Translations under genes and position numbers: made by a program
Shown here: positions 1-64,000 of the stretch, piece after piece
Layout of the letters: each line of letters starts with the position of its first letter
Numbering within the stretch: the stretch's first letter is position 1
From: Nitrosomonas sp.
Lineage (GTDB): Bacteria; Pseudomonadota; Gammaproteobacteria; Burkholderiales; Nitrosomonadaceae
Direction: 5' to 3'
Assembly (NCBI GenBank): GCA_028577615.1
Contig: JAJSDU010000009.1
Location: 1 to 64,000, forward strand
DNA: 64,000 bases
The notes under the pieces: generated by a model
What the model saw: only the letters and a program-made list of their open reading frames with translations
The model's database searches: none
What the model was told of the DNA's origin: nothing

Positions 1-480
1 GATGGTCGCTCGATTGATTTCAAGGACTCCGAAAGTATCCTGATATACCCAGCGCATGAGCAACAAGACGCATGGTTGCAATCTTGGTCCGTGTTAGGAC
101 CTCACAATGGTTTTGAGCAGTCGCTAAAACGTATGTTAGAAGAATTCGGACCTTACTTTGTGCTCTTACCTGCAAAAAAAATCCGCGCATATGTCAAATT
201 ACTGAGTAAGGCTAGTGGTTTTTGGGTTCGATATGGATTTGTCCAGTATTCCAACAACCCATTGGATCGTTCACTTACTGCCAAGGATTCTAGCTTTTCC
301 TATCAGAAAGAGTTTCGATTCTATGTCGGAGAGTGTCAGAAAGATGAGATTCAATGTAAAACACTTCAGCTGAAAGGGCTTAGTAAAATACTACTTGAAG
401 CCGCATCGATGCAACTTAAGAGTCCATCTGGTGAAATTAAGTATTGTTCTTTGGGGCGGCAGGAAGTTGTAACCCAATGA
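1..480 (+). CDS. C-terminal part of an unrecognised protein (5' end outside window)
   Basis: The reading frame is open from base 1 to the TGA at 478-480, so the true start lies upstream of the window and only about 159 C-terminal residues are visible. The visible part is soluble, without membrane segments. It contains a run SYQKEFRFYVGE near the middle; a Tyr-Gln-x-Glu-x-Arg pattern like this occurs in several small hypothetical families of accessory regions, but I cannot assign one. An internal TTG at 76 could be mistaken for a start but has no convincing ribosome binding site. It is followed directly by the REP/RAYT module, so this edge probably belongs to an accessory segment. Function unknown. 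Confidence 0.6.
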   Translation, partial: DGRSIDFKDSESILIYPAHEQQDAWLQSWSVLGPHNGFEQSLKRMLEEFGPYFVLLPAKKIRAYVKLLSKASGFWVRYGFVQYSNNPLDRSLTAKDSSFSYQKEFRFYVGECQKDEIQCKTLQLKGLSKILLEAASMQLKSPSGEIKYCSLGRQEVVTQ

Positions 481-511
481 TTAATCAGTCTAATCCGCGC
501 AACTCGCGTAA

Positions 512-535
512 GGCGGAAGCCGGAGGCGTTCCGCC
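512..535 (+). repeat. REP-like palindrome 1 of an inverted pair
   Basis: GGCGGAA-GCC-GGA-GGC-G-TTCCGCC forms a hairpin with a 7-bp outer stem, a 3-bp inner stem and one unpaired G. It is preceded by CGTAA. The same layout, including the preceding GTAA and the asymmetric extra G, recurs in opposite orientation at 637-662. This is the expected organisation of a REP pair (BIME) next to a RAYT gene. Confidence 0.7.
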
Positions 536-569
536 AAATGGAAGCATCCCGCCAAGTGGAAGCATTCCA
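531..569 (+). repeat. Two short imperfect direct repeats between the REP palindromes
   Basis: Two near-identical ~19-20-bp units (CCGCCAARTGGAAGCATYCC) lie head to tail just after REP palindrome 1; the first overlaps its 3' arm. There are only two units, so this is not a CRISPR. It is most likely part of the BIME spacer. Confidence 0.5.
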
Positions 570-636
570 CTCGAATGGCTTCACCGAACGAAAGTGATGA
601 TTGTTTGGGACGATATGTTGGTTTTGGTTTTGGCTT

Positions 637-662
637 GGCGGATCGCCCGTTGGGCATCCGCC
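637..662 (-). repeat. REP-like palindrome 2, inverted relative to palindrome 1
   Basis: GGCGGAT-C-GCCC-GTT-GGGC-ATCCGCC pairs over 7+4 bp. Read on the minus strand it is GTAA-GGCGGAT-GCCC..GGGC-G-ATCCGCC-AA, matching palindrome 1 in flanking GTAA, stem and position of the bulged G. It lies 58 bp upstream of the RAYT start codon and is a probable recognition target of that protein. Confidence 0.7.
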
Positions 663-720
663 TTACGGAATCAATTATGCCGGATGGAAAATTTCGGGGT
701 GAGATTGATGAGTGGTGGTT

Positions 721-1269
721 ATGCCGGATTATCGCCGGTTTAGGATACCGGGTGGCACATACTTTTTCACTGTGAACTTGCTGGAAAGGAAGCAGGATGT
801 ATTGGTGCGGCATATCGGCGAATTGCGCGAAGCAGTGCGGGTTACCCGGCGGGAGCGTCCGTTTCATATCGATGCCTGGGTGGTGTTACCCGACCATATG
901 CACGCGGTGTGGACATTGCCGCCGGGGGATGACGATTTTTCCAACCGCTGGAAGAGCATCAAGATCCGCTTTGTACAGCGATTGCCGCGCACCGAAAGAC
1001 GCTCGAAAGTGCGGATCGCCAAAGGCGAGCGCGGTATTTGGCAGCGGCGATTCTGGGAACATGCGATTCGTAACGATACTGATTATGCCCGTCACGTGGA
1101 TTATGTGCACTGGAATCCGATGAAGCATGGGCTGGTGCAACGAATCGTGGATTGGCCTTACTCGAGCTTTCATCGCTACGTTCGCCTGGGTATTTTGCCG
1201 GATGATTGGTTAAGTGGAAACGATGCGGAACTTGAAGCAGGGGAATATAGGGCTGATCCGGCCGGTTAG
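721..1269 (+). CDS. REP-associated tyrosine transposase (RAYT, Y1_Tnp family)
   Basis: 182-residue single-strand DNA transposase/endonuclease of the IS200/IS605-like Y1 superfamily. The N-terminus (YRR..PGGTYFFTVNL) is the usual RAYT opening. The HUH metal motif is PDHMHAVW with His59-Met-His61. The catalytic tyrosine should be in the helix DYVHWNPMKHGL (about Tyr128). In-frame GTGs at 712 and 715 precede the ATG at 721; the ATG is preferred because family members start just before YRR. RAYTs are normally single-copy, domesticated proteins that act on nearby REP palindromes, and two such palindromes sit directly upstream here. There are no flanking target duplications or second ORF that would suggest an autonomous IS. 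Confidence 0.9.
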   Translation: MPDYRRFRIPGGTYFFTVNLLERKQDVLVRHIGELREAVRVTRRERPFHIDAWVVLPDHMHAVWTLPPGDDDFSNRWKSIKIRFVQRLPRTERRSKVRIAKGERGIWQRRFWEHAIRNDTDYARHVDYVHWNPMKHGLVQRIVDWPYSSFHRYVRLGILPDDWLSGNDAELEAGEYRADPAG

Positions 1270-1363
1270 CGAATACAACGTACCGCAACCGGCAAATTCA
1301 GCGCAATAGAGGTCGCGTCTTGCCCATTTTCCTTTTAAAACTCGGAATTTTTAGAGACGCCCT

Positions 1364-2053
1364 TTATTGTTTTGCAGGAAAATTGATTTGTGTTGAAAGC
1401 ACTTCAATCATCTGTTTTAGTGTGGCCAATTCTGTTTCAAGTTGCATGACGTGTGATTTCAGTTCGGCAAAGTCACTTTCTGCTACAGTATTCATAATTG
1501 GGTGGTGCATTTCTCTCCGCTCTGCCGGGAGATCATCATGTATTTCAGGCATGCCTGACAGCAGATGCATCCAGCGGTTTTCCCGTGAACCCGATTGACG
1601 TGGCAATTTCACGACCAAGCTGCCTTCGTGGCGTTCAGCCAGTTCTTCCAGAAAACTTTCCACTGAAGAGATGTCAGCGAATTTATGCAGCCGCTCGCTA
1701 TTAATGCGCAATTCTCCGGCTGTTTGCGGTCCGCGCAGCATTAATGTGGCGATCAACGCAACGGATTGAGATGGAATTTTCAGGATACGTTCCATATTAT
1801 GCGAAAATCTGTCCGCGCGTCCACCGCTGATCTCGGTGACAAATGCTTTACGTTTCAAATTGTCAATGGCTGACCGTACTTCCGCCAGCGATGCATTCAT
1901 TATCGGGTCGCGGCTGGATTTCTGATTACAGCCGGAAACCAGCGCATTGAGCGTTAGCGGATAAATATCAGGTACTGTGCGTTGTTTTTCAACCAATACA
2001 CCAAGCACGCGTGTTTCAATCAACGAGAATACAGAAAGAGGAATGTCATTCAT
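1364..2053 (-). CDS. yceH: YceH family protein (DUF480/UPF0502)
   Basis: 229 residues from the ATG at 2053; an upstream in-frame extension to 2089 is rejected because family members begin with the segment LSVFSLIETRVLGVLVEKQ. The family consists of two tandem winged-helix domains, with conserved stretches YPLTLNALVSGCNQKSSRDP and VALIATLMLRGPQTAGELR visible here. A C-terminal heptad segment (SDFAELKSHVMQLETELATLKQ) should form a coiled coil. Molecular role is not established; winged-helix folds suggest DNA or protein binding. It follows the carboxylase gene on the same strand after about 95 bp, but the conserved gene is probably independent of the guanidine operon. Confidence 0.9.
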   Translation of the reverse strand: MNDIPLSVFSLIETRVLGVLVEKQRTVPDIYPLTLNALVSGCNQKSSRDPIMNASLAEVRSAIDNLKRKAFVTEISGGRADRFSHNMERILKIPSQSVALIATLMLRGPQTAGELRINSERLHKFADISSVESFLEELAERHEGSLVVKLPRQSGSRENRWMHLLSGMPEIHDDLPAERREMHHPIMNTVAESDFAELKSHVMQLETELATLKQMIEVLSTQINFPAKQ

Positions 2054-2147
2054 AATTAAAATCTTGTCTAAAAAACTCAAGTGTAGCATTTGCAGTCTGT
2101 CGTCATGGAATTAGCTGCCTGTGCATGACTAGTCAAGATTGTTCCAT

Positions 2148-5100
2148 TTATTCTTCGTGAATCATCATCAACATTTGTCCGGCGGCCACATATCCGCCTT
2201 CCTGACAGAAAATCTGACGTATGACGCCACTGACGGGCGCTTCGACCATGAATTCCATTTTCATCGATTCGACAACGACCAGTGGTGTGCCCTGTGTAAC
2301 ACGCTCTCCTTCGGTAACCAGTATTTTCCAGACTGTACCGGTAACATGCGCACCGATGACATGCATTCCTTCAGGTAAATCCAGTTCGCTTTGTACAGAG
2401 GCATCATCGAGGCTGTCTTCATTCAATTCACTTAAATACTCCAGCTGGCCATCTTTCCGCCAACGCTCGCGCTCCGCATCAAAAGCGGTCTGCTGAGTCA
2501 GCTTGAATGTCTGAATAGATGCGCTGTTCTGATGTAGAAATTGATTGTATTCCCGCAGACTGAAAATTGTTTCCTCAACACGCAGTTTGAATTTTCCGGT
2601 GATAAAATCTTTGCGCAGCTTGAGCAGCTCGCTCTCGCTGACCAGGTAAAAGCGGATCTGATCAAAAAAGCGCAACAGCCAGGGCTTGCCATCCTTGAAG
2701 TCACTGGTTTGACGAAAGCGGTTCCACATCTGCACGGTGCGGCCGACAAACTGATAGCCCCCCGGCCCCTCCATGCCATAGATGCATAAATAGGCGCCGC
2801 CAATACCGACAGCATTTTCCGGAGTCCATGTTCTTGCCGGGTTGTATTTTGTGGTAACCAGGCGGTGGCGCGGATCGATGGGGGTTGCAACCGGTGCGCC
2901 GAGATACACATCGCCGAGTCCCAGTACCAGATAGGACGCATCAAAAACAATATGCTGCACGGCTTCGATGCTGTCCAGACCGTTAATGCGGCGGATGAAT
3001 TCGATATTGCTCGGGCACCATGGTGCGTCGCTGCGTACGGATTGCGTATATTTTTCAATGGCCAGCTTTGTCGCTGCGTCATCCCAGGATAATGGCAGAT
3101 GTACAATACGTGAGGGAATTTTGAGATCATCAATTTCAGGCAGTTGTGCTTCAGTATCGATCAGAAATCGCAGCAACTGGTCACGCGGCAGGCATTGAGA
3201 GTCATAGTGTATCTGCAGCGACCGGATACCCGGTGTCAGGTCGATGATTCCTGGAAGAAGCCCGGTATCCTGTGCGTTCTGAATACTGTTCATCAAAGCG
3301 TGTGCGCGCAGCCTGAGATTGAAATCAAGTACTATCGGGCCATACTCGATTAACAGATACTTATCACCAGCTTGACGATAAATAACCGCGGGCGCGTGCG
3401 TACTTTCAGGGGTAGTGTGTAAAACGGGATTTCCCGGATCAGAAAGTACTGACGACAAGTCTTCCTGCTCCGGGAAACTGATCTGCGCAATGGATGTATT
3501 GACATGATGTTCGATTGCTGCCGCCTGCTCCATTGACAGTGGATAAAAACGTACTGTATCGCCGGGCTTTAATTGTCCAAGTTTCCATAATTCAGCGTGG
3601 ACAACAGTTGCCGGACAGACAAAACCGCCAAGACTCGGTCCGTCGGGACCGAGAATGACAGGCATGTCTCCGGTGAAGTCGATGGTGCCTATCGCATACG
3701 CATTATCATGAATGTTGGATGGATGCAGGCCTGCTTCACCGCCATCGCTGCGCGCCCATTCCGGTTTGGGGCCAAGCAGTCGGATGCCGGTGCGGTCGGA
3801 GTTGTGATGTACAGTCCATGATGTACTGAAAAACATCCGGATATCGGCTTCGGTAAAGTAATCGGGTGCGCCATGCGGTCCATACATAACGCCGATTTTC
3901 CAATCGTTGCTATAACGCGGCGCAGAATCCTGCGTTAAAAAACGCTGCTGGTGGTAGCCGGTCTCCTGAATATGCAATACATCGCTGCTGCGTAGCGGGC
4001 GTCCTGTGTGTCCGCCAAACTGGCCCTGAATGAATGTCGATTTACTGCCAAGGTATTCGGTTACCCGGATTCCATCCTGTATGGCCAGGTAAGCACGGCA
4101 ACCGTGTCCAGTAGTTTTGCCGAACTTGAGTATGGCGCCGGTTTTTACTGCATGCGACTGCCATGGCGGCAGTGCTTTGCCGTCGAGATGCGCTTCAATC
4201 GCTGCGCCTGTGATCGCAATGACACTGTCACAGTTGAATCGCAGCGTTGGACCGGAAAAAGTGATTTCCAGCGCGGCCTTATCCGGAGAATTACCGACAA
4301 GCTGGTTTGCCAGACGGAAAGCGAGGGCGTCCATTGGACCGGAGGGGGGGACGCCAATTTGCCAGTATCCGAGCCGCCCGGGATAGTCCTGTATCGTGGT
4401 TTGCACACCGGGACTTAACACATCGATGGTGTGCGGGTAATAGCGGAAGCTGTCCAGGAACCTTGTGTTGTGCAGCCCTTCATCAAATGCCGCGCTGTTC
4501 AGTATCTGGGCGAGATATTCCCGGTTAGTTTCGATACCCTGTATGATGGTTTGATCCAGTGCATGCTGCATGGCGGAAATTGCTTGTTCCCGCGTGGATT
4601 CATGCACAATGACTTTCGCCAGCATGGGATCGTAAAATGGCGATATATCGATGCCACGCTCAATCCAGGTCTCAATTCGTGCAGTGGAAGGGAACCGGAC
4701 ATCGGTCAGTAATCCGCTGGATGGCTGAAAATTGATGGCGGGATTTTCGGCATAAAGACGGACCTGAATTGCGCTGCCTTTGACGTTTATTTTGCAGGTT
4801 TCAAGGGATGGTAAATCACCGGATGCCTGACGCACCATCCATTCCACCAGATCAACGCCGGTCACCATCTCGGTGACACCATGTTCGACCTGAAGCCGCG
4901 TATTCACTTCAAGAAAATAAAATGTGTTGCTGACAGCATCAACCAGAAATTCCACGGTGCCTGCTGACTGATAATTGACCGATTTGCCGAGCCGGATTGC
5001 TGCGTCAATGAGCGCTTGTCGCAGATCGGCCGAAAGATTTGGCGCAGGCGTTTCTTCGACAACTTTCTGATTACGGCGTTGCATTGAGCAGTCGCGTTCA

Positions 5101-5771
5101 CCTAGTGCGATAACGCTGCCTTCGCCGTCACCGAAAATCTGTACTTCAATATGCCGCGCTTGCTCGATATATTTCTCAAGAAAAATGCCGGCATCCTTGA
5201 AATGGTTCTGCGCGAGAAATTTTACGGCATCGTAGGCTTCGCTTAATTCTGTCTTATTCCAGCACAGACGCATACCAATACCGCCGCCACCCGCAGTGCT
5301 TTTCAACATGACCGGATAACCGATATGCCCGGCGGCATGCAAGGCTTCGTCGAGGTTGTCCAGCAGACCGGTTCCCGGCAGCAAGGGAACCTGGTTTTTT
5401 GTGGCAAGTTCGCGTGCGGTATGCTTCAGCCCAAAAATACGAATCTGTTCGGCGCTCGGCCCGATGAAGCGGATCTGATGCGTTGCGCATTGTTCCGCAA
5501 AATCGGCATTCTCGCTCAAAAAACCATATCCGGGATGGATGGCTTGTGAGTCGGTTTGTCGCGCAACAGCGAGTATTTTATCGGTACGCAGATAGCTGTC
5601 CGATACTGCGCCGGCACCAATGCAAAAGGCTTCATCGGCTTCGGTGACATGGCGCGACAAGGCATCTGCATCGGTATAAACCGCCACACTTTTAACACCG
5701 ATACGGCGCAACGTGCGTATGATGCGGCAGGCAATCGCGCCGCGATTGGCAATCAGTACTTTATTGAACAT
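2148..5771 (-). CDS. Biotin-dependent guanidine (formerly 'urea') carboxylase
   Basis: 1207-residue ATP- and bicarbonate-dependent carboxylase. Order of domains: biotin carboxylase with ATP-grasp (about 1-450, starting MFNKVLIANRGAIACR), the KipA/AHS2 half (about 470-780) and KipI/AHS1 half (about 830-1050) of the carboxyltransferase, then a C-terminal biotinyl domain whose acceptor Lys1171 lies in ESMKMEF. The start at 5771 is chosen because the carboxylase fold begins there; in-frame codons upstream to 5837 run into the preceding gene. It is the last gene of a riboswitch-controlled operon, 22 bp behind the DUF1989 gene. Enzymes in this context carboxylate guanidine to carboxyguanidine (established for the family); true urea carboxylases are close homologues. 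No allophanate hydrolase gene follows. Substrate choice here rests on the riboswitch and the partner proteins. Confidence 0.9.
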   Translation of the reverse strand: MFNKVLIANRGAIACRIIRTLRRIGVKSVAVYTDADALSRHVTEADEAFCIGAGAVSDSYLRTDKILAVARQTDSQAIHPGYGFLSENADFAEQCATHQIRFIGPSAEQIRIFGLKHTARELATKNQVPLLPGTGLLDNLDEALHAAGHIGYPVMLKSTAGGGGIGMRLCWNKTELSEAYDAVKFLAQNHFKDAGIFLEKYIEQARHIEVQIFGDGEGSVIALGERDCSMQRRNQKVVEETPAPNLSADLRQALIDAAIRLGKSVNYQSAGTVEFLVDAVSNTFYFLEVNTRLQVEHGVTEMVTGVDLVEWMVRQASGDLPSLETCKINVKGSAIQVRLYAENPAINFQPSSGLLTDVRFPSTARIETWIERGIDISPFYDPMLAKVIVHESTREQAISAMQHALDQTIIQGIETNREYLAQILNSAAFDEGLHNTRFLDSFRYYPHTIDVLSPGVQTTIQDYPGRLGYWQIGVPPSGPMDALAFRLANQLVGNSPDKAALEITFSGPTLRFNCDSVIAITGAAIEAHLDGKALPPWQSHAVKTGAILKFGKTTGHGCRAYLAIQDGIRVTEYLGSKSTFIQGQFGGHTGRPLRSSDVLHIQETGYHQQRFLTQDSAPRYSNDWKIGVMYGPHGAPDYFTEADIRMFFSTSWTVHHNSDRTGIRLLGPKPEWARSDGGEAGLHPSNIHDNAYAIGTIDFTGDMPVILGPDGPSLGGFVCPATVVHAELWKLGQLKPGDTVRFYPLSMEQAAAIEHHVNTSIAQISFPEQEDLSSVLSDPGNPVLHTTPESTHAPAVIYRQAGDKYLLIEYGPIVLDFNLRLRAHALMNSIQNAQDTGLLPGIIDLTPGIRSLQIHYDSQCLPRDQLLRFLIDTEAQLPEIDDLKIPSRIVHLPLSWDDAATKLAIEKYTQSVRSDAPWCPSNIEFIRRINGLDSIEAVQHIVFDASYLVLGLGDVYLGAPVATPIDPRHRLVTTKYNPARTWTPENAVGIGGAYLCIYGMEGPGGYQFVGRTVQMWNRFRQTSDFKDGKPWLLRFFDQIRFYLVSESELLKLRKDFITGKFKLRVEETIFSLREYNQFLHQNSASIQTFKLTQQTAFDAERERWRKDGQLEYLSELNEDSLDDASVQSELDLPEGMHVIGAHVTGTVWKILVTEGERVTQGTPLVVVESMKMEFMVEAPVSGVIRQIFCQEGGYVAAGQMLMMIHEE

Positions 5772-5793
5772 AGCTCTGGTACCCTCTGCAATA

Positions 5794-6453
5794 TCAGTCC
5801 CAAACCAGCAAGCGGATCGGTGTCGGATTATAAGCATTACACGGATTGTTCAATTGCGGACAATTGGAAATCAGTATGATGACATCCATTTCAGCGCGCA
5901 TTTCAACGTACTTGTCAGGCGCCGAGATACCATCGTCGAATTCAAGCCTGCCGTCTTCGGTAACCGGTACATTCATGAAAAAATTAATGTTGCTTGGCAA
6001 ATCCCGTTTGCTCATGCTGCGTTGTTCGCAAAGCGGGTCGTGTGCCAGCGCATGCAGAAAATTGTCCCGGCAACTGTGCATCGGATATTTGTCCAGCGCA
6101 TAGCGGACAGTGTTGCTCTCCGCCGAACAGGCGCCACCCAGCGTATCATGCCGTCCACAGGTATCCGCGACAATGGTTAACATGACATTGCCGCAATTGG
6201 AATAAAGCCTGCTGCCCGTAGTCAGATAAAGCTGATTCTGCCGGCGTATGGTGTCGGTGGCGCTGTAACGTTCCAGTGCCTGGCGCGCATTAAAAAACAG
6301 CGTATCAACCGCCTGGTTGCCTTCCAGATCCACGATACGAAATGTTTGTCCGGTATTGACTTGTTTAACCCATGGTTCCCCAGCCGCGCAGATTTCATCC
6401 ACCACCGCAGTAGCAGGATCAAGGCGGCTTTCTGTCAATTGTTGCGTATTCAT
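5794..6453 (-). CDS. DUF1989 protein, probable carboxyguanidine deiminase subunit (UAAP2 type)
   Basis: 219 residues. The body carries the conserved DUF1989 features [38 protein letters not shown], a cysteine-containing [19 protein letters not shown] and a C-terminal CPQLNNPCN segment. Formerly called a urea carboxylase-associated protein. Related pairs (CgdA/CgdB) have been described as a two-subunit carboxyguanidine deiminase that yields allophanate and ammonia. The start overlaps the stop of the preceding subunit by 4 bp (ATGA), implying translational coupling and a fixed subunit ratio. Which of the two names, cgdA or cgdB, applies cannot be decided from the sequence alone. Confidence 0.88.
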
Positions 6454-7190
6454 AATTCACCTCCATGATCTTTTACACTGTGCAGGCAGTAGCGATGCGT
6501 ATTATGCCGCGCCCGTACGTTTTCGGCGATGCTTGCGCATTCAGTGACAATTTCAGGCGGCGTGCTGAACAATGCCAAATTAACCGGACCCGGATGATAA
6601 TGATCCGCCGGGTCGAGTGGATGCGGCGCTGCGGAGAGTGCTATCAACGTATTCATTTCGAAACTTAGATCAATATAATCCCCGGCCTTGCTGTTATCTA
6701 AATGGAAGTGCAGCTCACCGTTTTTATCGGCGGTTACTTTACTGAAAAAATTGATATTGGCTACGATGTCACGCTTATTCAAGTTCCATTTTCCCAATTC
6801 AATCAACATGCCATCCAATCCATTGCGATGCATGTTGTTGCGATGCTCCTGATAGCGTGAAACACCATATTTTTGCCGGATCAGTTCGGCGTCGCTCAGT
6901 CCGCAGACAGTATCGTGCCAGCCCACCGTATCCGCGGTAATGCAGCAGAATATCCGTCCCATATCGGAATGGCAGGCATGGCCTTTGGTCAAATAAAATG
7001 TATGCTGCGATTTGAGCGTGTCAGCCATGTTGTAGCGTTCCAGTTTCTCCTCCTGGTTGTAAAACAATACGGATACATTGGCGCCACCATCGATGTCCGT
7101 CAGCCGCAGCGTCATTCCGCGCCGGATTATGCCGGACCAGTGACCGCCTCCCGGGATAAATTCCTGCCAGAGAAAATGTTGTTCGTTCAT
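6450..7190 (-). CDS. DUF1989 protein, probable carboxyguanidine deiminase subunit (UAAP1 type)
   Basis: 246 residues from the ATG at 7190, preceded by AAAGGAGTCCAAA, a strong ribosome binding site; the open frame upstream to 7316 lies inside the permease gene. It is a paralogue of the next gene: [56 protein letters not shown] and [14 protein letters not shown] correspond to the matching blocks there. As the partner subunit it is expected to deiminate carboxyguanidine to allophanate. It follows the permease stop by 20 bp, so permease, both subunits and carboxylase form one operon. Confidence 0.88.
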
Positions 7191-7210
7191 TTTGGACTCC
7201 TTTTTTAGTG

Positions 7211-8665
7211 TCAGTCTTTTTTGCTGGCTGACATACGGATTTTGTTTATGATGATAGATAACGTAGTTATGCTCAGGATGCTGCCAAGCACCAGCGGTAT
7301 TGCCCATAACTGCCACCAGGGCGCATCAGGTGAAACTGCATAGGTGCGCGGCCAGGCAATATTGATAAATTCAAAAACCGACCAGATAAACGCCACTGTA
7401 TTGATTACCAATCCCCATACGCCGAGTTTAAGTTCACCGAGCGCCGGATTCCAGCGTCCGGTCAACCGGGTAAACAGACCGACGCCGGTGGTCATGGCGA
7501 ACATGGCATACAATCCGCCGGTACCGAAGGCAATCACTGTTGCGACAGCGCCGTCATTCAGCCCGAGCAACAAACCCAGGCCTGACAGGGTAACAGTGCA
7601 TAGGATGGCATTGCGTGGTGTCCTGTCTGCCGTGACATGGCTTAGCATCTCAGGCATATTCCCTTCGCGCGCCATTGAAAAAACGATACGTGAGGTATAT
7701 TTGACGACGGATGCACCGCAGGCCAAAAAGGCGATCATGACAATGCCGGAAAATGGTTTTTCTATCCATTGACCAAATCGGTCTGCAATCAATGGTGTTA
7801 CCGGATCTGCCGTTTTGCTGGCGTTTGTCAGTGCTTCATGATCAAAGGCCAGAATCAGTGAGGCTGAGTTAAACAATACGACGGCGCCGACGGCGCTTAA
7901 TGCCAGAAAAATGGCGCGTGGCACCATACGCTTGGGTTGATGCGTTTCTTCGGCGGTTGTGGAACAGGAATCAAAGCCGATAAAAGCCCAGCCTGCTATC
8001 GCGAGTGCGGCCAGAAATGCAGCCGTTTCAGTGGGTGCGGTGCCTGATCCCATGTGCTGAAATAATTCGGAAAATCCATGCTGGCGGAAAAAAAAGAATA
8101 ACAGCAGGGCGATGCCGAATGACCCTATGATTTCCGCGTACACACCTAATGCGATTAGTATCTTGAAGATGTTGACATGCGCCAGATTGAGCAAGGCGCA
8201 TAGCAGCAGAAAAGCAGCACCCCATAACACCATCGATATTCCACTGCTATCAAGCGCACCTGAGAAGGTTGCCAGCCAGATACCGCCGGTATACGCCGTC
8301 GTGGTCAGCATGGCGATTGCGGAGCAGACATATATGACGCCAGCGTATTGACCAGTTATCGTACCGCCCAGCTGCCGTGCCCACTTATAAGCACCGCCGG
8401 CAATCGGAAACTGCGAAGCGAGTTCGGCATAAACAGTGGCTACCATTAATTGCATAATCAGGCAGATTGCCAGCGCGGCAAACCAGCCGCCGCCAGTAAC
8501 GGTAGTCTGAACGCCGATAATGGCATAGAGACCAACCACGGGTGAAACAACAGCAAAGCCCATAGTGAAACTGTGCCATACGGTCATGCTGCGATTAAGT
8601 GTATCCGCTGCAGATGAATTACTGTCGGCGGGCGCGCATGAATTCTGTTTTAATAGTATTGTCAT
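7211..8665 (-). CDS. APC-superfamily amino-acid-permease-like transporter, candidate guanidine importer
   Basis: 484 residues from the ATG at 8665, which follows AAAGGAG with 9-nt spacing; the upstream in-frame stretch to 8776 belongs to the leader. About 12 hydrophobic segments, beginning TVWHSFTMGFAVVSPVVGLYAI, with the typical APC consensus SQFPIAGGAYKWAR (about 100) and GFDSCSTTAEETHQPKRMVPRAI (about 260). It resembles GABA/choline-type permeases. First gene of the operon and directly under the guanidine-I riboswitch, so import of guanidine (or an amino-acid-like guanidino compound) is the natural inference; guanidine export is usually done by SMR or MATE proteins, not this family. Confidence 0.88.
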   Translation of the reverse strand: MTILLKQNSCAPADSNSSAADTLNRSMTVWHSFTMGFAVVSPVVGLYAIIGVQTTVTGGGWFAALAICLIMQLMVATVYAELASQFPIAGGAYKWARQLGGTITGQYAGVIYVCSAIAMLTTTAYTGGIWLATFSGALDSSGISMVLWGAAFLLLCALLNLAHVNIFKILIALGVYAEIIGSFGIALLLFFFFRQHGFSELFQHMGSGTAPTETAAFLAALAIAGWAFIGFDSCSTTAEETHQPKRMVPRAIFLALSAVGAVVLFNSASLILAFDHEALTNASKTADPVTPLIADRFGQWIEKPFSGIVMIAFLACGASVVKYTSRIVFSMAREGNMPEMLSHVTADRTPRNAILCTVTLSGLGLLLGLNDGAVATVIAFGTGGLYAMFAMTTGVGLFTRLTGRWNPALGELKLGVWGLVINTVAFIWSVFEFINIAWPRTYAVSPDAPWWQLWAIPLVLGSILSITTLSIIINKIRMSASKKD

Positions 8666-8800
8666 GATCGAAGACTCCTTTCGCACAAATTTACGTGTAC
8701 GATTGTTGTGTACAACGCCAATTGTGCGGTTAGTGCGGAATAAATTCCCGGAACTCAGAATATATGCAATGATCATCCCAAATGGGCATCGTGCATAAAC

Positions 8801-8964
8801 CTATCTCCCGGGCTTTTATCCCTCCGTGGAGTCTCGCGATCTGAAAGAAGCTTTTATGAAGAAGTGCGAGACCGGAAACTCTCGAACCAGACGCTGATGA
8901 AGACACTGATCTAAAACGCAATGTTCAGAGTCAGTTAACACTCCGCAGCCGGAACCCTAGTTTC
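8801..8964 (-). promoter_or_regulatory. Guanidine-I riboswitch (ykkC subtype 1)
   Basis: Read on the minus strand, the leader begins with CTAGGGTTCCGGC at 8960-8948, continues with CTGGTTCGAGAG (8890-8879), and ends with ACGGAGGGATAAAAGCCCG then GGAGATAG (8827-8801). These three blocks are the hallmark conserved segments of the ykkC / guanidine-I aptamer in the right order and spacing. The middle contains a variable stem (CGCACTT..., GCGAGACT). It lies about 135 nt before the permease start, leaving room for an expression platform. It directly supports guanidine-dependent control of the operon. Confidence 0.93.
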
Positions 8965-9016
8965 CAATTTGTATCAAACTCAAATTCGTTTTCAGGCTAT
9001 CAAAATTTTCAGACAA

Positions 9017-9046
9017 ATGCAATATCATTTGTGACAAGTATTGCAT
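9017..9046. promoter_or_regulatory. Dyad ATGCAATA-N14-TATTGCAT in the divergent intergenic region
   Basis: Perfect 8-bp arms at 9017-9024 and 9039-9046 lie between the riboswitch and the divergent ybbP-like gene. The size and symmetry suit a dimeric regulator or a promoter-overlapping operator. The rest of the 8965-9249 interval is A+T-rich with no further gene. Confidence 0.4.
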
Positions 9047-9249
9047 GTATAAAACAGTAGTGCTCGTAGCGCGAGGTGGATGAAAACAAACAGATAAACA
9101 ATAAATATCAGACCTTCTGTCCGGTTCACCCGGCTCACCGAAATTCGACCGTGAGTTTGTGTTTCAGTGATGAATGTAAACGGTGCTATCGTATACAATA
9201 GGCAGCCTGAGTCAGATGTTTGCTCAGGCGTGTTGTCAAAAGGATGAAT

Positions 9250-11757
9250 ATGAATTTTATCAGATTGGCTTTTTTAATGTTGTGGCGAGACTGGCGTGCC
9301 GGTGAGATTTATATTCTCGTACTGGCGCTTGTTGTCGCAGTCAGCGGTATGACCACTGTCGGATTTTTTGCTGATCGTGTTGAAAAAACATTGTCGCAGG
9401 AAAGTAATCAATTGCTGGGTGCGGATTTATTAATCATTTCCACGCGTCCGTTATCCGAGCAATATTTCCTGGAAGCCCGGCAGCGGGGGCTTAAAACGGC
9501 GACAATCATCAAATTTCCGAGCATGGTTTCCAATGGAGAAGCCAATCAGCTGGCAGAAATCAGAGCGGTATCCGAGGGATATCCGTTACGCGGGAAATTG
9601 TATCTCGCAGGCACATCAACAGATCCGGAAAGGCGTATCGCACAAGGTATTCCGGAATCGGGCGAGGCCTGGATCGACGAAAAATTGCTTGCGCGCATGG
9701 AATTGAAACGCGATGACCCGGTCGAAATCGGCGCGACACAATTTAAAATAACAGCACTGATTATGCGCGAACCAGATCATTCTGTCGGCTTTGTCCGCAT
9801 GGCGCCGCGCGTGATGATCAATGCTGCCGATCTGCCTGCTACCGAGCTTATTCAGGAGGGCAGCCGTATTAGCTACCAATTACTCATAGCCGGCGATTTC
9901 CGCGCCGTAGAGAGTTTTCGCAATTGGGCCGAAAACCAGATTACACCCGTTGAGCGTATTGAAGGGATACGTGACGCAAGACCGGAGATTAGATCCGCAC
10001 TCGAGCGCGCCGAAAAATTCCTGAATCTGGCTGCTCTGGTGAGTGTTGTGCTTGCCGCCGCAGCAATTGCGCTGGCGGTGCGCCGGTTTACTTTGCGCCA
10101 TCTTGATGGCTGCGCCATCATGCGCAGCATGGGCGCAAGTCAAAGTGGTTTATTCAATCTCTACCTCTATTATTTTATTGTGCTTGGCATCATTGCGAGC
10201 ACACTTGGCTGTATTATCGGTTTTGCCGCCCAGGAAATTTTATCGACATGGCTATCCGGATTGACGGATACGGCAATATCGCTACCTAGCTGGTTGCCGG
10301 CGATTCATGGTTTTCTGATAAGCATGGTGCTGCTGCTGGGATTTGCTTTGCCGCCGGTGCTTAATCTGCGCAGCGTTCCCGCATTACGGGTATTGCGCCG
10401 TGACATCGGATTGCCGAATACCTACAGTATTACGGGGTATTTGCTGGGTCTGATCATTTTGTCGCTGCTATTCATATGGAAAGCACAGGACTTGAAGCTG
10501 GGCCTTTATATTATCGTCGGGTTTATTATTGCGATTGGCGTGTTTGGTTCGATCGGCTGGATTCTGGTCAGGCTCCTGGCCGGTTTGCGGCACCAGGCGG
10601 GTGGAGCTTGGCGTTATGGTCTTGCCAGTATTCGTCGGCGAGCAGGATCCAGTATAATTCAGGTGGTTTCTCTTGGCCTTGGATTCATGGCTTTACTGGT
10701 ATTGACCTTGGTGCAGGACGATTTGATCAAGGACTGGCACACGACACTGCCGCCGGATGCGCCCAATCATTTTCTCGTGGGTATTCAGGAAGATCAATTG
10801 CCGTTGCTGGAAACATTTTTTGATCGCCATGAGGTAGATCATCCCCCGGTTTTTCCGATGATACGCGCCCGGCTTTCTGAAATTAACAACCGCAAGGTCA
10901 AGCCTGAGGATTATGATGATCCGCACGCTGCGAATCATATCCGGCGAGATTTTAATTTATCCTGGACCAGTGAATTGCCGCAGGATAACCAGCTGGTAAA
11001 TGGCGAGTGGTGGGATACCGTCAACAGCGAAACAGCCGGAACAGAAGCCGCGCTCTCACTGGAAAAAGGCATTGCACGCACTTTGCGTGTCAAACTCGGA
11101 GATCGATTGACTTTTGATGTTGCGGGTAATACTTTTACCGGAACCATTACGAATCTGAGAATAGTCGATTGGGATTCGTTTCGTGTGAATTTCTTTGTTG
11201 TTGCTCCGCCAGGTTATTTGGACAACTATCCGGTGAGCTATATCACCAGTTTTTATGTGCCGGCATCGGAAAATCAGATGATGCATGAACTGGTGCGGGA
11301 ATTCCCGAATATTCTGGTTATTGACGTTGCCACGGTGGTCAGGCAGGTGCAGGAAATGATTCAGCAGGTATCTCGCGCCATCGAATTTGTTTTTTTGTTC
11401 ACGTTGCTTGCCGGATTTATCGTATTGTATGCGGCTATAGCGGCAACACAGGACGAGCGGATATATGAAGCGGCTATTTTCCGTACACTTGGCGCAAGGC
11501 GTGAACAATTGACGCGCGCCTGGGCCGCCGAGTTTGCTATCCTGGGCGGTTTGGCCGGGTTGTTTGCCTCGGCCGGTGCAAGCCTGTTGGGCTATGCCAT
11601 CGCCAGTCATGTCCTGCATTTATCGTACAGCTTTAATCCCTGGGTCTGGGCGGTTGGTGTCGGCACAGGTATCGCAGGTGTATTAATCGCGGGCATGATA
11701 GGTACGCGCAGTACTTTGACGACACCGCCGTTGTTGGTTTTACGCAAAATCGGATAA
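9250..11757 (+). CDS. ybbP: YbbP-like FtsX-family ABC transporter permease
   Basis: 835-residue inner-membrane protein of the COG3127 group. One membrane segment follows the N-terminus (YILVLALVVAVSGMTTVGFF), then a periplasmic domain, a cluster of membrane helices between about 260 and 460, a second large periplasmic domain, and a C-terminal FtsX block (FVFLFTLLAGFIVLYAAIAATQ ... RTLGARREQL ...). ATG 9250 is preferred over ATG 9244 and TTG 9220 because AAAAGG lies 6 nt before it. In most genomes the ATPase partner YbbA is adjacent; none is present here. Family members are linked to lipid or lysophospholipid handling; substrate unknown. Confidence 0.85.
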   Translation: MNFIRLAFLMLWRDWRAGEIYILVLALVVAVSGMTTVGFFADRVEKTLSQESNQLLGADLLIISTRPLSEQYFLEARQRGLKTATIIKFPSMVSNGEANQLAEIRAVSEGYPLRGKLYLAGTSTDPERRIAQGIPESGEAWIDEKLLARMELKRDDPVEIGATQFKITALIMREPDHSVGFVRMAPRVMINAADLPATELIQEGSRISYQLLIAGDFRAVESFRNWAENQITPVERIEGIRDARPEIRSALERAEKFLNLAALVSVVLAAAAIALAVRRFTLRHLDGCAIMRSMGASQSGLFNLYLYYFIVLGIIASTLGCIIGFAAQEILSTWLSGLTDTAISLPSWLPAIHGFLISMVLLLGFALPPVLNLRSVPALRVLRRDIGLPNTYSITGYLLGLIILSLLFIWKAQDLKLGLYIIVGFIIAIGVFGSIGWILVRLLAGLRHQAGGAWRYGLASIRRRAGSSIIQVVSLGLGFMALLVLTLVQDDLIKDWHTTLPPDAPNHFLVGIQEDQLPLLETFFDRHEVDHPPVFPMIRARLSEINNRKVKPEDYDDPHAANHIRRDFNLSWTSELPQDNQLVNGEWWDTVNSETAGTEAALSLEKGIARTLRVKLGDRLTFDVAGNTFTGTITNLRIVDWDSFRVNFFVVAPPGYLDNYPVSYITSFYVPASENQMMHELVREFPNILVIDVATVVRQVQEMIQQVSRAIEFVFLFTLLAGFIVLYAAIAATQDERIYEAAIFRTLGARREQLTRAWAAEFAILGGLAGLFASAGASLLGYAIASHVLHLSYSFNPWVWAVGVGTGIAGVLIAGMIGTRSTLTTPPLLVLRKIG

Positions 11758-11765
11758 ACGTTGCT

Positions 11766-12989
11766 GTGAATTCAATAGTCACCCAAGTTCCATTACCAGG
11801 AATGGCGTCACCAAGGCTTCGGTCATTGCCGCCATTGAGTGTATACATTCATATTCCCTGGTGTCTGAAAAAATGTCCATACTGTGATTTCAATTCGCAT
11901 GCGTTGCGAAAAGAAGATGCCTTTCCCGAAGAGACATATGTCAATGCAGTAACTCGCGATCTGGAATCCGCATTGCCTCATGTCTGGGGGCGGCAAGTCA
12001 TCAGTGTTTTTTTTGGCGGTGGAACGCCAAGTTTATTCAGTGCGCAGTCAATTGATAAAATCCTGACAGCGATACGTACTTTACTGCCGCTGGAGCCTAT
12101 GGCGGAAATCACACTGGAAGCCAATCCGGGAACTTTCGAGACGCAGAAGTTTGCTGAATTCCGTTCCGCCGGGATCAATCGCTTGTCTGTCGGCATACAA
12201 AGCTTTAATTTACAGCATCTTCGTGCACTGGGACGAGTGCATAGTGCTGATGAGGCATACAGGGCGGTAGCTATCGCACAGAACATTTTTGACAACATCA
12301 ATCTGGATTTGATGTATGCATTACCTGGGCAGACAGTAGAGGAAGCGCGCCGGGACGCTGAGACTGCCTGCTCTTTTAGCGTTGCACACTTATCCATTTA
12401 TCATTTAACATTGGAGCCCAATACGCTGTTTCACCGTTTCCCGCCGGCATTGCCAACGGATGAGCAGTCGGCCGATATGCAGGATCAAATCGAGCACGTT
12501 CTGCGTGAAAATCACTACATGCATTATGAGACCTCCGCTTTTGCACACCGTGTACGGGAATCTTTTCATAACACAAATTACTGGTTATTCGGCGATTATA
12601 TTGGCATAGGCGCCGGTGCGCACAGCAAGATCAGTTTTGCGGATAAAATCATTCGCCAGATGCGATTCAAGCAACCCAAGACCTATCTGGAAAAAGCAGC
12701 GAACAGTTCTATCTCTGCCGCCTCAGCGATACAAACGCAGTTCGAATTAAAACCGGCTGATCGTAGTTTTGAATTCATGATGAACGCGTTGCGTTTAACC
12801 GGTGGATTCGAAAGCGCATTGTTTGAGGAACGCACTGGAATGCCACTTACTGCCATTCTTCCAGCATTAAACGAGGCAGAGCAGCGTGGATTGATTGAAC
12901 GCGACCACCGCCGTATTACGCCGACCTTGATGGGCAGACGTTTTCTGAACGATTTGCTGCAGATCTTTCTACCCACCAAGAATCAGTAA
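11766..12989 (+). CDS. hemW: Radical SAM heme chaperone HemW
   Basis: 407 residues. The N-terminal radical SAM core has the CxxxCxxC cluster motif in IHIPWCLKKCPYCDFNSH, followed by FFGGGTPSL (SAM-binding region), LEANPGT and NRLSVGIQSF; the C-terminal HemN-like domain begins around 300. The third-cysteine spacing and length fit HemW rather than the longer oxygen-independent coproporphyrinogen oxidase HemN. The start is a GTG only 8 bp after ybbP, suggesting cotranscription. HemW binds heme and is thought to deliver it to respiratory proteins. Confidence 0.92.
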   Translation: MNSIVTQVPLPGMASPRLRSLPPLSVYIHIPWCLKKCPYCDFNSHALRKEDAFPEETYVNAVTRDLESALPHVWGRQVISVFFGGGTPSLFSAQSIDKILTAIRTLLPLEPMAEITLEANPGTFETQKFAEFRSAGINRLSVGIQSFNLQHLRALGRVHSADEAYRAVAIAQNIFDNINLDLMYALPGQTVEEARRDAETACSFSVAHLSIYHLTLEPNTLFHRFPPALPTDEQSADMQDQIEHVLRENHYMHYETSAFAHRVRESFHNTNYWLFGDYIGIGAGAHSKISFADKIIRQMRFKQPKTYLEKAANSSISAASAIQTQFELKPADRSFEFMMNALRLTGGFESALFEERTGMPLTAILPALNEAEQRGLIERDHRRITPTLMGRRFLNDLLQIFLPTKNQ

Positions 12990-13024
12990 CCGATATTTTA
13001 ACGACAGACAAAGGGAACGCACGC

Positions 13025-13825
13025 GTGGCCTATGTAAAACCTGAAGAGATTGTTGAGAATATGCTGCGGGCGGGCGCCAGCAAAGCAAGTTTGCCGGTTG
13101 GCAGTTTGTTGTTACGCGGCTTTCTGGCCGGCGCGTTTCTAGGGTATGCGACTACGTTGGCTATTACCGCCGCAACGCAAACCGGTCTTGGTATAATCGG
13201 AGCCATTGTTTTTCCGGTTGGCTTTGTCATGATCATCCTGCTCGGCTTGGAGCTGGCAACAGGCAATTTTGCGCTTATTCCTATCGCCGTATACGATGGA
13301 CGCACCCGTTTTGTGCGATTACTCAATAACTGGACGTGGGTTTTACTTGGCAATTTGATCGGCAGCGTCGGTTATGCGTTTTTATATTACATCGTTATGA
13401 CCAAAATGGGATACATTGATCCTGGGACGCTTCCCGTGGCGCAACGTATTGCCGAAATCGGCGAGGTTAAAACACTGGGATACGCGCAATATGGTTTTGC
13501 CGGAACCGTCTCGGCTTTCAGCAGCGCGTTGCTGTGCAACTGGATGGTTACGCTGGGCGCAGTAATGGCATTAGCGTCCACTACGACAGGTGGCAAGATT
13601 ACCGCCATGTGGTTACCGATTATGACCTTCTTTGCTTTGGGCTATGAACACGCTATCGTAAATATGTTCGTTATTCCCGCTGCCATGTTGTTTAGTGACA
13701 ATATCACCTTTGCGGACTGGTGGTTATGGAACGGTTTGCCGGTTTTAGCCGGAAATATTGCCGGTGGCATGTTTTTTACCGGTTTTTTGTTGTACTGGAC
13801 GTTCGGTTCTGCACATAAAAGATAA
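13025..13825 (+). CDS. Formate/nitrite transporter (FNT) family channel
   Basis: 266 residues with the six membrane segments of FNT channels. Conserved features: the re-entrant-loop region LELATGNFALIP, the cytoplasmic start YVKPEEIVENML, and ALGYEHAIVNMFVIPAAM near 210-230, in which the histidine is the central pore residue. GTG start with AAGGGA upstream. FNT proteins form pentamers passing small monovalent anions (formate, nitrite, hydrosulfide). In an ammonia oxidiser nitrite movement would be the plausible role, but selectivity cannot be read from sequence. Confidence 0.9.
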   Translation: MAYVKPEEIVENMLRAGASKASLPVGSLLLRGFLAGAFLGYATTLAITAATQTGLGIIGAIVFPVGFVMIILLGLELATGNFALIPIAVYDGRTRFVRLLNNWTWVLLGNLIGSVGYAFLYYIVMTKMGYIDPGTLPVAQRIAEIGEVKTLGYAQYGFAGTVSAFSSALLCNWMVTLGAVMALASTTTGGKITAMWLPIMTFFALGYEHAIVNMFVIPAAMLFSDNITFADWWLWNGLPVLAGNIAGGMFFTGFLLYWTFGSAHKR

Positions 13826-14126
13826 TTGTCGTCTGCGCGTTCATTCGCCGGTAAATTAAAAATGGCGATGATGCGAATTGGCTTACCTCAAAGAGTACAG
13901 GAGAAGGCAGAATTCAGGGATTTAGAGTGAATGGATTTAAGTATGTCACTCCGGCGGTCGTATTATATTGGCAGCCTGGCAGGCCATAACGCCATTCGTG
14001 CAGCAGGTTACGTAAAAGAATTATCGATTCGATTGAAATTCAAGTATTTCAACTGACTTGATCCGACGTCCGATTGAACCGGGAAGAAACTATCATTAAT
14101 ATTCTAAATACTGGAAGAATCAAACA
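13826..14126. other. Intergenic region without clear gene
   Basis: About 300 bp. A 41-codon frame at 13931-14056 has no good ribosome binding site and no recognisable product. No terminator-like hairpin was seen. It presumably holds the promoter of the ACP/FkbH cassette. Confidence 0.5.
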
Positions 14127-14375
14127 ATGCACCAAGACAAGGCAGCAATACTCGATCAGCTGAAATTTATTTTTCAAGATACTTTTGTGGATAGTAATCT
14201 CGCTTTTTCTATTGATACCAGCCGGGATGATGTCGCAGAATGGGACAGCTTAAGTCATATCAGACTGCTAACTGCTATTGAAGCAAGCTTTGATGTTCAG
14301 TTTGATTTGGAAGAGATCGTCAACATGACAACGGTGGCCACCATCGTCGATCTTCTGTATGAAAAACTGAATTAA
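14127..14375 (+). CDS. Acyl carrier protein
   Basis: 82 residues, a stand-alone carrier domain. The 4'-phosphopantetheine attachment serine lies in EWDSLSHIRLL (about Ser42), and the sequence has the four-helix ACP pattern ending LYEKLN. It is not the fatty-acid-synthesis AcpP (different DSL context and no fab neighbours). The next gene is an FkbH-like protein, whose family loads a glyceryl group from 1,3-bisphosphoglycerate onto a dedicated ACP, so this is the probable carrier partner. Confidence 0.9.
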   Translation: MHQDKAAILDQLKFIFQDTFVDSNLAFSIDTSRDDVAEWDSLSHIRLLTAIEASFDVQFDLEEIVNMTTVATIVDLLYEKLN

Positions 14376-14402
14376 CCCTGTCTTTTCACAAAGTATTACT
14401 CC

Positions 14403-16283
14403 ATGCATGATCTTCCCTGGCTGCTCAAGCCTGCTGATGATTTCAATAATCGCTGCGCCCGATTACTGAATCATGCAGCGCCCGGCGCTGAAGTACGATT
14501 GCTTGCCAATTACGCTTTATCCATCAATCAATCCAGCCGGTTATATCAAACGATACAACAATTCGATCCGGAAAAGCGTGCCATTCTGTCCAGGAATTTA
14601 ATTCCGTTCAGATTGGGGATAGTCAGCAACGCGACCATGGATTTGATGATACCTGCCATGGTTACTGCTGCCTTGCGCAATGGGATAGATTTGGAAGTGA
14701 TCGCGGCGGATTTTGGGCAGGTAGCGCAAGAAGCTTTTGATCCGGCTTCGAAGCTTAATCAGTCGAATCTGGATGCGGTTCTGCTTGCACTCGATTACCG
14801 CGCTTATTCATTTTTCGTGAATGAGCCTGGAGATTCCGGGAAAAATGATCCGAGCCTGGAGTCCTTCGACTACTTGCAGCAAATCCGGCAGTCTTTTGCG
14901 CTTAACGGTAACACGATCTGTATTGTACAGACACTGGCGTATCCACCGTATGATTTAAGTGGAAATCTTGATGCACAGCTGGATGGTTTGCTTCGAAAAT
15001 CGTTGAATGCGTTTAATTCTGTACTGGCTGAAAATGTTACAAAAAGCGTGGATGTTCTGTTCGATGTTGCAGCATTGGCCAATGCTGTTGGGACGCATCA
15101 ATGGTTTGATGAAAGACAGTGGTATATGTCCAGAGTGCCTATGGCTAACAGATATATACCGTTGTATGCGGACTACCTGGCAAAATTGCTCGCGGCAATT
15201 CGTGGAAAAAGCAAGAAATGCCTTGTTCTGGATCTCGATAATACCCTTTGGGGTGGCGTAATTGGGGATGACGGGTTAGAAGGCATTCAGATCGGCCAGG
15301 GGCATCCGGTCGGTGAGTCTTTTCTGGCAATTCAACAATGGGCAAAATCGCTGAAGGCTTTAGGTGTCGTTCTGGCGGTGTGCTCCAAGAATGATAAAGC
15401 TGTTGCACTGGAGGTTTTTCAGAAACATCCAGGGATGTTGCTTCAAGCATCTGATTTCGCAGTATTTATGGCTAACTGGGAAGACAAGGCTTCCAATATT
15501 CGCAGAATCGCCGAGGTATTGAATATTGGCATGGATGCAATGGTTTTTGTTGACGACAATCCTGCGGAACGCGAAATTATCCGGATTATGATACCTGAAA
15601 TAAGTGTGCCGGAACTGCCAAAAGATCCTTCGCAGTTTCTGCGCGTATTATCTGCCGCGCGTTACTTTGAAAAAATCGACTTTACTGCGGATGACGCGCA
15701 GCGCAATGCGCAGTATGCAGATAACGCACGACGACAGGCTATGCTGCAGAGGGCCCCCAGTCTGACGGATTATTTGATTTCACTGGAAATGAAAATACAT
15801 TTCGCGGCATTTAATGAAACCGGGCGCAAGCGCATCGTGCAACTCATTAACAAAACAAATCAATTTAATTTGACAACCCGACGGTATACCGAGGCGGATG
15901 TGCTGGGATTTGAAAAATCCGATCGCTATTTAACGCTACAGATACACTTACAGGACAAGTTTGGTGATAATGGTATGATCAGTGTGGTGATCTGTAAGAA
16001 CGCAGGCGATTGCTGGGAGATTGATACCTGGCTGATGAGTTGTCGTGTGATTAAGCGTAGAGTGGAAGATGCGGTTTGTGACGAACTGGTGGCGATTGCG
16101 CGATCAAACGGCATTAAAAAAATACGTGGCTATTATCGCCCAACCGAGAAAAACAAACTGGTCAAGAATCATTATCAGCAACTGGGATTTGCAATGGTTT
16201 CCTCGGATGATTCGGAAGACATCTGGGAGCTCGAAACCAGGCACTATCAACCTAAATACCCACCTATAACAATTCAAACCTAG
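14403..16283 (+). CDS. FkbH-like HAD-family protein (glyceryl-ACP forming type)
   Basis: 626 residues. The N-terminal ~250 residues look like the SGNH/GDSL-like segment common in FkbH fusions. The HAD core follows, with motif I VLDLDNTLWGGVIGDDG (about 275), KNDKAVALEVF and motif FVDDNPAEREIIR (about 380). The C-terminal part (about 490-620) is a GNAT-like domain typical of long FkbH proteins. Family members transfer a phosphoglyceryl/glyceryl unit onto an ACP for polyketides or surface polysaccharides. 27 bp separate it from the ACP gene. Confidence 0.88.
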   Translation: MHDLPWLLKPADDFNNRCARLLNHAAPGAEVRLLANYALSINQSSRLYQTIQQFDPEKRAILSRNLIPFRLGIVSNATMDLMIPAMVTAALRNGIDLEVIAADFGQVAQEAFDPASKLNQSNLDAVLLALDYRAYSFFVNEPGDSGKNDPSLESFDYLQQIRQSFALNGNTICIVQTLAYPPYDLSGNLDAQLDGLLRKSLNAFNSVLAENVTKSVDVLFDVAALANAVGTHQWFDERQWYMSRVPMANRYIPLYADYLAKLLAAIRGKSKKCLVLDLDNTLWGGVIGDDGLEGIQIGQGHPVGESFLAIQQWAKSLKALGVVLAVCSKNDKAVALEVFQKHPGMLLQASDFAVFMANWEDKASNIRRIAEVLNIGMDAMVFVDDNPAEREIIRIMIPEISVPELPKDPSQFLRVLSAARYFEKIDFTADDAQRNAQYADNARRQAMLQRAPSLTDYLISLEMKIHFAAFNETGRKRIVQLINKTNQFNLTTRRYTEADVLGFEKSDRYLTLQIHLQDKFGDNGMISVVICKNAGDCWEIDTWLMSCRVIKRRVEDAVCDELVAIARSNGIKKIRGYYRPTEKNKLVKNHYQQLGFAMVSSDDSEDIWELETRHYQPKYPPITIQT

Positions 16284-16291
16284 TCAAATTC

Positions 16292-17170
16292 ATGAATGAT
16301 CAGAAATCTGCGGATAAAACAGTGCTGACGGACATAAGCCAGAACGATCTTGACGATGTTGCCGAGTTTCTGCATTGCCATATGAATAATCGTTTTACTG
16401 TCCCGGAGTGGAAACGGGGTATCAGTAAATCGTGGTTGCTGGATGCACCTAATTTTGGCTTCATGTTAAAGCACAATAATGAAATTGTGGGTGTTTTATG
16501 TGCAATTTACTCGGAACAACCTGTTAAGACCGGCAGTACGAAGCGATTCTGTAATCCGCATAGCTGGTGCGTATTAGCTGATTTTCGTGCACGCAGTATC
16601 GACCTTGTGCTGGCGTTGATACGTCAGAAAGGTTACACATTTACCATGTTGTCACCTAATAAGGACGGCGTTGAGATCTTCAGGTTCCTGAAGTTTAAAC
16701 CTATGAATAATGAAGTTGCGATATTCCTGAATATACCGGTTGTTACAAATGCCGGCGAGGTAATAAGTCAGCAGAATATTACACAAATTAAAACACTGTT
16801 GCCGCAGCAGGCTGCGCAACATTATGCGGATCATGCTGATTTTCCCTGGTTGAATTTTTTGTTTTTTAAAAAGGAAGGTCGCTATGGATTCCTGATTTTT
16901 AAAAAACAAATCCATAAAAGATTGGCCACCGCCTGGATTCTGTATATCAGTGATGCCGAATTATTCCGCCAGTGCTGGCCGGCTATTCGTACCGCTTTGC
17001 TGCTCAGGCACGGATTTTTTTTCAGCAAAATTGAATCCCGCCTTCTGGATCAGCCAATGAAGACATTATTAAAACCGGAACAAGGCCATCAGAAGTTCTA
17101 TCTTGGCGACGAAGTGCCCGCTGACTGTGTGCAGAATTTGTACAGCGAGCTTGTCACATTGAATTTATAA
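16292..17170 (+). CDS. GNAT-like protein of the FkbH cassette
   Basis: 292 residues, 8 bp behind the FkbH-like gene. The N-terminal half (about 10-150) has the pattern of a GNAT fold: DLDDVAEFLHCHMNN, GFMLKHNNEIVGVLCAIYSE and a later FRFLKFKPMNN. The second half (SWCV..., NFLFFKKEGRYGFLIFKK) is less conserved. It may be the acyltransferase that accepts the ACP-bound unit; neither donor nor acceptor can be deduced. No polysaccharide or PKS genes are nearby. Confidence 0.65.
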   Translation: MNDQKSADKTVLTDISQNDLDDVAEFLHCHMNNRFTVPEWKRGISKSWLLDAPNFGFMLKHNNEIVGVLCAIYSEQPVKTGSTKRFCNPHSWCVLADFRARSIDLVLALIRQKGYTFTMLSPNKDGVEIFRFLKFKPMNNEVAIFLNIPVVTNAGEVISQQNITQIKTLLPQQAAQHYADHADFPWLNFLFFKKEGRYGFLIFKKQIHKRLATAWILYISDAELFRQCWPAIRTALLLRHGFFFSKIESRLLDQPMKTLLKPEQGHQKFYLGDEVPADCVQNLYSELVTLNL

Positions 17171-17204
17171 CGTTTTAGCTTAGTGCAGCGCCATTCAGCC
17201 GGAC

Positions 17205-18059
17205 TTATTCCTGATCATATTTACGCCGGTTGATCGCATAATCGGAAATAGCTTTCCTCCAAGGCAGTGCCAGCATACCGGGCAAATGCTCGACTTGCTC
17301 CGGATTCCGATAGCCGCTGATGCCGATCACCATACCCTGATGATTGCCTCTGGGTTGATCTCGATAGGTGCCCGATAATCTATCCCACCAGGAGAGATTA
17401 AAACCGAAATTACTGTTCGCCTCATCTGTTCTGATCGAGTGATGAACGCGATGCATATCCGGCGTAACCATAAACCAGCGCAGCACCTGGTCCAGTCCGC
17501 CCGGCAACTGTATATTGCTGTGATTGAACATGGCGGAGGCATTGAGCAATACTTCGAATAACATGACCGCCAGAACTGGCGGACCCAGCAGCAAAATGGC
17601 GGCAGCTTTGATGAGCATGGACAAGATGATTTCGATAGGATGAAACCGTATGCCGGTCGTCAGGTCGTAATCAAGATCAGCGTGATGGACGCGGTGCACG
17701 CGCCAAAGCACAGGAACGGCATGCATCATGACATGCTGCAGGTAAATAATGAAATCCATTGCCACGATCGAAATGGCGATAGCGACAGGCAAAGGTATCG
17801 AGTAATAATTCAATAATCCCCAGCCTTGCTGTTGCACAAAAACAGCGACGCCAACGGCCCCGGCCGGAAACACCAGGCGCAGCACAACGCTGTTAAGCAC
17901 TACCAAACCAAGATTGTGAGTCCAGCGAAGTTTCTTCGGAATAACCAGAACGCGGCAGGGCACGAGTTGTTCCCAGGTTGCCATGAGAAAGAAAATACCA
18001 AAGAAGGCAGCCAGTTTAACGATGAATTCGTGATGGATTATCCATTCGTGCCAGTTCAT
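17205..18059 (-). CDS. Sterol desaturase / fatty acid hydroxylase family membrane protein
   Basis: 284 residues with four to five hydrophobic segments and the histidine clusters of the di-iron ERG3 superfamily: HVMMH (about 109), HRVHH (about 121) and a second HRVHHS (about 203), plus NHSN between them. These bind the non-heme iron pair that hydroxylates or desaturates lipid chains. Substrate unknown; bacterial members act on fatty acids, hopanoids or carotenoids. Convergent with the FkbH cassette, with a 34-bp gap. Confidence 0.88.
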   Translation of the reverse strand: MNWHEWIIHHEFIVKLAAFFGIFFLMATWEQLVPCRVLVIPKKLRWTHNLGLVVLNSVVLRLVFPAGAVGVAVFVQQQGWGLLNYYSIPLPVAIAISIVAMDFIIYLQHVMMHAVPVLWRVHRVHHADLDYDLTTGIRFHPIEIILSMLIKAAAILLLGPPVLAVMLFEVLLNASAMFNHSNIQLPGGLDQVLRWFMVTPDMHRVHHSIRTDEANSNFGFNLSWWDRLSGTYRDQPRGNHQGMVIGISGYRNPEQVEHLPGMLALPWRKAISDYAINRRKYDQE

Positions 18060-18222
18060 GTCATGTCATGTTTCCCGGACCTGATTCAAGTATTGTACAG
18101 AGCAAAAAATAACACTCAAGCTATCACTCTGGACTGATTAAAGTCAAACGTGGGTAGAGAAACCGCTGAATTAAATCCGCGAATTCAAGAACAATTGCCC
18201 GGACACAGCTACTGATTTAATT

Positions 18223-18648
18223 TTATTTTTTTTGTGTGTGAATGCCCACACCATATTCATATACGAGCTTTCCGCCTAGCCATCCCGCACTGCAAAGAGA
18301 AATAAACCCCAGAATCGAAAAAGCAATGGCGGCTAACTCTGGCTGCTCAAGCTGTGTGCCATTAAGGCGGAGGAACAGGCTGACTGCATAGAAAGACCAG
18401 CTGGTCATAATCAGTATCATATGTTGATTCGCCACCCTCATCGCTGGACTCTGCTGATCAATTTTCCCAAGTTCCAGCAATCCGGTCATCATGGCGGGTA
18501 ACGCGGTGATTGTTCCAACGACAAGTAACACCCCGGCTACCCAGCCTGTCTGCTCATTTGTAAATAAACTTGCAATATCCGCCATTGTTGCAAGAAACCA
18601 GGTTGCCAGTGGAAAATGAACCAGCATTGGGTGGATGGGGTGTTTCAT
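18223..18648 (-). CDS. DUF2231 family membrane protein
   Basis: 141 residues, four membrane segments. The opening HPIHPMLVHFPLATWFLATMADI is the family signature; the conserved histidines may bind a metal or heme but no function is assigned. ATG at 18648 with AAAGG upstream. It lies 20 bp behind the next small membrane protein gene and is probably cotranscribed with it. Confidence 0.85.
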   Translation of the reverse strand: MKHPIHPMLVHFPLATWFLATMADIASLFTNEQTGWVAGVLLVVGTITALPAMMTGLLELGKIDQQSPAMRVANQHMILIMTSWSFYAVSLFLRLNGTQLEQPELAAIAFSILGFISLCSAGWLGGKLVYEYGVGIHTQKK

Positions 18649-18668
18649 GCGGTTTACCTTTTTATCGA

Positions 18669-19007
18669 TTAAAGAAACACACTGAGCAGCGTCAGAAAGC
18701 CTGCTACTGCCACGCCGGCATGGATGAGCACTACATTTTTTGGCGCAACGTTACCTTTTGCATGTATTGAGGCAAGATAGAATCCGCCTAATGCGGCAAC
18801 GACAAGTAGCCCAAGTGCTGCGGTCAGGCGCGAGTCTCCCGAACCTTCCAGCACCAGCATGATCAGCATGATCAAACCTGTTGCGCCTAATAAAGCATGA
18901 ACGATAGACAATGGCCATGGCGCTAATTGTCCGGAAAAAACTTTCATGGCTAATACGACACCGCCAACAGCTGCAATGGCTAAAACTATGATTAAATAGG
19001 TAAGCAT
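18669..19007 (-). CDS. Small four-helix membrane protein of unknown function
   Basis: 112 residues, almost entirely hydrophobic in four segments, with SIVHALLGATGLIMLIMLVL and LIHAGVAVAGFLTLLS placing a histidine in two helices. A strong site GGAGGAGG precedes the ATG at 19007. First gene of a two-gene unit with the DUF2231 protein and divergent from a cysteine-containing regulator. Confidence 0.75.
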   Translation of the reverse strand: MLTYLIIVLAIAAVGGVVLAMKVFSGQLAPWPLSIVHALLGATGLIMLIMLVLEGSGDSRLTAALGLLVVAALGGFYLASIHAKGNVAPKNVVLIHAGVAVAGFLTLLSVFL

Positions 19008-19030
19008 TAAATCCTCCTCCTGAGTAGTGT

Positions 19031-19066
19031 AAAAGCTTATACTTTACTGTATGTTTTGAAGCTTTT
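19031..19066. promoter_or_regulatory. Nested inverted repeat, candidate operator between divergent genes
   Basis: AAAAGCTT at 19031-19038 pairs with AAGCTTTT at 19059-19066, and inside it ATAC (19039-19042) pairs with GTAT (19049-19052). The dyad sits between the regulator gene and the two membrane protein genes, the usual place for an autoregulatory operator. Confidence 0.5.
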
Positions 19067-19117
19067 GCAATAAAAATATGTCGAAACTGGTAAAACTAAC
19101 CATCATCAATATTCAGA

Positions 19118-19762
19118 ATGTCCTCTTTATCATTTTTAGGTCAGAGCCAACAGTCATTGGTCACGGCGTTACTTCACCATCGCAGCGGACTTACGGTGGA
19201 CGAGCTGTCGCAACTGTTATCCATCTCTCGCAATGCAGTCAATCAACATCTGTCGAGCTTGGGAAGCAGCGGTTTCATTCAGAGCGCAACCCTGGCAAGT
19301 ACGGGTGGCAGGCCGGGCAGGATTTATTCGTTATCACCAAGTGGTTTGGAGCTTTTCCAGAGACGCTATTCGTTTTTTGCCAAACTGTTGCTTTCGTGGG
19401 TCGATAAAAATCTGGGTGAACAGGAAACAAAACTGTGTTTGCATTCGCTCGGAGAGCAAATGGCTGGAGAATTCGAAAATCGTATAGCGAAACAGCCCTC
19501 GTCAGCAGATAAACTTCGTGAAGTGGCGGCGATTATGTGTGAACTTGGCTATGATGCACGGGTAAAGGAGATTTCGGAACACTACACTGAAATCATCGCC
19601 AATAACTGTGTTTTCAATCAACTCGCTGAAGAATATCAGGGATTCTGTACACTCGATCTGAGCTTTCTGGCCTCGTTATTAAAAACTGATGTCGAACACA
19701 AAGAATGTATCGTCAGGAAGGGGAATTACTGCTGTTTCGTGATCGCAGGCTATTCTGGTTGA
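19118..19762 (+). CDS. ArsR/SufR-like winged-helix regulator with C-terminal cysteines
   Basis: 214 residues. An N-terminal winged helix (about 10-80: LTVDELSQLLSISRNAVNQHLSSL, then wing GGRPGRIYSLSPSG) is followed by a C-terminal domain of the COG2345 type. Cysteines are spaced C-x12-C-x19-C-x7-CC in the last 65 residues (ANNCVF..GFCTL..KECIV..YCCF), reminiscent of the Fe-S-binding SufR/COG2345 regulators though not with identical spacing. It is transcribed away from two small membrane protein genes, which it probably controls in response to redox or iron-sulfur status. Confidence 0.8.
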   Translation: MSSLSFLGQSQQSLVTALLHHRSGLTVDELSQLLSISRNAVNQHLSSLGSSGFIQSATLASTGGRPGRIYSLSPSGLELFQRRYSFFAKLLLSWVDKNLGEQETKLCLHSLGEQMAGEFENRIAKQPSSADKLREVAAIMCELGYDARVKEISEHYTEIIANNCVFNQLAEEYQGFCTLDLSFLASLLKTDVEHKECIVRKGNYCCFVIAGYSG

Positions 19763-20125
19763 TATAGACAGTGTAACCTCAAAGATGCACCATTTAGTCG
19801 TCTGCGATGGTGTCCTGGGTTTCTGGAAAGCTGTAGTCAATTGAGCGGGCCAGATAGAGGTCAACAACGTTGCTGAATACATAACACGGCCCTGTTTGTT
19901 CAAAACAGCTGCATTTAAAATGAAACAGCAGCCGTGTACCTATGAAATCCTATTTTTAAATATCACATACAACTTTCCTCATCTGAAACTTGTTTTCAGA
20001 CAGATTTCGATTGAGTTTTGTGTTTCGAATGTAATGATATATCAATATGTTATTTTTATTTCAAGATCACGATTCATCGAACACTCTTGTTTCTAAGGTA
20101 AGATGACCACTTTTTCTCACGTGTC
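19763..20125. other. A+T-rich intergenic region upstream of cti
   Basis: 363 bp without a credible gene. A short inverted match ACCAT/ATGGT near 19790-19813 might serve as a weak terminator of the regulator gene. The 3' part is strongly A+T-rich and should hold the cti promoter. Confidence 0.4.
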
Positions 20126-22486
20126 ATGAATGGAGTAGTCTTGAAGAAGTATTTGGCATTGTTGTTCAGCTGTTTACTGATGGGCTGTGATATAGCCCAG
20201 GAATCTATTCCGGATAGATATATGGCATCAAATTCCGAACATGGCAAGCTATACCAGCAACAGATTCGGCCGTTACTCGATCAGCGATGCGTGGTTTGCC
20301 ATGGATGTTATGATGCCCCCTGCCAGCTTAACCTGGCGTCTGCACAAGGTATTGATCGTGGCGCCAATTCGCAGCCTGTCTACAATGGCACTCGGCTCAC
20401 GGCTGCGTCGTTGACTCGCTTATTTGAAGATGCACAATCTGTTGGTGAATGGAGAAAAAAAGGTTTTTATTCCGTATTGAATGAAAAACAGGATGAACAA
20501 TCTTGGCAAAACAGCTTATTCTACAGAATACTGGAACTCGATCGGTTGAATCCATTAAGCAAGGTTGCTGGCGATAATGAAGTCATTCCAGATGAGTTAT
20601 TTGACTTTTCCTTGAACGCCGATCATGTGTGTGCAAACATCGATCAGTTTGACCGCTATGCACAAACGCACCCTTATCGGGGAATGCCATATGGTTTACC
20701 TGGTCTACAGCCAGACGAATTTCAGCTGCTGAAGCATTGGTTGAGAGCTGGATCGCCTCTGACGGAATTGCCTGAACTGGATGCTTCCTATCAACATCAG
20801 ATTCATATCTGGGAAGCATTCCTCAATAATGATACTTCTAAACATCAACTGGTTGCGCGATACATTTATGAGCATTTGTTTCTGGGGCACTTGTATTTTT
20901 CAGAACTTGAAGACAGCAAAAGTGCGATCAAAACATATTTTAAAATCGTACGTTCTCGCACGCCTCCCGGACAAGCCACTAGTCTTATCAGTACACGACG
21001 TCCTTATGATGACCCTCAGGTTGATAGGGTTTATTATCGCTTGCAGCGCGTTCAGAATACGATTACGACAAAAAATCATTTACCCTACGCCCTGAACCAG
21101 GAGCGCTTGAAACGCTATAAAACACTTTTTTTCGACAAACCTTATCACGTAAGCGAATTGCCTGGCTACGAACCCGAAACAGCATCCAATCCATTCAAGA
21201 CTTTTGCTGCGATACCGGCGCACTCACGTTATCGCTTCATGCTGGAGCATGCCCATTTCACCATTAATGGATTTATAAAAGGTTCTGTCTGTCGTGGGCA
21301 AGTCGCGTTAAACGTCATTAATGATCATTTCTGGGTTTTTTTTGTGAATCCTGACCAGGAAGCGCTGGATAATATAGATCAATTCTTAAGAACGCAAAGT
21401 GACCGACTGGATATACCTTCTAAAAACGAAAGTACTGTTGACATTCTGGAGCACTGGCCCGAATATGCAAAATCACAAGCGACTTATTTACGGGAAAAAA
21501 GCGCTGTTTTAAACAAGGTATTAAAAGATAAAAGCGCATTAAATCTGGACTGGATATGGAATGGAGACGGCTATAATCAAAATGCGGCTTTAACGGTTTT
21601 CAGACATTTCGATAGCGCCACCGTTATTCAGGGCCTGGTCGGACAGCCGCCCAAAACGGCATGGCTAATCGACTATCCTATCTTGGAAAGGATACATTAT
21701 TTATTGGTTGCTGGTTTTGATGTATACGGCAATATAGTACATCAGCTTTCAACACGTCTCTACATGGACTTTTTGCGTATGGAAAGTGAGTTTAATTTTC
21801 TGACTTTGCTACCAGGCGAAACTCGTTCTGCACTACGCGACTACTGGTATCGAGGTGCCAGCGACATAGTTAAAGATTACGTCTATGGGCAGCATGCCAA
21901 TTTACTTGCTGAGCCGGATATAAAGTATCCGGAAAACAAGTCTGCCAAAAGTTATTTGTATAGTCAGCTTCAACAGAGTCTTTCCAGGATTTTGTCTGAC
22001 CGATATGAACTTGATTCTGCTTTTACCCCTAAGCAACACCGGCGGATTTTAAGTCGATTGCATGAGATTCAAGGAAATCCCGCCAGCCTGTTGCCCGAAT
22101 TAGGATTTTTAACAGTAATAGACAAGAATCAGGATGACAAAATCTATACGATTTTGCGTAATAGTGCGCATAGTCATATCGCCACTCTGCTAAATGAGGA
22201 ATCAAACCGTATGCCTGAGGAAGATTATATTACTGTCATGCCCGGTTTTGTCGGTGCTTTTCCGGATGCTTTATGGCGAGTTGAAGCAGCGTCACTCGCT
22301 GATTTTGTCGCAAGCATTACTAACTTAAAGAATGAAGATGATTACAGCAGATTGATGTATCGGTATGGTATACGACGCTCAAATAACAACTTCTGGCAAC
22401 ACAGTGATCGATTGCACGAGGCGTTCAGACATTATGATCCCGTTGAATATGGAATCCTGGATTATAGCCGCATTGAAAACCGTTAA
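20126..22486 (+). CDS. cti: Periplasmic fatty acid cis/trans isomerase
   Basis: 786 residues, the usual Cti length. The N-terminus is a lipoprotein-type signal (LLFSCLLMGC), followed at about residue 52 by the heme c site RCVVCHGC, the diagnostic feature of this cytochrome-c-like isomerase. Conserved blocks include YRGMPYGLPGL, RYRFMLEHAHFTINGFIKGSVCRGQVALN and FPDALWRVE. The enzyme converts cis-unsaturated acyl chains of membrane phospholipids to trans, rigidifying the membrane under solvent or heat stress. Monocistronic; the next gene is about 300 bp away. Confidence 0.93.
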   Translation: MNGVVLKKYLALLFSCLLMGCDIAQESIPDRYMASNSEHGKLYQQQIRPLLDQRCVVCHGCYDAPCQLNLASAQGIDRGANSQPVYNGTRLTAASLTRLFEDAQSVGEWRKKGFYSVLNEKQDEQSWQNSLFYRILELDRLNPLSKVAGDNEVIPDELFDFSLNADHVCANIDQFDRYAQTHPYRGMPYGLPGLQPDEFQLLKHWLRAGSPLTELPELDASYQHQIHIWEAFLNNDTSKHQLVARYIYEHLFLGHLYFSELEDSKSAIKTYFKIVRSRTPPGQATSLISTRRPYDDPQVDRVYYRLQRVQNTITTKNHLPYALNQERLKRYKTLFFDKPYHVSELPGYEPETASNPFKTFAAIPAHSRYRFMLEHAHFTINGFIKGSVCRGQVALNVINDHFWVFFVNPDQEALDNIDQFLRTQSDRLDIPSKNESTVDILEHWPEYAKSQATYLREKSAVLNKVLKDKSALNLDWIWNGDGYNQNAALTVFRHFDSATVIQGLVGQPPKTAWLIDYPILERIHYLLVAGFDVYGNIVHQLSTRLYMDFLRMESEFNFLTLLPGETRSALRDYWYRGASDIVKDYVYGQHANLLAEPDIKYPENKSAKSYLYSQLQQSLSRILSDRYELDSAFTPKQHRRILSRLHEIQGNPASLLPELGFLTVIDKNQDDKIYTILRNSAHSHIATLLNEESNRMPEEDYITVMPGFVGAFPDALWRVEAASLADFVASITNLKNEDDYSRLMYRYGIRRSNNNFWQHSDRLHEAFRHYDPVEYGILDYSRIENR

Positions 22487-22793
22487 TCTGCAGTTGCTCT
22501 GAGTGAATCAATTTATTATGTGTATACACAAATTTTGTGGCCTTTGTTTATGGTCGAGTGATATCGCCGAAACCAGTTAAATTACCTCTGGCAAGGCTGG
22601 AGGCTTTTGATTGAGTCCTCCAAAGGGTTTGTTGTTAACCGCTAAAGTGGCATGTCTAAAAACTGGAATGAATTGCTTTTTTGTGCGACTAGTGATAGCT
22701 TGAAAAAGCAATAGATAAAATTTTTCCGCTATTGTCATTTTTCAAATGTTTTGTATGTTTGAATTATTTTCAACAAACCAAAAGGATAAAAAA
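22487..22793. other. Intergenic region with a 12-bp palindrome
   Basis: About 300 bp. It contains the perfect palindrome TGTGTATACACA at 22519-22530 just after the cti stop, and an A+T-rich stretch directly before the coiled-coil protein. No gene was recognised. Confidence 0.4.
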
Positions 22794-23081
22794 ATGACTA
22801 ATAAAGAAGCTTACGTACAAAAAGCACAAGCAAAGCTGGATGAATGGGACGCTCAGTTGAGTAAGTTGAGGGCTCAATTATCCGGTGCGAGTGCCGATGC
22901 GAAGATCAAGTTAAATAACGAAATTGAGTCTCTTGAATCAAAGCGCAGTGATATGAAAGATAAGCTTAATAAGTTGAGAAATGCCAGTGAAGATGCGTGG
23001 GAAGATATGAAAGAAGGTTTTGAATCAGCATGGGAAAGCGTATCTACCTCGTTCAAGGATGCCGTCAATCGGTTCAAATAA
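22794..23081 (+). CDS. Small coiled-coil protein (sll1863-type stress protein-like)
   Basis: 95 residues from ATG 22794, which follows AAAGG; upstream in-frame Met codons are rejected. Highly charged, without cysteine, with continuous heptads (KLDEWDAQLSKLRAQL, IKLNNEIESLESKRSDMKDKLNKL) and a C-terminal amphipathic segment WEDMKEGFESAWESVSTSF. It resembles small coiled-coil proteins of the sll1863 stress family; function unknown. Confidence 0.75.
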   Translation: MTNKEAYVQKAQAKLDEWDAQLSKLRAQLSGASADAKIKLNNEIESLESKRSDMKDKLNKLRNASEDAWEDMKEGFESAWESVSTSFKDAVNRFK

Positions 23082-23176
23082 CACTCTGAATTATCTACCT
23101 AAAAGTAAGATAGCATTGTGAATATGGAATATCGGGCGGAAATAACAAACCGCGATGTAATAAATTTTTGACGGAT

Positions 23177-24880
23177 TCATTCGTTTTTTTTCTTCAATTT
23201 CCGGTACAGCCAGCGCCACAGATAGCTGTCGGGCATAACCTCGCCATTGATGATATAAATCAATGTCCTGGGGTTGTTCAAAAGCTCGGCCAGCGCGCTT
23301 CTGGCGGCTGGCCGGCCGCAAAAGAGAATGCGATCCCGAGGATTGATCTGCAGTGTGGCGTCAGGCAGCAGAAGCGGGGTGTTATCGCGCAACAGCATTA
23401 AAGGCACTAGATCAAGCTTGGTCTCGCGATTGACGGGATCCTGTCCCAGGTGATCAAGCGATATGGACCAGCCCTGCGCCATGAGACCAGTTACGGCAGG
23501 CGCGGAATGACGGTTGATAGCAACGGACCAGGTTTCAGGCACCTGTTCGCCGACAACGCTGACCAGGTGGGCAATCAGCTGATTTGCCCAGGCATTGCTC
23601 TGGCTGCGCGCCAAGTGCAGAAACTGCGCAAGCAGGGGGGTGATCATGTGTGCCAGGCAGGCGTGTGCAATGATATCACTGGGTTGCATGGAAATATCAG
23701 CGCTGAACTGTTCAAAGAGCAAATCGTTGTAACGCTTGTTCTTGCGAATGACGACGAATAAGTCAGGATTCATTTCGCGTGCGGTTATCACAATGGACAG
23801 ATTGTTGATGTCGTTATCGGTTCCGGCGACAATACCAACCGCATCCTTGATGCCCGCTTGTTCCAGTGTACCGGCTTCGGCGCCGCTGCCTGAAATGCAA
23901 TCATCGCATCCGGTCATTTTGGGATCGGCTTCGATTATGACCGTGGTGATACGCGCACGCTGGAGATTTTTGACGACGGATTTGCCAAAGCGTCCATAGC
24001 CGCAGACTATCCATTTCCCGGTAGGCGGACAAACCGGTGATTGCAGGATACGTCCGGGAACACCGGTCAGCCACTCATGCAGCAGGAAGATACCCAGTGC
24101 ATGCACTTCCATCGCCAGCTGATCACCGAACAATGTGTACGGGTTGAAAATGTGATCGGTGCCGAAAGAAGCCATGTTTGCTGTCGTATCCATATTTTCG
24201 GCGCGACCCAGCACCATCAGTGAAGGATTTATCAGCTTAACCGAAATGGCTACAGCAAGGTTTGCATGATCGTCATTGGTGAGCGCCGCAACGCCGGCGC
24301 AAAACGGATGCCGGATTCCCGCCTTGATCAGCGTATCAGGCAGGCGGGCATCCGCGCATAAAGCGGGTATGTCGAATTGGAAATCTTCCAGTTCGAGCTC
24401 GCTGATCCTGAGTTGTTGAATTTCTATAACGACAGCGCGAATATTCTTACGGTCCAGCGCATTAACCAGCAGGCCGCCTGTTTCTCCGTAGCCGCAGATA
24501 ATATAGAAGGGTTCACTGATCCGCTTGACTGATTTGGCGAATCGCGAGGTTCGCACAGCAATTTTCAGGTTTACGTCCTGAACCAGCGTGATAATCGTGC
24601 CTATGGCATAGAACCAGACGATGACAGTCAGATAAATAGAGAATGTCATCCATAAGCGTTGAGCAGTAGAGAACTCGTGCGGTACTTCGCCGAAGCCGAT
24701 GGTTGTGGCGGTGTAGCTGATAATATAAAAGGCTTGAAACAGTGACAGGTACGAAATCTCGCCATTTATCTCAATGCCTGGCATTAATGTCAATCCGCCG
24801 ACCGCGATACCGAAGCTGATAATGACCGCGATCAACGGCGCGCGCATGCGTCGCAGAATCAGAAACACGATGTTATTCAT
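23177..24880 (-). CDS. Ion channel with two RCK/TrkA-N domains (K+ channel family)
   Basis: 567 residues. Two membrane segments flank a pore loop TATTIGFGEVP (about 60), a variant of the K+ selectivity filter TVGYG. Two Rossmann-type TrkA-N domains follow, each with a nucleotide-binding glycine motif: IICGYGETGG (about 128) and IVCGYGRFGK (about 290). Such channels are gated by ligand binding to RCK domains. The next gene upstream in the operon is the DUF6394 membrane protein, 48 bp away. Confidence 0.88.
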   Translation of the reverse strand: MNNIVFLILRRMRAPLIAVIISFGIAVGGLTLMPGIEINGEISYLSLFQAFYIISYTATTIGFGEVPHEFSTAQRLWMTFSIYLTVIVWFYAIGTIITLVQDVNLKIAVRTSRFAKSVKRISEPFYIICGYGETGGLLVNALDRKNIRAVVIEIQQLRISELELEDFQFDIPALCADARLPDTLIKAGIRHPFCAGVAALTNDDHANLAVAISVKLINPSLMVLGRAENMDTTANMASFGTDHIFNPYTLFGDQLAMEVHALGIFLLHEWLTGVPGRILQSPVCPPTGKWIVCGYGRFGKSVVKNLQRARITTVIIEADPKMTGCDDCISGSGAEAGTLEQAGIKDAVGIVAGTDNDINNLSIVITAREMNPDLFVVIRKNKRYNDLLFEQFSADISMQPSDIIAHACLAHMITPLLAQFLHLARSQSNAWANQLIAHLVSVVGEQVPETWSVAINRHSAPAVTGLMAQGWSISLDHLGQDPVNRETKLDLVPLMLLRDNTPLLLPDATLQINPRDRILFCGRPAARSALAELLNNPRTLIYIINGEVMPDSYLWRWLYRKLKKKNE

Positions 24881-24928
24881 TATCAGATGCCGGCTTCCAT
24901 AATCGCTTGAGCGATGTTGCCGGACTGT

Positions 24929-25303
24929 TTACCGGCGCAGGTTTATCGTTTCGGCAATCAAAAGAATAACCGATACGATATTGGCCAGTAACGCGCCGCC
25001 GGACAACGAAACGACATGATTGATCATGACGGTTTCTTCAGGGGTGTCGCTGATCAGCGCGTACAGAATTGCGGCGGCGATAAGGTGCAGATCCGCGACC
25101 AGGCTGGTGGCCAGGTGAACGGCGCCAATCTGGGTGCGGTCTCCGAATTTCAGCACCGTGGCGATCAGACTGACGACTATGGCGGCATACAATTCGTAAG
25201 GATGATGATGCGCCGGATTGTCCATGTCACCGACAAAAAAACCATAATTCAATGACAAGGCAAGCACAATAAAAAAACCAAAAACTACCTTTTCAAGGTT
25301 CAT
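24929..25303 (-). CDS. DUF6394 family membrane protein
   Basis: 124 residues with four hydrophobic segments and conserved NYGFFVGDMDNPAHHHPYEL, KFGDRTQIGA and ATSLVADLHLI. It is the promoter-proximal partner of the RCK channel gene. Function unknown; it may be an accessory subunit. Confidence 0.8.
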   Translation of the reverse strand: MNLEKVVFGFFIVLALSLNYGFFVGDMDNPAHHHPYELYAAIVVSLIATVLKFGDRTQIGAVHLATSLVADLHLIAAAILYALISDTPEETVMINHVVSLSGGALLANIVSVILLIAETINLRR

Positions 25304-25442
25304 GACAGGTTCTGACCCATAGTGAATGATCGTGAGCTGGCGTTATTTTAACTGAAAGTGCGCTTTGCGGTGCTGATACCTGCATGAAGTTCGTCGCGCA
25401 CGGTAAAACTGATCTATGGAATCAGCACCGCATTGGTTCTGC

Positions 25443-26336
25443 TTATTGTGTTTTTTCGATGTACCCTTCGGACTTGTTTCGGTGCTGCCATGCTCGTTCC
25501 CGGACAAAGCTGTTTGACTGGTAATCCTGCATTGCCTGATCAATTTCCGCTCGAGTGTTCATCACAAACGGACCATGTTGCACAATGGGCTCGTGGATTG
25601 GCCTGCCGCTGATCAGTATGAATCGCGCACCCTGTCTGCCTGCAGTAAAAACGGGAGAAGTGTCCGCGCCACCCAGTGTAACAAGGGTATGCGTCGCTAC
25701 GGTTTTTCCGTTGACCTGACCATCTCCTTCGAATACATACAGGAAACTGGCGTTTTCCTTAGGCAAAACATAATGAAATGGCTTGTCCGGTTTCACCAGT
25801 ACATCCAGAAAAACTACCTGAGTGATGTTGTCCACAATCGGTGACACCGCTTTATCCAGACTGCCGGCGATGAGTTTAACGCGATAACCGGGTTTTTCCA
25901 GCACCGGGAATGCTTCCGCCGGATATTCCTGATATTCGGGAACATCCATTTTGTTTGCTGCGGGCAGGTTGATCCACAGTTGAAAACCGCGCAGCAGACC
26001 ATCTTTCTGTTTGGGCATTTCCGAGTGAATCACGCCGCTGGCGGCTTTCATCCACTGTGCGCTGCCAGGCCCAAGATTGCCGGTATTACCCATGCTGTCG
26101 GCGTGCTTCATTTCGCCGTCAATGATATAGGTGAAGGTATTGAAGCCGCGATGGGGATGCGCGGGAAAGCCCGCCATATAATCATCGGGATTCTCGCTGC
26201 CGATGTGATCCAGCAGCAGAAACGGGTCATAACTGCGTAAAGCCGGCGTGCCTATTGTGCGGTGTACGGTAACTCCGGCGCCTTCAGTGACGGTCATTGC
26301 GGGAATCAGTCGCATAACGTTTTCTGCATTCATCAT
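25443..26336 (-). CDS. Pirin family protein (quercetinase-like bicupin)
   Basis: 297 residues. The N-terminal cupin has the pirin metal ligands in FPAHPHRGFNTFTY (two His) and ASGVIHSEMP (His, Glu). The C-terminal cupin lies at about 170-280. AAGGAG precedes two adjacent ATGs, 26336 and 26333; either may be used. Bacterial pirins are metal-dependent and some cleave quercetin or modulate other enzymes; the substrate is unknown here. Downstream of doxX by 66 bp, divergent from a LysR gene. Confidence 0.9.
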   Translation of the reverse strand: MMNAENVMRLIPAMTVTEGAGVTVHRTIGTPALRSYDPFLLLDHIGSENPDDYMAGFPAHPHRGFNTFTYIIDGEMKHADSMGNTGNLGPGSAQWMKAASGVIHSEMPKQKDGLLRGFQLWINLPAANKMDVPEYQEYPAEAFPVLEKPGYRVKLIAGSLDKAVSPIVDNITQVVFLDVLVKPDKPFHYVLPKENASFLYVFEGDGQVNGKTVATHTLVTLGGADTSPVFTAGRQGARFILISGRPIHEPIVQHGPFVMNTRAEIDQAMQDYQSNSFVRERAWQHRNKSEGYIEKTQ

Positions 26337-26402
26337 TTTTCTCCTTATTCAGTGAGTATCTTTTTTACAAGACACAGCATCACTGGATGCTGTGTTGATA
26401 CG

Positions 26403-26804
26403 CTATATTTTATTGATCGTCATGGTGTTACGAGCAAGTCGATCATCGATGCTGTAAGCGCCTGCGCCATGCACCGCGAGCAGCATCAAGCCGCCGGCAA
26501 TCGCAAAATTCTTCATGAACAGAATCGTCTGCATCTGGTCGTCAAAGTTATTGTGGAAGATTGCAGCGGCGGCTATCGAAAATACGGCCAGAAGGACTGC
26601 TGAATACCGTGCTTTCCAGCCGACGATAATGGCCAGTCCGCCAGCGATTTCAAGCAGAATGACAGGTGGCAGCAATGCACCCGGCACCCCCATCGCTTCC
26701 ATGTAACCTTGCGTGCCTGCGTAAGCGCCAATTTTTGTCAATCCGGCAATCAGGAATATATGGCCGAGAAACAGGCGTGCGGTTAATTGCGTGATTTTTT
26801 CCAT
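26403..26804 (-). CDS. DoxX family membrane protein
   Basis: 133 residues from ATG 26804 with CAGGAG upstream; the frame up to 26915 runs through the promoter region and is rejected. Four membrane segments with the DoxX opening ARLFLGHIFLIAGLTKI and FMKNFAIAGGLMLL. DoxX proteins often accompany redox or thiol-stress genes. Transcribed with pirin and away from the LysR gene, which probably controls both. Confidence 0.88.
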   Translation of the reverse strand: MEKITQLTARLFLGHIFLIAGLTKIGAYAGTQGYMEAMGVPGALLPPVILLEIAGGLAIIVGWKARYSAVLLAVFSIAAAAIFHNNFDDQMQTILFMKNFAIAGGLMLLAVHGAGAYSIDDRLARNTMTINKI

Positions 26805-26841
26805 TTCAATCTCCTGTGTTTGTGGTTTATGTTTATCGTTC

Positions 26842-26860
26842 CAACACATCAAGCGTGTTG
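26842..26860. promoter_or_regulatory. Inverted repeat CAACAC-N7-GTGTTG, candidate LysR-type site
   Basis: A perfect 6-bp dyad lies 38 bp upstream of doxX and 90 bp upstream of the divergent LysR gene, where LysR-type regulators bind. Confidence 0.5.
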
Positions 26861-26949
26861 CGATGGTGTACATTATGATTGTTGATGTGTGGATAATAAA
26901 CAGTGATAGAATCAATTAACTGTTCTCTATTTGGCAACAAAAAATATAA

Positions 26950-27963
26950 ATGAATCGATTTGAAAATATGGATACCTTCATCCGAGTCGTGGAAGCGGGT
27001 AGTATCAGCGCTGCGGCGGATGCGCTCGGAATCGCGAAATCGGCTGTCAGTCGCCGTCTCAAGGAACTGGAAGCACATCTCGACGCCGAACTTTTTCACA
27101 GAACTACCCGGCGCATGAACCTGACTGAAACCGGACGCGCCTTTTACCATCAATCGGTTCGCATACTGGCCGATGTGCTTGAAGCGGAGCTTGCCGCTTC
27201 ACAGGCACATGGCACATTAAAGGGAAGCCTGAAAGTGGCCGTGCCTTCGAGTTTCGGGTTGATGCATTTAGGACCGGCGATCAACGATTTTTTACAGCAG
27301 CACCCTCAAATCGAATTTGATCTGGACTTCAACGACCGGCAGGTAGATTTGATGCAGGAAGGTTTCGATCTTGCCATTCGTATCGCTTATCTTCCCGATT
27401 CAAGTTTGATTGCCCGCCGCATTGCGCCGGTTCGGCATGTATTCTGTGCGAGTCCGGGCTATCTTGAAAAACATGGCGCACCGCAATCTCCGGATGATCT
27501 GCCTGGTCATCAGTGTCTGGTTTATAATCTGTTGCAGGATTATCAGCACTGGACGCTGATCGACAGGAATGATCAGGAGCGAAAGATAAAAATCAATCCG
27601 CATATCAAGGCCAGTGCGGGTGAATTTCTGCGTGATGCGGCGGTAAACGGCCAGGGGATTGTTTATCTGCCAACCTTTATCGTCTACCGTGAAATTGAAA
27701 ATGGCGCACTGATTCCAGTGTTGCGGGAAACGCGGGCCAGGCAGATCGATGCCTACGCAATCTATCCGCATACACGCCATCTTTCGCTGCGTGTTCGCGC
27801 TTTTGTGGATTTTTTAGTGCAACGATTTGCAGGAATTCCTTATTGGGACACCTGTCTTGGGCATGAACCGAAGAGCCACGATGCGCATTCAGCGTCACAG
27901 GGGTCTGTAACTAATCCCACATCAGATCGCAGCCTGCCCGTGCTGCGGCATCAAGCAGACTGA
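26950..27963 (+). CDS. LysR family transcriptional regulator
   Basis: 337 residues. N-terminal winged helix (FENMDTFIRVVEAGSISAAADALGIAKSAVSRRLKELE) and a periplasmic-binding-protein-like effector domain (about 90-295). The family averages about 300 residues; the last ~35 residues (DTCLGHEPKSHDAHSASQ onward) are an extra tail that overlaps the 3' end of the convergent DUF1840 gene. The likely targets are the divergent doxX-pirin genes. Confidence 0.9.
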   Translation: MNRFENMDTFIRVVEAGSISAAADALGIAKSAVSRRLKELEAHLDAELFHRTTRRMNLTETGRAFYHQSVRILADVLEAELAASQAHGTLKGSLKVAVPSSFGLMHLGPAINDFLQQHPQIEFDLDFNDRQVDLMQEGFDLAIRIAYLPDSSLIARRIAPVRHVFCASPGYLEKHGAPQSPDDLPGHQCLVYNLLQDYQHWTLIDRNDQERKIKINPHIKASAGEFLRDAAVNGQGIVYLPTFIVYREIENGALIPVLRETRARQIDAYAIYPHTRHLSLRVRAFVDFLVQRFAGIPYWDTCLGHEPKSHDAHSASQGSVTNPTSDRSLPVLRHQAD

Positions 27964-28207
27964 TCAAAGGCAATGCTCTATGCGTGATGCTGATTGCGGG
28001 TTTTTCCTCATCTTCATTTTCATCGGCAGGCGGTGCGGCTTTATGCGTGAGTAGCGCTGCTTTCAGCCGGCTCAACGCCAACGGTAAATCTTTCGCCAGA
28101 ATGGCGCCAGGCACGGTCTCGCTGTGTCCCATCAACTTGATCATCTGCAACGCGACATCGCCAAACATGGTGATGTCGCCAACATCAGTCTTGAATGTTA
28201 CCAGCAT
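27911..28207 (-). CDS. DUF1840 family protein
   Basis: 98 residues starting MLVTFKTDVGDITMFGDVA, the signature opening of the family. A charged linker (PPADENEDEEKP) separates the two halves. Its stop lies 53 bp inside the end of the LysR gene. Function unknown. Confidence 0.85.
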   Translation of the reverse strand: MLVTFKTDVGDITMFGDVALQMIKLMGHSETVPGAILAKDLPLALSRLKAALLTHKAAPPADENEDEEKPAISITHRALPLISLLDAAARAGCDLMWD

Positions 28208-28260
28208 GTGATTATTCGAATGGCAGTCAAAGTCATTATTTCAGCGGTATTAATCGTGAA

Positions 28261-29349
28261 TTATTTACTGGCGCCGAGTTGCAGTGCGCGTACTCTGGAT
28301 TGTTCAAACGCTTCGGGCGAAACAGAGTCGGATTCCAGCCAGCCTTGCAGGTTGGACCGAACGATATCGGCAAGTGCGGCGATCCAGTCCGCGCGCTCGT
28401 TTAAACAAGGGATATAGTGATATTCCTTGCCGCCTGCTTCGATGAAAATTTTCTTTCCTTCGATAGCGATTTCTTCGAGCGTTTCGAGGCAATCCGAAAC
28501 GAAGCCGGGGCAAATAATATCGACGCGCCGGGTTTGATGCTTGCCGAGGTTTTCCAGTGTCTCCGCGGTGTAGGGTTGCAGCCACTGCGCGCGACCAAAG
28601 CGGGACTGAAAGCAAACCTGGTATCGCGATTGCTCCAGATTCAGCGTCTCAGCCAGCAGGCGTCCCGTTTTTTGACAGAAGCAGAAATACGGATCGCCTT
28701 TATCAAGGTTCTTGCGCGGTACGCCGTGAAAACTGATGATCAATTTATCCGGCTGTCCGTGCTGTTCCCAGTATTCACGTATGTTCTGCGCCAGCGCGGT
28801 GATGTATCCCGGATGATCGTGATATTGCTTGACGGTTCGAATGGCGGGCATATTCCGCATTTGGTTCAACGCCGCAAAAACGGCGTCCATGGCGGCAGCT
28901 GTGCTGCTTGCGGCGTATTGCGGAAACAGCGGAACAACCAGAATACGGTCGCATCCCGCGCTTTTCATTTTGTTCAGTACGCTGGCGACCGATGGGTTGC
29001 CAATATTCATTGCATATTCAACGACCAGCCTGCTGCTCACGGTATCGTGCAGCATTTCTGCCAATAACGCGGTCTGCCGCTCGGTATGTACTTTCAGGGG
29101 AGAACCTTCCGCCGTCCATATTAACGCATATTTTTCAGCCGATTGCTTAGGCCTGAAAGGTAAAATAAAACCGTGCAGTATGGGCCACCAGATCAGACGC
29201 GGAACTTCAATGACGCGTCGATTACTCAGAAATTCCTTCAAATAGGGCCGTACCGCCGCCGGTGTCGGCGCATCCGGTGTTCCCAGATTGATGAGCAGAA
29301 TACCCGTGTTTCCGGGCGAGCCATGTTGATAATCGGATTCCGTATTCAT
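28261..29349 (-). CDS. hemH: Ferrochelatase
   Basis: 362 residues, the normal bacterial length. It inserts ferrous iron into protoporphyrin IX as the last step of heme b synthesis. Visible features: [14 protein letters not shown] at the start, the catalytic His in IISFHGVP (about 202) and the conserved [13 protein letters not shown] (about 282) with the active-site Glu. Together with hemW it serves heme supply. Downstream of hrcA on the same strand, 54 bp away. Confidence 0.95.
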
Positions 29350-29403
29350 TGTTTAATCAGGCATCGGGTGAAATAAAATTGATATTCGTTGTGTCTGCTA
29401 GGT

Positions 29404-30429
29404 TTATTGCTGCGCAAGACTGCTCGACAGCAGTTTGGCAGTAATGTCAACAATCGGGATCACGCGCTCATAAGCCATGCGTCTTGGCCCAATAACGCCG
29501 ACCGTTCCCACGACAGCGCCTTCCATTTTGTAAGGCGCTGTAATGACACTGAAATCGTCAAAAGTGGTAATGTCGGATTCGCCGCCGATAAATATTTTTA
29601 CGCCGTGTGCATGCTGGCTCAGTTCGAGCAGTTGCAGCAGTTTGGTTTTGCGTTCAAAAATTTCAAAAAGATTTTTCAGGCTGGCCAGGTTCTCCGAAGT
29701 ATCCAGTGTATCCAGCAGTTTGCGTTCTCCGGCAAGTACGATGACTTCGCTGTTTTCGCTTGCAGCGGCGCCACCGGCCTCAATAGCCGCATTCATCAGT
29801 CCGATCATATCCTGACGGAGCTGCTTCAGCTCCTTGTGAATGCGGTTGTGGATTTCATCCAGCGTACAGCCTGCATAGTGCTGATTGATGAAATTACTGG
29901 CTTCGATCAGATCGGACTGGCTGTACGCAACATCAGTGAAAATAATCCGGTTCTGTACATCGCCTTCCGGGGTCACAATGATCAAAAGAATCCGCTTTTC
30001 CGATAATGCCATGAATTCAATATAACGGAAGACCGCGCCAGTTCGTTTGGGTGTGACGACAATGCCTGCGAAATGCGTCAATTCGGACAGTAACTGCGAT
30101 GCCATATTGACGAGGCGGGATGGGTTATCCGGCAGTAATTGGTTTTCCAGGTGAAGCAGTTCATTTTCAGCAAGCGATTTGATCACCAGAAGCTTATCGA
30201 CAAAGAAACGATAGCCTTTGGCTGTCGGCACCCTGCCTGCGGATGTATGCGGACTCATCACCAGGCCCATTTCTTCGAGATCTGCCATGACGTTGCGGAT
30301 TGTGGCGGGACTCAGTTCCAGTCCGGAGAATCTGGAAAGTGACCGCGATCCGACCGGCTGTCCTTCATGGATATAACGCTCTACCAGGGTTTTTAATAGT
30401 ATTTGGGCACGTTCGTTAAGCATAGACAT
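29404..30429 (-). CDS. hrcA: Heat-inducible transcription repressor HrcA
   Basis: 341 residues. N-terminal winged helix (LVERYIHEGQPVGSRSL, LSPATIRNVMADLEEMGL, SPHTSAGRVPTAKGYRFFVD), followed by the GAF-like and dimerisation domains. ATG at 30429 or 30423 (MLNERAQ); the second matches family starts better. HrcA represses heat-shock chaperone genes through CIRCE elements; no CIRCE is visible upstream of its own gene in this window. Confidence 0.95.
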   Translation of the reverse strand: MSMLNERAQILLKTLVERYIHEGQPVGSRSLSRFSGLELSPATIRNVMADLEEMGLVMSPHTSAGRVPTAKGYRFFVDKLLVIKSLAENELLHLENQLLPDNPSRLVNMASQLLSELTHFAGIVVTPKRTGAVFRYIEFMALSEKRILLIIVTPEGDVQNRIIFTDVAYSQSDLIEASNFINQHYAGCTLDEIHNRIHKELKQLRQDMIGLMNAAIEAGGAAASENSEVIVLAGERKLLDTLDTSENLASLKNLFEIFERKTKLLQLLELSQHAHGVKIFIGGESDITTFDDFSVITAPYKMEGAVVGTVGVIGPRRMAYERVIPIVDITAKLLSSSLAQQ

Positions 30430-30811
30430 AATGGGTTAATTCTACAACATTCTTTGATTGTTTAACGTCGTCTTTGCGTTTTGCTGGAAATGTATTTATC
30501 TTGCTGCGTTTGTAATAATGCTAATATGGGCTTGCCAGCATTTTTTCACTGTCAGGAAGGAATGAAAATTGCACGACAGGTATCCGGTTGTTTTTGATTG
30601 CAGAAGCTTTGGGAAATTTCAACGGATCCGGTTTTTATCAGTGATTCTACTGCATCTGATTCAAAGCGTGTCAATGGTTCCGCGGGTTGTTGAATCCTGT
30701 ATCTGTAACGGTAGAATGTGCGTTTAAATGTATTAAGCTGGGATATTACTGCTTTAAATTATTCATTATTCATTTTTCGGCATGTTTTCATTATTTTTCT
30801 AATATTCAGTA
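30430..30811. other. Divergent hrcA-nadK intergenic region
   Basis: About 380 bp holding the two divergent promoters. No CIRCE repeat, no small gene and no strong hairpin were seen. Confidence 0.5.
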
Positions 30812-31684
30812 ATGAATTATCCATTTAAGACGATTGCGCTGATTGGCAAACACAGGAATGAAGAGATCGCGGCACTGATACCTGATCTTGCCGGATTTCT
30901 GACAGAATTGCACTACGAAGTGTATATCGACCAGTTGACCGCATCGTATTTGGCCGTTAATACCTGCAAAACGTTAACACTGGAGGAAATAGGTCATCAG
31001 GCCGATCTTGCCGTCGTGATGGGCGGTGACGGCACAATGCTGAATATTGCGCGCGTACTGGCGTCAAACGATGTGCCATTGATTGGCATCAACCTGGGAA
31101 GACTCGGCTTTTTGACCGATCTGTCTACTGACAGTATGCAGGAAACACTGCGTGAAATGCTGCAGGGGCAGTATACGACTGAACGGCGCATGCTGTTATA
31201 CGCCGAAGTTGTGCGGGGTGACGACAGTGTTTTCAATGCGCTGGCATTTAATGACGTCGTCCTCTATCGCGGCACGAGCAGCGGCATGATCGAATTTCAG
31301 GTCAGCATCAATAATGAGTATGTCTGTACCATGCGTTCGGATGGGCTGATTGTGGCAACACCGAATGGATCAACAGCGTATGCTTTGTCATCCGGCGGAC
31401 CCATTCTGCACCCAAGCCTTGATCTGATCGAACTGGTGCCGGTATGCCCGCATACATTGAGTAATCGCCCGATTGTCGTTGGTCCCGACGCGAGCATTGA
31501 GATCCACATGCTCAGTTCACTCGATTCCCGCGTGCATTGTGACAGTCACTCGAGTTTCGATCTCGTGCAATCCGACCGTATTGTCGTGCGGCGGTATCCG
31601 AAAACGGTTCGTCTGTTGCACCCTATGAATCACAGTTATTACCGGATGTTGCGTGAAAAACTGAGCTGGAGTGAATTGCATTAA
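30812..31684 (+). CDS. nadK: NAD kinase
   Basis: 290 residues. ATP-dependent phosphorylation of NAD to NADP. Diagnostic motifs: VVMGGDGTMLNIAR (about 69) with the catalytic GGDG, INLGRLGFLTD, and NGSTAYALSSGGPI (about 185). The start has no clear Shine-Dalgarno sequence. Immediately upstream of recN, a widespread proteobacterial pairing. Confidence 0.96.
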   Translation: MNYPFKTIALIGKHRNEEIAALIPDLAGFLTELHYEVYIDQLTASYLAVNTCKTLTLEEIGHQADLAVVMGGDGTMLNIARVLASNDVPLIGINLGRLGFLTDLSTDSMQETLREMLQGQYTTERRMLLYAEVVRGDDSVFNALAFNDVVLYRGTSSGMIEFQVSINNEYVCTMRSDGLIVATPNGSTAYALSSGGPILHPSLDLIELVPVCPHTLSNRPIVVGPDASIEIHMLSSLDSRVHCDSHSSFDLVQSDRIVVRRYPKTVRLLHPMNHSYYRMLREKLSWSELH

Positions 31685-31698
31685 CGCCGTTGACGATT

Positions 31699-33414
31699 AT
31701 GCTCAAACACTTAAGCATCACGAATTTTGTCATTGTGGAGCGGATGGAACTGGAGTTTTCATCCGGCTTTACTGTTCTGACCGGAGAGACTGGCGCCGGA
31801 AAATCCATTCTGATCGATGCACTGTCGCTGGTTCTGGGTGAGCGGGGTGATGCCGGCCAAATCAGGCAGGATTGCACGCGGGCAGAAATCAGCGCGTTGT
31901 TCGATATCAGCGCGCTGGCCGGTCTATCAGCGTGGCTGGATGAGCATGATCTGCAGGGTGACGCAGGAGAATGCCTGTTGCGGCGAACGCTGGATGCGAA
32001 CGGCCGGTCGCGCGCCTATATCAATGGCTATGCCGCGACGCTACTGCAACTGCGCGCAGTGGGTGAATACCTGGTTGCCATTCACAGTCAGCATGCGCAT
32101 CAGTTACTGCTTCAGAAGGATGCGCAGCGGGAATTGCTCGATGCATTCGCCCATTGCCGTGAATTGGCGCAAAACATTAAAACAGCATATAAACACTGGC
32201 AGGACGCACGGCGTCTGAGAATCGCCTGTGAGCAGCAGATGACCGAGCTGCAGAACAAACGGGAGCAGCTTTTGTGGCAGATCGGTGAGCTTTCCGCTTT
32301 GAATTTTTCGCCTGCGGAATGGGAAATCCTGCAAAGCGACCATCATCGTTTGTCACATCTTGCGGGCCTGCTGGAAGCGGCCGAATCGGCTCTTGGCACA
32401 CTATCCGATAATGAAGCGGCGGTTTTTGGCCAAATCAATGCAGCCAAAAACCAGCTGCAGCAGGTGGCCGGGTATGACCCGCAGTTGCAGGAAATGATTG
32501 ACTTGCTCGAATCCGCGCAGATACAAGTGCAGGAATGCATTTATGAATTGCGGCACTATCATCAGCAATTGGATCTGGATCCGCAGTCATTGCAGGAAAT
32601 GGAACAGCGCCTGGCTGCAATACATCATCTGGCGCGCAGATACCAGATGTCGCCGGAAGAATTGCCCGATTTGCTGGAAAAATTAACAGCGCAGCGTGAT
32701 GCCCTGGATGACGCTGAAAATCTGGAAAAACTGATCGAGCAGGAAAATGCCGCATTGCGCACTTATCAGGCGCTGGCCGCGGAATTGAGCGTAAAACGTG
32801 CTGGCGCGGCGCAGGAAATGAGCCAGGCAGTTACGGAATCCATGCAGACACTGGCGATGGCAGGCGGTGCTTTTTCAGTATCATTGAACCCGCTGGATGA
32901 AGGCGGGGCTGACGGACTCGAGCAAGTCGAGTTTCAGGTCGCCGCGCATAAAAGCCTGCAACTTAAACCGCTGGCAAAAGTTGCCTCCGGCGGTGAATTG
33001 TCGCGAATCAGCCTGGCCATACAGGTCATCGCCAGTCGCTCCGGGATGGCGCCGACATTGATATTCGATGAAGTTGATGTTGGCATCGGCGGACGCGTAG
33101 CCGAGATTGTCGGGCAGTTGCTCAAGCAGCTAGGCCGTTCACGTCAGGTATTGTGCATTACGCATTTACCGCAGGTCGCTGCAACTGGCGATCATCACTG
33201 GCAGGTCATGAAATCCGGCGCGGATGATAATCAGCAGGTTAACAGCCGGATCGAAGTGCTGGATGAATCTTCGCGCATAGCGGAAATTGCCCGCATGCTG
33301 GGCGGCGTGAAAATTACCGAAGCGACGCTCGAACATGCCGCCGAGATGCTGCGCGGCAGCCGCAATTCCGCTGGAAAAAGCAGAAAGAAAAATAATGCAG
33401 GATTTAGCGAATGA
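31699..33414 (+). CDS. recN: DNA repair protein RecN
   Basis: 571 residues from ATG 31699 (MLKHLSITNFVIVERMEL matches family starts; TTG 31690 is rejected). SMC-like ATPase of recombinational double-strand-break repair: Walker A GETGAGKS (about 33), central coiled coils with heptads in 160-370, signature ASGGELSRISLA (about 430) and Walker B TLIFDEVDVGIGG. The 3' end overlaps the convergent spermidine-synthase-like gene by 11 bp. Confidence 0.96.
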   Translation: MLKHLSITNFVIVERMELEFSSGFTVLTGETGAGKSILIDALSLVLGERGDAGQIRQDCTRAEISALFDISALAGLSAWLDEHDLQGDAGECLLRRTLDANGRSRAYINGYAATLLQLRAVGEYLVAIHSQHAHQLLLQKDAQRELLDAFAHCRELAQNIKTAYKHWQDARRLRIACEQQMTELQNKREQLLWQIGELSALNFSPAEWEILQSDHHRLSHLAGLLEAAESALGTLSDNEAAVFGQINAAKNQLQQVAGYDPQLQEMIDLLESAQIQVQECIYELRHYHQQLDLDPQSLQEMEQRLAAIHHLARRYQMSPEELPDLLEKLTAQRDALDDAENLEKLIEQENAALRTYQALAAELSVKRAGAAQEMSQAVTESMQTLAMAGGAFSVSLNPLDEGGADGLEQVEFQVAAHKSLQLKPLAKVASGGELSRISLAIQVIASRSGMAPTLIFDEVDVGIGGRVAEIVGQLLKQLGRSRQVLCITHLPQVAATGDHHWQVMKSGADDNQQVNSRIEVLDESSRIAEIARMLGGVKITEATLEHAAEMLRGSRNSAGKSRKKNNAGFSE

Positions 33415-34987
33415 AATAACCTGGGCCGATAGCGTCGACCATCATCGAGCGATACTGTTCCGATTTGCGGGTCTGCATCGATTCCAGCGGATTCAGATTA
33501 TCGGTCAGAACAAGGCCGCGATTCCAATCGAGATCGATAAGCCGTTGTTTGAGCCAGCGGCTTTGGTCATGCCGCAGGTGATTCATCCTGGCGCTGTCAT
33601 CCGGATTGCTGTCAGGATTGATGGAAATCGGGTAATTGGCCGCAAGAAAAATAAAATCGTTGAATTCGCGACCAGGCTCGGAAATCAGTGCAATCTGGTG
33701 TGAAAAGACACTTGCCAATGTTTTGGCCACGGAAGCAAGCGCCGGGTTTTTTCCTTCTTCATAAAAAGCGACGAAATTGAGCGCGATCATGCCGCGATCG
33801 GATAGCAGCGCCTGCAATTGCCGCATGGTTTCCATGGTCAGCAGGTGAACCGGTTCAGACCCGCCGGTAAAGACATCCATGATGATCAAATCATAGGGCC
33901 CCTGCAGTTTGCGGATCTCATAACGCGCATCGCCGATAATGGTTTTCCCGGTAGGGGAGAAATCGAAATACTCACGCGCCGCTTCAGCCACAACCGGATC
34001 AATTTCCAGCGTATCCGTCCTGATGCCGTGCTGCTTTAGCGCCGAGACCATATGACCGGCGCCCTGGCCGATCAGCAACGCGGTTTTCATGCCCGGCGTC
34101 AATGCGGGCAATAGCGATACAACCTCCTGGTAGGTCAATATATTCTGACCGTGACGGATTGTCGCGGCGCCTATGGCGGACGCGTCAACCGCCAGCAGAC
34201 GGTAATCGCTACCCGGATTGTCGATTACGCGTACCCAGCCATACAGACTTTCGCGTTCAAATCGTGTTTGAAACGGACCTTCGTCGTTGAGCGGCTGCTT
34301 TCCGGATGCGGCGACGTAAGGCAGCAGAATGAAACTGAGCATTGCAATGATTCCGACGGACGGCAAGGCATGCGCGGGCCTGATGCGCCTGCGTTCAAAG
34401 TAAACCACGCCAAAGGATAACACCAGCAAAGCGATGCCAACGCCGATAAAAATCTCGCGTGAACCGACTTGGGGAAACAGATAAAAACCCAGAAAGAGCG
34501 TGCCGATAACGCTGCCGACTGTGCTGACGGCATAAATCGAACCAGTGCTGGCGCCAACGCCGTTCAGGCTCGACGTGGCGAGTTTAACCGCGAACGGTCC
34601 GACCATGCCCAGCATGAACAGGCTGGGCGTAAACAGTACCAGCGTGCTGACAAATGTTCCCATGCGTAGACCCAGCGGATCGGTTGCCAACAGCACGGGC
34701 GCGGTAAACCAGGGCACCAGCAGCGTCAATAAACCGGCGAGTGCGATAATGAATGCCAGACCGGCCCGTTTTGCCCGGTCCGCCCAGTGACCGCCGATGA
34801 AATACCCTAGAGCCAAAGCGATCAGTGTCACCGCGATCACTGAAGTCCAGACATACAGACTTGCGCCGTAAAACGGCGCAATCAACCGTGTACCCAGCAA
34901 CTCGATGACCATGACCGCTGCGCCGGTCAGAAAAACGGTGACATATAACCACAAATAACGAAAAGAATTAGCTTGAAATAAGCTCAT
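33404..34987 (-). CDS. Membrane-bound spermidine-synthase-like protein
   Basis: 527 residues from ATG 34987. The N-terminal ~210 residues form about seven membrane segments (YVTVFLTGAAVMVIELLGTRL onward), then a short link and a soluble aminopropyltransferase-like Rossmann domain (about 230-500) with ALLIGQGAGHMVSALK and DLIIMDVFTGGSEPVHL. This is the common fused MFS/spermidine-synthase type, whose reaction is unproven. Confidence 0.85.
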   Translation of the reverse strand: MSLFQANSFRYLWLYVTVFLTGAAVMVIELLGTRLIAPFYGASLYVWTSVIAVTLIALALGYFIGGHWADRAKRAGLAFIIALAGLLTLLVPWFTAPVLLATDPLGLRMGTFVSTLVLFTPSLFMLGMVGPFAVKLATSSLNGVGASTGSIYAVSTVGSVIGTLFLGFYLFPQVGSREIFIGVGIALLVLSFGVVYFERRRIRPAHALPSVGIIAMLSFILLPYVAASGKQPLNDEGPFQTRFERESLYGWVRVIDNPGSDYRLLAVDASAIGAATIRHGQNILTYQEVVSLLPALTPGMKTALLIGQGAGHMVSALKQHGIRTDTLEIDPVVAEAAREYFDFSPTGKTIIGDARYEIRKLQGPYDLIIMDVFTGGSEPVHLLTMETMRQLQALLSDRGMIALNFVAFYEEGKNPALASVAKTLASVFSHQIALISEPGREFNDFIFLAANYPISINPDSNPDDSARMNHLRHDQSRWLKQRLIDLDWNRGLVLTDNLNPLESMQTRKSEQYRSMMVDAIGPGYFIR

Positions 34988-35220
34988 CAAGAATTACCCG
35001 TCGCGTGATTAGTGCGTGGAAACGCGGGAAACGCAATGCAGGGGGATTTGAAAATCAGCCTGAAGAGCGCAACAGTGCGGTAAACTTGTAGAAAGTGATT
35101 CATGAATAATAGAATGTTTGCGGGAACAGGCAGACAAAAATACAAACAGGTGTCTGCAATAAGCGCTCACTTCAGTTGTGAATAATCCGTGATTTTATAG
35201 CGTGCCGCATTGCGTGAGAA

Positions 35221-35237
35221 TGCGGCAAATTGTCGCA
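35221..35237. promoter_or_regulatory. Palindromic operator candidate (copy a)
   Basis: TGCGGCAAATTGTCGCA, a 17-bp near-perfect palindrome of the family TGCGRCA-N3-TGYCGCA. In reverse complement it is identical over 17 bp to the copies at 37449 and 38416. Confidence 0.65.
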
Positions 35238-35292
35238 CCGGTGTATGGCTGCGCGGATGAGCCGATGATCATGCGCATGAGAGCTGACCAAC

Positions 35293-35326
35293 TGCGGCGA
35301 TATACCGCATGCGACATTATGCCGCA
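35293..35326. promoter_or_regulatory. Back-to-back palindrome pair (copies b1, b2)
   Basis: TGCGGCGATATACCGCA at 35293-35309 is followed without gap by TGCGACATTATGCCGCA at 35310-35326. The direct abutment, repeated at 35704-35737, suggests cooperative binding by two dimers. Confidence 0.65.
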
Positions 35327-35593
35327 TTGATTAATCTGATTTTTTGCGCGATAGTAAAAAACGTTCAGTTTGATACAGCGCGGTACAGCAAGAAACATCT
35401 GCCTGTTCACTGTTCATTAATGACTGAATTAAACATGTGATATAGCCTTTGGTATTTTTTGTCTTTTCCTCCCAGGAGGTGCTACAGCGTATATCCGGAT
35501 TTTTACAGGTTACCTCGGCTCATGAGTTGCTCACTCAGCGATAAGAGATCCACTATCCTGATCAATCCGGCGGCAACCTGTATCACCTCCACC
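35293..35593 (+). repeat. Imperfect tandem duplication, unit 1
   Basis: About 300 bp. It starts at the palindrome pair, continues with ATTGATTAATCTGATTTTTT and GCGCGATAGTAAAAAA, passes ATTAAAC(A/G)TGTGATATAGC, TTTCCTCCC(A/T)(T/G)GAGGTG and TCCTGATCAATCCG, and ends near GGCAACCTGTATCACC. Unit 2 repeats these blocks in order. Confidence 0.75.
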
Positions 35594-35703
35594 CTCATTC
35601 TTGACTTTACCCCCACAATTTTGCTTTGCGGTTGTTCGCGCAAAGTCTTTGAGTATGGAATTTTCAGACTGCCGTACGGCTTTGCTCATGGCATTTAATC
35701 GAC

Positions 35704-35737
35704 TGCGGCGATGTGCCGCATGTGACATTATGCCGCA
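35704..35737. promoter_or_regulatory. Back-to-back palindrome pair (copies b1', b2')
   Basis: TGCGGCGATGTGCCGCA at 35704-35720 is followed directly by TGTGACATTATGCCGCA at 35721-35737, the counterpart of the pair at 35293. Confidence 0.65.
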
Positions 35738-35979
35738 TTGATTAATCTGATTTTTTGCGCGATAGTAAAAAAGCATCCAGTTTGATGCAGTGCGATACAG
35801 TATGAAGCATCTATTCACTGATGATTGAATTAAACGTGTGATATAGCTTTGAAGTTTTTTCCTCCCTTGAGGTGTCACGGAGTCTGTTTGGATTTTTCAG
35901 GATTTTCTCGATCAGTATGAGTTACTCACCATAGGTTTGCACTTTCCTGATCAATCCGACAGCAATCTGTGGCACCCCT
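35704..35979 (+). repeat. Imperfect tandem duplication, unit 2
   Basis: About 275 bp, same order of blocks as unit 1, with scattered substitutions and small deletions. The first ~60 bp, covering the palindromes and the sequence up to GCGCGATAGTAAAAAA, are best conserved. Confidence 0.75.
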
Positions 35980-36098
35980 TTTTTTACATTTGATCGCCAG
36001 CACAGCCGAAGCGTGCAGCCGGGATTTCCACAATGCGATTGCCCGCCAACTCTTCCAGATTTTCAGATAAAGCTTAAAACTGGATTGCAGAATTCAAC

Positions 36099-36115
36099 TG
36101 CGACAATTTGCCACA
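36099..36115. promoter_or_regulatory. Palindromic operator candidate (copy c)
   Basis: TGCGACAATTTGCCACA, one mismatch from copies d and e. It lies 47 bp before the ATG of a decayed exported-protein gene. Confidence 0.6.
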
Positions 36116-36162
36116 TTGTTTTTGCGGTTCTCTTGATAGATTCTAAAAAAGGATCAGAAACG

Positions 36163-36309
36163 ATGGTGTCAAATGTACTTTTAAAAGCGTCTTGCGTGTC
36201 ATTCTTCGCGTCGTGACCTGCAGGCGTTGCCGTCGCGGCTGATCCTTGCAGTATTAACATGTTGGTTTACAGGTCCTCCCATGGAAGCGTTGCATGGATT
36301 CATCAATGA
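36163..36309 (+). pseudogene. Remnant of an exported-protein gene (nonsense-interrupted signal peptide)
   Basis: From ATG 36163 the frame reads MVSNVLLKASCVSFFAS, then a TGA at 36214, then PAGVAVAADPCSINM and on to another stop at 36307. Ignoring the first stop, this is a normal signal peptide with an AxA-type end (VAVAAD). A purine-rich AAAAAAGGATCAG precedes the ATG, and palindrome copy c lies upstream as in the intact genes at 37585 and 38568. Most likely a decayed relative or fragment of this gene set. Confidence 0.45.
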
Positions 36310-36517
36310 TTCGGTTACGTCGGTGAAATTGGATAGCCCGTTGATTGCCGTTCGGATCGTTTAAATATGCATGCGTGCAATGCTTCCTCCCGTGACTTCG
36401 AATGTTGGCCTTGTATATCAAATCTAACCTTGGTTTCGGCCCTTCAGTGTCCGTCAACGATGAAGAGGAGGTTTTTTGGAAAAATGGAAAATATATTAAT
36501 CGAGAGAGAAAAATAAG

Positions 36518-37327
36518 ATGATGAATCGTAATAAAAAAATTGAACGCACAGAGACGAAGGCAGTTTTGGCGATTACAGCAGCCTCGCTGATTATGCTGGC
36601 GAGCCATGAGGTTTCCGCACATACGCGATTAACGGTTTCAAAGACAAAAGAAAGCTCCGCGGCGCATGGTACGACTACGACAGCAGTGAATATTCCGCAT
36701 GGTTGTGGTGATAACTCGGTGATTGGCAATGTCTTCTTTTTACCGGACACCAATGCGAATCCCATCATTCAGACTTCTTCGGACAATTTTGCTACGGTTG
36801 AGACGCTTGATGGGGCGTCTGCACTCGATTATATCGTCAATGCACCGTTCATCCGGTTGATCAAAAGCCGCGATGTCTTTGACACGGTTGATTTTATCAA
36901 TGATCCGCTGGGCAACCCGATCGGATTCTGGGCCGCCGGTGGTGAAATTCCTGCACGTAACTGGGTAGGGCAAATGCCGATGAACATAACTGCGGTAGCC
37001 ATTCAACCGGCATCCTGTGCGGCTAGAGTAGTCTTTGTGCCGGCGATTGCCAATCCATGTAAGATGTCTTCAATGGCCCAAATTGATGGCAAGAATGCGG
37101 AAGATCCCAATGTCGATTTCTGGACCTCACCTGATGCAGGCAGTAAATGGGATTCACCAAATTGGACCTATCCGGCGACATTTACCGTAGAGCGTGATCT
37201 TGAAAATAATCCACTGCCGTCAAGTTGCGGTACTGGTGTTGCAGTACGCATTTTCCCTTCGGCTGCGCAATTAGATCGTGATATGCCAGTCAGAATCAAT
37301 GGCCAACAAGTCTGGCCGTTGCCTTAA
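36518..37327 (+). CDS. Exported YcnI/DUF1775-like protein with predicted mature N-terminal His (paralogue 1)
   Basis: 269 residues. Signal peptide 1-34 ends VSA, so the predicted first mature residue is His35 (HTRLTVSKT). Then follow PHGCGDNSVIGNVFFLP, GFWAAGGEIPARNW, paired cysteines in PASCAARVVFVPAIANPC, and a C-terminal block ENNPLPSSCGTGVAV, PSAAQLDRDMPV, NGQQVWPLP that is nearly identical in the next gene. N-terminal His followed by a (G/P)HxC block resembles YcnI/DUF1775 copper proteins (monohistidine brace). Assignment is by pattern, not alignment. GAGAGAGAAAAAT precedes the start. Confidence 0.7.
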   Translation: MMNRNKKIERTETKAVLAITAASLIMLASHEVSAHTRLTVSKTKESSAAHGTTTTAVNIPHGCGDNSVIGNVFFLPDTNANPIIQTSSDNFATVETLDGASALDYIVNAPFIRLIKSRDVFDTVDFINDPLGNPIGFWAAGGEIPARNWVGQMPMNITAVAIQPASCAARVVFVPAIANPCKMSSMAQIDGKNAEDPNVDFWTSPDAGSKWDSPNWTYPATFTVERDLENNPLPSSCGTGVAVRIFPSAAQLDRDMPVRINGQQVWPLP

Positions 37328-37448
37328 CAAGATACTGACTATCACTTTTCCGGAAATGGAAAGTATGGGTTTTTCTGAGTGGTTTTCCTTGTTTGAGCCG
37401 GTAGCTGCCGCGTAAATAGCGGATGATTACCGGTTTCCAATGAACGGG

Positions 37449-37465
37449 TGCGACAATTTGCCGCA
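37449..37465. promoter_or_regulatory. Palindromic operator candidate (copy d)
   Basis: TGCGACAATTTGCCGCA lies 119 bp upstream of paralogue 2. Downstream blocks ATTAAT and TTTGCACGATACT match ATTAAT and TTTGCGCGATAGT of the duplicated units, suggesting a shared promoter module. Confidence 0.7.
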
Positions 37466-37584
37466 TTGTTTTTCATTAATGTTTGCACGATACTGCCGCG
37501 AAGTGATGGAATTGAATAATGTTCGTTTCATTGCAGGAATAGTGTATTTCCGTATTTTTTATATCAATAAAACAAAGGTACAGA

Positions 37585-38346
37585 ATGAATAAATTTAGAG
37601 TACTCTCCGGCGCTGTAGCAGGCGCGTTACTGATTGGGCTTACGCAGAACGCGGCGGCGCATACGCGGCTGAATATTCCGGCAGCGACAGAAGGCCAGCG
37701 GGCTATCAATCATATCATCATCGGACATTCATGTGGTGATGCAACCACCACTATCGGTACTTCGGTGGTTTTTCCGAATGGCGTGGGCTCCACCATACTG
37801 GTAAATGGCACGCAGCATAACGGCCCGATAACCGATTATTTGACCAACTATGGCAATAATGCCGCGTTGTTTTTTGATCGTTCGGCATTTGATTACATGG
37901 ATGAAAAAACCGTCAACGGCAATGTCGTCGGTTTCTGGGCGGGCGGCGGTCCGGGCATGCCGGCCAATCTCGCCGTGGCGGTTCCTTTCCGTCTGACCGC
38001 TGCAAATATCGAACCGACATCCTGCGCAACGAGCGTCAAAGTTTACATCTCCATTGTGGATATCTGTCAAATTACCGGTGTAGATGGCTTTGGCGAAGGT
38101 GTGGTCGAGTTGTGGACGCATGCCGGTCTGGGCACGCCGTATGACCGTGATCTGCATTTCGATGTCCCGGCGGGGACCGATCCGGGTCCCGCGTCATTCA
38201 CCATTAACCGGGATCTGACCAATAACCCGCTTCCTGAATCCTGTAACGGAACCGGTGTCGCGGTCGAGCTGAAACCTTCAGCCGCGCAGATCAACCGTGA
38301 CATGCCGATAAAATTCAATGGCCAGCAAGTATGGCCTTTACCATAA
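37585..38346 (+). CDS. Exported YcnI/DUF1775-like protein with predicted mature N-terminal His (paralogue 2)
   Basis: 253 residues. Signal peptide 1-25 ends AAA, predicted mature end His26 (HTRLNIPAA). Conserved with paralogue 1: GHSCGDATTTIGTSVVFPNG, GFWAGGGPGMP, PTSCATSVKVYISIVDIC, and the C-terminal NNPLPESCNGTGVAVELKPSA ... NGQQVWPLP. Better preserved spacing to DUF1775 than paralogue 1. It has its own operator (copy d) and a terminator after the stop, so it can be a single-gene unit. Periplasmic copper binding or delivery is inferred. Confidence 0.72.
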   Translation: MNKFRVLSGAVAGALLIGLTQNAAAHTRLNIPAATEGQRAINHIIIGHSCGDATTTIGTSVVFPNGVGSTILVNGTQHNGPITDYLTNYGNNAALFFDRSAFDYMDEKTVNGNVVGFWAGGGPGMPANLAVAVPFRLTAANIEPTSCATSVKVYISIVDICQITGVDGFGEGVVELWTHAGLGTPYDRDLHFDVPAGTDPGPASFTINRDLTNNPLPESCNGTGVAVELKPSAAQINRDMPIKFNGQQVWPLP

Positions 38347-38376
38347 ATCGTTGTACGGACTGATATCTTTTTTATC

Positions 38377-38406
38377 ACAAAACGCCGTCTCAAAGCGGCG
38401 TTTTGT
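38377..38406 (+). terminator. Rho-independent terminator after paralogue 2
   Basis: ACAAAACGCCG (38377-38387) pairs with CGGCGTTTTGT (38396-38406) around an 8-nt loop; the 3' arm supplies the T run. Confidence 0.75.
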
Positions 38407-38415
38407 TCATGAGGG

Positions 38416-38432
38416 TGCGACAATTTGCCGCA
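38416..38432. promoter_or_regulatory. Palindromic operator candidate (copy e)
   Basis: TGCGACAATTTGCCGCA, identical to copy d, 135 bp upstream of the gene at 38568 and 10 bp after a terminator. It probably governs the whole 38568-43595 operon. Confidence 0.7.
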
Positions 38433-38567
38433 TTGCCATTTGTTTTCCCGGAAAGGATAATGACTTATCGTTTTCGCCATTCTGATCTGCAGCACGCCGC
38501 ATCACGCTTATGATACGGAACACATAGTGAATGGTACATATACAAAGGAACAGAGGAGAAAAGGGTC

Positions 38568-39056
38568 ATGCTTAAGCGATTGCGTTACATGAAAAAAAAC
38601 ATTTCCGGCTTTGTAGCCGGAGTATGCCTGTTGATCGGGTGTGCCGGTTTTGTTCACGCGCATGGTGGCGGTGCGGTGCTTGGAGATCCGCGGTCATTTA
38701 CTGGCGTGGCTGTGGTTACGTGTACATACGATGGAGTTGGTTCAGCAGCCGATTATTACTTGACTGCCCAGATACGTGATAATTCGCCTGCTATACCAGG
38801 ATTGTTGATCAATTTACATATTTTCAAAGGCAATAAAGCAGTGAGTATCAGCGATACGATTTCCGGGGATGCTGACTACAGTCCATTTGTAGAGTTACGC
38901 GGCGGTGCAGGTGCTTACTTTGTCATTGTGAGTAAAACAGATGCCGGAGAGCGTTCGTTTGATCTGGAATGGCATTGCATGGCCGGTAATGATACACATA
39001 CCGATACTGAGATCGGTATCACACAATTTGGCGTGCCGGAAGGGAGAAATTTTTAA
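38568..39056 (+). CDS. Exported protein of unknown function, predicted mature end His-Gly-Gly-Gly
   Basis: 162 residues. AGAGGAGAAAAGGG precedes the ATG. Signal peptide about 1-31 (VCLLIGCAGFVHA) leaves His32-GGGAVLGDP as the mature start. The rest is a beta-rich domain (VAVVTCTYDG, YYLTAQIRDN, FVIVSKTDAGERSFDLEWHCMAG) with two cysteines, ending in a His/Asp/Thr-rich NDTHTDTEIG. No family recognised. First gene of the probable operon with the TlpA-like, DUF4266, DUF3570 and ApbE genes. Confidence 0.7.
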   Translation: MLKRLRYMKKNISGFVAGVCLLIGCAGFVHAHGGGAVLGDPRSFTGVAVVTCTYDGVGSAADYYLTAQIRDNSPAIPGLLINLHIFKGNKAVSISDTISGDADYSPFVELRGGAGAYFVIVSKTDAGERSFDLEWHCMAGNDTHTDTEIGITQFGVPEGRNF

Positions 39057-39110
39057 TACGATGATTTCTTATTACCTTCGGCTAATTATAAAAATGAATT
39101 ATAAAATCAC

Positions 39111-39630
39111 ATGAGAAGAATACTTCATTTTCTGTATCTTTCAGTTCTTCCGGTTTATTTATTGCTGTCAACATCGACCATGGCCGCACAGCTGGTTGAC
39201 CGGCCTGTACCGGCATGCAATCTGACTGCATTGGACGGTGTGCCGGTTGACAGTTTGCAGGCACTGAAAGGCGAAGTGCTTTATGTTGATTTCTGGGCAT
39301 CCTGGTGTCCGCCGTGCATACAGTCGTTTCCCTTTCTGACCGGACTACAGCAGGAGTATGGCGAACGGGGACTGCGTGTTGTCGGCGGCCAAATCGACGA
39401 AAAGGTCACCCAAGCGGCAAAAATTTCTTTCCGATTATCCTGCCGGATTTACCATCGTCGCCGATCTGTCGAAACAATGCGCGAAAGAATTTGACGTCAT
39501 TGCCATGCCGTCTTCGTACCTGATCGACCGGGAAGGCATCGTGCGGTATATCCATCGCGGTTTCCGGCAGGGGGAAACAAAAGAACTGCGGCTGATTGTT
39601 GAACAGCTTTTAGACCGTCACCCTGATTGA
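39111..39630 (+). pseudogene. TlpA-like thioredoxin, frameshifted
   Basis: The first frame (39111-39494) encodes a signal sequence and a thioredoxin fold with the redox motif DFWASWCPPC, up to DEKVTQAAK. The natural continuation KFLSDYPAGFTIVADLSKQCAKEF, with the cis-Pro loop AMPSSYLID and the rest to the TGA at 39628, is in the +1 frame. Removing one A from the A5 run at 39419-39423 restores AAKFLSDYPAGF and one 172-residue protein. Either a real one-base insertion, phase variation in the run, or a sequencing error. Its place in the cassette suggests reduction of the Cys-rich DUF4266 partner. Confidence 0.85.
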
Positions 39631-39646
39631 TTTCTGTGATGAGATT

Positions 39647-39874
39647 ATGAGATTAAAACGTTTATTTACCTTTGGACTGACAGGCATAATGTTATTGACA
39701 TTATCGGCTTGCACCAGTGTCGCGGCATGGGAGCGCGGTTATCTGGCCAAACCACAGATGGCCATTGAGCCTAATCCGTTGCAGCATCATATTCAACTCC
39801 ATAACTATTTCAGCCGGGAAGCGGCTGCCAGTACGCATTCCGCAGATGGCGGCGGCGGCTGCGGGTGCTACTGA
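39647..39874 (+). CDS. DUF4266 family lipoprotein with Gly/Cys C-terminus
   Basis: 75 residues. Lipobox LTLSAC gives lipid-modified Cys22. Conserved family body VAAWERGYLAKPQMAIEPNPLQ and HNYFSREAA, then the tail GGGGCGCY with two cysteines separated by one Gly. Always seen in the neighbourhood of DUF3570, ApbE and thioredoxin genes to my knowledge of the family; no function is assigned. The Cys-Gly-Cys tail could bind a metal or form a disulfide handled by the adjacent TlpA-like protein. 14 bp before the DUF3570 gene. Confidence 0.85.
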   Translation: MRLKRLFTFGLTGIMLLTLSACTSVAAWERGYLAKPQMAIEPNPLQHHIQLHNYFSREAAASTHSADGGGGCGCY

Positions 39875-39888
39875 TCTGATCTCTTCAG

Positions 39889-42666
39889 ATGGGGTTTAAG
39901 CAGAAAAAGCCATTGCATGGCAGGATTTCTGCCGTACGCTTAAATCCCGCGCAGCATCGGCATTCCAGGATACGAGCACGATTGTCCCAGCCTGCGGATA
40001 CCGCGGGCAAGGCGCTGAAAGCCTTGACGTCGGCGGCTATCGTTCTGCCCGGACTGATGTTGTCGTCCGCGCAGGCGGATGACGGTGGCCGGGTCAATTT
40101 TCAGTTCAGCCGCTATCAGGAAGGCGCGCGCAATCTTTTTGGCACGCCGAACAACTTTGATCCTATTCGCGCGGATGTTTTGCATGGCAACGGACTTTTT
40201 CCGCTGACCGATCGCGCCAAATTTTCATTCAGTTACACACAGGATACCTGGTCTGGCGCGACGCCGATTACGACATCGCCACTGGCGGCCAATCCTTATC
40301 AGTCGATTTTAGCAAATACACCTTCAGGCACGACTGTGGTTGGCGCATCACCGTTGATATTTCCCAGTGGATTATTGCTGGATCGCGATCTGAACCCGCT
40401 CGGCAGAAACCCGGATGGTGCACTGATACAGGATACGCGATCTGTACTGGTGCTTGCTTCGGCGTCTCCGGAAACGCGACACCAGGCCAATTTTGGATTA
40501 GGGTATGAATGGGATAAAGCAGCGATCAACGCCAGCGCCGGATTCTCACTGGAAAATGATTACCGTTCCAGCTTCGGTAACCTGGGTGGCCGGCTCGACT
40601 TTAACCAGAAACTGACCACCGTCAAGTTCGGCGCGGGATACACCAGCAGCAATATCAGCGCGATACTCGATCACGATGCTTCGCCTTATCTGACCAAAAC
40701 CGCTTTCGCCAGGCAGATCGAAAGCCGCGGCGGGTCCGAAATACTGCATGGCGAGCGACAGGATTGGTCCGCCAACCTCGGACTGACACAGGTGCTCAAC
40801 AAGCACGCACTGATTGACGCGAATTTCGGTTATACGCACAGTCGCGGATTTCTGGAAAATCCCTACAAAGCCATGACGGTTATTTTTGTCAATCCTGACA
40901 TTCTGAATAACGGCCAGACAACACCTGTGCCTGGCGACGTGCGTGCTTTGCTCGAACAACGCCCCGGTCAGCGCAATCAGTTTGCCTTTAATACAAAATA
41001 TATTCAGCATATCAGCTTTTTCGATGCCGCTTTGCATCTGGATTACAAATTCACTGCCGATGACTGGGGTATCAAGACGCATACCTTTGATGCCAGCTGG
41101 GTGCAACCGCTGCCGTTTGGCTGGATGTTCACACCGAAAATCCGCTACTACTCACAGGATTCAGCCAGCTTTTACAATCCCTTTCTGATTTCCCAGCAGA
41201 ATTTTTCCAGGCAGGCGTTTGACAGTCTCGGCCGGGAAGTCTGGGTGGATTCGTTGAATCCGAAAAATGAATATTTCCGCGATACGAATTTTAACCTGGT
41301 CGACGGTGCGGGAAATCCGGTTAACGAAGCAACGCTTCTCGTTGAACCGAAAACAGTTGCGTTTGATCCCGGATTATTGCCGGGTAACTTTTCCAGCGAT
41401 CACCGGCTTGCCGGATTTGGCGCGCTCAGCGGTGGTTTTACTTTAAGCAGGCAATTCGCCAAGGGTATCGCGCTGGAAGCCGGATTTGAATATTACACCC
41501 GTGCCAGCGGGTTTAAGCTGGGTGGAGGCGGCAACAACAGTTTTGCCGATTTTGATTACTATGTCGCCAATGCGGCGATAAAGCTCAATCTGGAATCGAT
41601 GTCGCCTACAAATCCGCTTGGGATAACACCGCACGGGCATCATCGCAACCATGCGGAAGAGCACGGCAATGGCGGAGGGCATCGGCATAATCAGCCTGCA
41701 GGGTTGATGTACGCGCATATGCTGGACAAGCCGGGACAGTTTATGGTGGGTTACCGTTTTATGTATAGCCGCCAGGATGGCAGAATGCATCATGGCTCAC
41801 ACGCAGTCAGCGACCCGGTGGTTGTCGAGCAGGGTTGCAGTGATGAAATTTTGTGCCGGTTTACGCCATCCTACATGAATATGCGCATGCACATGCTTGA
41901 CCTGATGTATGCGCCGACACGCTGGCTGAATTTGATGGTCATGCCGACGTTCATGGATATGGATATGGATCTTCGTGAACTCGGCGGCAGGCCGCCGCGG
42001 GTGCCGGGCGTGCACGAACATACCGGCATTGCCGGGCATTCGACCGGCGTTATTGGTGATACGTTAATGGCGGCATTGCTCAAGCTCTATGAAAAACGCG
42101 GACATCGTCTGCACGCCAGTCTTGGATTGAGCGCGCCTTCCGGCAAGACGGATATAGAGTTGCGTCGCATGTTCAAGATAGACGGCGGAGCGATTCATTT
42201 TGGCATGCAGCTGGGCAGCGGCACCTGGGATTTCGTGCCAAGCCTGACGTATACCGGTGAGCATGATCGCTGGTCCTGGGGCGTGCAGGTGAGTGGCGCC
42301 AAACGTATGGAAAGGCAGAATGACTCGGGTTATCGTCTGGGGGATGCGCTTCAGGCGACCACCTGGGGCGGGATTGAACTGTCGCGCTGGCTGAGTGCTT
42401 CGGTGCGCGGCATTTACACGGTGCAGGATCGTATTCATGGTGATTTCAATACCTTTAACGCGCGTATCGGCCCGATGGATTTCCCGAAAAACTACGGCGG
42501 CCAGTTCTGGTATATCGGAGCGGGTGTGAACGTTAATATACCGGGCGGCCGGTTTGCCGGAAATCATCTGGGTTTTGAATGGCTGCAACCGGTACACACC
42601 GACGTTACTGGATTTCAGTTAAATCCCAAGGGCGCGCTGGCGGCGTCGTGGAGTTATACTTTCTGA
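39889..42666 (+). CDS. DUF3570 outer-membrane protein fused to a second His/Met-rich barrel-like domain
   Basis: 925 residues; DUF3570 proteins I know are roughly half this size. After a long N-terminal region with a signal (AAIVLPGLMLSSAQA, about 50-64) comes the DUF3570 opening VNFQFSRYQEGARNLFG and alternating beta strands to about 575. A His-rich link (HGHHRNHAEEHGNGGGHRHN, about 582-602) leads to a second domain with Met-rich strands MNMRMHMLDLMYAP (about 663) and MVMPTFMDMDMDL (about 684). The protein ends in aromatic SWSYTF, a beta-barrel-like C-terminus. Metal, probably copper, contact is inferred from His/Met content. Between DUF4266 and apbE. Confidence 0.8.
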   Translation: MGFKQKKPLHGRISAVRLNPAQHRHSRIRARLSQPADTAGKALKALTSAAIVLPGLMLSSAQADDGGRVNFQFSRYQEGARNLFGTPNNFDPIRADVLHGNGLFPLTDRAKFSFSYTQDTWSGATPITTSPLAANPYQSILANTPSGTTVVGASPLIFPSGLLLDRDLNPLGRNPDGALIQDTRSVLVLASASPETRHQANFGLGYEWDKAAINASAGFSLENDYRSSFGNLGGRLDFNQKLTTVKFGAGYTSSNISAILDHDASPYLTKTAFARQIESRGGSEILHGERQDWSANLGLTQVLNKHALIDANFGYTHSRGFLENPYKAMTVIFVNPDILNNGQTTPVPGDVRALLEQRPGQRNQFAFNTKYIQHISFFDAALHLDYKFTADDWGIKTHTFDASWVQPLPFGWMFTPKIRYYSQDSASFYNPFLISQQNFSRQAFDSLGREVWVDSLNPKNEYFRDTNFNLVDGAGNPVNEATLLVEPKTVAFDPGLLPGNFSSDHRLAGFGALSGGFTLSRQFAKGIALEAGFEYYTRASGFKLGGGGNNSFADFDYYVANAAIKLNLESMSPTNPLGITPHGHHRNHAEEHGNGGGHRHNQPAGLMYAHMLDKPGQFMVGYRFMYSRQDGRMHHGSHAVSDPVVVEQGCSDEILCRFTPSYMNMRMHMLDLMYAPTRWLNLMVMPTFMDMDMDLRELGGRPPRVPGVHEHTGIAGHSTGVIGDTLMAALLKLYEKRGHRLHASLGLSAPSGKTDIELRRMFKIDGGAIHFGMQLGSGTWDFVPSLTYTGEHDRWSWGVQVSGAKRMERQNDSGYRLGDALQATTWGGIELSRWLSASVRGIYTVQDRIHGDFNTFNARIGPMDFPKNYGGQFWYIGAGVNVNIPGGRFAGNHLGFEWLQPVHTDVTGFQLNPKGALAASWSYTF

Positions 42667-42668
42667 CT

Positions 42669-43595
42669 GTGGCTGTGCGCTTACGGTATTATCACTTCGA
42701 TTTCAAAGCCATGGGTTCGCCGTGCACAGTCCAGTTGTATGCGCGCAATGCGAAAAAAGGTGCGGCAGCAGCGGAAATTGCGATGAATGACGTGCGGCGT
42801 CTGGAGTCACGCTATTCACGTTATCGTGAAGACAGTTTTTTATCCGGGATCAACCGCGTGGCTGCAACTGGCGGCGATGTGTCTGTCGACGAAGAAACAG
42901 CCGGTCTGCTGGATTATGCTGACACCTGTTATCAACAGAGCAATGGCCTGTTTGATATTACTTCCGGCGTGCTGCGCAGGGCGTGGGATTTTAAATCCGG
43001 TAAGCTGCCGGACAGCCAGACGATTGAATGCGTCCGGAAAAAAATCGGCTGGCATCATGTCAAATGGGTTCGTCCCGTTTTATCATTTGATCTGCCAGGG
43101 ATGGAAATTGATTTTGGCGGCATCGTCAAGGAATATGCAGTCGACCGCGCCGCTGCGCTGTGCCGGGAAGCCGGAATATCACATGGTATTGTCAATCTGG
43201 GTGGTGATATTAAAGCAATCGGGCCGCATCCTGACGGCAGCCCCTGGCGGGTAGCGGTGCGTCACCCCCGTCAATCGGATGGAATACTCGAAACACTATT
43301 GCTTTATTCAGGTGCGCTTGCCAGCAGCGGCGATTACGAACGCTGCATCGTTGTCAACAATATCCGTTACGGCCATGTGCTCAATCCAAAAACAGGATGG
43401 CCAGTGCGCACTATGGCAGCGGTCAGTGTCTTGAGTGATTATTGCGTCGTGGCCGGCAGTGCATCGACTATCGGCATGCTGCTGGAGGAGCGCGGTGCGG
43501 ACTGGTTGCTTGAGCTTGGCCTGCCGCATATGTGGGTCGATGTGAATGGCCGGGTCGGCGGCACACTGATCGAAAAACAGAAAAATCCATTCTGA
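42669..43595 (+). CDS. apbE: FAD:protein FMN transferase (ApbE family)
   Basis: 308 residues from GTG 42669; GTG 42675 is equally possible, and both lie just after the DUF3570 stop. Conserved blocks: FKAMGSPCTVQLYA, LESRYSRYREDSFLSGIN, NGLFDITSGVLRRAWDF, DFGGIVKEYAVDRAA, GIVNLGGDIKAIGPHP, HVLNPKTGWPV. ApbE attaches FMN from FAD to Thr/Ser of target proteins with Mg2+. Unlike classical ApbE it shows no signal peptide, so it is predicted cytoplasmic. No target with a recognisable flavinylation motif is encoded nearby. Confidence 0.9.
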   Translation: MAVRLRYYHFDFKAMGSPCTVQLYARNAKKGAAAAEIAMNDVRRLESRYSRYREDSFLSGINRVAATGGDVSVDEETAGLLDYADTCYQQSNGLFDITSGVLRRAWDFKSGKLPDSQTIECVRKKIGWHHVKWVRPVLSFDLPGMEIDFGGIVKEYAVDRAAALCREAGISHGIVNLGGDIKAIGPHPDGSPWRVAVRHPRQSDGILETLLLYSGALASSGDYERCIVVNNIRYGHVLNPKTGWPVRTMAAVSVLSDYCVVAGSASTIGMLLEERGADWLLELGLPHMWVDVNGRVGGTLIEKQKNPF

Positions 43596-43833
43596 CGTTC
43601 AGAATGTTAAATCATCATATCATGCGATCAATCGCCAGCATGGAGGCAGAAGGTCATTTTTTCCGAAGCCATACTGTGAATGAGCCATGATACATCCGGT
43701 AAGCGTATCGATAGCGCCGCTGGAATTGTCCTCGGACAAATCCATAAACTCTGGGTTTTGGTGCGTATGAATAAAAGCAGACTGGCGTAATGCATGGTAT
43801 GCAAACCCCGTTGAGCGGCAGTGCGGGATGTAT

Positions 43834-43869
43834 AAACAAAAAAACCCACCGAAGTGGGTTTTTTTGTTT
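43834..43869. terminator. Bidirectional terminator hairpin
   Basis: AAACAAAAAAACCCAC pairs perfectly over 16 bp with GTGGGTTTTTTTGTTT around a CGAA tetraloop. It serves the apbE operon and the convergent gene at 43903. The 240 bp before it hold no gene. Confidence 0.9.
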
Positions 43870-43902
43870 TGACGCTTTCTTTTTTGTAGCTTGGATTGTT
43901 TC

Positions 43903-44307
43903 TTAACTATTTGTTTTGTAAGATGGTACTGACGCAGGGCGTATTGATTGTCCCGCAGCCATTTTCTGATGATGTTCAGCTTTTCTCAGATTATCTGCGA
44001 TAGCCATTTCATATTGATGGATCTTAAATTCCACATGTTTCTTGATATGTTGACCATTTCTCCCGAAAAAACTGGATTTTGGTTTGTGATTGAGTGCATC
44101 GATCTGAGCTTCGATTTTGGCCTGCAACACATCGGCCTGATGCTTGTAGTGTTGCGCCAATGTGTTGTGGTCGCCATTTTGATAGTTCAATGCCGTGGTA
44201 TCAAAAACTGCGTCCTGATCCGCTGCAAAAGTCTGAACGGGCAAGGTGATTAAAACAAAAGCAAGTAAAGATAATGCAATAAGATTTTGAGCTGCGCCTG
44301 TTTTCAT
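43903..44307 (-). CDS. Small exported helical protein, unknown function
   Basis: 134 residues from ATG 44307 (AGGGG upstream). Signal peptide ends QTFA-AD, followed by a charged, His-rich helical region (HNTLAQHYKHQADVLQAKIEAQIDALNHK, IKKHVEFKIHQYEMAIADNLRKAEHHQKMA). No cysteine and no family recognised. Nitrifier genomes carry similar small exported helical proteins, but no role can be given. Confidence 0.65.
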   Translation of the reverse strand: MKTGAAQNLIALSLLAFVLITLPVQTFAADQDAVFDTTALNYQNGDHNTLAQHYKHQADVLQAKIEAQIDALNHKPKSSFFGRNGQHIKKHVEFKIHQYEMAIADNLRKAEHHQKMAAGQSIRPASVPSYKTNS

Positions 44308-44934
44308 TATAGATACCCCTATAAATAAATTCATCATGGATAGCAGTGTAAACAAATCCACGCATCATGAATATTGGGGTAACCATGAATTTTGCCTAAG
44401 TAAAACCATTAAGTGGTTAAAAGGCATTCGGAATTCTTCTGTTTAATCTGCCGATCTGTTACTTTAATGTTTCCACAACGAATTAAAAGTGGATAGTTTG
44501 CATCGCAGTGTAGCGATTACCCGGAATAGATTTGGAAATACTGGTTTGGCGCTCCCAATATCTGGAAGAGAAAGTCAATTTGGTTTTATATATTTTCTGG
44601 AAAATTCAATTGGTTTAACAAAACCTTTACGAAACTTTAACATTGACTGTGCTATAAATCATAGTTATCAAGCTCAATAAAACTTGATAGAAGGGGAACA
44701 TTGTCATGTAATTTATTTCAACTGATTACACAATAGGGATATCGGCGGCTGTTTTAAGCAATTGAAAGTGCCGGTAAATGTGCGCAGGACAGTGCTCTCG
44801 AACCATGAAACAATGCTGAAATAGCGGAAATTTGAATTTATCAGAATCGAAAAGCCTGATTTCTGATGATTTAAACAGGATTTTTCTGCATAGTTTATCA
44901 ATCGTTATAAATTCAGACTCAGGAAATTAATATC
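44308..44934. other. Intergenic region with two short dyads
   Basis: About 630 bp. AACCA-N5-TGGTT at 44404-44418 and TATCAAG-N10-CTTGATA at 44666-44689 are inverted repeats. An isolated ATG-TAA preceded by AAGGGGA lies at 44706. No gene was recognised. Confidence 0.4.
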
Positions 44935-45063
44935 ATGAAATACTCACTTTTTTTAATTGTCATTCTAGTATCTTTATTATCTGCATGTGGTGAACCAAAA
45001 CCCGGTCAATATCCTCCGAGCCAAAATATTCTGCAGGATCGTGATAAAGCAAATCAGGAATAG
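44935..45063 (+). CDS. Micro-lipoprotein, 42 residues
   Basis: MKYSLFLIVILVSLLSAC gives a clean lipoprotein signal with lipobox LLSAC (Cys18), followed by 24 hydrophilic, Pro/Gln-rich residues (GEPKPGQYPPSQNILQDRDK). CAGGAAA lies 9 nt before the ATG. Too short for automatic calling; function unknown. Confidence 0.65.
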   Translation: MKYSLFLIVILVSLLSACGEPKPGQYPPSQNILQDRDKANQE

Positions 45064-45458
45064 TAATCAGCTTTAGGAATCTGTTGCAGCTTGTAGACAT
45101 TGCATTGGGATGCAGACAGGATGGATATGTTTGCAAGCTGCTGCACACCGAACGCGATCCGATTCAGTCTGTTGTCTTGAGTGATATTTAACTTTCCATA
45201 AAAATTTTTCAAGTAAGAAGCCGTACCGGTTTTTTCTAAATGTCCATTGTCGTCACCGGACTTTGTTCAATCTGGCATGCTTCAGCAAAAACCCACGTAA
45301 TGTGGACAGTCCGGGAATTATAACGCCGGAAATTTTATTTCCCGCACGTAAATCCTGATGAGCGATTAGCCATTTCAATTCAAATTCGGTTGCCGAATTA
45401 AGGCATGCGCGCAATGGTCAAATTAATTTTCATCGTAAAAATATGAGGTAGATAAGCC
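45064..45458. other. Intergenic region upstream of the dehydrogenase
   Basis: About 395 bp. The hairpin AATTCGG-ttg-CCGAATT at 45383-45399 lies 59 bp before the start codon and may be regulatory. Nothing else was recognised. Confidence 0.45.
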
Positions 45459-46397
45459 ATGAAAATTGCCATCATCGGTACGGGTCATGTCGGCTCTGCA
45501 CTGGCTTATGCCATTGTGCTCAAAGGATTATGCAATCATCTGGTTCTGGCTGGCCGTACTTTGACACGGACACAGGGCGATGCGCTGGATTTGCAACATA
45601 CGCTGTCATTCTGTGAGCGGCCTATGACAATAGAAAGCAGCGCAATCGAGGATGTCAGGCATAGCGATATCCTGGTGATCACCGTTTCGGCCAGAAGAAA
45701 GGAGAAAATGACCAGCCGGATGCAACTTGGCGAGGATAATGTGAAGATTTTCAGACAAATGATCCCCGTGCTGGTACACAATAACCCGGATGCTCTGCTG
45801 CTCATCATTTCCAATCCGGTCGATGTGTTGACCTATCTGACGACTCAGTTGGCTGGACTGCCGACATCCAGGATCATGGGGATAGGCACACTGGTGGATT
45901 CAGCCCGCTTCCGGGTATTGCTCTCGGCGGAAGAAAAAATACATCCGGATGATTTGCGTACATATATACTTGGCGAGCACGGACCAAATCAGTTTCCGGT
46001 GTTCAGCAATGCGTTTGCCGGCAGTGAACGTATCGCCGACAATCCCGACCATCGGAGAATTTTTCAGGAAGTATCTCAGGCAGGTTTCGATGTTTACAAC
46101 TTAAAAGGCTATACCAATTTTGCGATTGCTACGGCGACATGCGAGGTTCTGAAAACAATTGTGTACGATGACCACCGAACCATGCCGATCAGTACTTATT
46201 TCAGAGAGTGGCAAGGCATCGAGGATAATTGTTTCAGCATACCGGTGGTGGTCGGACGCAATGGTGTCATTCGGCATTTGCATCCCAAGCTGAACCAGAT
46301 TGAACGTGACGCACTGGAAAAAACAGCGAAGCGCGTCAAATCCAATATCAACGAATTATTTTTCGAAAAAAAACCCGGTCTGCGCAAACGGAAGTGA
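45459..46397 (+). CDS. L-lactate/malate dehydrogenase family oxidoreductase
   Basis: 312 residues. NAD-binding GTGHVGSALAYAI at the N-terminus, substrate loop VSARRKEKMTSRMQLGEDN (about 80-98), ISNPVDVLTYL, and catalytic His in LGEHGPNQFP (about 175). In the substrate loop the discriminating position is Arg rather than the Gln of lactate dehydrogenases, closer to malate dehydrogenase, but the loop is one residue longer and lacks the usual Lys-Pro-Gly. The substrate is therefore uncertain. AGGTAGATAAGCC precedes the ATG. Confidence 0.82.
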   Translation: MKIAIIGTGHVGSALAYAIVLKGLCNHLVLAGRTLTRTQGDALDLQHTLSFCERPMTIESSAIEDVRHSDILVITVSARRKEKMTSRMQLGEDNVKIFRQMIPVLVHNNPDALLLIISNPVDVLTYLTTQLAGLPTSRIMGIGTLVDSARFRVLLSAEEKIHPDDLRTYILGEHGPNQFPVFSNAFAGSERIADNPDHRRIFQEVSQAGFDVYNLKGYTNFAIATATCEVLKTIVYDDHRTMPISTYFREWQGIEDNCFSIPVVVGRNGVIRHLHPKLNQIERDALEKTAKRVKSNINELFFEKKPGLRKRK

Positions 46398-46490
46398 CGC
46401 CGCATATGCGCTGTGTAGAGCGGTGTTGTCAAATATCTTAGCATTTGTTCTGTGTTCTGCTCCGGGCTGCACTGTTACGGCTTGCTGCAA

Positions 46491-47150
46491 TTAACCGGGC
46501 TGCTTTACTTTTCTCAAATAGGGCTTGACGGTAACCCAGCCTTCCGGATAAATTTTTTCGGCTTCTTCGTTGCTGACGCCGGGCACGATGATGACATCTT
46601 CGCCTTGTTGCCAATTGACGGGTGTTGCTACTTTATGTTTTGCAGTCAATTGCATGGAGTCGATGACGCGCAGTATTTCATTGAAATTTCGCCCGGTCGT
46701 CATTGGATAAGTCAGCATGAGTTTGATATTTTTGTCAGGGCCAATAACAAATACCGAACGTACGGTTGCATTTGTCATTGCTGTGCGGTTTTCAGCCGAT
46801 CCGGTTTCGTCAGCAGGAAACATGTTGTACAGTTTTGCCACACTGAGGTCAGTGTCGGCAATGACGGGATATTTGACCTTTGCGCCACCAACCTCTTCAA
46901 CATCTTTCAGCCATTTCTCGTGATCGTTGATCGGATCGATACTCAAACCGATGATTTTGGTATTGCGTTTGTCAAATTCTGATTGAATGCCGGCCATGTA
47001 ACCCAGCTCGGTAGTACAGACCGGTGTGAAGTCCTTGGGGTGGGAAAATAATACCGCCCAGCTGTCGCCGATCCATTCATGAAAATCAATTCTGCCGTGC
47101 GTGGTTTCCGCCTGGAAATTGGGTGCCTGATCGTTGATACGTAACGCCAT
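46491..47150 (-). CDS. 1-Cys (Prx6-type) peroxiredoxin
   Basis: 219 residues. Peroxidatic Cys in HPKDFTPVCTTELG (about 45); long C-terminal part (VNWQQGEDVIIVPGVSNEEAEKIYPEGW) typical of the Prx6 class, which lacks a resolving Cys in the usual place. Reduces hydrogen peroxide and organic peroxides in the cytosol. AAGGAGACAATC precedes the ATG. Confidence 0.94.
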   Translation of the reverse strand: MALRINDQAPNFQAETTHGRIDFHEWIGDSWAVLFSHPKDFTPVCTTELGYMAGIQSEFDKRNTKIIGLSIDPINDHEKWLKDVEEVGGAKVKYPVIADTDLSVAKLYNMFPADETGSAENRTAMTNATVRSVFVIGPDKNIKLMLTYPMTTGRNFNEILRVIDSMQLTAKHKVATPVNWQQGEDVIIVPGVSNEEAEKIYPEGWVTVKPYLRKVKQPG

Positions 47151-47280
47151 GATTGTCTCCTTGAGTGTGTAAAATCGAAATAATAACTGCGGCTGAAAAA
47201 TATCGTTAACAGTCTAACCCGATATTGCAAGCAGAACAAACTGCGGCAGGGAACTCTGATTCAGAACTGAATGTGGAAAA

Positions 47281-47312
47281 CAAAAACAGCGCATCGAAAA
47301 GCGCTGTTTTTG
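47281..47312. terminator. Perfect 12-bp hairpin terminator
   Basis: CAAAAACAGCGC (47281-47292) pairs with GCGCTGTTTTTG (47301-47312) around ATCGAAAA. Located after the stop of the YjfB-like gene, it ends that minus-strand unit. Confidence 0.85.
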
Positions 47313-47330
47313 CCGGGAAAGAAAATACGA

Positions 47331-47531
47331 TTATGCTTTAGTATTGATATGCTGACCTAAATGCGCTGGCAGATTCTGCGCGGCTGTATTATCCGGGATT
47401 GCATGAATCAGCGCCATTGCATTCTCGGCACTGGCATCCAATACTTTTTTCAATACCGCCGTACCGGCTGCCTGTTGTACACTGGCTTCGCTTATTGTTG
47501 TCGCCGCGCTGGCTATACTGGAAATTTCCAT
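47331..47531 (-). CDS. YjfB-like small protein (putative motility-associated family)
   Basis: 66 residues from ATG 47531 with AAGGAGTATCTT upstream. Begins MEISSIASAATTISEASVQQA, then VLKKVLDASAENAMALIHAIP, ending NLPAHLGQHINTKA; this layout matches the YjfB family of short proteins annotated as putative motility proteins. No flagellar gene is nearby. Confidence 0.75.
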   Translation of the reverse strand: MEISSIASAATTISEASVQQAAGTAVLKKVLDASAENAMALIHAIPDNTAAQNLPAHLGQHINTKA

Positions 47532-47616
47532 AAGATACTCCTTGAAAAATAAATAGCAGTACCATTGTGTTAGCGGCACAAAGCGATCAATCTTCAAGTG
47601 CACGATTTTTAACCGA

Positions 47617-48255
47617 TCAAATAAATTTTCTAAAAAAAGGTGGCAGAAAATTTCTAAGTTTATCTTTCCATTCGGTGCCTACCTTGATGGGGATTTTTAC
47701 CTGATAGCGAGTACCGTTCTCATCTCTGCCATCAAGATACAAACGGTATTGACCAGTTTCATCGAGACGCAGTGCCTGAGTGATTACGCCGGATTGATAG
47801 GTTTGCTCAGGAACAAGCAGAATATCCTGTTCTTCATAGACTTCGATGTCACCGGCATTTCCTTCTGTCGTTCCGGATTCAGTCAGTTTGACGAGACGAA
47901 GCGCTAACAGGAAATCACGCGACGATTCTGGATAAAGCAAATCAATCGTAATATTCAGCATGCCCGGTTCGGGGATACGATCACATTGCACCGGTATATA
48001 AGGCGTTCTGGGTTCATCATCGGAAATTGTGTATTCATCAGGCAGATAATAGCTCGAATAACCGATTGTCATTGTTTCAGCTTCTATGGTGCAGGTACTG
48101 CCACGGAAACCTTTGGGATAGGTGTCTGAAAAATCGCCTTGTGAGCTTGTTCCTAAAAATATACCGATAGCGATAAAAACAATAATGATACAAGCGCCTA
48201 TAAAATACTGGCGTTTTGCTGGTGTGACTAAATCGGATTCTGGTGGGTTGGGCAT
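47617..48255 (-). CDS. Hypothetical membrane-anchored protein
   Basis: 212 residues. One membrane segment (YFIGACIIIVFIAIGIFLG, about 17-35) and a beta-rich outer domain with YLPDEYTISDDEPRTPYIPVQCDR and GQYRLYLDGRDENGTRYQVKIPIKV. Two cysteines. No family recognised. 85 bp upstream of the YjfB-like gene on the same strand. Confidence 0.65.
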   Translation of the reverse strand: MPNPPESDLVTPAKRQYFIGACIIIVFIAIGIFLGTSSQGDFSDTYPKGFRGSTCTIEAETMTIGYSSYYLPDEYTISDDEPRTPYIPVQCDRIPEPGMLNITIDLLYPESSRDFLLALRLVKLTESGTTEGNAGDIEVYEEQDILLVPEQTYQSGVITQALRLDETGQYRLYLDGRDENGTRYQVKIPIKVGTEWKDKLRNFLPPFFRKFI

Positions 48256-48505
48256 AATGTAGTCCTTATATTTTTCTTATTTTAACGCGAAGGAGCGAGC
48301 AGGCACAGAATTGAAGGGTGTCAGATCAAGCGATTATACGGCGTGATTTATCATTGGAAGCCGATAACATAACTGATGACGGCTTGATTCACAAGTGGAC
48401 CGTGAGAGAAAAAATCAGCTGTGCTGTTCATTTTTGATTCAGGTTGGATGATATAAGCTTTCTTTAACAAAAGAATTGATTCACTTTAATAAATGGAGGT
48501 CTCTG

Positions 48506-48838
48506 ATGAAAAAGAAAAATTTATTACCGGGCGCAGTCGGGGCAATCGCCATAAGCCTGTTGCTGGGCATGGCTTCAGTGGCTGAAGCGGGCAGGGGACA
48601 TCATCACCATCACCATCACGGGCATCACCACGGTCATCACCACCATCACCATCACCATGGCGGTTATGCCTATATTTATAATCAACCGCAACCCTATTTC
48701 CGCCCACCGGCTTATGGCTATAACTATTATGCGCCCATACCTGCGCCGGTTGTGGTGCCAGCGCCAGTATATGGCTATCCGCCAAATATGATGCTCGATA
48801 TACATACCAATTTCGGTCATTTCATGTTCAGCTACTGA
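48506..48838 (+). CDS. Exported polyhistidine protein
   Basis: 110 residues from ATG 48506 (TGGAGG upstream). Signal peptide ends ASVAEA. The mature protein starts GRG, followed by 7 His, Gly, 3 His, Gly, 8 His, GG, then a Pro/Tyr-rich region (YNQPQPYFRPPAYGYNYYAP, PVYGYPP). His codons are mixed CAT/CAC, so the tract is natural, not a cloning tag. Expected to bind Ni, Zn or Cu in the periplasm as store or chaperone. No partner genes. Confidence 0.85.
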   Translation: MKKKNLLPGAVGAIAISLLLGMASVAEAGRGHHHHHHHGHHHGHHHHHHHHGGYAYIYNQPQPYFRPPAYGYNYYAPIPAPVVVPAPVYGYPPNMMLDIHTNFGHFMFSY

Positions 48839-48971
48839 GATTGGTGGCATAAAGTGAATCCGGGTGATCCTATTGGTGAATTTGATCTGATGCGCTACGT
48901 GTTATCCGAAAAACAATTTTCTGCTGCTGTTTTTATCATTTAAATAGACTCTTCTCTCCTCTGATTGAAAT

Positions 48972-48997
48972 GCCGTCCGGGTGACGGCTTTTTTTTT
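48972..48997 (+). terminator. Rho-independent terminator
   Basis: GCCGTC-cgggt-GACGGC followed by nine T. About 130 bp after the polyhistidine gene and just before the convergent gene end. Confidence 0.85.
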
Positions 48998-49003
48998 GCC
49001 GAT

Positions 49004-49852
49004 TCAAAACAGTTCTATCCATACCGGCTGATGATCAGAAGCTGTTGTTGTGATATCGACGCGGTGCGCTTTCAGATGATTGATCAGGCCACTGGTGATA
49101 AAGATATGATCGAAGCATTCGGGCTTATCGACAAAATCCACCGGATGAATGCCAGCCGTCGGTATGTGCGGTTCATCGGGAAATAGAGCGGTTCTTGCAT
49201 CATGAAAATCAGGTATGCCGGAATCAAACGGCACGAGCATTTGTAGACGTTCCCTGGCCGTGGCGGGAAAATTCATGTCGCCGCATAAAATGGCATCGGC
49301 AGGACGGGTATGCACTTCAAAAGGTCCGTTCTGTTCTTCGTTAAGTTGCGCACGGCGGGTCATCGCGCAGGCTTCAACATGCAGGCGGCGTATGTGCGCA
49401 ATCTGTTGTTCTCTTTGCTGCTGCGAGTAATATTCAAGATGGGTCGTCATGATACGCATCGAACCAATTTCAGATTGAACAACAGCTTCAATCAAAATGC
49501 GCTGCATACTGGGTGCGGTTTGTTCAGCCGCCCATGGTAATAAATGGCGCCAGACCTGGCCAACGGGCAGGCGGGAAAAAATGGCGTTGCCAAAATAACT
49601 GCGTCCGCCTTTTGCATTGGGCAGGTCGGTGGCAATCCCATAGATACCGGTATATTCCGGCAATCCCTGTGACAGCAGGGCAAATTGATCTTCGCCTTGA
49701 CTGCCGGCTAATCCTGGAAAATTGACGGCAACTTCCTGAAGACAGATGACATCAAACATGTCCAGCGTTCGTATCGTATTGAGAATGCGGTTGAAATCGA
49801 CAATGCCGTCCATTCCGCGACCCCATTGAATGTTCCAGCTTAACAGTTTCAT
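49004..49852 (-). CDS. Endonuclease/exonuclease/phosphatase family protein
   Basis: 282 residues from ATG 49852; the upstream frame to 49990 lacks a ribosome site. Conserved EEP motifs in order: LLSWNIQWG, VICLQEV, MTTHLEYY, CGDMNFPA, FDHIFIT and SDHQPVWIE. Mg-dependent phosphodiesterase fold; substrate (DNA, phospholipid or phosphoinositide-like) unknown. No signal peptide. Confidence 0.85.
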   Translation of the reverse strand: MKLLSWNIQWGRGMDGIVDFNRILNTIRTLDMFDVICLQEVAVNFPGLAGSQGEDQFALLSQGLPEYTGIYGIATDLPNAKGGRSYFGNAIFSRLPVGQVWRHLLPWAAEQTAPSMQRILIEAVVQSEIGSMRIMTTHLEYYSQQQREQQIAHIRRLHVEACAMTRRAQLNEEQNGPFEVHTRPADAILCGDMNFPATARERLQMLVPFDSGIPDFHDARTALFPDEPHIPTAGIHPVDFVDKPECFDHIFITSGLINHLKAHRVDITTTASDHQPVWIELF

Positions 49853-50043
49853 GATTTGCGTGTTGATATGTGTGATATGAATACCCGGACAGTCTATCGC
49901 TATCCCGCGTTTCTGGCTATTGCGTGTCCGCAATGCAAGGTTGGATGTGTGAACGATAAAGAAGAGTGCGATTCTGTTGTTAACCCACATGTGGAAATCG
50001 CTATAATTCAGTGCGCATTGAATACGGAAAACAAGAAAGTGTT

Positions 50044-51579
50044 ATGAATAATCAGGCCTTGAAGCTTCGACGCGTAGCGATCGACACCTACCACGAAAAT
50101 GTCGCTTATCTTCATCGCGAATGCGCGGTTTACCGCGCGGAAGGTTTCCAGGCACTGTCAAAAATCCGTGTCAGCGCAAGTGGAAACAGAATACTCGCCG
50201 TGCTCAATGTGGTTGACGATGAAGCGATTGTAACGCCTTTCGAGCTGGGCCTGTCCGAGCAGGCATTTCAACAATTGAGCGCTTGCGCAGACTGCGCGGT
50301 CAGCGTGGATCATGCGGAGTACGCGGCTTCAATGGACGCAGTGCGGCGCAAGATCAACGGAGAGCGCCTGGCATTAGCTGACTTTGAATCGATTACGCAG
50401 GATATCGCCGAGAGCCGTTATTCCAAGATGGAAATGGCGGCATTTCTGGTAGCGACCGGACAAAACAGCCTTGATCGTGACGAAGTGTACTATCTGACAC
50501 GCGCCATGCTGAAGACGGGGCAGCAACTGAACTGGGGAGAATTGCAGGTGGTTGACAAGCACTGCATAGGCGGTATTCCCGGTAACCGCACGTCCATGCT
50601 CGTGGTGCCTATTGTAGCGGCGCACGGTATGTTGATTCCGAAAACATCCAGCCGTGCAATCACATCACCCGCAGGAACGGCGGATACCATGGAAATCCTT
50701 GCGGAAGTGAATTTGTCGCCCGAAAAATTGCATGACATCGTACGCAGACACCGGGGTTGTCTCGTATGGGGCGGCACTGCACGGCTTGCGCCAGTCGACG
50801 ACATGCTGATTTCAGTTGAACGTCCGCTTGGTATCGATTCACAGGGACAAATGGTTGCCTCGATTCTTTCAAAAAAGCTGGCTGCCGGCTCAACGCACTT
50901 GTTGATCGATATTCCAGTCGGACCGACCGCCAAGGTTCGCCACATGCGCGCAGCGCTCGCGCTCAGAAAGCTGTTTGAATATGTTGGTGATCAGCTCGGT
51001 ATTCATCTGGAAGTGATTATTACCGATGGACGTCAGCCTGTAGGGCGAGGTATCGGCCCTACACTGGAGGCACGGGACGTTATGCAGGTGCTGGAAAACG
51101 ATCCTGGCGCGCCTGCGGATCTGCGGCAGAAATCGCTTGCATTGGCGGGGCGTATTATCGAATTTGATCCTGACGTGCGCGGCGGACATGGTTTTGCGAT
51201 TGCACGGGACATTCTGGATTCCGGCCGGGCACTTGCCAAAATGAATGCCATTGTTCAAGGTCAGGGCGCGCATGAGGTTGATTTTACACCGGGGCGATAT
51301 TGTCATGAAGTGAAAGCAGCTAAAGCGGGCGTGGTTTCCGGTATCGATAATCTGCAGATGGCCAAAATCGCGCGCATTGCGGGTGCGCCGATGGACAAGA
51401 GCGCCGGTGTCGATCTGTTGCATAAAACCGGTGATGTCGTATCGGCGGGCGATGTACTGTATTATGTTTACGCTGAGTTCATGTCTGATTTTGAATTTGC
51501 CAAAAAACTGATCAAACAGAATGACGGATATACCATTGGTGAAAAGACGGATGTCAATAGATTTGATGCTTTTATGTGA
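50044..51579 (+). CDS. AMP phosphorylase / long-type thymidine phosphorylase family
   Basis: 511 residues from ATG 50044. An N-terminal ~85-residue domain absent from classical DeoA precedes the phosphorylase core: [68 protein letters not shown]. This is the archaeal-type layout (TIGR02645). Such enzymes release adenine from AMP to give ribose 1,5-bisphosphate, which can be isomerised to ribulose 1,5-bisphosphate. A PRPP synthetase gene follows closely, so nucleotide sugar recycling is likely; true substrate untested. Confidence 0.88.
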
Positions 51580-51593
51580 AGTGGAAAACTGCC

Positions 51594-52469
51594 ATGCTGA
51601 TTGTTGGATATGATGATTACCGCACGCAGGCGCAGAATCTGGCAAATGCGTTGCAGGTGCCGTATCGGGAAATCAAACGACATACTTTTCCCGATGGTGA
51701 AAGTCTGATACAGGTACCGGTGGAATTACCGCAACATGTCGTATTAATCAGAAGTTTGAATCAACCCAATGACAAGCTGATTGAATTGTTGTTCAGCGTC
51801 TCCGCGTTGCGCCAGCATGGTGCAACGCGGGTTACGCTTGTCGCGCCATATTTATGCTACATGCGGCAGGATGCTGAGAATCAACCCGGAGAGGCGGTCA
51901 GTCAGCGCGTGATCGGACAGCTGCTGGCCGATCATTTCGACGATGTCATTACCGTCGATCCGCATTTGCATCGCGTCCAGCGGCTGGATCAGGCGATACC
52001 GACCCGCAATGCGCGAGCGGTTGCTGCAAGTGAGATTATCGCCCGTTTTATAGCCAGCCGATACCCTAGTGGAATATTGCTCGGCCCGGACAGCGAATCA
52101 GAACAATGGGTGCGCGAAATTGCCGCAAAAATCGGTTTTTCGTATGCCGTGGCGACAAAAATCAGAAGCGGTGATCAACTGGTGGAAGTCTCGATTCCAC
52201 AGCGGGATTATGCCGGTCAACCGGTTATACTGATTGACGACATGATCAGTACTGGCCGTACGCTCGCGCAGGCTTCCGGCAAACTCTTGCAGGCTGGTGC
52301 CAGTCAAGTTGACGCCATCATTACGCATCCGCTGTTTTGCAGCGATGCGGAGCAATGCATGCGGCAATCCGGCGTAACGCATATCTGGAGCACTGACAGC
52401 ATTACGCATCCGACCAATGCTATCGCGCTGGCCGAATTGCTGGCCAATGCGATTCAGCAGCTTGCTTGA
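51594..52469 (+). CDS. Ribose-phosphate pyrophosphokinase-like protein
   Basis: 291 residues from ATG 51594 (MLIVGYDDY); a GTG at 51576 overlapping the previous stop would add six residues. Conserved PRPP synthetase features: RHTFPDGESLIQVP, ATRVTLVAPYLCYMRQD, VDPHLHR and the PRPP loop VILIDDMISTGRTL. Shorter and more divergent than housekeeping Prs, so probably a second, specialised copy acting with the AMP-phosphorylase-type enzyme. Confidence 0.85.
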   Translation: MLIVGYDDYRTQAQNLANALQVPYREIKRHTFPDGESLIQVPVELPQHVVLIRSLNQPNDKLIELLFSVSALRQHGATRVTLVAPYLCYMRQDAENQPGEAVSQRVIGQLLADHFDDVITVDPHLHRVQRLDQAIPTRNARAVAASEIIARFIASRYPSGILLGPDSESEQWVREIAAKIGFSYAVATKIRSGDQLVEVSIPQRDYAGQPVILIDDMISTGRTLAQASGKLLQAGASQVDAIITHPLFCSDAEQCMRQSGVTHIWSTDSITHPTNAIALAELLANAIQQLA

Positions 52470-52552
52470 GCCAGAGATGTATCAATTGCGGCTGAGATTG
52501 TTCGGATTGCCTGTCTTTGGTTTTTTATTCTTATCCAGAACGTCTTTAGATC

Positions 52553-53707
52553 ATGAAATTTTCGGGTGAGATTACCCATTTATCACAAAAAGGCTATGGT
52601 GTTGTTAAAAACACGCGCAATGCGGTTTCATACTTTGTACACGGAACCTGGCCCGGCGATATCGGTGAATTTGAGGCCATTGATAAACCGGCGCACAACA
52701 AAAAGTTTGCCTATGCCCGGTTGCTCAGGATGATTACGCCTTCGCCCCATAGACAGCATCCCGCCTGTGCTTACATGCATCTGAAGGATAATCCGTGCAC
52801 CGGCTGTCCTTGGATGATCGCTGATTATGCCAGTCAGCTGGAGCAGAAAAGAAAACGCTTTCTTTACGCCATGCAGCGGGTCGGCTTCGATGCGGCTGAT
52901 CTTGATTCAGTACCGATGCAGCCCGCGCCGCAGCTCTTCGGTTATCGCAACCGTTGTCAGGTGAAGACAGACGGCGCGAAACTCGGCTTCATCAATGAGG
53001 AATCCGGCCAATTGGTTGCGGTAAGCGACTGTATCGTGCTGAATGAAGCGTGCAGAGCATTATTGAAAGCTGCTATCCAACGCCTGTCTGACGAATCATG
53101 GTGCTTTCCGGTTAATGGCGGCATACACTTCGTCGATCTGGATGACGCCATGCAGCGCGGTGAGATTCAAATCGACCGCAAGCGTCCGTTCAAACAAGGG
53201 AATACGCAACAGAACATATGGATGCGTGCGTGGTTGAAGGAAAAGCTTGCGCAGATCCCCAATTTGAACAAGGTGGTCGAATTATTTTGCGGCGCCGGAA
53301 ATTTTACGCAAATCATTGCCGGTTCGACTTGCCATACAATTCTCGCTTATGAAGCCGAACATACGGCTATCGATCAGCTGCAATTGAGACAATTACCCAA
53401 AGTGAACGCGTGCCTGGCCAATTTGTTCGCGCCGTTTATCTGGCGGTCGCTGAAAAGGCATGTCAGCGATGCGGATACACTCGTCCTCGATCCGCCGCGC
53501 GCCGGATTGAAACGGCAAAACGGATTTTTCGAAAGCTTTCGTGCCTTGAAAACAATGATCTATATTTCCTGCAATCCGGAAACTTTTGCGCGCGATGCCT
53601 GGTTTTTCAAGCAACAGGGCTGGTCTGTGGATGAAGTGCAACTGGTTGATCAATTTCCGCATACGCCGCATGTTGAAGTGCTTGCGGTGTTTAGAAATAA
53701 CGCATGA
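52553..53707 (+). CDS. TrmA/RlmD-type RNA m5U methyltransferase
   Basis: 384 residues. Near the N-terminus HPACAYMHLKDNPCTGC and a later SDC supply four Cys for a [4Fe-4S] cluster. The C-terminal SAM domain has VVELFCGAGNFTQ, LVLDPPRAGL and the catalytic ISCNPETFARD. Methylates a uridine in 23S rRNA or tRNA; family members differ in target, which cannot be fixed here. A TRAM-like N-terminal segment (GEITHLSQKGYGVVK) is present. Confidence 0.88.
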   Translation: MKFSGEITHLSQKGYGVVKNTRNAVSYFVHGTWPGDIGEFEAIDKPAHNKKFAYARLLRMITPSPHRQHPACAYMHLKDNPCTGCPWMIADYASQLEQKRKRFLYAMQRVGFDAADLDSVPMQPAPQLFGYRNRCQVKTDGAKLGFINEESGQLVAVSDCIVLNEACRALLKAAIQRLSDESWCFPVNGGIHFVDLDDAMQRGEIQIDRKRPFKQGNTQQNIWMRAWLKEKLAQIPNLNKVVELFCGAGNFTQIIAGSTCHTILAYEAEHTAIDQLQLRQLPKVNACLANLFAPFIWRSLKRHVSDADTLVLDPPRAGLKRQNGFFESFRALKTMIYISCNPETFARDAWFFKQQGWSVDEVQLVDQFPHTPHVEVLAVFRNNA

Positions 53708-53811
53708 ACAGCCTGATAGCCGCGCGGCAGGTAGTTTTTCAAGGCGCTCGATTAATTATGCACCGATATGCGCTATACTGAAACGCATATCGACATAATC
53801 AAGGTGATTTT

Positions 53812-54981
53812 ATGAAGATTCATGAGTATCAGGCGAAGGAAATTCTCAGGCAGTATGGCGTTGTAACTCCCCGGGGAATAGCCTGTTTCAGCGTGGACGA
53901 AGCTGTCAGTGCGGCGCAGAATCTCGGCGGTAAAGTCTGGGTAGTCAAGGCGCAGATTTATGCCGGTGGTCGCGGTAAAGGTGGTGGTGTCAAGGTGGCC
54001 AGGTCACTTGAAGAAGTGCGTCAATTGGCGGGTGATATGCTGGGTATGCGCCTGGTAACGCATCAGACCGGATCAGATGGGCAAACGGTGCGTCGGTTGT
54101 TTATTGAAGAAGGTGTCAATATCGCCAGGGAATATTATGTCGGCATGGTGGTTGATCGCGGCAATCAGCGCGTGTGCCTGATGGCCAGCGCCGAAGGGGG
54201 TATGGATATTGAACAGGTTGCTGCGCAGACACCGGAAAAAATACACAAGGTTTATATCGATCCGATTGCCGGCTTGACCGATTTGGAAGCGCTCACTGTC
54301 GCCGAAAAAATCGGCTTACCCGATATCAGCCGGAGCGAAGCCGCCGCATTGCTAAAAAATCTGTATCAGGCGTTTGATGATAAGGATGCGTCGCTGGTGG
54401 AAATCAATCCCCTGGCGCTGACAACGGATCATCACGTGCTCGCGCTGGATGCAAAAATGAATTTTGATGACAATGCGTTGTTTCGTCATCCTGAAATTGT
54501 CGCGCTGCGCGACCTGGATGAAGAAGATCCGGCAGAAATCGAAGCCGCCCGGCATGACCTGTCGTATATTCCACTGGATGGTAATATCGGCTGTCTGGTC
54601 AACGGTGCGGGACTGGCAATGGCCACCATGGATATTATCAAGCTGTATGGCGGCAATCCGGCGAATTTTCTTGATGTCGGTGGCGGTGCAACGGCTGAAA
54701 AAGTTACCGCGGCCTTCAAATTAATGTTGAAGAATCCGAAATTGACAGCAATTCTCGTGAATATTTTCGGCGGCATTATGAAATGCGATGTAATCGCTGA
54801 AGGTGTAGTACAAGCTGCGCGTGAAGTACAACTCACTGTTCCGCTGGTGGTGCGGCTTGAAGGCACCAATGTGCAGATCGGTAAGCGTATTCTTGCCGAT
54901 TCCGGGTTAGCCGTTATTTCCGCTGACAACATGGCAGATGCCGCGCAGAAGGCAGTCAATGCCGCAGCAGCGCACGGATAG
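53812..54981 (+). CDS. sucC: Succinate-CoA ligase, beta subunit
   Basis: 389 residues, the standard length. ATP-grasp opening [42 protein letters not shown] and the C-terminal [42 protein letters not shown]-cycle substrate-level phosphorylation with SucD. Malate-CoA ligase is a close relative but less likely. Confidence 0.94.
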
Positions 54982-55041
54982 ATTGTTTCCTGAATTCAGA
55001 AGCGCGAATTCTGTTTTATTTACCCAAAGAGATAGCTGACA

Positions 55042-55920
55042 ATGTCCATTCTGATTAACCAAAACAGCCGTGTGATGACGCAGGGAATCACCGGCAAGAC
55101 CGGTCAGTTCCATACCCGCATGTGTCGGGAATATGCCAATGGTAATCAATGTTTTGTGGCGGGTGTGAATCCGCGTAAACCGGGTGAGGATTTTGAAGGT
55201 ATTCCGGTTTTTGCGACGGTGAAGGAAGCCAAAGAAGCAACCGGCGCAAATGTTTCAGTCATTTATGTGCCTCCGCCGCATGCGGCTGCGGCGATTGACG
55301 AGGCTGTCAATGCGGAACTCGATCTGGTCATCTGCATTACCGAGGGAATCCCGGTACGCGACATGATCCGTACACGTTATAAAATGCTGGACAAGAAAAC
55401 CCGGTTGATTGGTCCGAACTGTCCTGGCATTATCACGCCCGATGAAATCAAGATCGGCATCATGCCAGGCTATATTCATAAGAAAGGGCGCATCGGTGTC
55501 GTGTCGCGTTCAGGTACGTTGACCTACGAGGCTGTCGCACAGTTGATGGAGCAGGGTCTGGGACAATCGACATGCGTTGGAATCGGCGGCGATCCCGTCA
55601 ACGGCTTGAAGCATATCGATGTCATGCAATTATTCAACGAAGACGATGATACCGACGCGGTGTTGATGGTGGGTGAAATCGGCGGCACCGACGAAGAAGA
55701 TTGCGCGCTTTGGATAAAAGCGCATATGCGCAAGCCGGTTGTCGGTTTTATCGCCGGTGTGACGGCACCGCCCGGCAAACGCATGGGACATGCCGGCGCG
55801 ATTATTTCAGGCGGCAAAGGCACGGCTCAGGAGAAGCTGGCCGTGATGGAAGAGTGCGGTATCAAAGTAACGCGCAATCCCGCCGAGATGGGCAAGCTGC
55901 TAAAATCAACCTTGGGTTAA
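55042..55920 (+). CDS. sucD: Succinate-CoA ligase, alpha subunit
   Basis: 292 residues. CoA-binding [24 protein letters not shown], and the phospho-histidine in [18 protein letters not shown] (about 250). Forms the heterodimer with SucC; 60 bp apart. Confidence 0.95.
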
Positions 55921-55938
55921 GGATTTTTTCTGAACGCT

Positions 55939-56283
55939 ATGATGCATACCAAAAACTGGTTTTTTACAAGCTGTCTTATATTGATATTAGCCGGGTGCGC
56001 TGGAATTGCGCCGGTACAGACGCCGCCGGAAAAGCCGGTGATCAAGCCGCCCAAGCTTCCGCCAGGAAAATTGCAGCGACCAGCCGGACCACTGCCGCCC
56101 AGTACAAGACCCACGTATAACTTGATGGGTTATCCACCGGCTGTTCAGGAAGGCTATATCGATGGTTGCGAAACCGCGAAAAAATCGCAATGGGGTATTA
56201 AGGATATGAAACGCTATCAGTCCGATGCGCAATATCGCATGGGATGGGATGATGGTTTTTTCATCTGCGGCAGCAAACGTTAA
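55939..56283 (+). CDS. Small Pro-rich lipoprotein
   Basis: 114 residues. Lipobox LILAGC (Cys20), then a Pro-rich linker (PPEKPVIKPPKLPPGK, PAGPLPPSTRP) and a conserved-looking C-terminal part VQEGYIDGCETAKKSQWG and YRMGWDDGFFICGSKR with two cysteines. Lies between sucD and dacB, 18 bp after sucD. Function unknown. Confidence 0.75.
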   Translation: MMHTKNWFFTSCLILILAGCAGIAPVQTPPEKPVIKPPKLPPGKLQRPAGPLPPSTRPTYNLMGYPPAVQEGYIDGCETAKKSQWGIKDMKRYQSDAQYRMGWDDGFFICGSKR

Positions 56284-56299
56284 ACCGATTGTTCATGCA

Positions 56300-57760
56300 A
56301 TGCACGTGAAAAAACTGAAGTATGGCTGCATGCTGTTAGTTGTTGCAGTTTTGCAATGGCTGATACCCGGTAGTGCACTCACACAGCAGTTGCCTGAGGC
56401 ACTGAAGCGAAAATTCGAGCAGACTGGTATTCCTGAAGCAGCACTGGGAATCTATATTCATCAGATTGCTGCGGAACAGCCAATTATAGCAGTGAATGCG
56501 GATGTGGCAATGAATCCGGCATCCGTGATGAAACTGGTGACGACCTATGCCGGCCTTGAAATACTCGGTCCCGCATATTCATGGCAAACTGTCCTGTACG
56601 CACATGGCAAAATCACCAATGGTGTTTTGCATGGTGATCTGGTGATCAAGGGGTATGGTGACCCCAAGCTTGATTTGGAAAATTTCTGGCTGCTGATTCA
56701 CCGGTTGCGTCATACCGGGCTTAACCAGATTACCGGTAATCTGATTCTGGATCATACTTATTATGATATTCCGCAGGGTGATCCCGGTGCGTTCGATGGT
56801 CAACCGCATAGAACCTATAATATCCTGCCCGAAGCATTGCTGATTAATTACCGTTCAACCGAATTGCATTTTATACCGGATGCGGAAACTCAATCGGTCA
56901 GGATCGTTGCCGATCCCATTCCCGATTCGGTGATGCTGGTGAATAATGTAAAAATGACCGATACCACCTGCAGCGGTGACTGGCGCAATGGCGTTGCTGT
57001 TGATGTTCAACCTGGCCAGGATACGCGCGGCACTGCACTGATTGCCGTCAATGGCACGTATTCAGTACGATGCGGCCGGCAATCCATATTGCTTGGCCTG
57101 CATGACAGCGCGACATACACGCGTGAACTGTTCAGGCGTTTGTGGCAACAGCAAGGGGGCGTGTTCAAGGGTGATGTTTTTCTGGGCGCTGCTCCGGGCG
57201 GGTTGACGCCGATCAAGGTTTATCATTCCCCGCCCTTGGCCGACATTATCCGGGGCATCAATAAATTCAGCAACAACATCGCCGCACGGCAATTATATTT
57301 GACGCTGGGCACAGCCGGATCGACGCACAGGAATCAATCTCCCGCGACACTTGACAAGTCGGAGGAAGCACTTAAGCGCTGGCTGGCTTCAAAACAGTTG
57401 TTTTTCCCCGAACTCGTTATCGAGAATGGTTCCGGATTATCACGAATTGAGCGCATCAGCACCCGGCATATGGGACAGCTGTTACTCGCCGCATTTAAAA
57501 GTCCGGTGATGCCGGAATTCATTGCGTCAATGCCGATTGCCGCTGTTGACGGAACGATGAGAAACCGGTTGCATGGCACGGCAGTCAGTGGGCTTGCGCA
57601 TATTAAAACGGGCTCGCTTAATCATGTCAGAGCGCTCGCGGGTTATATGCTGGATAAATCCGGACAGCGTGTTATCGTAGTAATTTTCGTCAACCATGCG
57701 CTTGCTGCGCAGTCGCGCGCTGCCATGGACGCAGTATTGCAGTGGGTTTATGAACGATGA
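56300..57760 (+). CDS. dacB: D-alanyl-D-alanine carboxypeptidase/endopeptidase (PBP4)
   Basis: 486 residues from ATG 56300. Signal peptide, then the penicillin-binding motifs SxxK in NPASVMKL (about 73), SxN in KFSNNIA and KTG in AHIKTGSLN. The large insert after SxxK is typical of PBP4. Trims peptidoglycan cross-links in the periplasm. Confidence 0.94.
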   Translation: MHVKKLKYGCMLLVVAVLQWLIPGSALTQQLPEALKRKFEQTGIPEAALGIYIHQIAAEQPIIAVNADVAMNPASVMKLVTTYAGLEILGPAYSWQTVLYAHGKITNGVLHGDLVIKGYGDPKLDLENFWLLIHRLRHTGLNQITGNLILDHTYYDIPQGDPGAFDGQPHRTYNILPEALLINYRSTELHFIPDAETQSVRIVADPIPDSVMLVNNVKMTDTTCSGDWRNGVAVDVQPGQDTRGTALIAVNGTYSVRCGRQSILLGLHDSATYTRELFRRLWQQQGGVFKGDVFLGAAPGGLTPIKVYHSPPLADIIRGINKFSNNIAARQLYLTLGTAGSTHRNQSPATLDKSEEALKRWLASKQLFFPELVIENGSGLSRIERISTRHMGQLLLAAFKSPVMPEFIASMPIAAVDGTMRNRLHGTAVSGLAHIKTGSLNHVRALAGYMLDKSGQRVIVVIFVNHALAAQSRAAMDAVLQWVYER

Positions 57761-57821
57761 TTTTAAAAAAGCGTTCATTGTTTAATAGTTTAACTTTATG
57801 TGATAATAAACGGTTCCATTA

Positions 57822-59267
57822 ATGAATACGAATGAATACCGTTCAATCAGACTGATGCAAAAAACGTTATACGACAAGCTCTGGGATCAACATGTTGTGC
57901 ATGCCGAATCGGATGAAGTCAATGGCATGGTGTTGCTTTATATCGACCGTCATCTTGTGCATGAAGTGACCAGCCCGCAGGCATTTGAAAGCCTTAAAAT
58001 GGCGGGTCGCAAGCCTTGGCGCGTCGATTCGATTCTTGCCGTGGCGGATCATAATGTACCAACAACGGATCGTGCGCATGGCATCAGCGACCCAATCTCG
58101 CGTTTGCAGATCGATACCCTGGATCAGAATTGCGCTGCACTGGGTATAACGGAATTTAAGATGAACGATCAGCGTCAGGGTATCGTTCATGTTATCGGTC
58201 CCGAACAGGGTGCTACTTTACCTGGCATGACCGTGGTTTGCGGCGATTCACATACCAGTACGCATGGCGCTTTCGGATGTCTGGCTTTTGGTATCGGCAC
58301 ATCAGAAGTCGAGCATGTGCTGGCTACGCAATGCTTGGTCACTCAAAAGTCCAAATCGATGCGTATCGCTGTTGAAGGTGAGCTCGGCCTGGGCGTAACG
58401 GCCAAGGACATCGCGTTGGCGATTATCGGCGAGATCGGTACGGCGGGTGGTACAGGCTATGCGATTGAGTTTGCCGGCAGCGCGATTGAGGCGTTGAGCA
58501 TGGAAGGCCGGATGACGTTGTGTAACATGGCCATTGAAGCCGGTGCGCGTGCAGGAATGGTGGCTGTTGATGAAACCACGATCAGCTATATCAAAGGCAG
58601 GCCTTTTGCGCCGCAAGGCGAATTGTGGGATCGAGCCGTCAAGTACTGGAGAACATTGCGTAGCGATCCCGGCGCCGCATTCGACAGAACACTCGTGATC
58701 GATGCTGCCGGCATCCGGCCACAAGTCACCTGGGGCACTTCCCCGGAAATGGTAACCACGATCGACGGATTTGTTCCCAATCCCGCCGACGTGACCGATA
58801 CAATCAAGCGCCAGGATATGGAGAAAGCATTGCAGTATATGGGACTGGAACCTGGAATGGCTATTCAGTCGATAACCATTGATAAAGTATTCATCGGCTC
58901 ATGCACGAATTCGCGCATCGAAGATTTGCGTGCAGCTGCGCAAGTAGTCAGCGGCAAGCATGTGGCGCCTTCCGTTAAACTGGCTCTGGTTGTGCCCGGT
59001 TCAGGTCTGGTAAAACATCAGGCGGAACAGGAAGGACTGGATAAAATCTTTTTGGCGGCCGGTTTTGAATGGCGGGAACCGGGATGTTCGATGTGCCTGG
59101 CGATGAATGACGACCGATTGAATAAAGGCGAGCGTTGCGCATCGACATCCAATCGTAATTTTGAAGGCAGGCAGGGACCGGGCGGACGAACACATCTTGT
59201 CAGTCCGGCAATGGCGGCTGCAGCCGCCATTGCCGGACGCGTTGTTGATGTTAGAACGTTGAATTAG
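57822..59267 (+). CDS. leuC: 3-isopropylmalate dehydratase, large subunit
   Basis: 481 residues; ATG 57855 ([15 protein letters not shown]) is an alternative start that fits family lengths better. [4Fe-4S] ligands in [13 protein letters not shown] and GCSMCLAMN. With LeuD it isomerises isopropylmalate in leucine synthesis. First gene of the leu/asd cluster. Confidence 0.95.
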
Positions 59268-59307
59268 GGGTTTTATTTTTTTATTATTATTTTTTGAGGC
59301 AAAAATT

Positions 59308-59433
59308 ATGAAACCAGTAACCATTATACTTTCTTTATTCATAGCCATCGGTTTATCAGCCTGCAACACCATGGCGGGTCTTGGCAAGGATATCCAGCAA
59401 GGTGGGGAAGCCTTGGAGCGCACTGCACAATAA
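59308..59433 (+). CDS. Entericidin-like micro-lipoprotein
   Basis: 41 residues: [19 protein letters not shown] with lipobox (Cys19), then [22 protein letters not shown], the entericidin A/B pattern. GAGGC precedes the ATG. Sits between leuC and leuD, a placement common in betaproteobacteria. Confidence 0.85.
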
Positions 59434-59444
59434 ATCACTTACTG

Positions 59445-60086
59445 ATGAAAAAATTTCAAACCTTTACTGGCATCGTTGCGCCGCTTGACCGTGCGAATGT
59501 GGATACGGATGCCATTATTCCCAAGCAATTTCTCAAATCGATCAAACGTTCCGGTTTTGGCGTCAATCTGTTTGATGAATGGCGCTATCTGGATCATGGC
59601 GAGCCGGGCATGGATGTGTCAAAGCGGCAGATTAACCCGGATTTTGTTTTAAATCAGAAACGCTACCAGGGCGCGCAAATATTACTGGCGCGTGATAATT
59701 TTGGTTGCGGCTCCAGTCGCGAGCATGCGCCCTGGGCGTTGCAGGACTACGGCTTTAAGGTCATTATTGCACCGAGTTTTGCAGATATATTTTTTAATAA
59801 TTGCTTTAAGATCGGCCTGCTGCCGATAACGCTGGATCATACGCTGATGAATCGGTTATTCAATGCAGTGAATGCAGTCGAAAATTATGCTCTGACAGTG
59901 GATTTGGCGTCGCAGGCGTTGACAACGCCAGATGGTGAACAATTTACATTTGCAGTGGATGCCTTTCGCAAGCATTGCCTGCTCAATGGTCTGGATGAGA
60001 TCGGTTTGACGCTGCAACACGCCGAGAAGATAAAGCAATTCGAGCAAAAACGACGTGCAGAACAGCCCTGGTTGTTTGATATATAA
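59445..60086 (+). CDS. leuD: 3-isopropylmalate dehydratase, small subunit
   Basis: 213 residues. Begins [20 protein letters not shown] and contains [16 protein letters not shown], the swivel-domain signature. Partner of LeuC. Confidence 0.95.
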
Positions 60087-60090
60087 ATAT

Positions 60091-61158
60091 ATGACCATGA
60101 ACATTGCTATTTTAGCGGGCGACGGTATCGGCCCGGAAATTGTTACACAGGCCGTGCGTGTGCTCGATGCATTGAGATCCGATGGACTGGGCATAACACT
60201 CGAAAGCGGACTGATTGGCGGTTGCGCAGTCGATGCCACGGGAGAACCTTATCCCGAAACGACGCATCAACTGGCTTTGCAGGCCGATGCCATTCTGCTT
60301 GGCGCGGTCGGTGGCCCTAAATACGATGCTCTGCCTCGCGCGCAGCGCCCCGAAAAAGGATTGCTCGCCATTCGCAAGGCATTAAATCTGTTTGCCAATC
60401 TACGCCCGGCGATTCTGTATCCCGAACTTGCGGCAGCCTCCAGTTTGAAAGCGGAAATTGTTTCCAATCTGGATATTTTGATTGTGCGGGAATTAACCGG
60501 CGATATTTACTTTGGCGAGCCGCGTGGCATTGAAATACGTGATGGCCAGCGTGTCGGTTATAACACCATGATTTACAGTGAAACAGAAATTCAGCGAATT
60601 GCTCATGTGGCTTTTCAGGCAGCGCAAAAACGAAAACGCTCACTGTGCTCTGTGGACAAAATGAATGTTCTGGAATGCACCCAATTATGGCGGGATGTGG
60701 TTGAAGAAGTCAGTAAGGATTATCCCGATGTCACATTGTCACATATGCTGGTGGATAATGCGGCGATGCAGTTGGTGCGCAATCCGAGGCAATTTGATGT
60801 GATTGTTACCGGAAACATGTTTGGCGATATTCTGTCTGATGAAGCGTCCATGCTGACAGGGTCTATCGGCATGCTGCCTTCGGCTTCGCTTGATAGTAAT
60901 AACAAGGGCTTATATGAACCCATTCATGGCTCGGCACCGGATATTGCAGGACAGGATGTAGCCAATCCACTTGCAGCGATTCTCTCGGTTGCCATGATGC
61001 TGCGCTATACGTTTAATCAGGAAGAAGCGGCGCAACGTATTGAGAATGCTGTCAGGAATGTTCTGGCGCAGGGACTGCGGACACGTGATATTGTCGGTGA
61101 TGGCTTGCAAATCCTCGGAACACGGGCAATGGGTGATGCGGTGTTGTCTCACCTATAA
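60091..61158 (+). CDS. leuB: 3-isopropylmalate dehydrogenase
   Basis: 355 residues from ATG 60091 (or 60097), 4 bp after leuD. NAD-dependent oxidative decarboxylation in leucine synthesis. Visible: [60 protein letters not shown]. Confidence 0.95.
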
Positions 61159-61237
61159 CAACAGAAATTCTGTAACCAGAGTCGTTCTGATGCATGTGCG
61201 CATCTTTTATTTTTGAATTTTTGAAGACAGGTAAATA

Positions 61238-62350
61238 ATGAAACAGGTTGGTTTTGTCGGTTGGCGCGGTATGGTAGGTTCTGTTCTGATGCAGCGTATG
61301 CGCGAAGAGGATGACTTTTCCTTGATTGATCCCGTATTTTTTTCTACGTCGCAGCAAGGTGGTAGCGGACCAGATATTGGCAAAGTAATTCCTCCACTCA
61401 AAGATGCTTATGACTTATCCGCATTAGCTGAGATGGACATGATTATTACCTGCCAGGGCGGCGACTACACTAACAAAGTAGTTAAGGAATTACGTAAATC
61501 AGGATGGCAGGGCTATTGGATTGATGCAGCATCAGCCTTACGAATGGATGATGATGCTGTCATTATCCTTGATCCAGTCAATAAACCGGTGATCGAACAG
61601 GCATTACATAATGGTATAAAAAATTATATCGGTGGTAATTGTACTGTCAGCCTGATGTTAATGGCTGTAGGTGGCCTGATAGAAAAAGGTCTGGTGGAAT
61701 GGGTTAATGTAATGACCTATCAGGCGGCATCAGGCGCCGGTGCGCGCAATATGCGTGAATTACTGCAACAGATGGGTGAAGCGCATCGTGTTGCCAAGGA
61801 CTTGCTCGACAATCCGGCATCAAGCATACTCGATATCGATCGGGAAGTTGCTGGTACGTTACGCGATAAGAATTTTCCTGTTGAGAATTTTGGCGTGCCA
61901 TTGGCTGGAAGCCTTATTCCCTGGATCGATAAAGCGGTGGCGAATGGTCAAAGCCGTGAAGAATGGAAAGGACTGGCGGAAACCAATAAGATTATGGGCA
62001 AAAAAGATCATCCGATTCCTGTCGATGGAACCTGTGTCAGGATCGGCGCCATGCGGTGTCATAGCCAGGCATTGACCATGAAGTTAAAAAAGAATATCCC
62101 GCTGGATGAAATTGAAGACATTATCGCAAGCGCCAATGACTGGGTGCAGGTCATACCGAATGAAAGAGAAGCGACAACGACGAAGTTAACGCCGGCAGCA
62201 GTAACCGGATCGTTAACGATACCTGTCGGGCGGATTCGGAAATTAGCCATGGGCGACGAATATTTAACCGCATTCACAGTCGGCGATCAATTGCTTTGGG
62301 GTGCTGCGGAACCTCTCCGTCGAATGCTCAGAATTCTTGTTCAACATTAA
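61238..62350 (+). CDS. asd: Aspartate-semialdehyde dehydrogenase
   Basis: 370 residues. [18 protein letters not shown] at the N-terminus, catalytic Cys in [11 protein letters not shown] (about 134), and [13 protein letters not shown]. Common step to lysine, threonine, methionine and diaminopimelate. The proteobacterial long form. Confidence 0.95.
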
Positions 62351-62454
62351 ATTTAAACAGTTATTGACTGATTAATAAGACGAATGTTATTGTCTTATCA
62401 CAAAACCCGGCTTAGTTTCCTTTGAATTAACCGGTAATTCGAAGGGTATTTAGT

Positions 62455-62477
62455 TCATGCGCTGAACAAGCGCATGA
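62455..62477. other. Hairpin TCATGCGCT-gaaca-AGCGCATGA between asd and fimV
   Basis: Perfect 9-bp stem, no following T run, so it is not a classical terminator. 45 bp before fimV; may act in the fimV leader. Confidence 0.45.
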
Positions 62478-62522
62478 TAGGCTTTCAGCTATTTTCTATT
62501 GTGAACTAGAGAGAGGTCTTTT

Positions 62523-64000
62523 GTGTACACTTCTTTTGTTAGAGCGTGTTTTCTACTATTCGTCTTCATTCTGTCATTTTCAGCGCATGCAGCAGGGCTG
62601 GGCAGGCTGACAATCAATTCTGCTTTAGGGCAACCTTTTAATGCGGAAATTGATCTGGTCACTGTCAACGCAGAAGACCTCTCCTCTCTCACCGCAAGCA
62701 TTGCCTCACTCGAAGCCTATGCGCAGGCCGGCGTACACTACGAGCCTTTTTTTTCCGCTTTCAAACTTTCGATAGAGCCTCGCACGAATGGCGAGTCTTA
62801 TATCAAGCTTACCTCGCCCCAGGCAATTAATGAACCTTTTCTTAATCTGCTGGTGGAATTAAACTGGTCTTCCGGCCGCTTACTGCGTGAATATACTGTT
62901 CTGCTGGATCCCGTTGATACGCGAAGATCAGAACCGGTAGCACCCATTGTCCGTGCCGTACCTGAAGAATCAGCGAATTCCAACAGCATGGCTGGCACCG
63001 TCAGGACGGAAACAGCACCGACCACTGTACGGCCTGCTGCCGAAATTCCCTTTGAGCAACCGCAGCAGCCAATCCCGGCGTCAGCTTCCCGTTTAAGCGG
63101 AAATAAATCCACCGATACAATATATGGCCCGGTTCTTCAGGGCGACACACTGTCGTCCATAGCGCGGCAGGTTAAACCTGATGGCGTCAATGTCAATCAA
63201 ATGCTTGTGGCTTTATTCAGGGCTAATCGCGAAGCTTTTATCGCGAACAACATGAATTTGCTCAGAACCGGCGCTGTGTTGAAAATACCCGATGTCGAAG
63301 GAGCAAACGCCATTACCAGGCAACAGGCAGACACTGAAGTTAAATTACAGGTCAGTAACTGGCATAAATACCGACAGAATCTCGCACGGACTGCACAGCA
63401 GTCGCAAGAGCAGACAGCATTAAAGCAGACCGATTCAGGGCAAATCACAACAACATTAAATGATACCGCTATATCTTCACGTGAAAATCCTCAAGAAGTA
63501 TTGCGGTTATCCAGCGGAGCGCACATATCGGATTCGACCGCTCCATCCGGCGAAAGTGCGGCGCAGCGCTTGCGCATGATGGAAGAAGACGCCATTGCGC
63601 GAAGCATGGCGCTAAAGGAGGCAAATGAGCGTATTGCATTGCTGGAAAAGAATATCGACAACCTGCAAAAATTGCTGTCGCTGCAGAATTCTGAATTGGC
63701 CAAAGCTCAGGCGAATGCACAAGCTCAATTGCAATCTTCTGTAACTGAAGAATCTGCAATAACGCGGCAAGATTCCGATAAACAAGCAGAGATAAAATCG
63801 ATTGAAGTGCTGACACCCCAATCGGATACGGCATATTATTCCGAATACGACCTGCTTTCAGAATTGGCTGATGAAGGTCTCGACCTGGAGGAATCTTCAC
63901 CTTCCGGGTCAGCTGAATCCATCGCATCGAATACAGCCGCAGTACCGATCGAACAAGCATTGCCAGCCGCCGCAAATTCGTTTATACAGCCGGAATCATC
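62523..64000 (+). CDS. fimV: FimV-like pilus/polarity protein (3' end outside window)
   Basis: GTG start at 62523 with GAGAGG 7 nt upstream; open to the right edge (492 residues seen). Signal peptide ending SAHA, then the FimV opening AGLGRLTINSALGQPFNAEIDL, a LysM-type segment GPVLQGDTLSSIARQVKPDG (about 200) and a coiled coil EANERIALLEKNIDNLQKLL (about 365). FimV scaffolds type IV pili and polar proteins. Placement between asd and truA is typical of betaproteobacteria. Confidence 0.92.
   Translation, partial: MYTSFVRACFLLFVFILSFSAHAAGLGRLTINSALGQPFNAEIDLVTVNAEDLSSLTASIASLEAYAQAGVHYEPFFSAFKLSIEPRTNGESYIKLTSPQAINEPFLNLLVELNWSSGRLLREYTVLLDPVDTRRSEPVAPIVRAVPEESANSNSMAGTVRTETAPTTVRPAAEIPFEQPQQPIPASASRLSGNKSTDTIYGPVLQGDTLSSIARQVKPDGVNVNQMLVALFRANREAFIANNMNLLRTGAVLKIPDVEGANAITRQQADTEVKLQVSNWHKYRQNLARTAQQSQEQTALKQTDSGQITTTLNDTAISSRENPQEVLRLSSGAHISDSTAPSGESAAQRLRMMEEDAIARSMALKEANERIALLEKNIDNLQKLLSLQNSELAKAQANAQAQLQSSVTEESAITRQDSDKQAEIKSIEVLTPQSDTAYYSEYDLLSELADEGLDLEESSPSGSAESIASNTAAVPIEQALPAAANSFIQPES

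Follow-up and report, generated by a model that had tools for sequence, protein, structure and literature searches.

The window, i.e., the whole 64-kb stretch of Nitrosomonas DNA analyzed here, carries the following features at the locus:

8803-8971, reverse strand: Guanidine-I riboswitch aptamer (RF00442 match; two peripheral loops exceed the family consensus length)
8738-8812, reverse strand: putative expression platform, a computed hairpin competing with the aptamer 3' strand
7211-8665, reverse strand: APC-superfamily permease, predicted guanidine importer, 484 aa (predicted start; mechanical ORF 7211-8776)
6450-7190, reverse strand: CgdA-type carboxyguanidine deiminase subunit (DUF1989, UAAP1; predicted start; mechanical ORF to 7316)
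5794-6453, reverse strand: CgdB-type carboxyguanidine deiminase subunit (DUF1989, UAAP2; TIGR03424, PF09347)
2148-5771, reverse strand: predicted guanidine carboxylase, one chain (predicted start; mechanical ORF 2148-5837, 1229 aa)
1364-2089, reverse strand: DUF480 protein (PF04337) directly downstream of the carboxylase

A first-pass annotation had placed a permease, two DUF1989 proteins and a biotin carboxylase behind the leader, and matches to PF13520, TIGR03425, TIGR03424 and TIGR02712 bear out this gene set. The permease matched PF13520 with 131.3 bits, while its score against TIGR03428 (162.7) stayed well under the cut-off of 740.45. Both DUF1989 proteins matched PF09347 and, in addition, TIGR03425 for the CgdA-type protein (332.9 bits, cut-off 205.95) or TIGR03424 for the CgdB-type protein (342.0 bits, cut-off 284.7). 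The mechanical ORF starts are over-long for the operon genes, and the starts of the permease, CgdA, CgdB and carboxylase genes were inferred from the AAGGAG that precedes the permease ATG at 8665 together with the ORF lengths in the sister genome G002 (484/245/219/1208 aa). The order permease, CgdA, CgdB, carboxylase recurs in 60 of 72 loci of the genus, as determined by a search scoring just two candidates per genome. The DUF480 protein is probably not part of the pathway.

The leader had been proposed to be a guanidine-I aptamer at 8801-8964, a span that proved correct to within a few bases. In the Rfam search, RF00442 (Guanidine-I) matched 8803-8971 on the reverse strand with 78.3 bits and an E-value of 3e-12, exceeding the gathering threshold of 63 over the full model (positions 1-107). 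It is the sole match at Rfam gathering scores within the 64-kb window, the stretch covered by the search for further guanidine riboswitch classes, and no second RF00442 match occurs in the assembled host genome. The assignment of the transcript to the Guanidine-I class is thus supported at the sequence level. By a core-to-core measure devised for this analysis, the aptamer spans 161 nt, compared to a median of 97 nt in 68 leaders of the genus outside its clade. Approximately 137 nt separate the aptamer from the predicted permease start codon at 8665.

The CCCGGGA of the aptamer 3' strand can pair with UUCCGGG inside a 66-nt hairpin (8747-8812), which is followed by AAUUUAUUC. The hairpin has a computed energy of -24.6 kcal/mol (z -3.0), equalled by 1 of 200 shuffles. 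Its tail is AU-rich with no clean U run, and it is absent from the list of a consensus terminator scan; a simple scan listed no sigma-70 promoter. In 41 of 73 leaders of the genus, which are related to one another, 7 nt complementary to the aptamer 3' strand follow at a short distance downstream, against a mean of 10.1 and a maximum of 16 after shuffling of single bases rather than dinucleotides. A search for a hairpin with a T-rich tail returned nothing in 33 of the 73 leaders. Guanidine binding would stabilize the aptamer and keep its 3' strand from the competing, terminator-like hairpin, so that transcription could proceed past the leader to the genes; the hairpin is a computed structure and the switching a prediction from it.

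The single carboxylase chain holds biotin carboxylase, carboxyltransferase and BCCP domains (Pfam). As anticipated in the first-pass annotation, it would ordinarily be named a urea carboxylase: it matches TIGR02712, which carries this name, with 1919.7 bits (cut-off 1303.85), yet its pocket aligns as guanidine-type. In the alignment to 5i8i/3va7, a pocket comparison of the kind called for earlier, Asp720 (numbering of the 1229-aa ORF) aligns with Asn1330 of the Kluyveromyces lactis urea amidolyase, the equivalent of Asp1584 is retained as Asp976, and urea-type residues were not seen. The use of Asp versus Asn at this position to tell guanidine from urea carboxylases is described in PMC11410670. 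Asp occupies both positions in all 72 full-length carboxylases of the genus. These residues support a carboxylase of the guanidine type.

That the host is an ammonia oxidizer, presumed in the first-pass annotation, is supported by its placement in Nitrosomonas and by amo genes. A C-terminal fragment of AmoB reaches to within 3 bases of the terminus of contig C9. AmoA was not found in the host assembly, which is 90.5% complete; of 41 genomes, 13 had a PF02461 (AmoA) match above cut-off, and every one of these belongs to the genus of the window (13 of its 24 other members). PF13447, used for Hao, gave no match in the host assembly, and its control also matched nowhere.

Judged from gene content, pocket residues and leader, the locus is probably an operon for guanidine uptake and degradation in a Nitrosomonas-type ammonia oxidizer, controlled by a Guanidine-I riboswitch and passing allophanate on via urea. 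By family, guanidine import would fall to the APC permease. The carboxylase, by family and pocket, is expected to convert guanidine, ATP and bicarbonate to carboxyguanidine, which CgdA/CgdB would deiminate to allophanate and one ammonia. The ammonia could feed both assimilation and ammonia oxidation, and guanidine would be removed as well.

Allophanate hydrolase (AtzF), which would free two of the three ammonia, was found neither in the operon nor in the assembled host genome with TIGR02713 at E ≤ 0.001, so that the operon alone would give one ammonia and allophanate. At this threshold the host genome (G000) returned only GatA, which exceeds the cut-off of TIGR00132 and lies inside gatCAB, and an orphan C-terminal domain gene (AH_C, PF21986; C55:14168-14602). 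A split enzyme composed of this AH_C and an amidase was rejected, since GatA is the sole amidase match and resides on a separate contig. The search covered the host and 24 members of the genus at E ≤ 0.001 and the full set of 85 genus genomes at E ≤ 1e-100, so that other amidases are listed just for the genomes searched at the looser threshold. With 14 of the 85 omitted, as no locus read held a full-length carboxylase, and with G011 and G081, whose AtzF is partial or split, scored as AtzF-positive, no match at E ≤ 1e-100 was obtained in 38 of the 71 genomes with a full-length carboxylase, the closed genome G006 included. This is at odds with PMC11135946, where atzF is described in almost all Proteobacteria, including genomes analyzed there. 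The main text of PMC11410670 does not discuss AtzF absence in the places where allophanate, urea carboxylase and carboxyguanidine occur.

Allophanate decarboxylates spontaneously to urea, according to a figure legend in PMC3944691. With no AtzF found, this would be its most likely fate in the host, although it is the weakest step of the scheme, and the host urease could then split urea into two more ammonia. Urease gamma, beta and alpha, UreG and a urea transporter form one cluster in the host genome; UreD, UreE and UreF did not turn up among the eight ORFs scanned in this stretch. Urease was also evaluated as a general stand-in for AtzF across the genus and rejected. Among 65 good genomes, 21 of those without AtzF had urease and 14 did not, compared to 20 and 10 of those with AtzF (Fisher p 0.62); all 71 genomes gave p 0.46, and independent pairs on the carboxylase tree gave a median sign-test p of 0.625. 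In a single subclade, where neither AtzF nor urease gave a match, a second riboswitch unit encodes a carboxyltransferase-BCCP protein that lacks a biotin carboxylase domain; p was 0.78 in the 59 genomes outside it. The sister genome has neither an AtzF nor a urease match. Allophanate may reach the host urease via urea, a route that is unproven because AtzF absence does not track urease across the genus.

Could the enzyme genuinely be a urea carboxylase, with the operon serving urea use? The TIGR02712 score far above cut-off and older Nitrosomonas genome papers, which label such genes urea carboxylase (PMC4714114, PMC4786657), speak for it. We consider it very improbable given the Asp at the K. 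lactis 1330 position, the guanidine riboswitch upstream, a DUF1989 pair of the UAAP1/UAAP2 type and the urease that the host already possesses; moreover, Nitrosomonas sp. Is79, with such genes and no urease, is reported to form no nitrite from urea (PMC3764937). It is likewise unlikely, if less so, that AtzF sits in the unassembled portion of the genome and the pathway is ordinary and complete. The completeness of just 90.5% and the AtzF-like sequence of the orphan AH_C gene would fit such a scenario. However, the place of atzF, which adjoins the carboxylase in 32 of 72 loci, is filled here by DUF480, as it is in the sister genome, and neither the latter (99% complete, carboxylase 92% identical) nor the closed G006 has a full-length match. 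On a quick LG+G4 carboxylase tree, whose long outgroup branches meet and whose counts cannot separate gain from loss, AtzF is missing beside the carboxylase at all seven loci of the clade that includes the window (SH-aLRT 100), though one member, G090, encodes it in a second operon.

A weightier alternative, possible but less probable than an operon for guanidine use, is that the genes chiefly serve detoxification, turning guanidine into one ammonia and allophanate or urea with little energy value. One ATP is spent per guanidine in biotin carboxylase chemistry, and 15 of the 38 AtzF-less genomes have no urease match either. At 1 mM, guanidine reportedly inhibits N. europaea, and the tested ammonia-oxidizing bacteria (AOB) cannot use it alone (PMC11410670). 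Against detoxification, the first gene encodes a permease of the predicted guanidine-import kind rather than an exporter, and the host urease makes a fuller recovery of ammonia possible. As a candidate exporter, one SMR gene was found in the genome; it scores below the Qac/EmrE cut-offs, has no RF00442 match nearby and was rejected. The first-pass annotation had guanidine yield ammonia as the energy substrate. The operon by itself would release one ammonia, AtzF was not found, and energy use is not established for AOB: of five strains with the gene set (one without urease), three turned a fraction of the added guanidine into nitrite, this occurred only with ammonium present, and none used guanidine as sole substrate (PMC11410670).

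Tentatively, about half of the genus Nitrosomonas might have lost atzF cleanly and more than once, their riboswitch operons leading no further than allophanate and giving one ammonia plus allophanate or urea that is recovered with urease and excreted without it; in the one subclade that has it, the protein lacking biotin carboxylase could possibly transfer the carboxyl group of allophanate to guanidine in an ATP-independent manner. Guanidine, a nitrogen compound, occurs in urine and in industry. If AtzF-less operons end at urea, gene lists crediting AOB with full guanidine mineralization overstate the ammonia gain, and guanidine-fed AOB could hand urea to neighbors. Growth of comammox on guanidine has made its use by nitrifiers a live question (PMC11410670).

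Guanidine catabolism in ammonia oxidizers was already published in 2024, and the locus extends the gene set to a further AOB lineage. According to Palatinszky et al. 2024 (PMC11410670), 135 of 145 betaproteobacterial ammonia oxidizers encode guanidine degradation, and the genes belong without exception to the carboxylase pathway. With these operons the locus shares a guanidine-type carboxylase by the Asp criterion, CgdA/CgdB-type genes and the APC permease; Guanidine-I control, which the Fig. 1c legend of that paper shows for Nitrosospira multiformis, is matched here by the aptamer, whereas the lack of an AtzF match in operon and assembled genome sets the host apart. Vreelandella boliviensis and enterobacteria (PMC12508155, PMC12186494) likewise have a Guanidine-I riboswitch, a carboxylase and CgdA/B or carboxyguanidine deaminase, but differ in ABC-type importers, in a gene for allophanate hydrolase and in a second riboswitch, of the Guanidine-II class, that precedes the carboxylase; mgdH/mgdL are additionally present in V. 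boliviensis. The comammox bacterium Nitrospira inopinata instead uses a nickel ureohydrolase that needs no ATP (PMC11410670). A guanidinase in place of the carboxylase was rejected for our host: no guanidinase-type ureohydrolase under a guanidine riboswitch was found in the genome, whose only RF00442 match precedes the carboxylase operon, and its single arginase-family gene (PF00491) is agmatinase-type (TIGR01230 over cut-off). The N. inopinata guanidinase operon and the present locus nevertheless share a Guanidine-I riboswitch directly before an APC permease (PMC11410670).

Family searches were run on the window, and a guanidine-I leader proposed earlier by the first-pass annotation was confirmed by covariance model: cmscan placed RF00442 at 8971-8803(-), full length, scoring 78.3 bits where the gathering score is 63 (E 3e-12). 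This was the sole match at Rfam gathering scores within the 64 kb window and the only RF00442 match across the window's genome. On the same strand below it, family matches recovered the gene content as proposed: an APC permease and a pair of DUF1989 proteins, followed by a ~1200-residue biotin carboxylase. NCBIfam names the DUF1989 pair UAAP1 and UAAP2 and the biotin carboxylase urea carboxylase, all three above cut-offs. Against TIGR03428, the permease of the urea carboxylase system, the permease scores only weakly (162.7, cut-off 740.45), and APC permease is the better name for it. The deiminases, here termed CgdA and CgdB, are reportedly the subject of a study by Schneider et al. 2020.

An AAGGAG at 8680-8675 lies upstream of an ATG at 8665. 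From this ATG the permease comprises 484 aa, which equals the ORF length in the sister genome G002, where the other operon genes encode 245, 219 and 1208 aa. The mechanically called ORFs therefore appear overlong, with the true starts further in, and all four genes were shortened to predicted starts:

7211-8665 (-), APC permease, predicted start
6450-7190 (-), CgdA, predicted start
5794-6453 (-), CgdB, predicted start
2148-5771 (-), carboxylase, predicted start

A formate/nitrite transporter gene (PF01226) is found at 13025-13825(+), a few kb off the operon and on the opposite strand.

The assignment as guanidine rather than urea carboxylase was borne out by a pocket alignment to the K. lactis urea amidolyase (5i8i), with positions counted along the aligned rows. 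Asp720 of the window carboxylase, numbered on its mechanically called ORF, stands opposite K. lactis Asn1330. Asp1584 is matched by residue 976, the aspartate in the conserved GLGD motif. Palatinszky et al. called guanidine carboxylases by these two positions (PMC11410670). Both positions hold Asp in all 72 full-length genus carboxylases read. Nitrosomonas sp. Is79 is reported to carry such a carboxylase and no urease, and it formed no nitrite when given urea (PMC3764937), in keeping with a guanidine enzyme.

Support was also obtained for the host being an ammonia oxidiser. PF02461 (AmoA) scored above its cut-off in 13 of the 41 searched genomes, all of the window's genus. No AmoA match was present in the window's own assembly, where a C-terminal AmoB fragment stops 3 bases short of the end of contig C9, as would be expected if a repeated amo cluster had interrupted the assembly there. 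A search for Hao by PF13447 gave no match, but its control likewise scored nowhere. One genus member, G061, is identical to JAAEXZ010000013.1 of Nitrosomonas sp. LK110 in 61/61 tested 200-base blocks.

The core idea, guanidine genes in ammonia-oxidising bacteria (AOB), is already in print. Of 145 betaproteobacterial AOB genomes, 135 were reported to have guanidine-degradation genes, all belonging to the carboxylase pathway, and three of five tested AOB strains turned part of the guanidine into nitrite, ammonium being required (PMC11410670); in the floodplain nitrifier MAGs of one study such genes are described as absent from all (PMC12625717). The earlier observation is correct. Its interpretation is right in kind, though previously published, and needs one qualification: the pathway-finishing enzyme, the allophanate hydrolase AtzF, was not found in the operon or in the assembled part of the genome.

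Carboxylase matches at E <= 1e-30 occur in 84 of 85 genus genomes, some only to related ~460-residue biotin carboxylases. We read 75 loci including the window, which contain 72 full-length carboxylases from 71 genomes. The order APC-CgdA-CgdB-carboxylase is kept at 60 of the 72; among the 12 exceptions, seven carboxylases of one subclade sit apart from APC, CgdA and CgdB, two loci start or stop at a contig end and three have a CgdA uncalled by the ORF picker. AtzF lies within the two ORFs following the carboxylase at 32 of 72 loci, counting one split into two pieces and one behind a small intervening ORF; in G073 it is located elsewhere in the genome. At E 1e-100, no AtzF match was obtained in 38 of the 71 full-carboxylase genomes, or in 35 of 65 that are >=90% complete with <=5% contamination.

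In the window's genome, TIGR02713 at E <= 0.001 matched nothing beyond GatA, itself part of gatCAB, and an orphan gene with an AH_C domain. The sister G002 (99% complete) gave a GatA-sized match and a similar C-terminal piece, and the closed genome G006 one GatA-sized match and nothing else. The orphan gene (PF21986, 144 aa) sits at L153:10168-10602(+), i.e., G000:C55:14168-14602, with no amidase found nearby.

The window carboxylase falls into a seven-row clade (SH-aLRT 100), none of whose loci has an adjacent AtzF. G090 carries two full carboxylase operons (L173, L176), one in this clade without AtzF and a separate one with it. On the carboxylase tree the AtzF state changes at least nine times, with G090b labelled by locus, not genome. 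G016 and G020 read carboxylase-AtzF-TPMT, whereas in the closely related G008 and G022 the order is carboxylase-TPMT; this looks like a clean loss, although the tree alone does not give the direction. In the literature passages covered, no statement of AtzF missing in Nitrosomonas was found, and a passage in one article states nearly the opposite (PMC11135946).

Unless hydrolysed, allophanate is described as decarboxylating spontaneously to urea (PMC3944691). Because a single cluster of the window's genome holds urease gamma, beta and alpha, UreG and a urea transporter (none of the scanned ORFs was identified as UreD/E/F), all three guanidine nitrogens could still become ammonia via allophanate, urea and urease. 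Urease standing in for AtzF across the genus was rejected: AtzF-negative genomes comprise 21 with and 14 without urease, AtzF-positive ones 20 and 10 (p 0.62), independent pairs gave no signal, and G002 has neither match. Since this rule fails, we infer the urea step for the window's host only.

In the leader, the aptamer 3' strand CCCGGGA can alternatively pair with UUCCGGG 52 nt downstream, giving a computed 66-nt hairpin (-24.6 kcal/mol, z -3.0, 1/200 shuffles equally good) followed by AAUUUAUUC. In 41 of 73 genus leaders, a 7-nt complement to the aptamer 3' strand, G-U allowed, occurs a short distance downstream (shuffled control: mean 10.1, maximum 16). Hairpin and recurring complement fit transcription-termination control. 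Against it count that simple scans listed neither the hairpin nor a sigma-70 promoter, and that our search for closed hairpins ending in a T-rich tail recovered none in 33 of the 73 leaders and weak ones in many others. By our own measure the window aptamer is long (161 nt); G006, G090b, G050 and G049, the other four leaders measured within its clade, have 123-140 nt, and aptamers outside the clade a median of 97 nt (n=68), with a single one, in G041, >120. The peripheral loops are enlarged in all five measured aptamers of the clade (123-161 nt).

Seven genomes (G001, G012, G017, G021, G045, G046, G047) carry, separate from the full carboxylase, APC-CgdA-CgdB followed by a ~780-aa carboxyltransferase-BCCP protein without a biotin carboxylase (BC) domain:

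L157 (G017:C15:98000-117900) 5164-7518 (-), carboxyltransferase-BCCP protein after APC-CgdA-CgdB
L158, L160, L162, L168, L226, L228, further carboxyltransferase-BCCP loci

The two pocket Asp residues are retained in all seven proteins, as is the MKM biotin motif. The seven form one clade (support 100) on a long branch outside all full carboxylases. RF00442 precedes both units in G001, G012, G017 and G021, the four present in the relatives set; our riboswitch core pattern precedes both in G045 and G046 and one in G047. Neither AtzF nor urease was matched in any of the seven, G047 being 80% complete. A wider search of 399 genomes of the order gave matches at E <= 1e-150 in 54; among the intact matches, one had an ~800-aa open frame, in G046 and again of the BC-less subclade; G442, G233 and G112 gave partial matches, likewise with frames <1000 aa. 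A study of a phage-infected N. strain mentions guanidine, and the gene count in its phage-infection passage may resemble the twin guanidine units (PMC13356812).
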